IMG/VR virus record: IMGVR_UViG_3300001372_000009
Location: 1 to 31,126 of that record
Length of the DNA: 31,126 nucleotides
Direction: 5' to 3' (one strand)
From: a virus
The notes beneath the pieces are model-generated. The model was given only the letters and a program-made list of their open reading frames with translations. It did no database searches and was not told where the DNA came from. This document shows, piece after piece, positions 1-31,126 of this stretch (positions within the stretch are counted from its first letter, which is position 1; each line of letters starts with the position of its first letter). The position numbers were made by a program, and so were the translations under genes.

Positions 1-29
1 CCAACAACCACTACATTTTTTCAACTCCC

Positions 30-2453
30 ATGTCCGATACCCTCGCCACAGTTAACACCGAATACCTGACCACTCGCCTCGCTGAGTTGGGTATCTCGGA
101 CCAGCAAAATACTTACGAACGGATATGGCACCAGGAAAGCAGCGAAGTCAGCGAAGATGGCAAGATCATTACTAAGAATCACCAGCAGAAGCGAACCTAC
201 AAGCTGTTCGACGCCGACGAGGAAGGTAACATCGTCATCCGTTACTTCAATCTCCTGGGCCAGCCATATCGCTGGAAGAAGGAAGATACAAAGCAGAGCC
301 GTGACTTTGTGCGCCTGCGCTTGCGCGTACCGAAAGGGTCCATGAAGTATGCCCAGACTGCCGGCTCTCCGGTATTCCCATACTACCCTCCTTCCATCAT
401 CAAGAAGTACCAGGCGGCAGCAGATCCGTCCGCCAGTCCGGAGGCATCAGTCATCAATACGCTCTACCTGGTGGAAGGTGAATTCAAAGCCTTCAAGGCT
501 TCCCTTCTTGGCATCGACATCATTGGCCTTCCAGGCATTTATGGATTCTACAACGGCGATGTGCGCGGCAAGCTCAATGAAGATATCCAGGAGCTCATCA
601 TCAAGTGCAAGGTGCAGAAGATCGTGCTCCTGCTTGATGCTGACGTGGTATTCGTTACCTGGGAAGCAGACAAGGATCTTTCGAAGCGTCCTTTAAACTT
701 CTACGGATCCATAAAAGCCTACCGCGAAAGTCTGCAGCTGCTGCTGGACGACGACAGCACGAGCCTGCAGCTGGTATACTTCATGCACATCAAGCAGAAG
801 TTCATGAATGATGCCAAGGGTTTCGACGACCTGCTGGTAAAGTATGAAGATAAGTCGGTTGAGATACAGGAAGACCTGGCCAAACTCAGCTACGCCAACA
901 AGTACTTCGACGGGTACCAGGTAAACGACCTGAACAAAGACGTGCAGGGAAGGATCTTCCGCATGCTCGGATTAACCGATGAGCAGGAATTTTATAAGAC
1001 CTACATGGATTTCATTGGCGCGCGCGAATTCAAATTCAAACGCCGGCGATACATCTACGACAATGAAAAGAAAGAAGTGGTCTTTGTACGCCACGAAGAT
1101 GCCGATAAGTTCATGCGCATCGGGCCGGATTGGGTAAAGACCATCGTGAAGCTCAACAAGTATGGCGAAGAAGAGCACGAAATCGTCAGCTGGAAGATCA
1201 GCGAGATCGTGCGCGACTACAAGAAGTACCCGGACTTCCTTGATCAGATCATGAAGTATGACGACAAAGGATGCTACAACCTGGTTGAGCCGCTCCGCTG
1301 GATGCCGAAGGAAGGATCTATTGCCGCCAGCTTTGCATTTCTGAAGCACCTCTTCCAGGGAGAAGGCCTGCTGAAGCTCGATGAGACCGGACACTTTGAA
1401 AGCGAGCATGCCATTCTGGGCGATCAGTTTACCGTCGCATTGGATTACCTCACCATTCTGCTGAAGCATCCCAAGCACATGCTGCCGGTACCCATCCTGG
1501 TAAGCCAGGAGAACGGCACTGGTAAGTCCACATTCCTGAAGTGGCTGCAGCTCATCTTCGGAAGCAACATGTGCATCCTGGGCAACGACCAGTTCAAAAT
1601 GAAATTCAATGGCCACTACATTACCAAGTTCATCATCGCGATCGACGAAGGCTTTCTGGAAGTGGATAAGAAAGCAGAGAAGGAAAGACTCAAGCAGCTC
1701 GTCACGGCCGACAGCGCCTTCCTGGAAAACAAGGGAATGAACGTGCGCCGAATAAACTACTACGGTAAGCTCATCATTTGCAGCAATGACGCCGACCGGG
1801 TAATGAAAATTGAAGATGGAGAAAGCCGGTGGTTTGTGGTGAAGGTGCCCGTGATACCGAAAGAACAGATGGATCCGGACCTGGAAGCCAAGCTCAAAAC
1901 GGAGGCCGAAGCCTTCCTTCATTTCCTGATGCACAGAAACATTTTTCACCCGCGGTCACATCGACTGTGGTTCGATCCCGAGCACTTCATTACCGAACAG
2001 TTCAAGGTCATTGTGGAGCAAACCAAGAGCAGGATCGATCGGGTATTTGAAGACTGGTTGCGCGAGCAGTTCATGCTTTTCCGTCTACCTGTGTTGCGCT
2101 ACAGCATGAAGTATCTCACGGAGGTATTCAACGATCCCAAGAACAGCAAGTACCGCATTGATGCCATTGAATTAAAAAACTACCTGCACGATCGCAAGGG
2201 GATGAAGGCGGACGTTCCGCAGCGCATATGTATTCCCGTCGGTTATGATTTGCCAGAAGAAGGATCTGGACTGCCTCCCAGAATACTATACAATAACTCC
2301 CTGCAGCGACCCTACAAGTTCGTTGCGGAAGATTGGTTGACAAAGGAGCAGATTGAAGAGTGGAAGAACCCTATACAAACGACAGAGCACCTGGTGACAG
2401 CTGTTACCGCGGTAGCTGAATCATCTGAGGACCCTGATCATCTTCCATTCTGA
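30..2453 (+). CDS. Phage TOPRIM primase / SF3-type (D5-like, DUF5906) helicase
   Basis: An 807-aa replication protein that probably primes and unwinds phage DNA. The N-terminal half holds a TOPRIM-like core: LYLVEGEFKAF near residues 144-154 (the EGE glutamate) and IVLLLDADV near 196-204 (the DxD acidic pair). The C-terminal half is an AAA+/SF3 helicase with Walker A ENGTGKST near 493-500, Walker B FIIAIDEGF near 533-541, and a sensor/arginine-finger stretch LIICSNDADR then GESRWF near 584-610. This order is typical of virulence-associated-E/D5-type primase-helicases of Bacteroidota phages. The start ATG follows a T-run leader (CATTTTTT) with no clear Shine-Dalgarno. The repeat cluster just downstream fits a replication module. 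The family call is firm; the exact subfamily is inferred from motifs. Confidence 0.9.
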   Translation: MSDTLATVNTEYLTTRLAELGISDQQNTYERIWHQESSEVSEDGKIITKNHQQKRTYKLFDADEEGNIVIRYFNLLGQPYRWKKEDTKQSRDFVRLRLRVPKGSMKYAQTAGSPVFPYYPPSIIKKYQAAADPSASPEASVINTLYLVEGEFKAFKASLLGIDIIGLPGIYGFYNGDVRGKLNEDIQELIIKCKVQKIVLLLDADVVFVTWEADKDLSKRPLNFYGSIKAYRESLQLLLDDDSTSLQLVYFMHIKQKFMNDAKGFDDLLVKYEDKSVEIQEDLAKLSYANKYFDGYQVNDLNKDVQGRIFRMLGLTDEQEFYKTYMDFIGAREFKFKRRRYIYDNEKKEVVFVRHEDADKFMRIGPDWVKTIVKLNKYGEEEHEIVSWKISEIVRDYKKYPDFLDQIMKYDDKGCYNLVEPLRWMPKEGSIAASFAFLKHLFQGEGLLKLDETGHFESEHAILGDQFTVALDYLTILLKHPKHMLPVPILVSQENGTGKSTFLKWLQLIFGSNMCILGNDQFKMKFNGHYITKFIIAIDEGFLEVDKKAEKERLKQLVTADSAFLENKGMNVRRINYYGKLIICSNDADRVMKIEDGESRWFVVKVPVIPKEQMDPDLEAKLKTEAEAFLHFLMHRNIFHPRSHRLWFDPEHFITEQFKVIVEQTKSRIDRVFEDWLREQFMLFRLPVLRYSMKYLTEVFNDPKNSKYRIDAIELKNYLHDRKGMKADVPQRICIPVGYDLPEEGSGLPPRILYNNSLQRPYKFVAEDWLTKEQIEEWKNPIQTTEHLVTAVTAVAESSEDPDHLPF

Positions 2454-2494
2454 TATCATGAACGTAGGCCTAAATATTATCAATTCATGAAAAA

Positions 2495-2634
2495 GCGTAA
2501 CAACCGTAACAATTGTAACAAAATTGAAAATAGTAACAGAAACGAAGATTTTACCATCACTGAGTGTTACAGAATTTACAAAAATTACCTTACTCAGGTT
2601 CATTGTTACAAATGTTCGTTACGTTACGCGTTAC
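2495..2634. repeat. Iteron-like GTAAC/GTTAC repeat cluster (candidate origin or operator)
   Basis: The 224-bp AT-rich gap between the primase and the next gene holds nine copies of GTAAC or its complement GTTAC. GTAACA starts at 2497, 2506, 2515 and 2533, so on an exact 9-bp period with one period skipped. GTTAC starts at 2566, 2605, 2618, 2623 and 2630, in inverted orientation. Tandem 9-bp units facing inverted copies beside a primase-helicase gene suggest a replication origin or the binding region of a regulator. Origin function is inference; the repeats are seen directly. Confidence 0.55.
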
Positions 2635-2677
2635 ACGTACTTTTTTCCGGCGCATTTTTTATCAAAACCTTACCAAT

Positions 2678-2980
2678 ATGAACGCTGAATACCCGCAATT
2701 CTACCGCAAAGGTGGCCTCTGCATGAAGCGCGAGAGCGACACCACCACCCTGGATGTCATCATTCCAGAGCCAGGAAAGTACCGGCCAAACTGCCTTCCG
2801 GAAACAACCGCATACCCCTCGAAAGAAAGGCTGGATGCTGAAGTGAGCAGGATGGAAAAGGTAGATGAAGACGTCTATGAAAGCTACCTCGCCACCTACT
2901 TCCAAACTGCAGCTGAAGGACGTGCAAAATTAAATCATCGCCGCCAACACAGATTTGAGAAAGGAGTGATGGCAAGATGA
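2678..2980 (+). CDS. Small hypothetical phage protein
   Basis: A 100-aa soluble, charged protein starting MNAEYPQFYRKGG. The frame stays open upstream to 2564, but that part is the repeat-rich AT gap, so I place the start at ATG 2678, after the repeats. The protein has a proline-rich middle (IIPEPGKYRPNCLPET) and a helical, charged C-terminus (RLDAEVSRMEKVDEDVYES). No domain is recognised. It overlaps the next gene by ATGA, so the two are probably co-translated. If the repeats are an operator, this would be the first gene they control. Confidence 0.6.
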   Translation: MNAEYPQFYRKGGLCMKRESDTTTLDVIIPEPGKYRPNCLPETTAYPSKERLDAEVSRMEKVDEDVYESYLATYFQTAAEGRAKLNHRRQHRFEKGVMAR

Positions 2981-3459
2981 CTGATATTTTCAATGAGTCA
3001 AGCGCAAAGTTCACGCCCGATAATAAGCATCGGCTTTATTTATATCGCCGATGGAAGATTACTCGTCCATCAGCCATGGTGATAGGCCTAAACCCATCCA
3101 AGGCAGACGCCTTCGATGACGATCAGACCATAGGCTTCGTAAAGAGAGTGTTGAACTTTAATGGCTTCGGAAGTTTCTACATGGTTAATCTCTATACCAT
3201 GATCACGCCATACCCTTCTGAGCTGATTGCTGATAACAATTTAGATTACAATATCCTATTGTGGAAGGAACTGTCACAGCAAGTTGATTCTGTCATCTTC
3301 GCATGGGGAAGTTTTAAAACCGATGGACGCGAGAAAATTGCAGAAGATCTATTTCCGAAAGCACTTTGCTTCAATCACCTAAAGAACGGTGCTCCGCGCC
3401 ATGCAATGTATTTACCACAAGCAACAACACTTAAATCTTATCAATTAACCAAAAACTAA
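2977..3459 (+). CDS. DUF1643 family protein
   Basis: A 160-aa protein with the hallmarks of DUF1643: VIGLNPSKADAFDDDQTI near residues 31-48 (the family's N-P-S-x-A-D...D-x-T motif), GFGSFYMVNLYTMI near 63-76, SVIFAWGSF near 108-116, and an APRHAMYLP region near the C-terminus. DUF1643 proteins are common in phages and mobile elements; their biochemical role is not established. The gene overlaps its upstream neighbour by four bases and lies 2 bp before the first DGR target, so it is probably in the same early transcript. No nuclease or binding role can be assigned from sequence alone. Confidence 0.8.
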   Translation: MTDIFNESSAKFTPDNKHRLYLYRRWKITRPSAMVIGLNPSKADAFDDDQTIGFVKRVLNFNGFGSFYMVNLYTMITPYPSELIADNNLDYNILLWKELSQQVDSVIFAWGSFKTDGREKIAEDLFPKALCFNHLKNGAPRHAMYLPQATTLKSYQLTKN

Positions 3460-3461
3460 TT

Positions 3462-3917
3462 ATGGAAACACTAAAAATTAAGATCCCGAAAGGGTATGAG
3501 GTAGATAGCTTCGACAAGCTATCTGGTGAAATCAAGTTCAAGGCGAAGGTACCACAGAAAATCACTGACCGGATTAAGACTGTCGAAGACGTCGTTAAAG
3601 AATTTGGATTCAGTATGGCTGGGTTTGAAGAATTTACCGAAGGTCGATCGGATGATGAGAAGGCCTATATGATTTTGGTAAGGCTCGCCAAAGTACTCAA
3701 CGAAGGCTGGGAACCTGACTGGAGTAATTCAAACGAATACAAGTACTACCCATGGTTTGAAATGAAGGGTTCGTCCGGCTTTCGGTTCCTCGGCAACGAT
3801 TCTTGGGGTACGTTTTCGCTTGTCGGCTCTCGCCTTTGCTTCAAATCAAGAGAGCTCGCCGAGTATGCAGGCAAGCAATTCGAAGATGTGTATCGCAAGT
3901 TCATGGTCATAAACTAA
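3462..3917 (+). CDS. DGR target protein 1 (variable protein)
   Basis: A 151-aa protein with an invariant N-terminus (METLKIKIPKGYEV), a helical middle (DEKAYMILVRLAKVLNEGWEPDWS, split here at residues ~65-88), then a diversified patch at residues 103-127: GSSGFRFLGNDSWG, TFSL, VGSRLCF. The patch is variable repeat VR1. After it comes an invariant helix-like tail (ELAEYAGKQFEDVYRKFMV). The patch matches the template repeat at every non-A base and differs at 16 of 20 template A positions. Residues differing from its paralogue are N/H, S/L, G/R, T/A, F/A and L/V. The fold is not obviously the C-type lectin or Ig fold usual for DGR targets. It resembles small proteins I associate with Bacteroidota phages; function and ligand are unknown. 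Confidence 0.85.
   Translation: METLKIKIPKGYEVDSFDKLSGEIKFKAKVPQKITDRIKTVEDVVKEFGFSMAGFEEFTEGRSDDEKAYMILVRLAKVLNEGWEPDWSNSNEYKYYPWFEMKGSSGFRFLGNDSWGTFSLVGSRLCFKSRELAEYAGKQFEDVYRKFMVIN
3767..3840 (+). repeat. DGR variable repeat VR1
   Basis: A 74-bp segment that aligns without gaps to template 4334-4407. All 54 template non-A positions are identical. Of the 20 template adenines, 16 are replaced and four are retained (template 4362, 4363, 4366, 4377). Similarity stops at TTTGCT on the 3' side, and upstream of GGGTTCG on the 5' side. Confidence 0.93.
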
Positions 3918-3924
3918 TCGTCAA

Positions 3925-4305
3925 ATGAAAAATCTAAACCAGCTAAAAACGTTTGAAGGCGCTTGCAAGGTCGAGGGTCTTGATCCGAAAAAAGTGATTC
4001 CAAATTTCAGTTGCTATCCTGCACAGGACAGGAAATCAATGATTGCGCATGCCAAGCTTGTGATCATTGTGCGCGCTGCAAACAGGCTTGCAAATAATGG
4101 AGAATTATGGGTGCCAGATTTTGATGATAATAAATGGAAATATGAGATCTGGTTTACTAAGGGTTCGTCCGGCTTTCGGTTCCTCGGCCACGATCTTTGG
4201 CGTGCGGCTTCGGTTGTCGGCTCTCGCCTTTGCTTTATCTCGTCGGATGTAGCCAGGTACGTTGGTGAAAAGTTTATCAAACTTTATAACGAGTACCTAC
4301 TATGA
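3925..4305 (+). CDS. DGR target protein 2 (variable protein)
   Basis: A 126-aa paralogue of the preceding gene, starting 7 bp after it. The N-terminus (MKNLNQLKTFEGACKVEG) is shorter and diverged, but the order is the same: a helical segment, a PDFDDNKWKYEIWF stretch matching PDW...KYYPWF of the paralogue, the variable patch (GSSGFRFLGHDLWR, AASV, VGSRLCF; residues ~79-103), then an invariant tail (DVARYVGEKFIKLYNEYLL). The patch differs from the template at 18 of 20 A positions and none of 54 others. Its stop overlaps the ATG of the template-spanning small frame (ATGA). Two targets served by one template in tandem is a known but less common DGR layout. Confidence 0.85.
   Translation: MKNLNQLKTFEGACKVEGLDPKKVIPNFSCYPAQDRKSMIAHAKLVIIVRAANRLANNGELWVPDFDDNKWKYEIWFTKGSSGFRFLGHDLWRAASVVGSRLCFISSDVARYVGEKFIKLYNEYLL
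4161..4234 (+). repeat. DGR variable repeat VR2
   Basis: A 74-bp ungapped match to template 4334-4407 with all 54 non-A positions conserved and 18 of 20 A positions changed; only those matching template 4363 and 4366 stay A. VR1 and VR2 differ from each other at eight positions, all at template adenines and all in the central half. Their outer substitutions are shared, so the flanks descend from a common ancestral variant or are under selection. Confidence 0.93.
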
Positions 4306-4460
4306 ACGATCCTGGCTGTGCGATGGTTGAGCGGAGTTCGTCCGGCTTTCAGTTCAACGACAACGATAATTGGAATACGAATTCGAATGTCAGCTCTCAC
4401 CTATGCTGTAATCATATTAAATCGTCGCAGGCCATGCCACATTTTAAAGGCAAAAAATAA
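4302..4460 (+). CDS. Small open frame spanning the DGR template repeat
   Basis: A 52-codon frame begins at ATG 4302, overlapping the stop of target 2 as ATGA, and runs through the whole template in the same reading frame as the variable repeats. Its middle reads SSGFQFNDNDNWNTNSNV, the asparagine/aspartate-rich peptide expected of a template rich in AAY codons. It ends ...HFKGKK then TAA at 4460. It may be translated, or it may be the remnant of a third target gene whose variable end became the template. Coding status is uncertain; the open frame is seen directly. Confidence 0.4.
   Translation: MNDPGCAMVERSSSGFQFNDNDNWNTNSNVSSHLCCNHIKSSQAMPHFKGKK
4334..4407 (+). repeat. DGR template repeat (TR)
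   Basis: A 74-bp template with 20 adenines, most of them in AAC/AAT codon positions, lying between the second target gene and the reverse transcriptase, the usual place for a DGR template. The RNA from this region (roughly 4306-4523, up to the RT start) should be the substrate of reverse transcription; no structure could be computed here. All observed differences from the two variable repeats sit at its adenines. Confidence 0.93.
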
Positions 4461-4523
4461 CGTCAACAAATCTGAGGCGCTGGTATCTCCGGAGAAGGCG
4501 ACTTATGAAAAGCAAAGCAACCA

Positions 4524-5483
4524 ATGAAACGAATAGGCAACATTTACGAGCGCATCACCAGCCTGAGCAACTTACAACAGGCGGACGAAAAGGCCCAAAA
4601 GGGCAAGTCCGGCCAGTATGGTGTGATGCTTCACAACCGTAACAGAGAAGGTAATCTGCTTATCCTGCAGGATCTGCTTCAGAGTAAGACCTACCGCACG
4701 TCCACATACGACATATTCAACATCTACGAACCAAAGGAACGGGTAGTATACAGACTTCCATTCTTTCCCGATCGTATTGCGCATCATGCCATAATGAACG
4801 TGCTCGAGCCAATTCTGGTCGATACTTTCACAGCAGATACCTACAGCTGCATCAAATCGCGTGGCATACATTTACTGTTGCGCCGCCTCAAACGAGACCT
4901 TAAAGACGCCAAAGGCACCCAGTATTGCCTGAAGCTTGACATAAAGAAATTCTATCCCAGCGTAGACCACGACATTCTGAAGGGACTACTCAGAAGGAAA
5001 TTTAAAGATCCTGACCTGTTGTGGCTCCTGGATGAGATCATTGATAGTGCGCCAGGGCTACCCATCGGAAACTATCTGAGCCAGTATCTCGCTAACTTCT
5101 ACCTGGCATATTTCGACCATTGGCTGAAGGAGCAAAAGAAAGTGAAGTACTATTACCGGTACGCCGACGATCTTGTTGTTCTCCACTCCGACAAAGCGGC
5201 GCTTCACCAGCTGCTCGTTGAGATCAAGCAATACCTGAAGGACCTCAAGCTCGAGGTAAAAGACAACCACCAGGTATTTCCGGTAGCGGCACGCGGCATT
5301 GATTATGTTGGGTACGTGTTTTATCACTCGAACATCCTTATCCGGAAGCAGATCAAAAAGAGCTTCGCCAGGAAGCTTCACATAAACCCTGACCATCCGT
5401 CAAAGGCATCCTATCTCGGATGGCTCGGTCACTGCAACGCTAAGCATTTAACGCATAAACTATTGGGCAATGAACAATTTTAA
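4524..5483 (+). CDS. DGR reverse transcriptase
   Basis: A 319-aa RNA-dependent DNA polymerase of the retroelement class. Visible motifs: LDIKKFYPSVDHD near residues 138-150 (first catalytic aspartate), GLPIGNYLSQYLANFYL near 178-194, where SQ replaces the QG of group II intron RTs as is characteristic of DGR RTs, RYADDLVVL near 211-219 (catalytic YADD), and a thumb region GIDYVGYVF near 262-270. The C-terminus SYLGWLGHCNAKHL is also DGR-like. There is no maturase, endonuclease or protease domain. It would copy the template RNA with errors at adenines; the cDNA then replaces a variable repeat. It overlaps the next gene by 14 bp. No Avd gene is recognisable next to it. Confidence 0.92.
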   Translation: MKRIGNIYERITSLSNLQQADEKAQKGKSGQYGVMLHNRNREGNLLILQDLLQSKTYRTSTYDIFNIYEPKERVVYRLPFFPDRIAHHAIMNVLEPILVDTFTADTYSCIKSRGIHLLLRRLKRDLKDAKGTQYCLKLDIKKFYPSVDHDILKGLLRRKFKDPDLLWLLDEIIDSAPGLPIGNYLSQYLANFYLAYFDHWLKEQKKVKYYYRYADDLVVLHSDKAALHQLLVEIKQYLKDLKLEVKDNHQVFPVAARGIDYVGYVFYHSNILIRKQIKKSFARKLHINPDHPSKASYLGWLGHCNAKHLTHKLLGNEQF

Positions 5484-5766
5484 GGACTTCAATATCAAAC
5501 CGAAAATCAATGCCTTTGTGGGTGAGAAGATCCAGGTACAGAAACTGTTCAATCTGGAGATAACGATACTTGCCTTCAAGATCGAGCCTTCGAAGCAGAA
5601 AAAAGGCACGGAATTGCTCACGCTACAGATCGAAAAAGCAGGCGAAAAACGGATAGTCTTTACCGGATCTACCGTCATGATCGATCAGATCAAGCGGGTA
5701 CCAGACGAAAAGTTTCCATTTTTTGCCACCATAAGAGGAGACAACGATTACTACGAATTTACATAA
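5470..5766 (+). CDS. Conserved-looking hypothetical phage protein
   Basis: A 98-aa protein beginning inside the RT 3' end (14-bp overlap). It starts MNNFKDFNIKPKINAFVGEK and continues with alternating strands (NLEITILAFKIEP, LLTLQIEKAGEKRIVFTGST, FPFFATIRGDNDYYEFT). The all-beta look resembles small OB-like, possibly nucleic-acid-binding proteins of Bacteroidota phage early regions, but this is only a resemblance. It could belong to the DGR operon through translational coupling or simply follow it in the early transcript. Confidence 0.65.
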   Translation: MNNFKDFNIKPKINAFVGEKIQVQKLFNLEITILAFKIEPSKQKKGTELLTLQIEKAGEKRIVFTGSTVMIDQIKRVPDEKFPFFATIRGDNDYYEFT

Positions 5767-5768
5767 CC

Positions 5769-6110
5769 ATGAAACCAAAAATGATGAGTAAGCGATCGAT
5801 GGATTATTTGTTCGATCACATTCTCGACGGGTTCAAGACCAGCCATGAAGGTATACAGAACTTACATCGTCAGCGCATCGTTAACGATGATGAGATTGCC
5901 GACCTCATTCGCCGCAACAGCGAACGACTGATTGAGCGCATCCACGAATTCAAGATACACGAAAAACTGTTAGGCATCTTCTTCGCCTGCATGTTCTTCT
6001 GGTTGCAGATATCCGGTGAAGATCTGGAGATGCGCCGGCCAAGCCGTGGTGGCAGAGGCAGAAGAAGAGACGAAACGGAAGTCCACGACCGGCAAAAAAT
6101 TACATCATAG
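5769..6110 (+). CDS. Hypothetical helical protein with one hydrophobic segment and Arg-rich C-terminus
   Basis: A 113-aa protein starting MKPKMMSKRSMDYLF. Residues 1-72 are helical and charged. A hydrophobic stretch LLGIFFACMFFWLQI (about 73-87) could be a single membrane span. The tail contains GEDLEMRRPSRGGRGRRRDE, strongly basic. Only 2 bp separate it from the previous gene. No family is assigned. Its size and basic charge invite comparison with Avd accessory proteins of DGRs, but the hydrophobic segment argues against that. Confidence 0.6.
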   Translation: MKPKMMSKRSMDYLFDHILDGFKTSHEGIQNLHRQRIVNDDEIADLIRRNSERLIERIHEFKIHEKLLGIFFACMFFWLQISGEDLEMRRPSRGGRGRRRDETEVHDRQKITS

Positions 6111-6133
6111 CAAACCTCTCCATTTTTTAAACT

Positions 6134-6625
6134 ATGTCAGACATCATTAACATCCCTACCCGCACGCACCTGAAGAAATTTCTGCTTAAAACGTACGACA
6201 CCGCAGAACCCTTCAAGCTCGACGAGCGTACCAGCATCGGTAAGAATCTGATGAGCTCTCTGGTCGACAAGCTTGAGTACGTAAATGTAAACGAGCTATA
6301 TACCGACAAGCTGCAGGTAATGCTCAGCTCGCGAATGAGCAAGCGCGGGCCACGAATAAAGCGCCTGATATACATCAACTCGCTGCTCGAGGAAATGTTC
6401 AAGGAGCACATGATTACCTGGATCTTCTGCAAATCGACTGAAGGAATTAACCCAAGCCAGAGCACCAAAGACTTCCTGGCCTTCTATCAGATCGATGAAA
6501 ATGAGTATACCTATGCCGCTGCATACAAGCTGTGGCAGAAACACAAGCAGCGAAACCCGCATTGGATACGGAAATTTTCCCAAAAGAGTACAAAATTTAT
6601 CCCGATTCTGTCAGCAGGCCGTTGA
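6134..6625 (+). CDS. Hypothetical early phage protein
   Basis: A 163-aa mainly helical basic protein: MSDIINIPTRTHLKKFLLKT, then RTSIGKNLMSSLVDKLEYV, a positively charged segment SSRMSKRGPRIKRLIYINSL, and a C-terminal half with FLAFYQIDENEYTYAAAYKLW and KQRNPHWIRKFSQKS. It looks like a nucleic-acid-associated protein, but no domain is recognised. The start follows a leader with CATTTTTTAAACT immediately upstream, similar to the one before the primase. It is the last early gene before the first late-box promoter. Confidence 0.65.
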   Translation: MSDIINIPTRTHLKKFLLKTYDTAEPFKLDERTSIGKNLMSSLVDKLEYVNVNELYTDKLQVMLSSRMSKRGPRIKRLIYINSLLEEMFKEHMITWIFCKSTEGINPSQSTKDFLAFYQIDENEYTYAAAYKLWQKHKQRNPHWIRKFSQKSTKFIPILSAGR

Positions 6626-6717
6626 CAATCGCATTTTTTACATAGATGTCCTCCGTTTCAAAGGCATTTTAAATGTCAATTTTTCTCGTGACACAATACC
6701 ACCACCGCGCTAACAGC

Positions 6718-6760
6718 TAAACCCGTCCTAAAATAGAGGCATCAATGCACTGCAATTTCG
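6718..6760 (+). promoter_or_regulatory. Late-box promoter, copy 1
   Basis: ACCCGTCCTAAAA lies at 6721-6733, followed by the dyad GCAT-CA-ATGC centred about 23 nt into the box and by AATTTCG about 34 nt in. The first codon of the block is 47 nt after the box start. The rest of the 142-bp gap (6626-6717) shows only AT-rich sequence and no clear hairpin. Promoter role is inferred from the same arrangement at three other block starts. Confidence 0.6.
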
Positions 6761-6767
6761 TAGTTGC

Positions 6768-7385
6768 ATGAGCCTCCAATCCATATCTCGTTTTTCAAAC
6801 AATAACCTGGGCGGTATCCTGGAACTGCGCGTGGCCAGTGCTTCTGATTTTGAGTCCATCCCGGATCCTGTCAATGGTATAGTCTTCGGCGATGTGGTTT
6901 TTAAGGCTGGTAAGAGCTGGTCCATCTGGGAGTATACCCATGAGACATCCAACGCCAACAGCCGTTCCAGGCAAACCCGCGAAGGATCCAGCAAACAAAA
7001 CCGCCTTCCATTCTTCATCGCAAAAGATCGAGCCGAAGTGCGTGAAATATTGTTGCGCGCAGAGACCGATGAAATGATCGTCTTGTTCAAAGACGCCAAC
7101 GGAGTGCAGAAGATCTTCGGCCTGTTGGATGCACCGGTGCGATTCAAATTCGATCACGATTCTGGGGCACAGCATGCCGATCGCAACAACTACGATTGCG
7201 AGTTTTATTTCTCCGGAGGTCCTGACAATATGTACGAATACAACGGCGCAATTTCCAGCGCTCCGGCGGGCACAGCGCCCGCGATCGTAAGATTCAATGG
7301 CGTTGCTATTGCTTCACTTCAGCCAGGCGAAACGCTTAACCTGGTTTCCGATTTCGGTTTCACTGAATTCTATATAACAGCATGA
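6768..7385 (+). CDS. Putative phage structural (tail-associated) protein
   Basis: A 205-aa protein, first gene after late box 1. It begins MSLQSISRFSNNNLGGILEL and is rich in beta strands: IVFGDVVFKAGKSWSIWEYT, EMIVLFKDANGVQKIFGLL, NNYDCEFYFSGG. The last ~45 residues (APAGTAPAIVRFNGV...GETLNLVSDFGFTEFYI) look like a separate small beta domain joined by an Ala/Pro linker. Position before the fibre genes and the beta-rich make-up suggest a virion component such as a tail tube-like or fibre-adaptor protein. There is no decisive motif. It overlaps the next short frame by ATGA at 7382. Confidence 0.6.
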   Translation: MSLQSISRFSNNNLGGILELRVASASDFESIPDPVNGIVFGDVVFKAGKSWSIWEYTHETSNANSRSRQTREGSSKQNRLPFFIAKDRAEVREILLRAETDEMIVLFKDANGVQKIFGLLDAPVRFKFDHDSGAQHADRNNYDCEFYFSGGPDNMYEYNGAISSAPAGTAPAIVRFNGVAIASLQPGETLNLVSDFGFTEFYITA

Positions 7386-7441
7386 CAGTTCAGGAGCTAA
7401 AAGACTACATCACCGCACAGCTTGCCGTACCTGGGTCATAA
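7382..7441 (+). pseudogene. Out-of-frame N-terminus of the fibre-like gene
   Basis: A 19-codon frame MTVQELKDYITAQLAVPGS starts with an ATGA overlap to the previous gene and hits TAA at 7439. The fibre-like gene resumes in another frame at KVINSLFAIIDF a few bases later. The short peptide looks like the normal beginning of the downstream protein. One missing base (or two extra) near 7437-7442 would restore a continuous gene. Confidence 0.5.
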
Positions 7442-7443
7442 AG

Positions 7444-8736
7444 GTGATAAACTCATTGTTTGCCATCATTGACTTCACCACCACCCAGGTGGCCAGCATC
7501 ATTCCCGACTGGACCGCCGCATTAACCTTCAATACCGATGGAACAGCTGCAGGCGCATATTGCAAGCATCCTGATACTGATGGAAAGATCCGGATTTTCG
7601 AAACCAAGACCGATGGAAACATAAATCACGAACCGCCCACTAACCCGGTTATCACGGAAGATACTTATTGGAAGGAAGTGAGCTCGAGCGCTGGCGCAGC
7701 GATACCCGAATGGGCCGCTGGTATCTATGGCCCTGGACTGATAATCGTTTACCATAATCATAGTGTCGACGGCGATGGCCTGTACATCCTGAAAGAACCG
7801 GTCCGTCCTTTTGCCAGTGCAGACATTGAAGCAGAGATCACCGCATTAAAATGGGCACAGATATCCGGAGGAACCAGCATCGAGCATTTCAAAGGATTAT
7901 TTGCGAGTTATGCTGCACTCTCATCCGCATTTCCAGCAGCTGATCCAGGCGACTATGCCTTCGTAGATGCCGGCGCGGCAAATGATGTGATGATTTATAT
8001 ATGGGATGATGATGACGCCGATTGGATTCTTGGAGGGGCATCCGCTACACCAAATGCCAGCGAAACGGTTTCAGGATCAGCCGAAGAAGCAACCGACGCA
8101 GAGACAGCTGCAGGCACGGCCGTTGGTGGAACTGGAGCGAAGCTGTTTGTTACCCCTGCTAAACTCGCCACATGGTGGACAGCCGTTAAGGCGGCAGTAA
8201 TTACTTTTGCAGCGCAAATTACGTTTACGTCTGCACCAAGATTTAGCTCTACAACTGCAAGTCAGTTTCTTAAAGTTGACGCAAGCAAAGATTTAGAAAG
8301 CGTAGCGGCCGCATCACAATCGGAGGCGGTAACTGGAACAAACGACACTAAACCAATGACGCCGCTTTCGTCGGAAAACAAAACAAGCGTAAAGAGAGCA
8401 ACCGCGTCCGTATCCGCCGGAACATGCACTTTGAATTGCAATAACAAAGAGACAATAAGATTTGAAGATACATCGGCGCAGAGTTCTAACTATGCGGTGG
8501 CTCTTTCAAATGAAACGGTTACAGAATTAATAGAATACAACGTTCCGATAACTGGAACGTTGGTTATTACTTTTCCTTCATCCGTCGTTATGACAACAAT
8601 TGACGCACGGTGGAATAATTCAACAAAACAATTGACCTTAACTGGTACAACGGCCTCGCCTTTCTGTTTAATACTTTCAAGAATTTCGTCGACAAGGTTC
8701 GAATTAGTATCGAGTTACCCATTTTACGCATCATGA
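7444..8736 (+). CDS. Fibre-like / adhesin-like virion protein (5' end out of frame)
   Basis: A 430-aa frame opening at GTG 7444; the likely original ATG is at 7382 in another frame. After INSLFAIIDFTTTQVASIIPD come two modules resembling small carbohydrate-binding (CBM5/12-like) repeats. One has FETKTDGNINHEPPTNP then YWKEVS (residues ~55-78); the other has GIYGPGLIIVYHNHSVDGDG, LYILKEP and KWAQISGG (~89-140). Next is a low-complexity Ala/Thr/Glu stalk (SEEATDAETAAGTAVGGTGA) and a beta-rich C-terminus. This layout suits a tail-fibre or baseplate adhesin. Base composition becomes AT-richer after about 8200, hinting at a replaced C-terminal half. Receptor specificity is unknown. Confidence 0.6.
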   Translation: MINSLFAIIDFTTTQVASIIPDWTAALTFNTDGTAAGAYCKHPDTDGKIRIFETKTDGNINHEPPTNPVITEDTYWKEVSSSAGAAIPEWAAGIYGPGLIIVYHNHSVDGDGLYILKEPVRPFASADIEAEITALKWAQISGGTSIEHFKGLFASYAALSSAFPAADPGDYAFVDAGAANDVMIYIWDDDDADWILGGASATPNASETVSGSAEEATDAETAAGTAVGGTGAKLFVTPAKLATWWTAVKAAVITFAAQITFTSAPRFSSTTASQFLKVDASKDLESVAAASQSEAVTGTNDTKPMTPLSSENKTSVKRATASVSAGTCTLNCNNKETIRFEDTSAQSSNYAVALSNETVTELIEYNVPITGTLVITFPSSVVMTTIDARWNNSTKQLTLTGTTASPFCLILSRISSTRFELVSSYPFYAS

Positions 8737-9371
8737 GCTTAATAATAGAAAAAAAGAAAGTTCTTGTCCGTTTGGGTTCTCCTGTTATTGGTCAACAGAA
8801 AATACAAACGGTAAGCTCTACGTCAATCACTTTTACTTTTGTATCTACCCCGGCAGCAGGTTCTAAACTTTGCTTTTATATTGGCGCGGCATCCATATCA
8901 TCAGCACTTACGGCAACCCCAACGGGGTGGGTTAGTCTGTTCCAAAATTCAAGCAATTCACCATCTATATCAGTAGGGTATGTAATAGCGGACGGGGTTA
9001 CAAATAGCTTCACGTTTACGTATGGTAGCAGCACATTTTTAATGTGTGTTGGGTGGGAAGTTTACGGTGTTTCATCGGTTACCTATGCTGGATCGAATTT
9101 TGCCACAGGTACAAGTGGAATAATATGCGACGCGGGAATAGGATTCACAAACCAAGAGCAAAACACTTTAAAATTAGCAGGGTTTGGCCCGGCAGGCGGG
9201 AGCATGAGCGGGATAACATGGAATAATGGTTACGGAAATCAACTAGATTCATCACGCGGCGGCGGGAGCTCAAGACTATCAAACACATTGGTAACGTCAC
9301 AAGACGCCACAGTAAACTGGACAACAAACCGACAAGTGCAGTCGGCTGTAATTAAATGCGCATTACTTTAA
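8733..9371 (+). CDS. Beta-rich putative receptor-binding or tip protein
   Basis: A 212-aa protein overlapping the fibre gene by ATGA. It is dominated by Ser/Thr/Gly strands: SSTSITFTFVSTPAAGSKLC, ATPTGWVSLFQNS, SVGYVIADGVTNSFTFTYGS, MCVGWEVYGVSS, and a glycine-rich tail with GPAGGSMSG and SRGGGSSR. These traits suit an exposed adhesin fold. The codons are AT-richer than in the capsid block, which suggests recent exchange, common for host-range genes. No family is named. Confidence 0.55.
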   Translation: MSLIIEKKKVLVRLGSPVIGQQKIQTVSSTSITFTFVSTPAAGSKLCFYIGAASISSALTATPTGWVSLFQNSSNSPSISVGYVIADGVTNSFTFTYGSSTFLMCVGWEVYGVSSVTYAGSNFATGTSGIICDAGIGFTNQEQNTLKLAGFGPAGGSMSGITWNNGYGNQLDSSRGGGSSRLSNTLVTSQDATVNWTTNRQVQSAVIKCALL

Positions 9372-9393
9372 AAAACCATAAACGAATAAAATC

Positions 9394-9768
9394 ATGACAA
9401 CAGCAATCACACCGGAACAAATGGTAGCACTTGAAAACTACCAACGTCATCGCGACATTTGTAAACAATGGGTTAAGGACATTGCGACATACGTGCGTGG
9501 ACTTAATAACGGAGACGAGGCATGGGCAAAGCGCAGAGTAATAGCTGCCGGCGTTGCCTTGCATCCAAATTCTCAAGATTACTCCGAATGGATCGCCCAA
9601 ATGACAGCCACACAAAAAGGCGCAGTAATCTGGGACGGAGTTGACGCAGAAATTACGCCTGAAAATCTTTCTGCTACGGTTGACTTTTTGAACTCAAACG
9701 GTGGCGCAAAGTACGACGAGATGACAAACCTGATCTATGACCTTAGAGCTGGCCGGATTGAGTTTTGA
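9394..9768 (+). CDS. Hypothetical protein after the fibre genes
   Basis: A 124-aa protein: MTTAITPEQMVALENYQRHR, KQWVKDIATYVRGLNNGDEA, then WAKRRVIAAGVALHPNSQDY and a C-terminus LIYDLRAGRIEF. Mostly helical, no signal peptide, no membrane segment. As the last gene of the fibre block it could be a fibre chaperone or a small accessory protein; nothing in the sequence decides this. Its composition matches the AT-rich end of the preceding genes, so it probably moves with them. Confidence 0.55.
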   Translation: MTTAITPEQMVALENYQRHRDICKQWVKDIATYVRGLNNGDEAWAKRRVIAAGVALHPNSQDYSEWIAQMTATQKGAVIWDGVDAEITPENLSATVDFLNSNGGAKYDEMTNLIYDLRAGRIEF

Positions 9769-9790
9769 AAGGTCTTGGATCGGTAAAGAA

Positions 9791-9830
9791 TAACCCGTCC
9801 TAAAACCCCTAAAATCATTGTGCGAATTTG
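9791..9830 (+). promoter_or_regulatory. Late-box promoter, copy 2
   Basis: ACCCGTCCTAAAA at 9793-9805 is followed by CGAATTTG at 9823-9830, which resembles the Bacteroidota -7 element TAnnTTTG. The capsid-protease ATG (9840) is 47 nt from the box start, the same as for copy 1. No dyad as clear as in the other copies is seen. Confidence 0.6.
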
Positions 9831-9839
9831 CCTCGCGTA

Positions 9840-11204
9840 ATGATCGATATCCTTTCATACAGGCAGTGGGCTATCTCGCAACAGTTCGCCAATACCTTCG
9901 GGTTAATGGCGCTGAAGCTGTTGAATGAGGGTAAGTCCATTGATCACCTTATCAAGAAGCACAGCCACGAAAGTCTGCTCAATCGCTATGCTGCACTCGC
10001 AGCTGCTTCAGATGGGCTAGTGGTAAAAACCTCCTGGGATTCTGATGCCAAGCTCTATGTCTCCACCACAAAGTTCGGACAGAATGTAGCCATGATACCC
10101 GTCATGGGTGCACTTACCAAACGTGGAGATCTCTGCAGCTACGGCATGCGCGACTACATCGGCATGATTGACCGCGCCAACAAATCAGACAAGGTGGCCG
10201 GCATTGTGCTCGATACAGAAAGCCCGGGCGGTACCGTAGATGGTACCAACGAATTTGGCCTTGCTGTAAGGAGCAGCAAGAAACCCGTCGTGGCTTTCGG
10301 CGATGGTATGGTGGCCAGCGCTGCCTATTGGGTGGCCAGCCAGGCAAAGGAAATTATCGCCAACAAAAACAATGCTACTGAGTTCGGTTCCATCGGTGTG
10401 CTTTATATCCATGAGAACTATGAAGCGTATATCGCCAAAGAAATTGGCTCGGTAGAAATCATCCGCGCACCGCAGAGTGTGGACAAAGCCCGGGTGAATG
10501 TTATTGAGCCGCTTACCGAAGAACAGCGCGCCGAAATAAAGCTTGAGCTGCGCGATACCGCTAAAGCGTTTATCAGCACAGTAAAGCAAGGCCGCGGCGC
10601 CAAGCTCAATCCAGGAGAAGAAAACATCTTCACCGGCAAAATGTATCCTGCAAAAGATGCCCTCGCCATGGGCATGATCGACAATTTGGGCACGCTGCAG
10701 GATGCCATCAATCGTGCCGGCCAACTATCCATTAGTACTTCAGGCTCCGCAAGAGCACAAGTAAATACAAACACCATGTTTAAATCCAAATTACTCAGCT
10801 CTATTTTCGGAAAGTCCGAGAAAGCTGCAGAAGAGAACAAGCCTACAGCTGAACAAGAACAAGCAACCATGGAAGCCGCCGATGCAAAGGTGGTAGAACT
10901 GGAAGCCGAAAATCAAAGGCTGAAGGATGAGAACACAGCTCAAGGGACGAAGATCACCGGGCTGGAAGCAACCGTTTCTGAGCAGAAGACTCAGGCTCTT
11001 CAAACCAAAGTGGACGAACAAAAAGCAGAGCTCGCCAAGAAGCCAACCGGTCAGGCTACAACCGTAATTACTGAAGCAACTTCAGAAGGCAAGGTTGTTA
11101 CCGACACCAAAGTCGAAGGCTCTAACGGCAAGTATCAGACTTCCGTCGACAAGCAGGCCGCTGAAATACGTGAGCAAAACGCAAAACTTTCTACCATAAA
11201 ATGA
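9840..11204 (+). CDS. S49-family capsid maturation protease with C-terminal scaffold
   Basis: About 454 aa. The N-terminal two thirds is a SppA/ClpP-like serine peptidase: MIPVMGALTKRGD, GIVLDTESPGGTVDG near residues 122-136, then VAFGDGMVASAAYWVASQA near 150-168, where the serine of M-V-A-S-A-A-Y is the probable nucleophile, and ATEFGSIGVLYIH near 179-191. The last 140 residues are a Glu/Lys/Gln-rich coiled coil (VVELEAENQRLKDENTAQGT) typical of scaffolds. I place the start at ATG 9840; an upstream TTG (9828) overlaps the promoter-like AATTTG. The capsid gene follows with an ATGA overlap, so protease, scaffold and shell are made together. Confidence 0.88.
   Translation: MIDILSYRQWAISQQFANTFGLMALKLLNEGKSIDHLIKKHSHESLLNRYAALAAASDGLVVKTSWDSDAKLYVSTTKFGQNVAMIPVMGALTKRGDLCSYGMRDYIGMIDRANKSDKVAGIVLDTESPGGTVDGTNEFGLAVRSSKKPVVAFGDGMVASAAYWVASQAKEIIANKNNATEFGSIGVLYIHENYEAYIAKEIGSVEIIRAPQSVDKARVNVIEPLTEEQRAEIKLELRDTAKAFISTVKQGRGAKLNPGEENIFTGKMYPAKDALAMGMIDNLGTLQDAINRAGQLSISTSGSARAQVNTNTMFKSKLLSSIFGKSEKAAEENKPTAEQEQATMEAADAKVVELEAENQRLKDENTAQGTKITGLEATVSEQKTQALQTKVDEQKAELAKKPTGQATTVITEATSEGKVVTDTKVEGSNGKYQTSVDKQAAEIREQNAKLSTIK
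10776..11204 (+). CDS. Nested scaffold protein (in-frame internal start)
   Basis: An in-frame ATG at 10776, codon 313 of the protease gene, opens with MFKSKLLSSIFGKSEKAAEE, which reads like a natural protein beginning, and yields 142 aa of mostly coiled coil. Phage lambda C/Nu3 sets the precedent of a scaffold encoded by the 3' end of the protease gene. Separate translation is inferred; no strong Shine-Dalgarno is visible, as is usual in Bacteroidota. Confidence 0.45.
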   Translation: MFKSKLLSSIFGKSEKAAEENKPTAEQEQATMEAADAKVVELEAENQRLKDENTAQGTKITGLEATVSEQKTQALQTKVDEQKAELAKKPTGQATTVITEATSEGKVVTDTKVEGSNGKYQTSVDKQAAEIREQNAKLSTIK

Positions 11205-12433
11205 AAAAGCTACTCTCCTTTGGAGTGATACTCCTGCTGGTTACCGTAAGTGTTCTTACGGCCAGCCCTCTCCCGCTGCTGTTGCGTGCTCCGCAGTCCT
11301 ATACAGTGCTGAAACTGTCGGATGCTGACCTAAGCGCCATCACCGGATTTGCCGCCAACAATCAGAAAGAACTCATCGCCACCATGATTAACGGGCTCGA
11401 CATCGCCCAGGATATTATGGTGCAGCCCAATGTAAAGAACAAGATACCCATGCCGAAGCTTAAAGTCGGTAACGGGTTCAGGCCTTACAGTGGCACAGAA
11501 GAGTTCAAGACCGGCAATCTCAAATACACCGATCGCTACCTCGAGGTAAAGGTTGGTAAGCGCGAGCTGCGGATCGATCCTGAAGATTACATGGGCACCT
11601 ACTTAGCCTGGATGAATTCACCCGGATCTGATGCCGCTAAAAAAGATATCCCGTTCGCACAGTTCATGTGGGACCAGGTTATCAAAGGCGTACAGCGCGA
11701 GATCAACGATGAGACAGCGTACCTGGGTTTTGATAAGTCGGTTGCCGTTGCTTACAACATTGCCAACGCTTATGTGGTCGGCGATTACGTAACGTTCGCC
11801 ACGGCCACCAATAACCCCAACGGCATCCTGGATTACTACCTCTGTATATCCAATGCTGCTGCCGGCGATACGCCCGACACGGATCCTGACAAGTGGACGT
11901 ACGTGAGCGCGCGCGCTGTAGTACCTGGTATCGAATCACACATCCTGGCCGGCATTACAGCCACAGAGATCGCGCCCGTAGCTACCGGAGCCATCACGGC
12001 AACGGCAGGCGTGGCCATTACGGCGTTCAAGAAGATATACAGAGCCTTCCCTGCAGCTTACAAGAACTGGGGGATCATCACCAGCTGCTCGTATACCGAC
12101 TGGGAATTCCTGCTGGATGACCTGGGGGAGAAGTACAAGTCCATTAAAGACGATGCTTCTGCCAACGGATATCTCACGCTGCCAGAAACCAACAAGAAGG
12201 GCATAGTGAAACCCGCCAGCTGGCTGGGCACTTCACGCCGGTTGGTTTCCGGACCATCGATGCCAGGCGAAGCAAGGCACATGAATCTATTCCTGGGCAC
12301 CGATCTGCTGTCTGATGCAAGCTCCATCAGCACAAAAGACAGCGAACTGTGGACCATCAAGGCAGGTCTCAAGGCCCGCATCGGGTTCCAGATCCAGGAC
12401 ATGGAGGCAATCAGAGTAGGCGACCAATCTTAA
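11201..12433 (+). CDS. Major capsid protein
   Basis: A 410-aa protein directly after protease/scaffold, the position of an HK97-type shell protein. The body includes DIMVQPNVKNKIPMPKLKVG, ELRIDPEDYMGTYLAWM, QVIKGVQREINDETAYLGF and a C-terminal LWTIKAGLKARIGFQIQDME typical of Bacteroidota phage capsids. Two oddities stand out. The N-terminus MKKLLSFGVILLLVTVSVLT looks like a signal peptide or a short delta-domain. Residues ~185-235 (AYVVGDYVTF ... YYLCISNAAAGDTP ... DKWTYV) look like an inserted carbohydrate-binding (CBM5/12-like) module that could be displayed on the shell. The hydrophobic leader would presumably be removed by the upstream protease. The capsid call rests on order and length rather than one motif. 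Confidence 0.82.
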   Translation: MKKLLSFGVILLLVTVSVLTASPLPLLLRAPQSYTVLKLSDADLSAITGFAANNQKELIATMINGLDIAQDIMVQPNVKNKIPMPKLKVGNGFRPYSGTEEFKTGNLKYTDRYLEVKVGKRELRIDPEDYMGTYLAWMNSPGSDAAKKDIPFAQFMWDQVIKGVQREINDETAYLGFDKSVAVAYNIANAYVVGDYVTFATATNNPNGILDYYLCISNAAAGDTPDTDPDKWTYVSARAVVPGIESHILAGITATEIAPVATGAITATAGVAITAFKKIYRAFPAAYKNWGIITSCSYTDWEFLLDDLGEKYKSIKDDASANGYLTLPETNKKGIVKPASWLGTSRRLVSGPSMPGEARHMNLFLGTDLLSDASSISTKDSELWTIKAGLKARIGFQIQDMEAIRVGDQS

Positions 12434-12440
12434 TAAGATC

Positions 12441-12857
12441 ATGGCAAAGAAAAACACTAAAGGTGCTGCAGCCACGATGGCTGCAGCATTTAACGCAGAA
12501 GAGTTTCAGAAACTCTCTCCGGAAGAACAGGCAGCCTACATTGAAAAGCTCCACAGCGATAACGCTGCGCTTCAGGAAGCAGCAGAGGCCGCCAAAGCAG
12601 CAGCAAAAACATCAACGAAAAAAGGTGATGCAAAATCACTGCCCACTTTTGAAGTGGAAGAAGAGAAAGACATTGAAGGCGGTGAATATCAATTTACCTG
12701 CCCTACGTTTACGTGGGACGACGGTAAAGTCATTGATGTGCACAAGCTCATGGCCATGGCTGAGTCGAAAGAAGAGAAGGTGTCTGGCCCTGCCGGCGCT
12801 ATCATGGGCGAACTGGTGCGGCGCAAATCTGGCATCGTAAAACGGAAGGAGGACTAA
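12441..12857 (+). CDS. Small head-associated protein
   Basis: A 138-aa protein 7 bp after the capsid gene. The N-terminal 70 residues are Ala/Glu/Lys-rich and helical (EEAAKAAAK-like runs), the rest compact: EGGEYQFTCPTFTWDDGKVI, then GAIMGELVRRKSGIVKRKED. Position and composition suggest a head accessory or decoration protein. No family is assigned. Confidence 0.6.
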   Translation: MAKKNTKGAAATMAAAFNAEEFQKLSPEEQAAYIEKLHSDNAALQEAAEAAKAAAKTSTKKGDAKSLPTFEVEEEKDIEGGEYQFTCPTFTWDDGKVIDVHKLMAMAESKEEKVSGPAGAIMGELVRRKSGIVKRKED

Positions 12858-12860
12858 GCC

Positions 12861-13415
12861 ATGAATGACTTACTATTTACTCCCGGTGGCGATAACGTAG
12901 CGGGCCTCGTTGGCGAAATATATCTGTGCCCTCAGGCAGATATTGCCTCGGTACCTGCGCTAGCCGCCGCCTCAAGCCTGAAGACAGCTGCTGCTGATAT
13001 CGTGTGTGCATCTACCAAAAAATTCTCTCGCCTATATTTTACTGATGAGACCGGTAAAATAGAAACCAAGACCGTTGGCGAACGCGACGGTAAAGGAAGA
13101 GAAACGATGCTTACAGCGCGATATCCGAAGCTTGGCACTGAGCTCGCCGACTTTATCAGCGATAGCCAAAATACGCCTTCGGTCGTGATCTATAGGCAAC
13201 TCAATACGGGTAAGCTTTACCTTTTGGGTGTAACCAGGCTGGATAAGACTTCCACCGTACTCTCCACGGAGATCCCTGCGTACTTCGAAACGGGCGATTC
13301 AGCCAGCGGTGAAAAGCGTGCGGATCAAAATGGAGCGTTACTCTCCTGGAAGTTTACCTGCGCGCACGATCCAATTGAGTATGCCGGCGCCGTTCCTTTA
13401 GTTGCTGCACCGTAA
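12861..13415 (+). CDS. Putative virion structural protein (head/tail interface)
   Basis: A 184-aa beta-rich protein: NVAGLVGEIYLCPQADIASV, KKFSRLYFTDETGKIETKTV, SVVIYRQLNTGKLYLLGVTR, then STEIPAYFETGDSASGEKRA. The many strands without a signal sequence and the position in the capsid block suggest a virion component, possibly a head-completion or tube-like protein. It is separated by 3 bp from its neighbour, so co-transcription is clear. The specific role is not recognisable. Confidence 0.6.
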   Translation: MNDLLFTPGGDNVAGLVGEIYLCPQADIASVPALAAASSLKTAAADIVCASTKKFSRLYFTDETGKIETKTVGERDGKGRETMLTARYPKLGTELADFISDSQNTPSVVIYRQLNTGKLYLLGVTRLDKTSTVLSTEIPAYFETGDSASGEKRADQNGALLSWKFTCAHDPIEYAGAVPLVAAP

Positions 13416-13416
13416 T

Positions 13417-13623
13417 ATGTCAAAGAGATCTTCCATAGTGCAGTCGTCAGACAAAGGGATTCTTCCTGAAGATGTGGCCGCCAAATATCAGATAGCGGAT
13501 GGCAAGATGGCGAAGTTTTATTGTGCGCAATTTGGTCTGGTAGACCTTACAAAGATTTCGCTTGAGCGTGCCGCGCAGCTCGCCGATGCTGGCTATCTCG
13601 TTAAGAAAGAAGCCATAGAATAA
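13417..13623 (+). CDS. Small hypothetical protein ending the capsid block
   Basis: A 68-aa protein; ATG 13417 is preferred over the in-frame upstream ATG at 13402, which lies within the preceding gene. It reads MSKRSSIVQSSDKGILPEDV, AAKYQIADGKMAKFYCAQFG, and SLERAAQLADAGYLVKK. It is the last gene before a strong terminator. The short helical C-terminus suggests a small binding module, but no family is recognised. Confidence 0.55.
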   Translation: MSKRSSIVQSSDKGILPEDVAAKYQIADGKMAKFYCAQFGLVDLTKISLERAAQLADAGYLVKKEAIE

Positions 13624-13648
13624 CGATAGGTTTAGGTTTAGGTTAGAA

Positions 13649-13680
13649 GGGTGCTCCGAAGGACGGAGCACCCTTTTTTT
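13649..13680 (+). terminator. Rho-independent terminator closing the capsid block
   Basis: A perfect 10-bp stem (GGGTGCTCCG / CGGAGCACCC) with a 5-nt loop AAGGA is followed by seven T. It sits 25 bp after the last capsid-block stop and 9 bp before late box 3. A short TAGGTT triplet repeat (13627-13645) precedes it. Confidence 0.9.
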
Positions 13681-13686
13681 ATGGGA

Positions 13687-13728
13687 TAAACCCGTCCTAA
13701 AAGAGGGCATCAATTGCAGATAGTTTTA
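13687..13728 (+). promoter_or_regulatory. Late-box promoter, copy 3
   Basis: ACCCGTCCTAAAA at 13690-13702 follows the terminator. Downstream are GGGCATCAATTGC, close to the sequence in copy 1, and TAGTTTTA at about 13721, a near match to TAnnTTTG. The start codon of the portal block is 44 nt from the box start. A promoter right behind a terminator is the strongest support for this role. Confidence 0.65.
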
Positions 13729-13733
13729 CCACC

Positions 13734-14057
13734 ATGATTGACATCGGAACGGTGCTGCTCAAGTTTGATGAAACCTACAACGAAGCTACGCTGCAGGTGA
13801 AGAACTTCGGCATTAAGTTCATCACTTCCGATGGCCGTCTGCGTACCATGCAGGCGCGCAAGAATGTAAAATCACCCAGGCAGATTCGCACCACGCCGGC
13901 CACCAGGTCGCGTGGCAAAGGCATGTTCAACCTGCAGCGCCATGGTACCATGCTGCTGCACGATTTGAATATCGGCGAACCGCGCACGGTAAAGGTATCG
14001 CAGATCTGCGCCTTCAGAGACTTCAATTCACCCGAGTGGCATAACGTACGACACTGA
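13734..14057 (+). CDS. Hypothetical protein upstream of portal
   Basis: A 107-aa basic protein: MIDIGTVLLKFDETYNEATL, then GIKFITSDGRLRTMQARKNV and a positively charged segment TTPATRSRGKGMFNLQRHGT. It is the first gene of the portal/tail block, with its ATG only a few bases behind the promoter-like element, so the mRNA is probably leaderless or nearly so. Its stop overlaps the portal start as TGATG. No domain is recognised; it could be a head-joining or DNA-binding protein. Confidence 0.6.
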   Translation: MIDIGTVLLKFDETYNEATLQVKNFGIKFITSDGRLRTMQARKNVKSPRQIRTTPATRSRGKGMFNLQRHGTMLLHDLNIGEPRTVKVSQICAFRDFNSPEWHNVRH

Positions 14058-15391
14058 TGACAGCACCAACCGACATAAAGAAAAAGCTCGGCCTGGAGCA
14101 CATTGAGAACGGGATCTACTTCAGTTCGCTCACGGGTGGCATGTACGAAACCACCAAGAAGGAAGTGGAACCGGATGCCGAACGGATAAGCACTTATTCG
14201 AACGTTCCCTGGGCCCGGTGGGGCCACGACGACAACTACCCGCAACGATTAATCGATGCGGTAAAATCAGATCCGATTGCTTCTCTCCTGGAGAAGAAGA
14301 TTGCCTTCCACTGGGGCCGTGGCATCATGTTCTATACCAAGGACGTGGATGCTCAGGGCAATGAGAAAATCACCATCGTGCCAGACAAGGATGTGCCGGC
14401 AGAGATCCGCGAATTTATGCGGATCAACAAGTGGAACAAGTTCATGCTGGGCATTATATCAGACAGCGAGTGGTGGCATTCATACTGCGTGCAGTACATT
14501 ACCGATGGCACCGGCAAGATACTCCAGGTAAAATGGCAGCGCAGAAAGAACGTGCGTGCTGAGCTGCGCGATATCAATGACGGAGAGATCAAGAACTATT
14601 ACCTGAGCGGCTACTTCGGCATAAAGGGTGCCCGTCCGGAAGGCGTCAACTCAGGCATATACGCCCACGACATCGTATCGATCGATAAGGATTACAATCC
14701 GGATCCGGCGTGGCATGGTATATCGCGCTGGCTGCACATCGCATCCAAGATACCACGGTGGATACTGGCCAACATCGACAACTCGATGAACATCAAGTAT
14801 CACATCAAGATACCGTTCGATTATTTTTTGAAGCGCAACCCGGTAGAAGCCACCAACACCGATGCGGAGCGCAAGGCCGCCATTGAGGCCGACCAAGAAG
14901 ACACATTCAAAAAAATGGATCAGTACCTGGCTGGTGAAAAGAATGTGCACAAAGCCTTCTATAGCCTGGTAACCGTGCTGGAAGACGGTAAGCCCGCTCC
15001 CGGATGGGAAATATTGCCCATTGAAAACAAGATCGAGCACGAAGCCTGGCTGCGCGCATACGGCACCGCGGCCATGGCCATGATCAGCGGTATCGGTTTA
15101 AGTCCGTCGATAGCGGGTACCATTCTGCCCAATGGCCTGGGCACCGGATCAGGCAGCGACTTGCGCGAGCAGTTCAACTTCTACATCCAGGTAATGACTT
15201 CCATTTCGCGCATGAACACTCTGGAGCCTTTCGAGATCATAAAGCACCGTAACGGATGGCCGGAAGATCTGTACATGGGCTACAAGGATGTGATACTACA
15301 GAGCACCGATCAAAACAAATCGGGCTTTGCACAAACCAACGAGCAAAGTCCCACAAGCGATAAGACACAAAAAGACCCGATGAGCGTATAA
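14057..15391 (+). CDS. Portal protein
   Basis: A 444-aa protein with the layout of Bacteroidota phage portals. There is an N-terminal segment WARWGHDDNYPQRLIDAVKS, a helical core SLLEKKIAFHWGRGI, a clip-like region with WWHSYCVQYITDG and ADQEDTFKKMDQYLAGEKNV, then GTAAMAMISGIGLSPSIAGT and GTGSGSDLREQFNFYI, where the G-S-G-S-D-L-R-E motif fits the conserved portal helix. The C-terminus is polar and disordered. The portal ring is the DNA gateway and terminase docking site. Here the gene lies after the capsid gene and far from the terminase genes, an uncommon order. Confidence 0.82.
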   Translation: MTAPTDIKKKLGLEHIENGIYFSSLTGGMYETTKKEVEPDAERISTYSNVPWARWGHDDNYPQRLIDAVKSDPIASLLEKKIAFHWGRGIMFYTKDVDAQGNEKITIVPDKDVPAEIREFMRINKWNKFMLGIISDSEWWHSYCVQYITDGTGKILQVKWQRRKNVRAELRDINDGEIKNYYLSGYFGIKGARPEGVNSGIYAHDIVSIDKDYNPDPAWHGISRWLHIASKIPRWILANIDNSMNIKYHIKIPFDYFLKRNPVEATNTDAERKAAIEADQEDTFKKMDQYLAGEKNVHKAFYSLVTVLEDGKPAPGWEILPIENKIEHEAWLRAYGTAAMAMISGIGLSPSIAGTILPNGLGTGSGSDLREQFNFYIQVMTSISRMNTLEPFEIIKHRNGWPEDLYMGYKDVILQSTDQNKSGFAQTNEQSPTSDKTQKDPMSV

Positions 15392-16413
15392 TGGCACTGA
15401 TCACCACCATAGCGGAATTCAAGAAGTACATCGCCATTGATGCCAACACAAAAATGGCGACACTTCAGCCCTACATCGATGAAGCAGAGCAGCTTTACAT
15501 CAAGGATCTGCTGGGCACGGCATTCTACGACGAGTTTTTAGCGCTTTATACCGCCTCGGTAGATGTCGTTCCCGTGCCGCTCAATGCGGACAATGCTGCC
15601 CTCCTGCCCTACATTCAGCGCGCGCTGGCGTACTACACCCAGCTGATGGCCATTCCTCACCTGGCCGTAACCTTTGGTGACATGGGTATACGCCAGCACA
15701 GAGGCGAAGACAGCGACCCGGCACCGAGATGGCTGCAGGAAAAGCTGCAAATGCAGGCGCTTAAAAATGGCGACATCCACGCCGACAAGCTGCTGGAATT
15801 TCTGGAAGCAAATGCCACAGCGCTGAAGTACAACACCTGGTTTGCGTCGACTGCCAACACGAAAAACAGCGGCTACATTGTGTATGGTACCGCGGTGGCT
15901 TCAAAACACATTGACATAAGCTCGAGCCGTCGTGTATTCCTGCAGCTGCGCAATACCATTCGTGAGCTCGAGAAACGATCGGTGCCCAAGTTGATTGGTG
16001 CTGATCAGTACGATGAACTGAAGACGCAAATAGAAACCGGATCGGTAACAGCAGCCAGCCAGGCATTGATTGATCTGATCGAGCCGGTTGTGTGCAAGCG
16101 TGCTCTGTACATGCGCCTGCCCTTTATGCGGGTGGCAATATCAGCCGATGGCCTATGGCTTTACAGCGACGTAACCGAGCTGCGCTCAAAAGACTTCCTG
16201 GCACAAAAGGAAGACATCAAGTCGTTACGCTGCGAGCTGATGGATGGCGAGTTCGGCTACCTGCAGGATGAAGAAGCATTGCGCCAGTTCATCATCGCCA
16301 ACATCGCCGACTATCCACTCATGGCAGACTCGCCGGTATACACCGTTCAGCCTGACCCGGGACCAACGTTCAAACCGAAGAACGATCCGAACAACAAACA
16401 CTTCATCGTATGA
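15391..16413 (+). CDS. DUF6712-type head-tail connector protein
   Basis: A 340-aa protein beginning MALITTIAEFKKYIAIDANT and KMATLQPYIDEAEQLYIKDL, the signature of the DUF6712 family found next to portal genes of Bacteroidota phages. It also has ALLPYIQRALAYYTQLMAIP, HLAVTFGDMGIRQHR and ALKYNTWFASTANTK. The mainly helical fold is suited to a connector or adaptor under the portal. It overlaps the portal stop by one base (TAATG) and the next gene by four. The family call is good; the exact connector step is inferred. Confidence 0.75.
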   Translation: MALITTIAEFKKYIAIDANTKMATLQPYIDEAEQLYIKDLLGTAFYDEFLALYTASVDVVPVPLNADNAALLPYIQRALAYYTQLMAIPHLAVTFGDMGIRQHRGEDSDPAPRWLQEKLQMQALKNGDIHADKLLEFLEANATALKYNTWFASTANTKNSGYIVYGTAVASKHIDISSSRRVFLQLRNTIRELEKRSVPKLIGADQYDELKTQIETGSVTAASQALIDLIEPVVCKRALYMRLPFMRVAISADGLWLYSDVTELRSKDFLAQKEDIKSLRCELMDGEFGYLQDEEALRQFIIANIADYPLMADSPVYTVQPDPGPTFKPKNDPNNKHFIV

Positions 16414-16769
16414 ACAACCTGTATTTCTACGAGTCGTTTGTGGTTTCCCTGTTCCTGGTTGAACTCATCGCTGCGATAATTTACTTCGCCTCTGTCTGGG
16501 TAAGGCAAGGCTATGCCGGCCACGACAATCAGCTCGACCTGTTTGAGACGGGCGTATACTATAAGCATGTCGTGGGTTTTTTGTTCGTGCTCATTGCGAC
16601 GGGAATGATCTTCATCCCGCCGATTATCAACTACAGGTTTCCCGATGCCGCATGGTTGTTTCTGGGTGGAATTTTCGCGGCCATTATGGGAACTGAGGTC
16701 TACATGGATATAAAGAAGTCAATCTTCAAGAGTAAGCCTACAGCAGATGCGGAAACAACACAAGTATGA
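16410..16769 (+). CDS. Three-span membrane protein, putative holin
   Basis: A 119-aa protein with three hydrophobic segments: SFVVSLFLVELIAAIIYFAS (~9-28), GFLFVLIATGMIFIPPII (~56-73) and WLFLGGIFAAIMGTEVYM (~83-100), ending in a charged tail. Size, three spans and position two genes before an endolysin fit a class I-like holin. The neighbouring one-span coiled-coil protein is the alternative holin candidate. No sequence family is recognised. Confidence 0.55.
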   Translation: MNNLYFYESFVVSLFLVELIAAIIYFASVWVRQGYAGHDNQLDLFETGVYYKHVVGFLFVLIATGMIFIPPIINYRFPDAAWLFLGGIFAAIMGTEVYMDIKKSIFKSKPTADAETTQV

Positions 16770-16772
16770 AAA

Positions 16773-17174
16773 ATGGAATTCTTAATTGGGTTTATAGTTG
16801 GGTTGCTGGCGTGTATACCGGTCTACATTCTCACCAAAAGAAAGTCAGACCAGCGTCATGCCATGGAAATATTGAAGCTCAGGGAAGAGCACAGAATGGA
16901 ATTCCAGGAACTGATCGCCAAGATCAATCACGAAGGTCCGATAAAGGAGGGAGTGAGCGCCGTTGGACTGATGAACCTTATTTTGTGGGCGATTCAAAAT
17001 TCTATCAAAAACTTAGAAACGCTCTTCATCAACAAGGACTGGAATACCAGGGAAGTTATTACCGAACTGCAGCAGATCGTCATGGTGGAATTGCGATTGC
17101 TGTACAATAAGGTAAGCGACTTCCTGGAATCTATTCGAACGCATTTGAAGGACTACAACCACAGGCAGGAATGA
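16773..17174 (+). CDS. Single-span coiled-coil membrane protein of the lysis cassette
   Basis: A 133-aa protein with an N-terminal anchor FLIGFIVGLLACIPVYIL (residues 3-20) followed by a long charged helix (KLREEHRMEFQELIAKI) and a second helical part (SIKNLETLFINKDWN, VELRLLYNKVSDFLESI). The anchor-plus-coiled-coil design resembles an i-spanin or a phage accessory lysis protein. It overlaps the endolysin start by ATGA. A role in lysis is inferred from the cassette only. Confidence 0.5.
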   Translation: MEFLIGFIVGLLACIPVYILTKRKSDQRHAMEILKLREEHRMEFQELIAKINHEGPIKEGVSAVGLMNLILWAIQNSIKNLETLFINKDWNTREVITELQQIVMVELRLLYNKVSDFLESIRTHLKDYNHRQE

Positions 17175-17719
17175 GAGACAAGGTAAAAGTAATTTTGCGC
17201 GACGGCAGCGAAGTAACCCTCGGCGAGTGGCAGAAGATCTACGGCCTGCCCGTCGACTCAGATAAGATAGGTCGCCATTTCTCCATTACCGAAACCAGGT
17301 TCATCCAGGACATTACTACCTATGGCGAACTGATTGTTAACGAGCTGCTCATGATGGTGCTCGATGCCCTTCGTGAAGCAGTCAACAAGCCCATCAGAAT
17401 AAACAGCTTCAACCGCAGCGAAGAACATCAGAAGGATCTGAAGAAACGAGGCTTCAAAACGGCTGCACATTCGCCACACGTAGCCAAGATGGCCGCCGAT
17501 GTGGATACCGATTCAGAAGAACAAACGCGGGAGTGGGTAAAGTTTGTGAAGCAGGTGGCCAGCATCCTGAACATTAAAGTGCGCATAGGCTTCGAGCAAT
17601 ACCTTAAAGCAGGGCAAACCTTTATCCACATCGATGTGTGCCCGGAGTACTTTGCTCCAGGCCGTCCCTATCATACCATTAACCACCCGCATGTATGGGA
17701 ATTAGTCATAACCTGGTAG
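17171..17719 (+). CDS. Endolysin, M15-type zinc D,D-peptidase
   Basis: A 182-aa protein with Peptidase_M15_3-like motifs: INSFNRSEEHQKDLKKRGFK near residues 77-96, then HSPHVAKMAADVDT near 99-112, where a histidine and the aspartates of A-A-D-V-D give the zinc site, and FIHIDVCPEYF near 154-164 supplying the last histidine. It would cleave peptide cross-links of peptidoglycan. There is no signal peptide, so release would need a holin, and holin-like genes lie just upstream. The next gene starts 25 bp inside its 3' end. The length is normal for the family. Confidence 0.85.
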   Translation: MRDKVKVILRDGSEVTLGEWQKIYGLPVDSDKIGRHFSITETRFIQDITTYGELIVNELLMMVLDALREAVNKPIRINSFNRSEEHQKDLKKRGFKTAAHSPHVAKMAADVDTDSEEQTREWVKFVKQVASILNIKVRIGFEQYLKAGQTFIHIDVCPEYFAPGRPYHTINHPHVWELVITW

Positions 17720-18183
17720 CCAGCATTGTCATTGCCTTGATTGCACTGTCCAGCTGCAGCAAGCGTGTCATCACCAGCACCAGCGAGGTGAAAGACAGCG
17801 TGCGTGTGGAATATGTTCCCCGCGACGTGCCGGTCTATATTCCAGGCGATACGGTTACCGTTACCGACTGGATCGAGTGTGATTCGGTAACCAACAAACC
17901 AAAACCCATCACCATCAAAAAGAAGGCCGGCAGGACTACACTTAACTTAAAAGTGAAGTCCACCGGGCAGCTCAGTGCGTCCAGCAGCTGCGACAGCCTT
18001 ACCCAGATCATTACCGTGCTCGACAAGGAAGTGTTCAGGCTTCGACACGAGAAAGTGGTTAAGACTGAGCCAATCTATAAGACCCGGAAAATTGACAAGA
18101 TATGCCGGTGGTTCAGTGGCGTAGTGTTACTGCTCATCATCATCTATATAATTCTAAGAGTTAAGAAACTGCTATGGTTCTGA
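17695..18183 (+). CDS. Two-anchor lipoprotein, candidate unimolecular spanin
   Basis: A 162-aa protein with a lipoprotein signal VASIVIALIALSSCSK (lipobox L-S-S-C, cysteine near residue 21), a periplasmic beta/coil region (VYIPGDTVTVTDWI, TTLNLKVKSTGQLSAS), a helix (LTQIITVLDKEVFRLRHEK), and a C-terminal membrane span FSGVVLLLIIIYIILRV followed by KKLLW. An outer-membrane lipid anchor at one end and an inner-membrane span at the other is the design of u-spanins such as T1 gp11, which fuse the two membranes at the end of lysis. It overlaps the endolysin gene by 25 bp. Function is inferred from topology and position. Confidence 0.6.
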   Translation: MGISHNLVASIVIALIALSSCSKRVITSTSEVKDSVRVEYVPRDVPVYIPGDTVTVTDWIECDSVTNKPKPITIKKKAGRTTLNLKVKSTGQLSASSSCDSLTQIITVLDKEVFRLRHEKVVKTEPIYKTRKIDKICRWFSGVVLLLIIIYIILRVKKLLWF

Positions 18184-18668
18184 TGGAAAAATACATGCCT
18201 CCGGAAGTAGTGGATCAAGACGCGCTGCGCGCCTGGCGTGATAGCATAAAGAAGCATGAGGCTGATCATTGCCCGGAAGAAGTAAAAAGCTTCATTACAG
18301 CGCTCGCCAAAAAACTGCCGGACTTCGGGCAGATAGGCAAGTTCACGACCGTCATTAGCGGCTATGAACTATTGCTATCAGGGATGAAGCATTTTAACGG
18401 CGAGAAGATCTATCCCTGGGAGGTTTATCGCCTGCCGGTGCCGCACATGGTAGCGGTGGATCACGAGACAGCCATGCACCGCATCTTCCATCGCCGCGGC
18501 AAACAAGGGCTGATTGACTATTGCAAGGCCCGGGTGAAGGGCACGGAGCTGGAGCGCCTGATGGACATACTGTACGTGCATGTGTTCAAACAGGAGCACG
18601 AAGAATTTAAAAAGGTACTGGCCGAAATAAACCAGGCGAAGCAGCTTGATACCCCAGTTGAAATATGA
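18183..18668 (+). CDS. Hypothetical tail-region protein
   Basis: I start at ATG 18183, overlapping the previous stop as TGATG, rather than at 18174; this gives 161 aa beginning MEKYMPPEVVDQDALRAWRD. It is helical and soluble: EEVKSFITALAKKLPDFGQI, a VAVDHETAMHRIFHRRGKQG segment, and a C-terminal helix KQEHEEFKKVLAEINQAKQL. No family is recognised. The four-base overlap with the next gene places it in the tail-assembly stretch, possibly as a chaperone or connector. Confidence 0.6.
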   Translation: MEKYMPPEVVDQDALRAWRDSIKKHEADHCPEEVKSFITALAKKLPDFGQIGKFTTVISGYELLLSGMKHFNGEKIYPWEVYRLPVPHMVAVDHETAMHRIFHRRGKQGLIDYCKARVKGTELERLMDILYVHVFKQEHEEFKKVLAEINQAKQLDTPVEI

Positions 18669-19453
18669 CCAAAGAGTATACCGTAAGCGAATTGTTCTAC
18701 ACACAATGGAAGGACCTGAATGACCTTAAACACATTCAGGCCTATACGCTGCACCAGCATGCGCAATCGCTGGGTATAGACCACAAGGATTATGGCTTTG
18801 CGCTCATTGCCTGCATGCGCGTGCTGCGCCGGCGCCCGCTGTTGGTAGACAGGCTGAACGAGAAACAAGCGGTAGACATCTTCAACGATCTGGCCTTTCT
18901 GAATGAGCCATGGTACTACTTTCCGGAGCTTAGCAAGTATGGAGCATTGCTGCATACCCGTCCGGATGAAAAGATGGCGCGAAGCTCGTTCGATCAGTTC
19001 ATCTATGCCGATAATGAGTTCAGTGGGTTTTTGGCGACAGACAAAGACCACAATCTGTTTCTGCGCCGGCTGGCCGTAACACTCTACCGACCCGAAGGCG
19101 AAACAATATTCGATAAAGAGACCGTCGAAGAACGCGCCGCACAGCTCGGGAAAATTAAATCAGATGAATTCGACGCGCTGCTGCAGCTGGTATTCTACAC
19201 CTATGGCCACGTGCGTAATGCCGTAATGACGCGCTGCAAGACACTACTGCCGCCAGCACCCGCGCACGACGATATAATCGTCCTTATACATCCAGGCGAT
19301 CGCATAAAAATGAAAGCAGAAGCCACAACGCACCGGTGCCATGTGGTACAACATAAAGCACCAGGCCGCAAAGACGCTGGTTTTTGGCGACTTCGAAAAC
19401 GTAGGCCGCACCAACATGTACTATGTGCTCGATCACCTGGAAATACTTTGTAA
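18665..19453 (+). CDS. Tail-region protein with disrupted C-terminal frame
   Basis: The 262-aa frame starts MTKEYTVSELFYTQWKDLND and is convincing to about residue 205 (FDALLQLVFYTYGHVRNAVM). After about 19310 it turns into an Arg/His/Cys-rich sequence (HRCHVVQHKAPGRKD) unlike the rest. The expected C-terminus is found one frame over, at 19314-19487. Length with that end would be about 273 aa. The position between the lysis cassette and the tail proteins suggests an assembly role. Tail-assembly chaperones are known for programmed frameshifting, but no slippery heptamer is obvious here, so an indel is at least as likely. Confidence 0.6.
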   Translation: MTKEYTVSELFYTQWKDLNDLKHIQAYTLHQHAQSLGIDHKDYGFALIACMRVLRRRPLLVDRLNEKQAVDIFNDLAFLNEPWYYFPELSKYGALLHTRPDEKMARSSFDQFIYADNEFSGFLATDKDHNLFLRRLAVTLYRPEGETIFDKETVEERAAQLGKIKSDEFDALLQLVFYTYGHVRNAVMTRCKTLLPPAPAHDDIIVLIHPGDRIKMKAEATTHRCHVVQHKAPGRKDAGFWRLRKRRPHQHVLCARSPGNTL

Positions 19454-19487
19454 GGAAAAGGAGGAACAGCGCCGTGCCAAACATTAA
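19314..19487 (+). pseudogene. Out-of-frame C-terminus of the preceding gene
   Basis: This frame, opened just after a TGA at 19311, reads GAMWYNIKHQAAKTLVFGDF, then NVGRTNMYYVLDHLEILC and a charged end EKEEQRRAKH before TAA at 19485. It has normal phage-protein composition, and its stop overlaps the start of the next gene by 14 bp, as expected of a real gene end. Reaching it from the upstream frame needs one extra base skipped (or two missing) between about 19314 and 19340. Confidence 0.55.
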
Positions 19488-19980
19488 ACTAACCAACCTG
19501 GCCGCATACCGTGCCTACTTTCAGGCCATCGCCACAAGCCATGTAGACATTGATGGCTATAAGTGGGGCGATGCCGACGTGGTGCGCAACGACAACCGCA
19601 GCGACATTACTTCACGCTTTCTGTGGGCCATGCCTTACAACAATTCCCGCTATGGCGACAAGTACAGCGACAACGTACACAAGACTAAGCAGGCACGCGT
19701 GGCCTATATGATCGTACCTGACAGTGAGAAATTCAGCGATGAAGATACCGCCTTCGATTTCTGCGAAGCTGTAATTGAACAGATCATGGCCAAGCTGCTG
19801 CTGGATAAGCGCGGCAAGGATGTAGCCGGCACCTGGGAAATGATTTTAAGCGATATCAACAGCTGGACCGGCGGCCCGGTGGAGAAGACGATAGGCAGCA
19901 CGAAGTACATAGGCTGGGAGCTTCAGATAAACTTTATGGACAACACAAACCTGTCGTACGACGACAGCAAATGGGCCTGA
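19474..19980 (+). CDS. Putative tail completion/terminator-like protein
   Basis: I choose GTG 19474 as start, giving 168 aa beginning MPNIKLTNLAAYRAYFQAIA. The in-frame ATG at 19423 would add an Arg-rich stretch that overlaps the previous gene's C-terminus. The body has KWGDADVVRNDNRSDITSRF, RVAYMIVPDSEKFSDEDTAF and WEMILSDINSWTGGPVEKTI, then ELQINFMDNTNLSYDDSKW. The alpha/beta look and position before large tail proteins fit a tail terminator or completion protein. No motif settles it. Confidence 0.55.
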   Translation: MPNIKLTNLAAYRAYFQAIATSHVDIDGYKWGDADVVRNDNRSDITSRFLWAMPYNNSRYGDKYSDNVHKTKQARVAYMIVPDSEKFSDEDTAFDFCEAVIEQIMAKLLLDKRGKDVAGTWEMILSDINSWTGGPVEKTIGSTKYIGWELQINFMDNTNLSYDDSKWA

Positions 19981-19983
19981 TCT

Positions 19984-21711
19984 ATGCCAAAGACAATAGT
20001 AAGCGCAAACCTGAATGTGTACGGCAATGCCGGTCAGTTTGAAACCGACCGCTCTACGTGGGGTTATGCCGATACGTCGTCCACCACCAGTGTAAGATCC
20101 GGCGTACAAAAAAACGCAGGCCTGTACAGTGCACTCATCACCAAAGCGCTCTTCACCGACTCACTGCTCATTCCCTTCTCTTTTCCTGGAACCATTGGCA
20201 AGCTTTATCTCATAAAGGCCAAGGTATTTGTGCCATCGGCCACGCCTATCGGTCTGGACGCCGACGAGCTTACCTTTACGGCCAGCCTGGACAACCTGCT
20301 GTTTGGACTCACAGAAATTGAGCATACCAACATAGCAGTGCTCGATGCCGAAGACGGTTGGTTTGATGTTGAAATAAGCGTGCAGGCTACATCGGCACCG
20401 CTGGGCGTTAACTACGAAGGCTGGCTGCGCAACGAGGGCACCGGTATTGCAGGTGGAAAGGTATACGTGGATCAGCTCGAGGTCTATGAATATATCGGCA
20501 CATCAGATCCAGATCCGGAGCCAGAGCCGGAGCCGGACGAGACCGACTCAGTATTCCATTCAAAGAACCCCATCACGCTGGCTAAGACCGCCACACCTGG
20601 CTGGGATGCCCTGGTAAACTTTCGCCTTTACAACGACATACGCGTGGAAGACGAAGCCGACAGCAGCGTGTACAACTCCAAGCTGAAGGTGGAGCTGCCG
20701 CCGGATGCCGATGGCAACGTAACGTTCTACCTCAATGAAGCCTTCCGCGATGCCTTTACGCTCACGCCGCCAACGCTCAATGCCAATACCATCGAAAGGC
20801 TTACCGATCGCATCAAGAGATTCAAGAGCTTTACCGGCGAACTACAGAACACGGAAGTAACGCCGGCAGTGCTCGACGAGAGCGGCGCCAACCTGGTGCT
20901 GTTCGGTGGCATCGATAAATTCAACTGGCCAACGCTGGCCTATTTAACGACGTACCTGGTAGCCAACAAAAAGTTTCTTACCTGGGCCCCTGTAGAAAAG
21001 TATGTAGACCGCCTGCAGGAAGACTACCTTAATTTCTGGGTGTACGATGCCGCCATTGCCACACTAAAACTTCAGATTAAGGCATACTACGATGACGACA
21101 CAGACGAGACAGCCATTGCCACTTCGGTATCGCCTGTAGCCTACAGGTCGCTGTACCAGGTACCGGCCGGTCCGGTAAACTCCGGGGCCACGCTCATTAA
21201 CCCGGCTAAGAACCTGGTGAAGTACGAGCTCTCCATACTCGACCAGGACGATGCCGCCATCAGCGAGGTACGCACTTATTATGTGCTGGCCGTGCGCAAG
21301 CCGCTTACCCGGTTCTTTATGTTTCTCAACAGCCTTGGCGCGTTCGAAGTACTGCGCTTCGATGGCCAGGCCGAAAGCACTACCGAGTTTGGCCGCGAAG
21401 TAGTGCAGCGCTTTTTGCCGCACAACTATGCCCCGCTCGACGGCGAGTTTGTGAGCAACAACAACGTAATGCTGCCCAAAATAAACTACAGCAGCGGCTA
21501 CATTAAAGACCGGCTGGCCAAAGCATGGCACGAATACATGCAGGACTTTCTCAACACGTCGCGCCTGTACGACGTAACCGACGGCCGGCGGATTCCGCTG
21601 AACATCATCAACGGCAACTGGACCTACACCGACCAGGACTACGAGCGTTTCATCCGCTTCGACGTGAAGCCGGCGTACGACAATCAATCATTTACCCCAA
21701 ACACTATTTAA
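19984..21711 (+). CDS. Large two-domain tail structural protein
   Basis: A 575-aa protein. Residues ~1-175 form a beta-sandwich-like domain resembling a carbohydrate-binding jelly roll (LYLIKAKVFVPSATPIGLD, WFDVEISVQATSAPLGVNYE, KVYVDQLEVYEYIG). An acidic proline linker DPDPEPEPEPDE follows at about 178-190, then a 385-residue conserved-looking tail domain (NVTFYLNEAFRDAFTLTPPT, RTYYVLAVRKPLTRFFMFLN, and a C-terminus with YERFIRFDVKPAYDN). The linked module suggests a virion surface protein with a binding domain added at the N-terminus. The precise tail role is unknown. Confidence 0.65.
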   Translation: MPKTIVSANLNVYGNAGQFETDRSTWGYADTSSTTSVRSGVQKNAGLYSALITKALFTDSLLIPFSFPGTIGKLYLIKAKVFVPSATPIGLDADELTFTASLDNLLFGLTEIEHTNIAVLDAEDGWFDVEISVQATSAPLGVNYEGWLRNEGTGIAGGKVYVDQLEVYEYIGTSDPDPEPEPEPDETDSVFHSKNPITLAKTATPGWDALVNFRLYNDIRVEDEADSSVYNSKLKVELPPDADGNVTFYLNEAFRDAFTLTPPTLNANTIERLTDRIKRFKSFTGELQNTEVTPAVLDESGANLVLFGGIDKFNWPTLAYLTTYLVANKKFLTWAPVEKYVDRLQEDYLNFWVYDAAIATLKLQIKAYYDDDTDETAIATSVSPVAYRSLYQVPAGPVNSGATLINPAKNLVKYELSILDQDDAAISEVRTYYVLAVRKPLTRFFMFLNSLGAFEVLRFDGQAESTTEFGREVVQRFLPHNYAPLDGEFVSNNNVMLPKINYSSGYIKDRLAKAWHEYMQDFLNTSRLYDVTDGRRIPLNIINGNWTYTDQDYERFIRFDVKPAYDNQSFTPNTI

Positions 21712-21713
21712 CT

Positions 21714-21896
21714 ATGAGCATCGAGTTGGAGAACCCTAAAACAGTATTTGAAAAAATTGATGCGGCTGCAAATTTTGTTGAGCAAATGATGCTATCGCAT
21801 ATGATAAAGGACGAAGAAACATTTAAGAAAGCGCATAAGAAGGCAGGCGAACTGTTGTTCAATGCAATGCGCCAAATTGAGGAAGAGAATGTATGA
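21714..21896 (+). CDS. Small helical protein between tail genes
   Basis: A 60-aa helical protein MSIELENPKTVFEKIDAAAN, FVEQMMLSHMIKDEETFKKA, then HKKAGELLFNAMRQIEEENV. The frame extends upstream inside the previous gene, but ATG 21714, two bases after that gene's stop, is the natural start. It overlaps the next gene by ATGA. The AT-richer codons differ from the GC-rich preceding gene. No family is known; it may be a small tail chaperone. Confidence 0.6.
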   Translation: MSIELENPKTVFEKIDAAANFVEQMMLSHMIKDEETFKKAHKKAGELLFNAMRQIEEENV

Positions 21897-23638
21897 TAGG
21901 TATTCTGCTAGACGGCGAAACGGAATTCCTTGAAACGGAACCGGGCACATCCATTAATATCAAGCTGGAGAGTCCGATCTTTGGCGATGGCGAACGGCTA
22001 AGTCCAGGATCTTACTCGCTGCCTTTCACCATACCCATCGGCGACCGTAGTCCGTCGAACGCATCCAAGATCAAGAACCCTGACGTGATTGAGAACAACG
22101 AGGCATATCAGCTGCAGAAGGCCACGCTTTTTGCATCATCCGAAGTGCCTGCGCCTATACCATTCAAGAAAGGAAATCTGAAGGCTAAGAATGCAGGGGA
22201 CGACAAAGCATCAGCGTACTTCACCTTCGGATTAAACAGCCTGAATGAAAACTTCAAAACTGCCAAGCTGCGCAAGGTTGTGGCAGAGAACATTGTAATA
22301 GGCGGAACAGACATCACGAAGAAAATCTACATCCAGAACAACAGTGGGAGCAATTGGAATATCACCGTGAATGGTAAAGCTTATACAGGCTCAGATATCT
22401 TCACCCTGCGCAATGCGATTAACGACGACTTTGCCGCTGGTCTTGATTCCGGACAGTATCTCCCACACTGCGATGTTACACTTGCCGGCGCCACGCCAAG
22501 CGGATTGATTGTCGGCGATTTCATCACCATAAAACTACAAGTCCTGTATACCGGCATGTTCGGTGTCGGGCAGGATTCCGTTGATCCACTGCAGGAATTG
22601 TCCGCGACGACAGATGAAGCTGATTATCTCTTTGAAGGCGACTTGGGAACCTACCAGGCAGAGTTTGATACATTCATGGCGCTCTACAACAATACGCCAT
22701 ATCCTAATGATAAGCTCCGGTTTCCGGTGCTGTTTAATGGCGATCCCCACGGCGAAGTCTTGAAGGATGGCGAGATTGTAAACGGCGTTAATTCTACGGG
22801 GCTGATTCAAAATGAATTCAATTGGGGCCTTGAGAACAGCAGGCCTTTGGAAATCAAAAACTATAACTCCATTCAGCCATTTTTAAGACGAAAGTGGATC
22901 CTGGATAAGATCGCCGAAACATTCGGCTTCGTCTGGGAGGGCGATTTCTATGATCATGCTGACGTAGATAACATGCTGGAATGGAATACCGCCGGCCTGG
23001 ACGTTCCTCAGCTTTTCATAGGTGCTAAAAAGTTTGTGTTCTGGAAGCGAAGCTTCAATCTGAGTGAATTGGTGCCCGATATCACCGTAGTGGAATACCT
23101 TAAACGCCTTGGCAATCGGTATAATTTGGCTATATACGAAAACGAGCAAACAAAGAAAGTGCGCATTGCATTTCGTGAGTCGATAGCAAAAAGCCTTATA
23201 TATGATGACATCACCGCAATCTCCTCTCCTCGCAAGAATACTGAGCCTCTGCAAATAGCTGGCTTTACGCTATCCCTCAAAAAAGATGATACCGACACCA
23301 CTACATCAGACGAAAGTGTGATTGTTGGTACTTCGGAGGAAACGGTCGAGATGGAATGTGGCCGGCTCTTTCAACAAGCATCTACGATCATTGAGCTAAG
23401 GACCGTCTCCGGGCCCAGGGTAATACAGAAATTCGGCGAGAATGGAATGATGCGCACATTCTACTATCAGGACATTGTGGACGTAGCTGCCTTCACGTAT
23501 CCATCGGCTGGGATTAACGGCGCGACTATCTATGAAGGCCTGAACGACTTCATTCTGCTCATTGGTTTGTACAACGTGTTCTGGAAATACTGGATGCACT
23601 ACCGACGTAACAATAGTGCCGGCATTTGCTTTTCGTAA
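21893..23638 (+). CDS. Baseplate/distal-tail-like protein with disrupted C-terminal frame
   Basis: A 581-aa frame: MIGILLDGETEFLETEPGTS, INIKLESPIFGDGERLSPGS, then YSLPFTIPIGDRSPSNASKI, typical of a tail protein family of Bacteroidota phages that caps the tail tube. The middle has KWILDKIAETFGFVWEGDFY and ITVVEYLKRLGNRYNLAIYE. After WMHYR the frame yields only RNNSAGICFS before a stop; the expected C-terminal 54 residues lie one frame over at 23604-23768. As it stands the protein would lack its last beta domain. Confidence 0.62.
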   Translation: MIGILLDGETEFLETEPGTSINIKLESPIFGDGERLSPGSYSLPFTIPIGDRSPSNASKIKNPDVIENNEAYQLQKATLFASSEVPAPIPFKKGNLKAKNAGDDKASAYFTFGLNSLNENFKTAKLRKVVAENIVIGGTDITKKIYIQNNSGSNWNITVNGKAYTGSDIFTLRNAINDDFAAGLDSGQYLPHCDVTLAGATPSGLIVGDFITIKLQVLYTGMFGVGQDSVDPLQELSATTDEADYLFEGDLGTYQAEFDTFMALYNNTPYPNDKLRFPVLFNGDPHGEVLKDGEIVNGVNSTGLIQNEFNWGLENSRPLEIKNYNSIQPFLRRKWILDKIAETFGFVWEGDFYDHADVDNMLEWNTAGLDVPQLFIGAKKFVFWKRSFNLSELVPDITVVEYLKRLGNRYNLAIYENEQTKKVRIAFRESIAKSLIYDDITAISSPRKNTEPLQIAGFTLSLKKDDTDTTTSDESVIVGTSEETVEMECGRLFQQASTIIELRTVSGPRVIQKFGENGMMRTFYYQDIVDVAAFTYPSAGINGATIYEGLNDFILLIGLYNVFWKYWMHYRRNNSAGICFS

Positions 23639-23768
23639 CCTGCTGAACTTCGACTGGTCACTCAAACGAAGGTTTAACAGGGTGAACTACCTGGTGAAAT
23701 CCATCGATATGACCATCACCAACAACACGGTAAGAGTAAACAGTGCTGAGCTTTACACCCAACAATAA
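23604..23768 (+). pseudogene. Out-of-frame C-terminus of the baseplate-like gene
   Basis: This frame reads DVTIVPAFAFRNLLNFDWSL, KRRFNRVNYLVKSIDMTITN, then NTVRVNSAELYTQQ and ends in TAA, overlapping the next ATG by one base. Strand-rich endings of this type are usual for the family. The transition from the upstream frame is near 23600-23604 and needs a +1 (or -2) shift. Confidence 0.55.
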
Positions 23769-24238
23769 TGTATAGCCCACACCTGGTCGACACACTTAAT
23801 AACATTGCCAACCGGTACCGGCCGCTGATACAGAAGTCCATTCAAGATGTACTTAATCAGCCGCGCTTCAGAAACACCGGCGCCGGCGTGGCCAGCGTAA
23901 CCGTGGACGTCGTGCCCGGAGACACCAACAAAGCACCGGCAATAAAAATAGATTTCGACGACCATCTGATCTTCCTGAACCAGCGCAAAATCCAGTGGAC
24001 CAGGTTGCCAGACATGAAGGAAATGATTGCCTGGGCCGAGACCAAACGAAGCGACGAGAAGGAAGCCAGGCAGCTGGCCTGGGCAACGGCCTGGGACAAG
24101 AAGAAGAACGACACCTGGAAGCCCAAACTATGGCGAAAGAAAAGCCTGAGCGCCGTACTGAAGGAAATGAATGCATTTATACTGGCCGAGTTCGACAAGG
24201 CCATTGAAGAAGATTTACAGATGGCAACAAAAGTGTAA
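23768..24238 (+). CDS. Hypothetical protein before the tape measure
   Basis: A 156-aa protein: MYSPHLVDTLNNIANRYRPL, IQKSIQDVLNQPRFRNTGAG, a beta part VASVTVDVVPGDTNKAPAIK, then a Trp/Lys-rich helical half (AWATAWDKKKNDTWKPKLWR). It sits between the baseplate-like gene and the tape measure, joined by TAATG at its start. The place fits a tail-assembly protein. No family is recognised. Confidence 0.6.
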   Translation: MYSPHLVDTLNNIANRYRPLIQKSIQDVLNQPRFRNTGAGVASVTVDVVPGDTNKAPAIKIDFDDHLIFLNQRKIQWTRLPDMKEMIAWAETKRSDEKEARQLAWATAWDKKKNDTWKPKLWRKKSLSAVLKEMNAFILAEFDKAIEEDLQMATKV

Positions 24239-24241
24239 CCC

Positions 24242-26428
24242 ATGGCAGAGATCGTAGTAAAACTCGTGAACGGCGAGCTGGCCGGAAAGACCATGCAACA
24301 GATTAACAAGGACGTTAACGCTGCAGCACTGGCATTGAAGAAAGCTGAAGTGGGTACGAAGGCATGGGTGGATGCTAACAAAAAGCTGGAAGACACAAAG
24401 AAGGTGCAGGGCGATTTGAAAAAACAAATTGAAGGCACTACCAGCGCGAGCAACATTCTGAAAGATGCCTGGAACAAGCTGCCAGGTGCTCAGTTCTTCA
24501 ATCAGATAAGCCAGTCGATGGGTATGGCCAAGACAGGAGTTGGTGGCTTGGTCTCTTCCATGGGAGTGCTGAAGACCGCTATTGTCGCCACCGGCATTGG
24601 CGCGCTCGTACTAATTATTACATCGCTGGTGGCGTGGTTTAAGAAAACCGATGAAGGAGCAACCAAGCTCGATGGTATATTCAGGGCCATTGGCCAGACG
24701 GTGGATGTCTTAATGAATCGACTGATAAACCTTGGAAGTTCTCTCAGGTCATTATTTTCCAACCCTAAGCAATTTTTTCAAGGCCTGTTTGCTGATATCA
24801 AGGAAGGCATTGAGCTTGGCCAGGAGCTTGCTGACACGTTCGATAACCTGGATCAGGCACGGCGCGATATGGAGCTCGCCGATGCGCAGCAGCAAAATAA
24901 TATTGACAAGCTGTTGCTTCAGTCAAAAAATGTCGGGTTGAGCTATAAAGAACGCCTCGACGCCTTGAAGGCTGTTGATACTATTGAGCAGCAGAACTAT
25001 CAGACCAAGCTGAAATACTCTCAGGACTTCCTGGCAGCAGTAAACAAGGAAACCGAATTCCAGCAAAAACAGGGAACGATATCGGACGAGCAGCTTGACA
25101 AGCAAAATGAAGCCAGAATAGCATTGCTCAAAGTTCAGAATGAGAGTATTGTTCTCCAGGAGAAAATTGCCAATCGCCGTGCCTTGATAACCGAAGAGCA
25201 GGAGGCTGAGAACAATCGAATAGCTGCCGCCGAGAAAAAACGCCGTGATGACCTGGATAAGGATGCAGAGAAGCGGGCAAAAGATAATGAAGCAGCCATC
25301 AAAAATACGGAGGATTTGAAGCTCCAGCTCATGGATGAGGGCACTGCGAAGCAGATCGCCCAAATTGAGCTGGATACGCAGCGCAAGATAAGTGCTCTTG
25401 TTGGAAGCGAGGCTCAGATAACTGAGCAAACCCTTCTCCTGGTGCAAGATCGTGAAACGCAGATACAGGCGGTGAAGGATAAATTTGCGGCTGATCAGCT
25501 CGTGAAGGATCAAAAGGCTCTTGCCGAAGCGAACGAGCTTGCATTAGCAACTTCACAGAATGCGCTGAGTGAGCAGCTTTTATCGAGGCAAATTACTGAA
25601 CAGGAATTCGCGGATCTCTCGGCGCAAAATGCCCTCCAGTTTCAGAAACAAAAACTTGATTTAATTCGCGCTGCCCACGGCGAAGAGAGTGCCGAATATC
25701 AAAGGGCAAATGCTGAGTACCTGCAAATGCAGCAGGCTGCTTCCGACCAGGCAGTGGCCATTAAGGAAATGGAGATCAAGGACCAGCTGGCAGCCATGCA
25801 GGGTGCCCTGGGAACTTTTGGAAACTTCTTCAATACACTGGCAGGCATGCAGCAGCAGGGTACGGCGCAATGGAAAGCCTTTGCCACAACAGCTGCGATT
25901 CTTTCAACGATACAGGGAGCAGTTAACGCCTATACCAGCACAGCGGCCATTCCGATAGTGGGTAGTGTGCTGGCACCTATCGCAGCTGGATTGGCCCTTG
26001 CCGCCGGATATGCCAATGTCAGGAGGATTCAAAATACGCAGGTACAACCGCCGACGAAGAAAGCGAAAGGAGGAGTGCTACGTGGTCCAAGCCATGCACA
26101 GGGCGGTATTCCGATCGAGGCTGAAGGCGATGAAATTGTGCTGACAAAAGGCGTGTATAGAAACCGTCGATTGCGCCAGATGGCGAGCGAACTCAACGCT
26201 GCCGGTGGCGGGATCAGATTTGAGGCTGGTGGACCTGTTAACCCATTCCCAGACAGAAACCCGATTGCCAGAGGCGCAACCAATGCCGTCGCATCGCCAT
26301 CGGTGCAGGAAAAGCCTGCGTGGGTGGATGAACTCATCGCTGCCCAGGATCGTCGAATAGATCGCATTAAGGTGATTAATGTCGTGAGTGAGACAGACGA
26401 CGGCATTAAGACGTTGAATGACGTGTAG
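24242..26428 (+). CDS. Tail tape measure protein
   Basis: A 728-aa protein with the usual tape-measure features. There is a helical N-terminus (AALALKKAEVGTKAWVDANK), a hydrophobic segment VLKTAIVATGIGALVLIITS (~109-128) ending in LVAWF, and a long coiled coil from ~200 to ~500 (AKRSEE-type heptads such as AEKKRRDDLDKDAEKRAKDN). A second hydrophobic block follows, AIPIVGSVLAPIAAGLALAA (~563-582), then a glycine-rich tail with KAKGGVLRGPSHAQGGIPIE and GDEIVLTKGVY. It sets tail length and may insert into the host membrane. Its stop is at the junction with the moron cassette on the opposite strand. Confidence 0.88.
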   Translation: MAEIVVKLVNGELAGKTMQQINKDVNAAALALKKAEVGTKAWVDANKKLEDTKKVQGDLKKQIEGTTSASNILKDAWNKLPGAQFFNQISQSMGMAKTGVGGLVSSMGVLKTAIVATGIGALVLIITSLVAWFKKTDEGATKLDGIFRAIGQTVDVLMNRLINLGSSLRSLFSNPKQFFQGLFADIKEGIELGQELADTFDNLDQARRDMELADAQQQNNIDKLLLQSKNVGLSYKERLDALKAVDTIEQQNYQTKLKYSQDFLAAVNKETEFQQKQGTISDEQLDKQNEARIALLKVQNESIVLQEKIANRRALITEEQEAENNRIAAAEKKRRDDLDKDAEKRAKDNEAAIKNTEDLKLQLMDEGTAKQIAQIELDTQRKISALVGSEAQITEQTLLLVQDRETQIQAVKDKFAADQLVKDQKALAEANELALATSQNALSEQLLSRQITEQEFADLSAQNALQFQKQKLDLIRAAHGEESAEYQRANAEYLQMQQAASDQAVAIKEMEIKDQLAAMQGALGTFGNFFNTLAGMQQQGTAQWKAFATTAAILSTIQGAVNAYTSTAAIPIVGSVLAPIAAGLALAAGYANVRRIQNTQVQPPTKKAKGGVLRGPSHAQGGIPIEAEGDEIVLTKGVYRNRRLRQMASELNAAGGGIRFEAGGPVNPFPDRNPIARGATNAVASPSVQEKPAWVDELIAAQDRRIDRIKVINVVSETDDGIKTLNDV

Positions 26429-26850
26429 TCAGTGCCATACTCCTTATTCATTTGACTAACTAGCTCGTAGTCTCTTTCTGACATGAAGTTTAGAAATTCA
26501 GTTGTCCCAGAAAAATGAATATTCTGACCGGTTGAATCAACAACGTAAAGCTGAACTAAATGAATGGGTCCTTTTACGTTAAACTCTCCTATTTTCTTAT
26601 TGGCCATGTACTTGTCACTCTTCGCCAAAAGGTCTAAGGAGATTTCAAAATAGTCATCCTTCATGGCATAAATTGAATCTCTGCGCGCGATTGTTCCACT
26701 TGAATCATATCCAGTCATTTTGTTAATAAGCAATTTTGGATAAATGATTTCTGGTGGTGATGTGTTCTCCACTGATTTGCTATCGGTTGACGAGCCACTG
26801 CATGCAAGCATTAACACGGCTATCTGGATCAAAAATATCTTTGGTGTCAT
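26029..26850 (-). CDS. Moron: lipoprotein, 3' end running into the tape measure gene
   Basis: Minus-strand frame of 273 aa. The first ~140 residues look like a real lipoprotein: signal MTPKIFLIQIAVLMLACSGS with lipobox L-A-C near residue 17, then KLLINKMTGYDSSGTIARRD, YMANKKIGEFNVKGPIHLVQ, and NFMSERDYELVSQMNKEYGT followed by DYT. From there the frame is antisense to the tape measure (26029-26428) and has low credibility. The lipoprotein appears cut at or near its natural end, where the cassette joins the phage. The start is 8 bp after the upstream minus-strand gene's stop. Surface function is unknown. Confidence 0.6.
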   Translation of the reverse strand: MTPKIFLIQIAVLMLACSGSSTDSKSVENTSPPEIIYPKLLINKMTGYDSSGTIARRDSIYAMKDDYFEISLDLLAKSDKYMANKKIGEFNVKGPIHLVQLYVVDSTGQNIHFSGTTEFLNFMSERDYELVSQMNKEYGTDYTSFNVLMPSSVSLTTLITLMRSIRRSWAAMSSSTHAGFSCTDGDATALVAPLAIGFLSGNGLTGPPASNLIPPPAALSSLAIWRNRRFLYTPFVSTISSPSASIGIPPCAWLGPRSTPPFAFFVGGCTCVF

Positions 26851-26858
26851 GTAAAAAT

Positions 26859-27149
26859 CTATTTTTTTGAAGCTTGAATCATGGCAATGTTTCTGGCCAA
26901 GTCGTCTGACTTCTCCCGTTTTTCAATACTATCAATCTGCTGATAAATCAAAGCATTGTACCTTGCCACACGTCCGGAGATCATGAACAATTCTATAAAG
27001 GCCCAAATGCCCAATCCTCCGAGTGTAAGCCAGAATAAGAATTGCAATCCCCATTTTCCCAAATAGGCTAAATGGGCTCCTAACAGAAACCAGAAGAGGA
27101 AGGCTGTCCCCGTTGACTTGATTTTGCCTTGTAATTCGTACTTGTTCAT
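26859..27149 (-). CDS. Moron: TM2-domain membrane protein
   Basis: A 96-aa protein with a TM2 domain: GTAFLFWFLLGAHLAYLGKW (residues ~13-32) and GLQFLFWLTLGGLGIWAFIE (~33-52) then LFMISGRV, matching the family's G-x-H-x-x-Y-L-G-K and G-x-x-G-I-W pattern with two spans. The tail is a charged helix (SIEKREKSDDLARNIAMIQA). TM2 proteins are widespread in bacteria with poorly defined roles. In this cassette it may act in lysogenic conversion or superinfection exclusion, which is inference only. Confidence 0.78.
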   Translation of the reverse strand: MNKYELQGKIKSTGTAFLFWFLLGAHLAYLGKWGLQFLFWLTLGGLGIWAFIELFMISGRVARYNALIYQQIDSIEKREKSDDLARNIAMIQASKK

Positions 27150-27169
27150 AATAGAGAGGGTTTAGGTTT

Positions 27170-27691
27170 TTAGAATATCTTATATGTCAATCCCAATTGA
27201 ATGTTATAATCGAAAAAGCTTTGCTGATGATCGATTGCGCCTACGTATCTGGCCTGAATTCCGATCCGGTCAAATGAATACCCAAGACCGCCAACATAAC
27301 TGAATCTGAATAGTTTTTCGCTATCGATTTTTTCTCCTTCAAACCGGAAGCCTAAGTCATTGCCAATTTCAGGACCGATGATAAAATGGAAACCGGTATT
27401 TGGAATATACAGATTGACTCCCATGGTAAAATTGATGCTGTAAACAGCCAGCGTCTGATCTTCGACGGTGAGCCGTTGGTTCAGGAAATGAAGATCTCCC
27501 ATCACGGTAAGCACTTCATTGATTTTGTCCTGGTACAATAGCCCAGCATAATACCCTAGGCTCTTTCCAAAGTCAGGATCAATATTTTTAATATCTGAAT
27601 ATGCTGTTCCAGCCTTTATCGATAGCGATTTTTGAGCAGTTGTGCCGGATAATGCGATGCAAAGAATGATCGCAACAAAAAGGATTCTCAT
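27170..27691 (-). CDS. Moron: PorT-like outer-membrane beta-barrel protein
   Basis: A 173-aa protein with a signal peptide MRILFVAIILCIALSGTTAQ and alternating amphipathic strands: SLSIKAGTAYSDIKNI, YYAGLLYQDKINEVLTVMGD, NFTMGVNLYIPNTGFHFIIG, RFSYVGGLGYSFDRIGIQAR, ending GLTYKIF with the terminal aromatic typical of outer-membrane barrels. It resembles Bacteroidota outer-membrane beta-barrel (PorT-like, PF13568-type) proteins. A prophage-borne barrel may alter the host surface, for instance blocking other phages. The three minus-strand genes form a likely operon. Confidence 0.72.
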   Translation of the reverse strand: MRILFVAIILCIALSGTTAQKSLSIKAGTAYSDIKNIDPDFGKSLGYYAGLLYQDKINEVLTVMGDLHFLNQRLTVEDQTLAVYSINFTMGVNLYIPNTGFHFIIGPEIGNDLGFRFEGEKIDSEKLFRFSYVGGLGYSFDRIGIQARYVGAIDHQQSFFDYNIQLGLTYKIF

Positions 27692-27747
27692 AACGGTATT
27701 TTTAAATGGCTAGTGAATGTCCATTTTTTTAGCGACTAAGGCAAATA

Positions 27748-27790
27748 ACCCATCCTAAAAATGGCGACACGATGTCGCCATTTTTGGTTT
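27748..27790 (+). promoter_or_regulatory. Late-box promoter, copy 4
   Basis: ACCCATCCTAAAA at 27748-27760 (one base different from the other copies) is followed by TTTTTG at 27781-27786, and the start codon lies 43 nt from the box start. A strong inverted repeat sits between box and T-run, in the position of the weaker dyads of copies 1 and 3. The stretch 27692-27747 between this and the minus-strand barrel gene is AT-rich and must also hold the moron promoter. Confidence 0.55.
27757..27785. terminator. Perfect hairpin overlapping late box 4
   Basis: AAAAATGGCGACA and TGTCGCCATTTTT form a perfect 13-bp stem with a 3-nt loop CGA. The A-run before and T-run after make it a possible bidirectional terminator. 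It may instead be a regulator site, because it lies inside the promoter unit. Confidence 0.6.
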
Positions 27791-27982
27791 ATGGATGCTC
27801 TATATCTGCTTGTTTACGCCTACATCTTCGGTGCCATTGCCGCGCTCCTGGTCATTGCCATGATCAATGCCGGAAGTGTAGATGGCCTTCTGCCGCCAAA
27901 CCTTGCATACTATTCATGGGCTTTTAACCTGGTTGTAGTCTGCATTTTCGTCGCTGTGCTCATCAAAATACGGCGCCGATGA
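27791..27982 (+). CDS. Small two-span membrane protein
   Basis: A 63-aa protein starting MDALYLLVYAYIFGAIAALL with two hydrophobic segments (VYAYIFGAIAALLVIAMI and NLVVVCIFVAVLIKI) and a basic end RRR. An in-frame ATG at 27761 lies inside the hairpin and late box, so the later ATG is preferred. It is the first gene of the terminase block and overlaps the next by ATGA. It could be a holin-like or other phage membrane protein. No family is assigned. Confidence 0.55.
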   Translation: MDALYLLVYAYIFGAIAALLVIAMINAGSVDGLLPPNLAYYSWAFNLVVVCIFVAVLIKIRRR

Positions 27983-28674
27983 AACTGAATGTAACTAAGG
28001 TATTGGCCACTGAAGAAGAACGCAAGGCTAGGCCGGTGCCAGTGCCAAAGGTGAAGGTGAGAAGTAAGGACGGCTCAGTCGCCAGGAAGCCAGTACAATT
28101 GCTTCCATCAGATCTTGAGTTTGTTGAACGTGTAGAAATACCCTCCAAATGGACAGATAAAGAAAGGCTTTTAGATGAGCTGAATGCTGAGCGCATTCGC
28201 GTGTTGAAGGACCGTAGCGTACTTAGCTCACAGATCTGGAAATTGGTCGCCGAAATTGAGGCCAAGCTGCGCAAAGAAAACCCGGGCATGGTCAATGCCT
28301 TCCTGGAAGGCGAGCTACCCGTGCCGGAGCTGGCGGATCATGCTGCCAAGATCGAAGCGCTTACCGACCAGGGCGCAAAGCTGTTTGATGATATCCGGTA
28401 TGTCGAGCAGCATGGAAAATTACCTAATCGTGTAGAATCTATTCCTGCGCAAAATATGTCTGGCGATGTCAAGGCCATACAGTATGAGATCCGGAGGCTG
28501 GGCGATCGCGTATGCAAAACGCTGAAGAAGATTCGAATCAACAGGGCCAAAAACCCTGCACGCATTGCCACATGGCATGAGAAAGTGGCGTTCGATGAAG
28601 CGCTGATCATTGATCTTAAGCACAAGGTTAAAAAACTGCAATATGAAGCAAGAACAGAGCGCGCTGGTGAGTGA
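27979..28674 (+). CDS. Hypothetical coiled-coil protein upstream of terminase
   Basis: A 231-aa charged, largely helical protein: PVPVPKVKVRSKDGSVARKP near the N-terminus, LLDELNAERIRVLKDRSVLS, SQIWKLVAEIEAKLRKENPG, then AIQYEIRRLGDRVCKTLKKI and a basic C-terminus. No signal peptide or catalytic motif. It overlaps the putative small terminase gene by 32 bp, so tight co-expression is likely. A DNA-packaging accessory role is possible but unproven. Confidence 0.6.
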   Translation: MKLNVTKVLATEEERKARPVPVPKVKVRSKDGSVARKPVQLLPSDLEFVERVEIPSKWTDKERLLDELNAERIRVLKDRSVLSSQIWKLVAEIEAKLRKENPGMVNAFLEGELPVPELADHAAKIEALTDQGAKLFDDIRYVEQHGKLPNRVESIPAQNMSGDVKAIQYEIRRLGDRVCKTLKKIRINRAKNPARIATWHEKVAFDEALIIDLKHKVKKLQYEARTERAGE

Positions 28675-29077
28675 AAAGTATGATAAGCTGCCCAAGGCAG
28701 ACAAGCGTACGGCGGATGGTATCTTCGATCGCATCTATAAATACTACCATAACAACAAAACGCGCATTGAGCTAACGGCAGAAGAGATTGGGATCCGGGA
28801 GCGGTGGGAAAAGGCCTGGTTTCTGTTGTGCCGGCATCGAACGAGAAAACAGGTAGTCGAATTGTTGGTAAAGCTCTTTAACGTGTCGCAGGCAGTTGCC
28901 TACGATGATGTGCGTCATTGCATGAACCTGTTTAGTAACCCCCAGGAAGATATGAAGGCCGCCAAGCGTACGATCGCGGAGACTATGGCTTTAAATGGTG
29001 CGGATAGATGCTGGAAAAGCAACGACATGGAAGGGTATTATAAATTCAACTGCAGAGCGATGAAGGCAACGGCATAG
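28643..29077 (+). CDS. Putative small terminase subunit
   Basis: I start at ATG 28643 (144 aa, MKQEQSALVSEKYDKLPKAD); the frame open further upstream overlaps the previous gene. A helix-turn-helix-like segment RTRKQVVELLVKLFNVSQAV then AYDDVRHCMNLFS (~70-102) and an otherwise helical build fit a DNA-recognising small terminase. It lies three short frames before the large terminase. No strong family match can be claimed from the sequence alone. Confidence 0.55.
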   Translation: MKQEQSALVSEKYDKLPKADKRTADGIFDRIYKYYHNNKTRIELTAEEIGIRERWEKAWFLLCRHRTRKQVVELLVKLFNVSQAVAYDDVRHCMNLFSNPQEDMKAAKRTIAETMALNGADRCWKSNDMEGYYKFNCRAMKATA

Positions 29078-29082
29078 GTGAA

Positions 29083-29205
29083 ATGTTGAAAAACCTGAAG
29101 CCTCACCAGGTCATTATCGTCTCGAGCGAAGCCGAACTCGAGGCCCAGGCTAACGCACTGCAAAAAGAGCTGATTGAAGACATCGAACACACCGAACCGG
29201 AATGA
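29083..29205 (+). CDS. 40-aa micro-protein before the large terminase
   Basis: A short frame MLKNLKPHQVIIVSSEAELE, AQANALQKELIEDIEHTEPE, beginning 5 bp after the previous stop and ending in an ATGA overlap with the next micro-gene. The amphipathic, acidic helix looks like a designed small protein rather than noise. The overlaps at its end support it. Function is unknown. Confidence 0.5.
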   Translation: MLKNLKPHQVIIVSSEAELEAQANALQKELIEDIEHTEPE

Positions 29206-29273
29206 GCAGGCTATTCTATTGCAAGAAATGTGGCGTGTTTTACGTGCGTGAATGTAACTGCGGAAAGGCATGA
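29202..29273 (+). CDS. 23-aa zinc-ribbon micro-protein
   Basis: The frame MSRLFYCKKCGVFYVRECNC followed by GKA has four cysteines as C-x-x-C and C-x-C, a minimal zinc-knuckle pattern. It overlaps both neighbours by ATGA (29202-29205 and 29270-29273), which is good evidence for translation despite the small size. It may be a small regulatory or binding peptide. Confidence 0.5.
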   Translation: MSRLFYCKKCGVFYVRECNCGKA

Positions 29274-30736
29274 AGGTACAACCTGTAAAAATAGAGCGGT
29301 ATCTTAATCCGGTGGCCCAGCAACATCTTATCAGCTCGGCGCCATACAATACTCTCATTGCCGGTCGCGCATTTGGAAAGAGCTTCACGAATGGATTAAA
29401 GCAAGCCAAAAAACTCGCACTAATGCCTCGAAGCCTTGGCCTGTTTACGTCGCCAACATACCAAATGATTTACACCAAGACGCTCATACCCATGAAGGCA
29501 GCGTGGGAGCAGCATATGAGATACATTGAGGGCATCCACTACGTTGTCGGAAAAGTCCCTCCTAAATACTTCGAAAAGCCTTGGCACAAGCCGCATCGAT
29601 ATGAAAATGTGGTTACTTTTTGGAATGGGAGAACCATTCTGTTCGGATCATTTGATCGTCCCGCTCTTCTCTCCGGGGGATCGTACGACGATGTTGATAC
29701 AGACGAGGCCTACATGATCAACAAGGAAGATTATGACAATTATGTCATTCCTACCGTGAGGGGTACGCACCCGTCTTTTAAGCGTTGTCCCATACACCTG
29801 CAGCAGTCATTTACGAGCAGCATGCCCTACAGAAACCAAGGTGATTGGCTACTAGATATGCAGGGTAAGGCAAAGCAGAATCCAAAGATGTATGCCTTCC
29901 ATGGATGGGAGCCAAACGCCAAAGTGCAGAAAGGATCTACCTGGATGAACCGTCACGTTCTGGGTGACAAGGCTATACAACAGATGATCGCTGAAATGGG
30001 ATTACACGCCGTTATTGTCATGATCGATAATCAGCAGCTCACCAATTATGGTAACACCTTCTACCCTGCCCTGGGCCCAAAGCATTGGTACATACCCAAA
30101 GCGAACGATAAGGTAATAAGCCAACCAATCAACAGTCTACAGACAAAGCGCGATGCCTCATTCGATGAGGGGCCAGATGACTATAACCCGGATGTGGCAC
30201 TCAATATCTCCCACGACTTTGGTAAGTTCAATTGTATCTGGATCGACCAGGAATACCCAAAGGAGATACGCTTCATCAATGCCATGCATACATACAATGG
30301 TGGTGAGGATCCCAAGGATATCGATGACCTGGCCGATGACTTCTGTGAGTACTACCGCATGCATAGAAGGAAGATTGTATACCAATGGGGAGACAAGAGC
30401 GGCAACAATGCAACGGCCAACTCAAAGAAGAACTTCTTCGAACAGTTCGCGGATAGGCTAAGGCATAGCGACTGGCGTGTCATTAGGAAGAAGACAGGAG
30501 ATGTAGAACACCTGGAACGCCATCGCTTTATCGGTAGGCTACATCGAGGCGAGGATCCACGCCTGCCTATTATCAGGCACAATGCAACCAACTGCGCAGA
30601 TGCCAGGATATCCCTCGAGGCCGCTGGCATGAAAAAGGATAAGAAGGACAAGAGCACTGAGCAGGATCCCAACGTCAAACCGCAACACGCACTCAGACGC
30701 ATACGACTACCGATTGTATCATGGCCTGCAGCATAA
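29270..30736 (+). CDS. Large terminase subunit (C-terminal frame disrupted)
   Basis: A 488-aa frame. The ATPase half has a variant Walker A AGRAFGKS (~31-38) and an acidic Walker B DDVDTDEAYM (~140-149). The nuclease half has ISHDFGKFN (~309-317), with the first metal-binding aspartate, and YQWGDKSGNN (~370-379), with the second. The third acidic motif of the family, S-D-A-Y-D-Y, is present only in the next frame (30693-30782). As read here the protein ends ALRRIRLPIVSWPAA, without it. The motor would translocate DNA but might lack headful cleavage unless the frame is restored. Confidence 0.85.
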   Translation: MKVQPVKIERYLNPVAQQHLISSAPYNTLIAGRAFGKSFTNGLKQAKKLALMPRSLGLFTSPTYQMIYTKTLIPMKAAWEQHMRYIEGIHYVVGKVPPKYFEKPWHKPHRYENVVTFWNGRTILFGSFDRPALLSGGSYDDVDTDEAYMINKEDYDNYVIPTVRGTHPSFKRCPIHLQQSFTSSMPYRNQGDWLLDMQGKAKQNPKMYAFHGWEPNAKVQKGSTWMNRHVLGDKAIQQMIAEMGLHAVIVMIDNQQLTNYGNTFYPALGPKHWYIPKANDKVISQPINSLQTKRDASFDEGPDDYNPDVALNISHDFGKFNCIWIDQEYPKEIRFINAMHTYNGGEDPKDIDDLADDFCEYYRMHRRKIVYQWGDKSGNNATANSKKNFFEQFADRLRHSDWRVIRKKTGDVEHLERHRFIGRLHRGEDPRLPIIRHNATNCADARISLEAAGMKKDKKDKSTEQDPNVKPQHALRRIRLPIVSWPAA

Positions 30737-30782
30737 GGAAAAGGAAAGCAACGTCGATGCTTATTCAACTAGCTTGGGCTGA
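30693..30782 (+). pseudogene. Out-of-frame C-terminus of the large terminase
   Basis: This frame reads SDAYDYRLYHGLQHKEKESN then VDAYSTSLG before TGA at 30780. The S-D-A-Y-D-Y motif is the usual third acidic motif of terminase nucleases. It follows directly after PNVKPQHA of the upstream frame, so a single +1 (or -2) change near 30689-30693 separates the two. Confidence 0.65.
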
Positions 30783-30810
30783 ATCAAATTCATATTTCCG
30801 TTAAAATTCG

Positions 30811-30830
30811 AATTGGCGACCGCCAAAATT
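30811..30830. terminator. Weak hairpin between terminase and integrase
   Basis: TTGGCG-AC-CGCCAA (30813-30826) with AT-rich flanks sits between two convergent genes, where a bidirectional terminator is expected. The stem is only 6 bp. The remaining bases to 30908 show nothing else I can name; an attachment site could lie here, but I cannot identify one. Confidence 0.35.
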
Positions 30831-30908
30831 CTTAAGGCCTTCGGGCATCACTATGGACATGTATATATTGTTTGCCGGCCAGCCTGATAACATTTGACTG
30901 ATCATCAA

Positions 30909-31126
30909 TCAGGTATGCGGTTTTTCGTCGGAAATCTTTGGTTCAAATCTGGCCTTCTTTGCCTCTATCAATTGTTTGACGCTGGTATGAACGTACTCCA
31001 TGCTGGTTTTGACGCTGCTGTGCCCCATCATTTTCTGGAGTGATACTACATCGCCGCCTTCAGCAATGAAGCTGCCAAATGTATGCCGGCTGGTGTGGTA
31101 GGTCACATTCTTTTTAATGACCAGGT
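30909..31126 (-). CDS. Tyrosine integrase, C-terminal part (runs off the window)
   Basis: The visible 72 residues hold the end of a tyrosine recombinase catalytic domain: TYHTSRHTFGSFIAEGGDVV (the H-x-x-R motif), SLQKMMGHSSVKTSMEYVHT (the G-H-S-S histidine and the catalytic tyrosine of MEYVH), then a charged tail EAKKARFEPK. It would integrate and excise phage DNA. The frame is open to the right edge (LVIKKNV... upstream), so the N-terminus is outside. Its presence argues for a temperate phage. Confidence 0.88.
   Translation of the reverse strand, partial: LVIKKNVTYHTSRHTFGSFIAEGGDVVSLQKMMGHSSVKTSMEYVHTSVKQLIEAKKARFEPKISDEKPHT

Follow-up and report, generated by a model that had tools for sequence, protein, structure and literature searches.

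The window, by which we mean the whole stretch of 31,126 bases that was analysed, is an entire virus record of IMG/VR (IMGVR_UViG_3300001372_000009). It encodes a primase, an S49-type head maturation protease, an endolysin and a terminase, and the truncated end of a tyrosine integrase lies at its right edge, a gene content which points to a temperate tailed phage as the probable source. The target genes described below have relatives in Bacteroidota genomes, including Apibacter, Elizabethkingia and Dyadobacter. Megablast comparison of 25 kb of the window with phage records gave no match, and no near-identical relative of the phage itself was found. The subject of this article is a diversity-generating retroelement (DGR) in this phage, made up of two tandem target genes with one variable repeat (VR) each, a template repeat (TR), a structured spacer, a reverse transcriptase (RT) gene and a small ORF behind it (Table 1). 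The sequence-only reading had placed a complete DGR with two target genes at 3462-5483; the DGR and its two targets stand, but the end at 5483 does not, as the accessory ORF extends the cassette to 5766. Immediately 5' of target gene 1 lies a gene for a DUF1643 protein (2977-3459), retained in one fetched relative only (L114). Elsewhere in the phage, the segment 26859-27691 of the opposite (minus) strand codes for two proteins, one with a TM2 domain and one an outer-membrane beta-barrel, which are perhaps lysogenic-conversion cargo.

Table 1. Features of the cassette, in window coordinates
Feature	Position	Strand	Details
Target gene 1; encodes a variable protein of 151 aa with no Pfam match	3462..3917	+	Holds VR1; phrog_11581, E 3e-23, unknown function
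Variable repeat VR1	3767..3840	+	16/20 A and 0/54 non-A differences from TR; IMH part from ~3825 (family alignment)
Target gene 2; 126-aa paralogue of target 1 minus its N-terminal part	3925..4305	+	Holds VR2
Variable repeat VR2	4161..4234	+	18/20 A and 0/54 non-A differences from TR; IMH part from ~4219
Template repeat TR	4334..4407	+	Randomised core 4351-4387 (16 A); IMH* from 4392
Putative structured 3' part of template RNA, Rfam RT-17-like	4430..4524	+	RF03020 match and covariation
DGR reverse transcriptase, 319 aa	4524..5483	+	SQ in motif 4, YADD; RVT_1, 1e-21; phrog_1423, 7e-117
Probable DGR accessory protein, 98 aa, pI 9.2	5470..5766	+	OB-like model; overlaps end of RT gene by 14 nt

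The 74 bp of TR contain 20 adenines and 54 other bases. When both VRs are pooled, 34 of 40 adenine comparisons and none of 108 non-adenine comparisons differ from TR (Fisher p ~1e-27), and our recount is thus identical to the counts on which the presence of one template and two variable repeats had originally been claimed. The similarity to TR stops abruptly beyond the repeat ends. Neither strand of the window holds a further copy of the non-A pattern of TR (over 60%), and there are no additional VRs and no second TR within the window. An unbiased scan for repeats differing only at adenines, which recovered the annotated TR/VR of BPP-1 as a positive control, returned the same set of repeats in the window and similar sets in nearly all relatives.

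Not all of the 34 differences should be read as products of diversification. We aligned 158 TR/VR pairs from the family on their conserved GSR codons. In the core, from -42 to -5, the main A sites show all four bases whereas non-A sites almost never differ, and the IMH at the VR end is distinct from the IMH* at the TR end. Three A sites of TR beyond the core are fixed in the VRs, as G at position 0 (145/149), as G at +7 (132/132) and as T at +11 (118/121). The adenine differences at the equivalent window positions 4392, 4399 and 4403 are family-fixed differences between IMH and IMH* and not random products. Position 4335 lies at the 5' boundary; A and G are the only bases in that column, in few relatives. 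Together these four positions, which the family either keeps fixed or does not clearly diversify, account for 8 of the 34 differences. The total given earlier therefore holds, while the randomised core, with the IMH/IMH* and 5' boundary sites set aside, scores 26 of 32.

The 16 adenines of the core form six AAY codons and four codons with a single A, which together can encode about 3e9 variants of the protein; changing A to N never yields a stop codon. Just 3' of VR1 or VR2 we found no stem-loop of classical shape and no GC-rich one; an AT-rich inverted repeat of 7 bp lies 35 nt past VR2 and is absent after VR1. In BPP-1 the inverted repeat after the VR is important but not strictly required (PMC12875486).

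The RT gene follows TR directly, with the SQ and YADD motifs that the sequence-only reading had described; motif 4 reads LPIGNYLSQ, and both SQ and YADD are invariant among 18 aligned RTs. That reading had also expected a profile search to place the enzyme with DGR RTs, and the best match in the PDB is indeed the BPP-1 DGR RT (8ub7, E 2.5e-58), far ahead of the retron-type and group II RTs that come next (4e-24). Our RT tree includes DGR RTs only, so it is no test of the clade against other RTs. The enzyme is 63-80% identical to those of the 80 IMG/VR relatives retained, and 50-55% identical to its closest counterparts in crAss-like phages.

Across 30 relatives the spacer that separates TR from RT is conserved and forms two main helices in the consensus, with compensatory changes in 11 of 14 consensus pairs. 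The covariation amounts to 72 cells, compared with 22 in shuffles and 7-17 in slid controls. The full Rfam model RF03020 (RT-17) aligns to the window with 30.2 bits (E 0.003), under its gathering score of 40.4, which is exceeded in 6 of 10 relatives. When the window RNA is folded alone together with TR, its stability is not above that of shuffles. We read the RT-17-like element as the presumptive 3' part of the DGR template RNA, like the BPP-1 spacer (PMC12875486). In four relatives an unrelated small ORF is located between TR and RT (L005 5486-6001, L008 5481-6001, L012 5529-6001 and L013 3136-3528), and these loci lack the motif of the second RNA helix, GCGTTGGTA.

Judged by these features, the element is of a known kind, a lineage-3-like DGR without Avd from a widespread lineage. 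It shares with lineage 3 of Wu et al. 2018, as summarised in PMC7290462 on crAssphage LMMB, the order target-TR-RT, the absence of avd and the sequence SRLC in the IMH at the end of the VR. The crAss targets are large tail-collar fibres encoded in a structural cluster, in contrast to the small tandem proteins of the early region found here, and the gene for the 98-aa protein is missing from the crAss cassettes examined. Adenine-only change between TR and VR, IMH and IMH*, a DGR RT and a spacer RNA between TR and RT are also found in BPP-1, which differs in that avd precedes TR and that the single target, Mtd, has a C-type lectin fold. The DGR of the archaeal virus ANMV-1 (PMC4372165) has, like the window, a small basic ORF (AJP62065) directly 3' of the RT gene, and the product of this ORF is homologous to the 98-aa protein (profile E 2.5e-21). 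Its large target, adtA, adjoins tail genes, unlike the targets in the window. The ANMV-1 figure labels an Avd ORF, and the text leaves open which ORF is meant (PMC4372165).

Our main reading, to which we assign a probability of about 0.93, is that this is a DGR of a temperate Bacteroidota phage which diversifies two small proteins by means of the RT, a template RNA and an accessory protein. A transcript starting at the end of target gene 2 would cover TR and the spacer, and its 3' part would fold into the RT-17-like structure and bind the RT together with the 98-aa protein. The cDNA would be copied from TR with random bases inserted opposite A and would replace the matching core of VR1 or VR2, ending sharply on the 3' side immediately before the IMH. 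TR would stay fixed while the two small proteins of the phage are altered at about 10 residues, in a single loop that looks exposed. At the sequence level this scheme draws on the adenine-only pattern, the TR that is fixed among relatives, the IMH boundary, the covarying RNA, and the accessory gene with its fusions to RT. We infer in addition that an RNA-protein complex forms, that the accessory protein replaces Avd and that the targets bind a variable partner. As a DGR, the element adds another member to a large known lineage; the points worth following are the accessory protein and the location of the targets in the early region.

The two targets are 39% identical in alignment. Homologues bearing VRs occur at 90 loci, usually two and sometimes three in tandem, with two VRs at 66 loci and three VRs at 14 (redundant contigs included). 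Two targets are found in ~13% of DGR cassettes (PMC10743442), and two target genes are therefore not unusual for DGRs and are common in this lineage. The family members are 120-160 aa long and have no Pfam family, the C-type lectin families included, no clear transmembrane segment and no tail or fibre domain; apparently the targets are small soluble proteins. The structural model of the target has a pLDDT of 88 overall and ~63 in the VR, being confident outside the VR. A Foldseek search with this model gave no match in the PDB and only uncharacterised phage proteins in BFVD. In the window a basic target is paired with an acidic one, which does not hold as a rule across the family. Target-family genes with VR-like variable loops and with no TR or RT within the fetched flanks were observed at L103, L104, L105, L108, L124, L126 and L127; long extensions at the C-terminus are present in those of L103 to L105 and L108. 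Two more distant homologues, L110 5365-6222 and L111 5752-6396, lack a VR and share an NEGWEPDW motif; they perhaps represent the non-diversified ancestral family.

What the targets do for the phage is where the strongest competing explanation arises, namely that they are receptor-binding tail proteins of the usual kind and that only their genes stand apart from the tail module. We give it somewhat less than an even chance. Viral DGR targets are mostly tail proteins (PMC8144416), a tail-collar fibre is the target of crAss-like relatives of the RT (PMC7290462), and the last 27 columns of the VR align weakly with tail-type DGR targets (hhalign, 83%), which is in line with the class CLec3 that PMC7290462 reports for lineage 3 VRs. 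The size of the targets and their lack of a tail or fibre domain argue against a tail protein, as does their setting: in ~38 relatives the large flanking ORFs encode mainly transposition ATPases, primases, helicases, RecT-like proteins and exonucleases, and there is no tail family among the top 25 neighbour families. An early or intracellular role of the targets is plausible because replication and transposition genes, and no tail family, flank them. If the targets do act inside the infected cell, phage DGRs would serve more than a change of host range.

The second feature that sets this cassette apart is the 98-aa protein, which is likely a DGR accessory protein in place of Avd. Its homologues lie 3' of the RT gene at ~101 of 111 RT loci (loci partly redundant), whereas at about ten RT loci tblastn found no free accessory gene. 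The structural model (pLDDT 91) has the strand order bbb-a-bb of an OB fold, a five-stranded barrel whose helix lies between strands 3 and 4, and its Foldseek matches, which are weak (best E 0.015), include OB-fold domains of nucleic-acid binders (RPA, HIN). No Pfam family covers the protein, and no Avd-type Pfam match was found among the neighbouring ORFs; since about one DGR in four lacks a homologue of the accessory gene (PMC7290462), the absence of Avd is no bar to membership among DGRs. A DGR-linked protein of Wu et al. without Pfam or CDD entry, mentioned in PMC10053308, may be the same as this family. Two other ORFs were considered as members: bbp4, the small ORF behind brt in BPP-1, is unrelated to the 98-aa protein, and comparison gave no support for the crAss ORF behind the RT.

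It could be argued that the 98-aa ORF is a common phage early gene that merely lies beside the DGR, the cassette being situated among replication and recombination genes where small nucleic-acid-binding proteins are common. We consider this improbable, because when the family was queried alone in 396 Bacteroidota genomes all five matches, four of them new, adjoined a DGR RT, and because homologues also follow the RT in the archaeal viruses ANMV-1 and vir525 and the accessory domain is fused to the C-terminus of the RT in Bacteroides phage BT-TP2 and gut phage MT835549, each with its own TR/VR pairs. By comparison, the remaining neighbours in the window are retained in few relatives. The RTs of BT-TP2 and MT835549 group together, so the fusion may have a single origin. 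The fusion genes of these two gut phages are those at L115 4008-5378 and L154 2498-3802.

Returning to the accessory protein, the helper of this lineage seems to differ from that of the textbook DGR system, and if its role is as proposed, DGRs that are said to lack Avd have a different conserved partner of the RT. Taken together with the targets, this leads to a joint interpretation that we offer tentatively, at odds clearly short of even: the lineage would use an OB-like, nucleic-acid-binding accessory protein instead of Avd, common to phages and archaeal viruses and in some cases fused to the RT, and would also diversify small soluble early proteins, not receptor-binding tail proteins. Ligands of host defence or regulatory proteins are, with the same reserve, candidate roles for such targets. 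Among the neighbouring ORFs no defence families were found beyond generic RT models.

Variation among relatives bears directly on the adenine-only signature, which the sequence-only reading had regarded as specific for a DGR and from which it had predicted VRs that vary only at template adenines and a TR that stays fixed. Three pairs of related phages behave in this way (pooled Fisher p 3e-25), and together with the Fisher test within the window they support the signature. Loci L013 and L014 are 99.7% identical over 2257 bp, and all six differences fall on TR-A sites of the single VR compared. L032 and L033 have 25 differences in 11,134 bp, of which 11 fall on TR-A sites of VR1; the non-A sites of VR1 and the whole of TR are free of differences, and the other 14 form one distant tract. 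In L095 and L098 there are 23 differences at TR-A sites of two VRs and three elsewhere in 4.7 kb. As no near-identical relative of the window phage was found, we infer from its kin that its own DGR is very probably active. The alternative that the element once diversified both genes and is now a dead remnant in this phage can appeal to the lack of variants of exactly this phage that would display current activity; we regard it as very improbable, given that the RT, target, RNA and accessory frames are all intact, that the catalytic residues of the RT are conserved, that the complete absence of non-A differences gives no sign of decay and that related lineages are active. Chance, adenine-biased damage or gene conversion between the targets, which as paralogues are expected to share some sequence, can practically be dismissed as the origin of the adenine-only pattern in view of the Fisher test in the window, the abrupt loss of TR similarity outside the repeat and a sharing of core bases between VR1 and VR2 of the same locus that is only slightly above that of unrelated pairs (0.356 vs 0.311). 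Given the same slight excess, we reject the rewriting of both VRs by a single cDNA as the usual course. In three relatives extra VRs of the same TR were observed at a distance of 1.5 to 5 kb (L092 2487-2564, L068 369-456 and L091 7959-8021), one of them positioned downstream of the RT.
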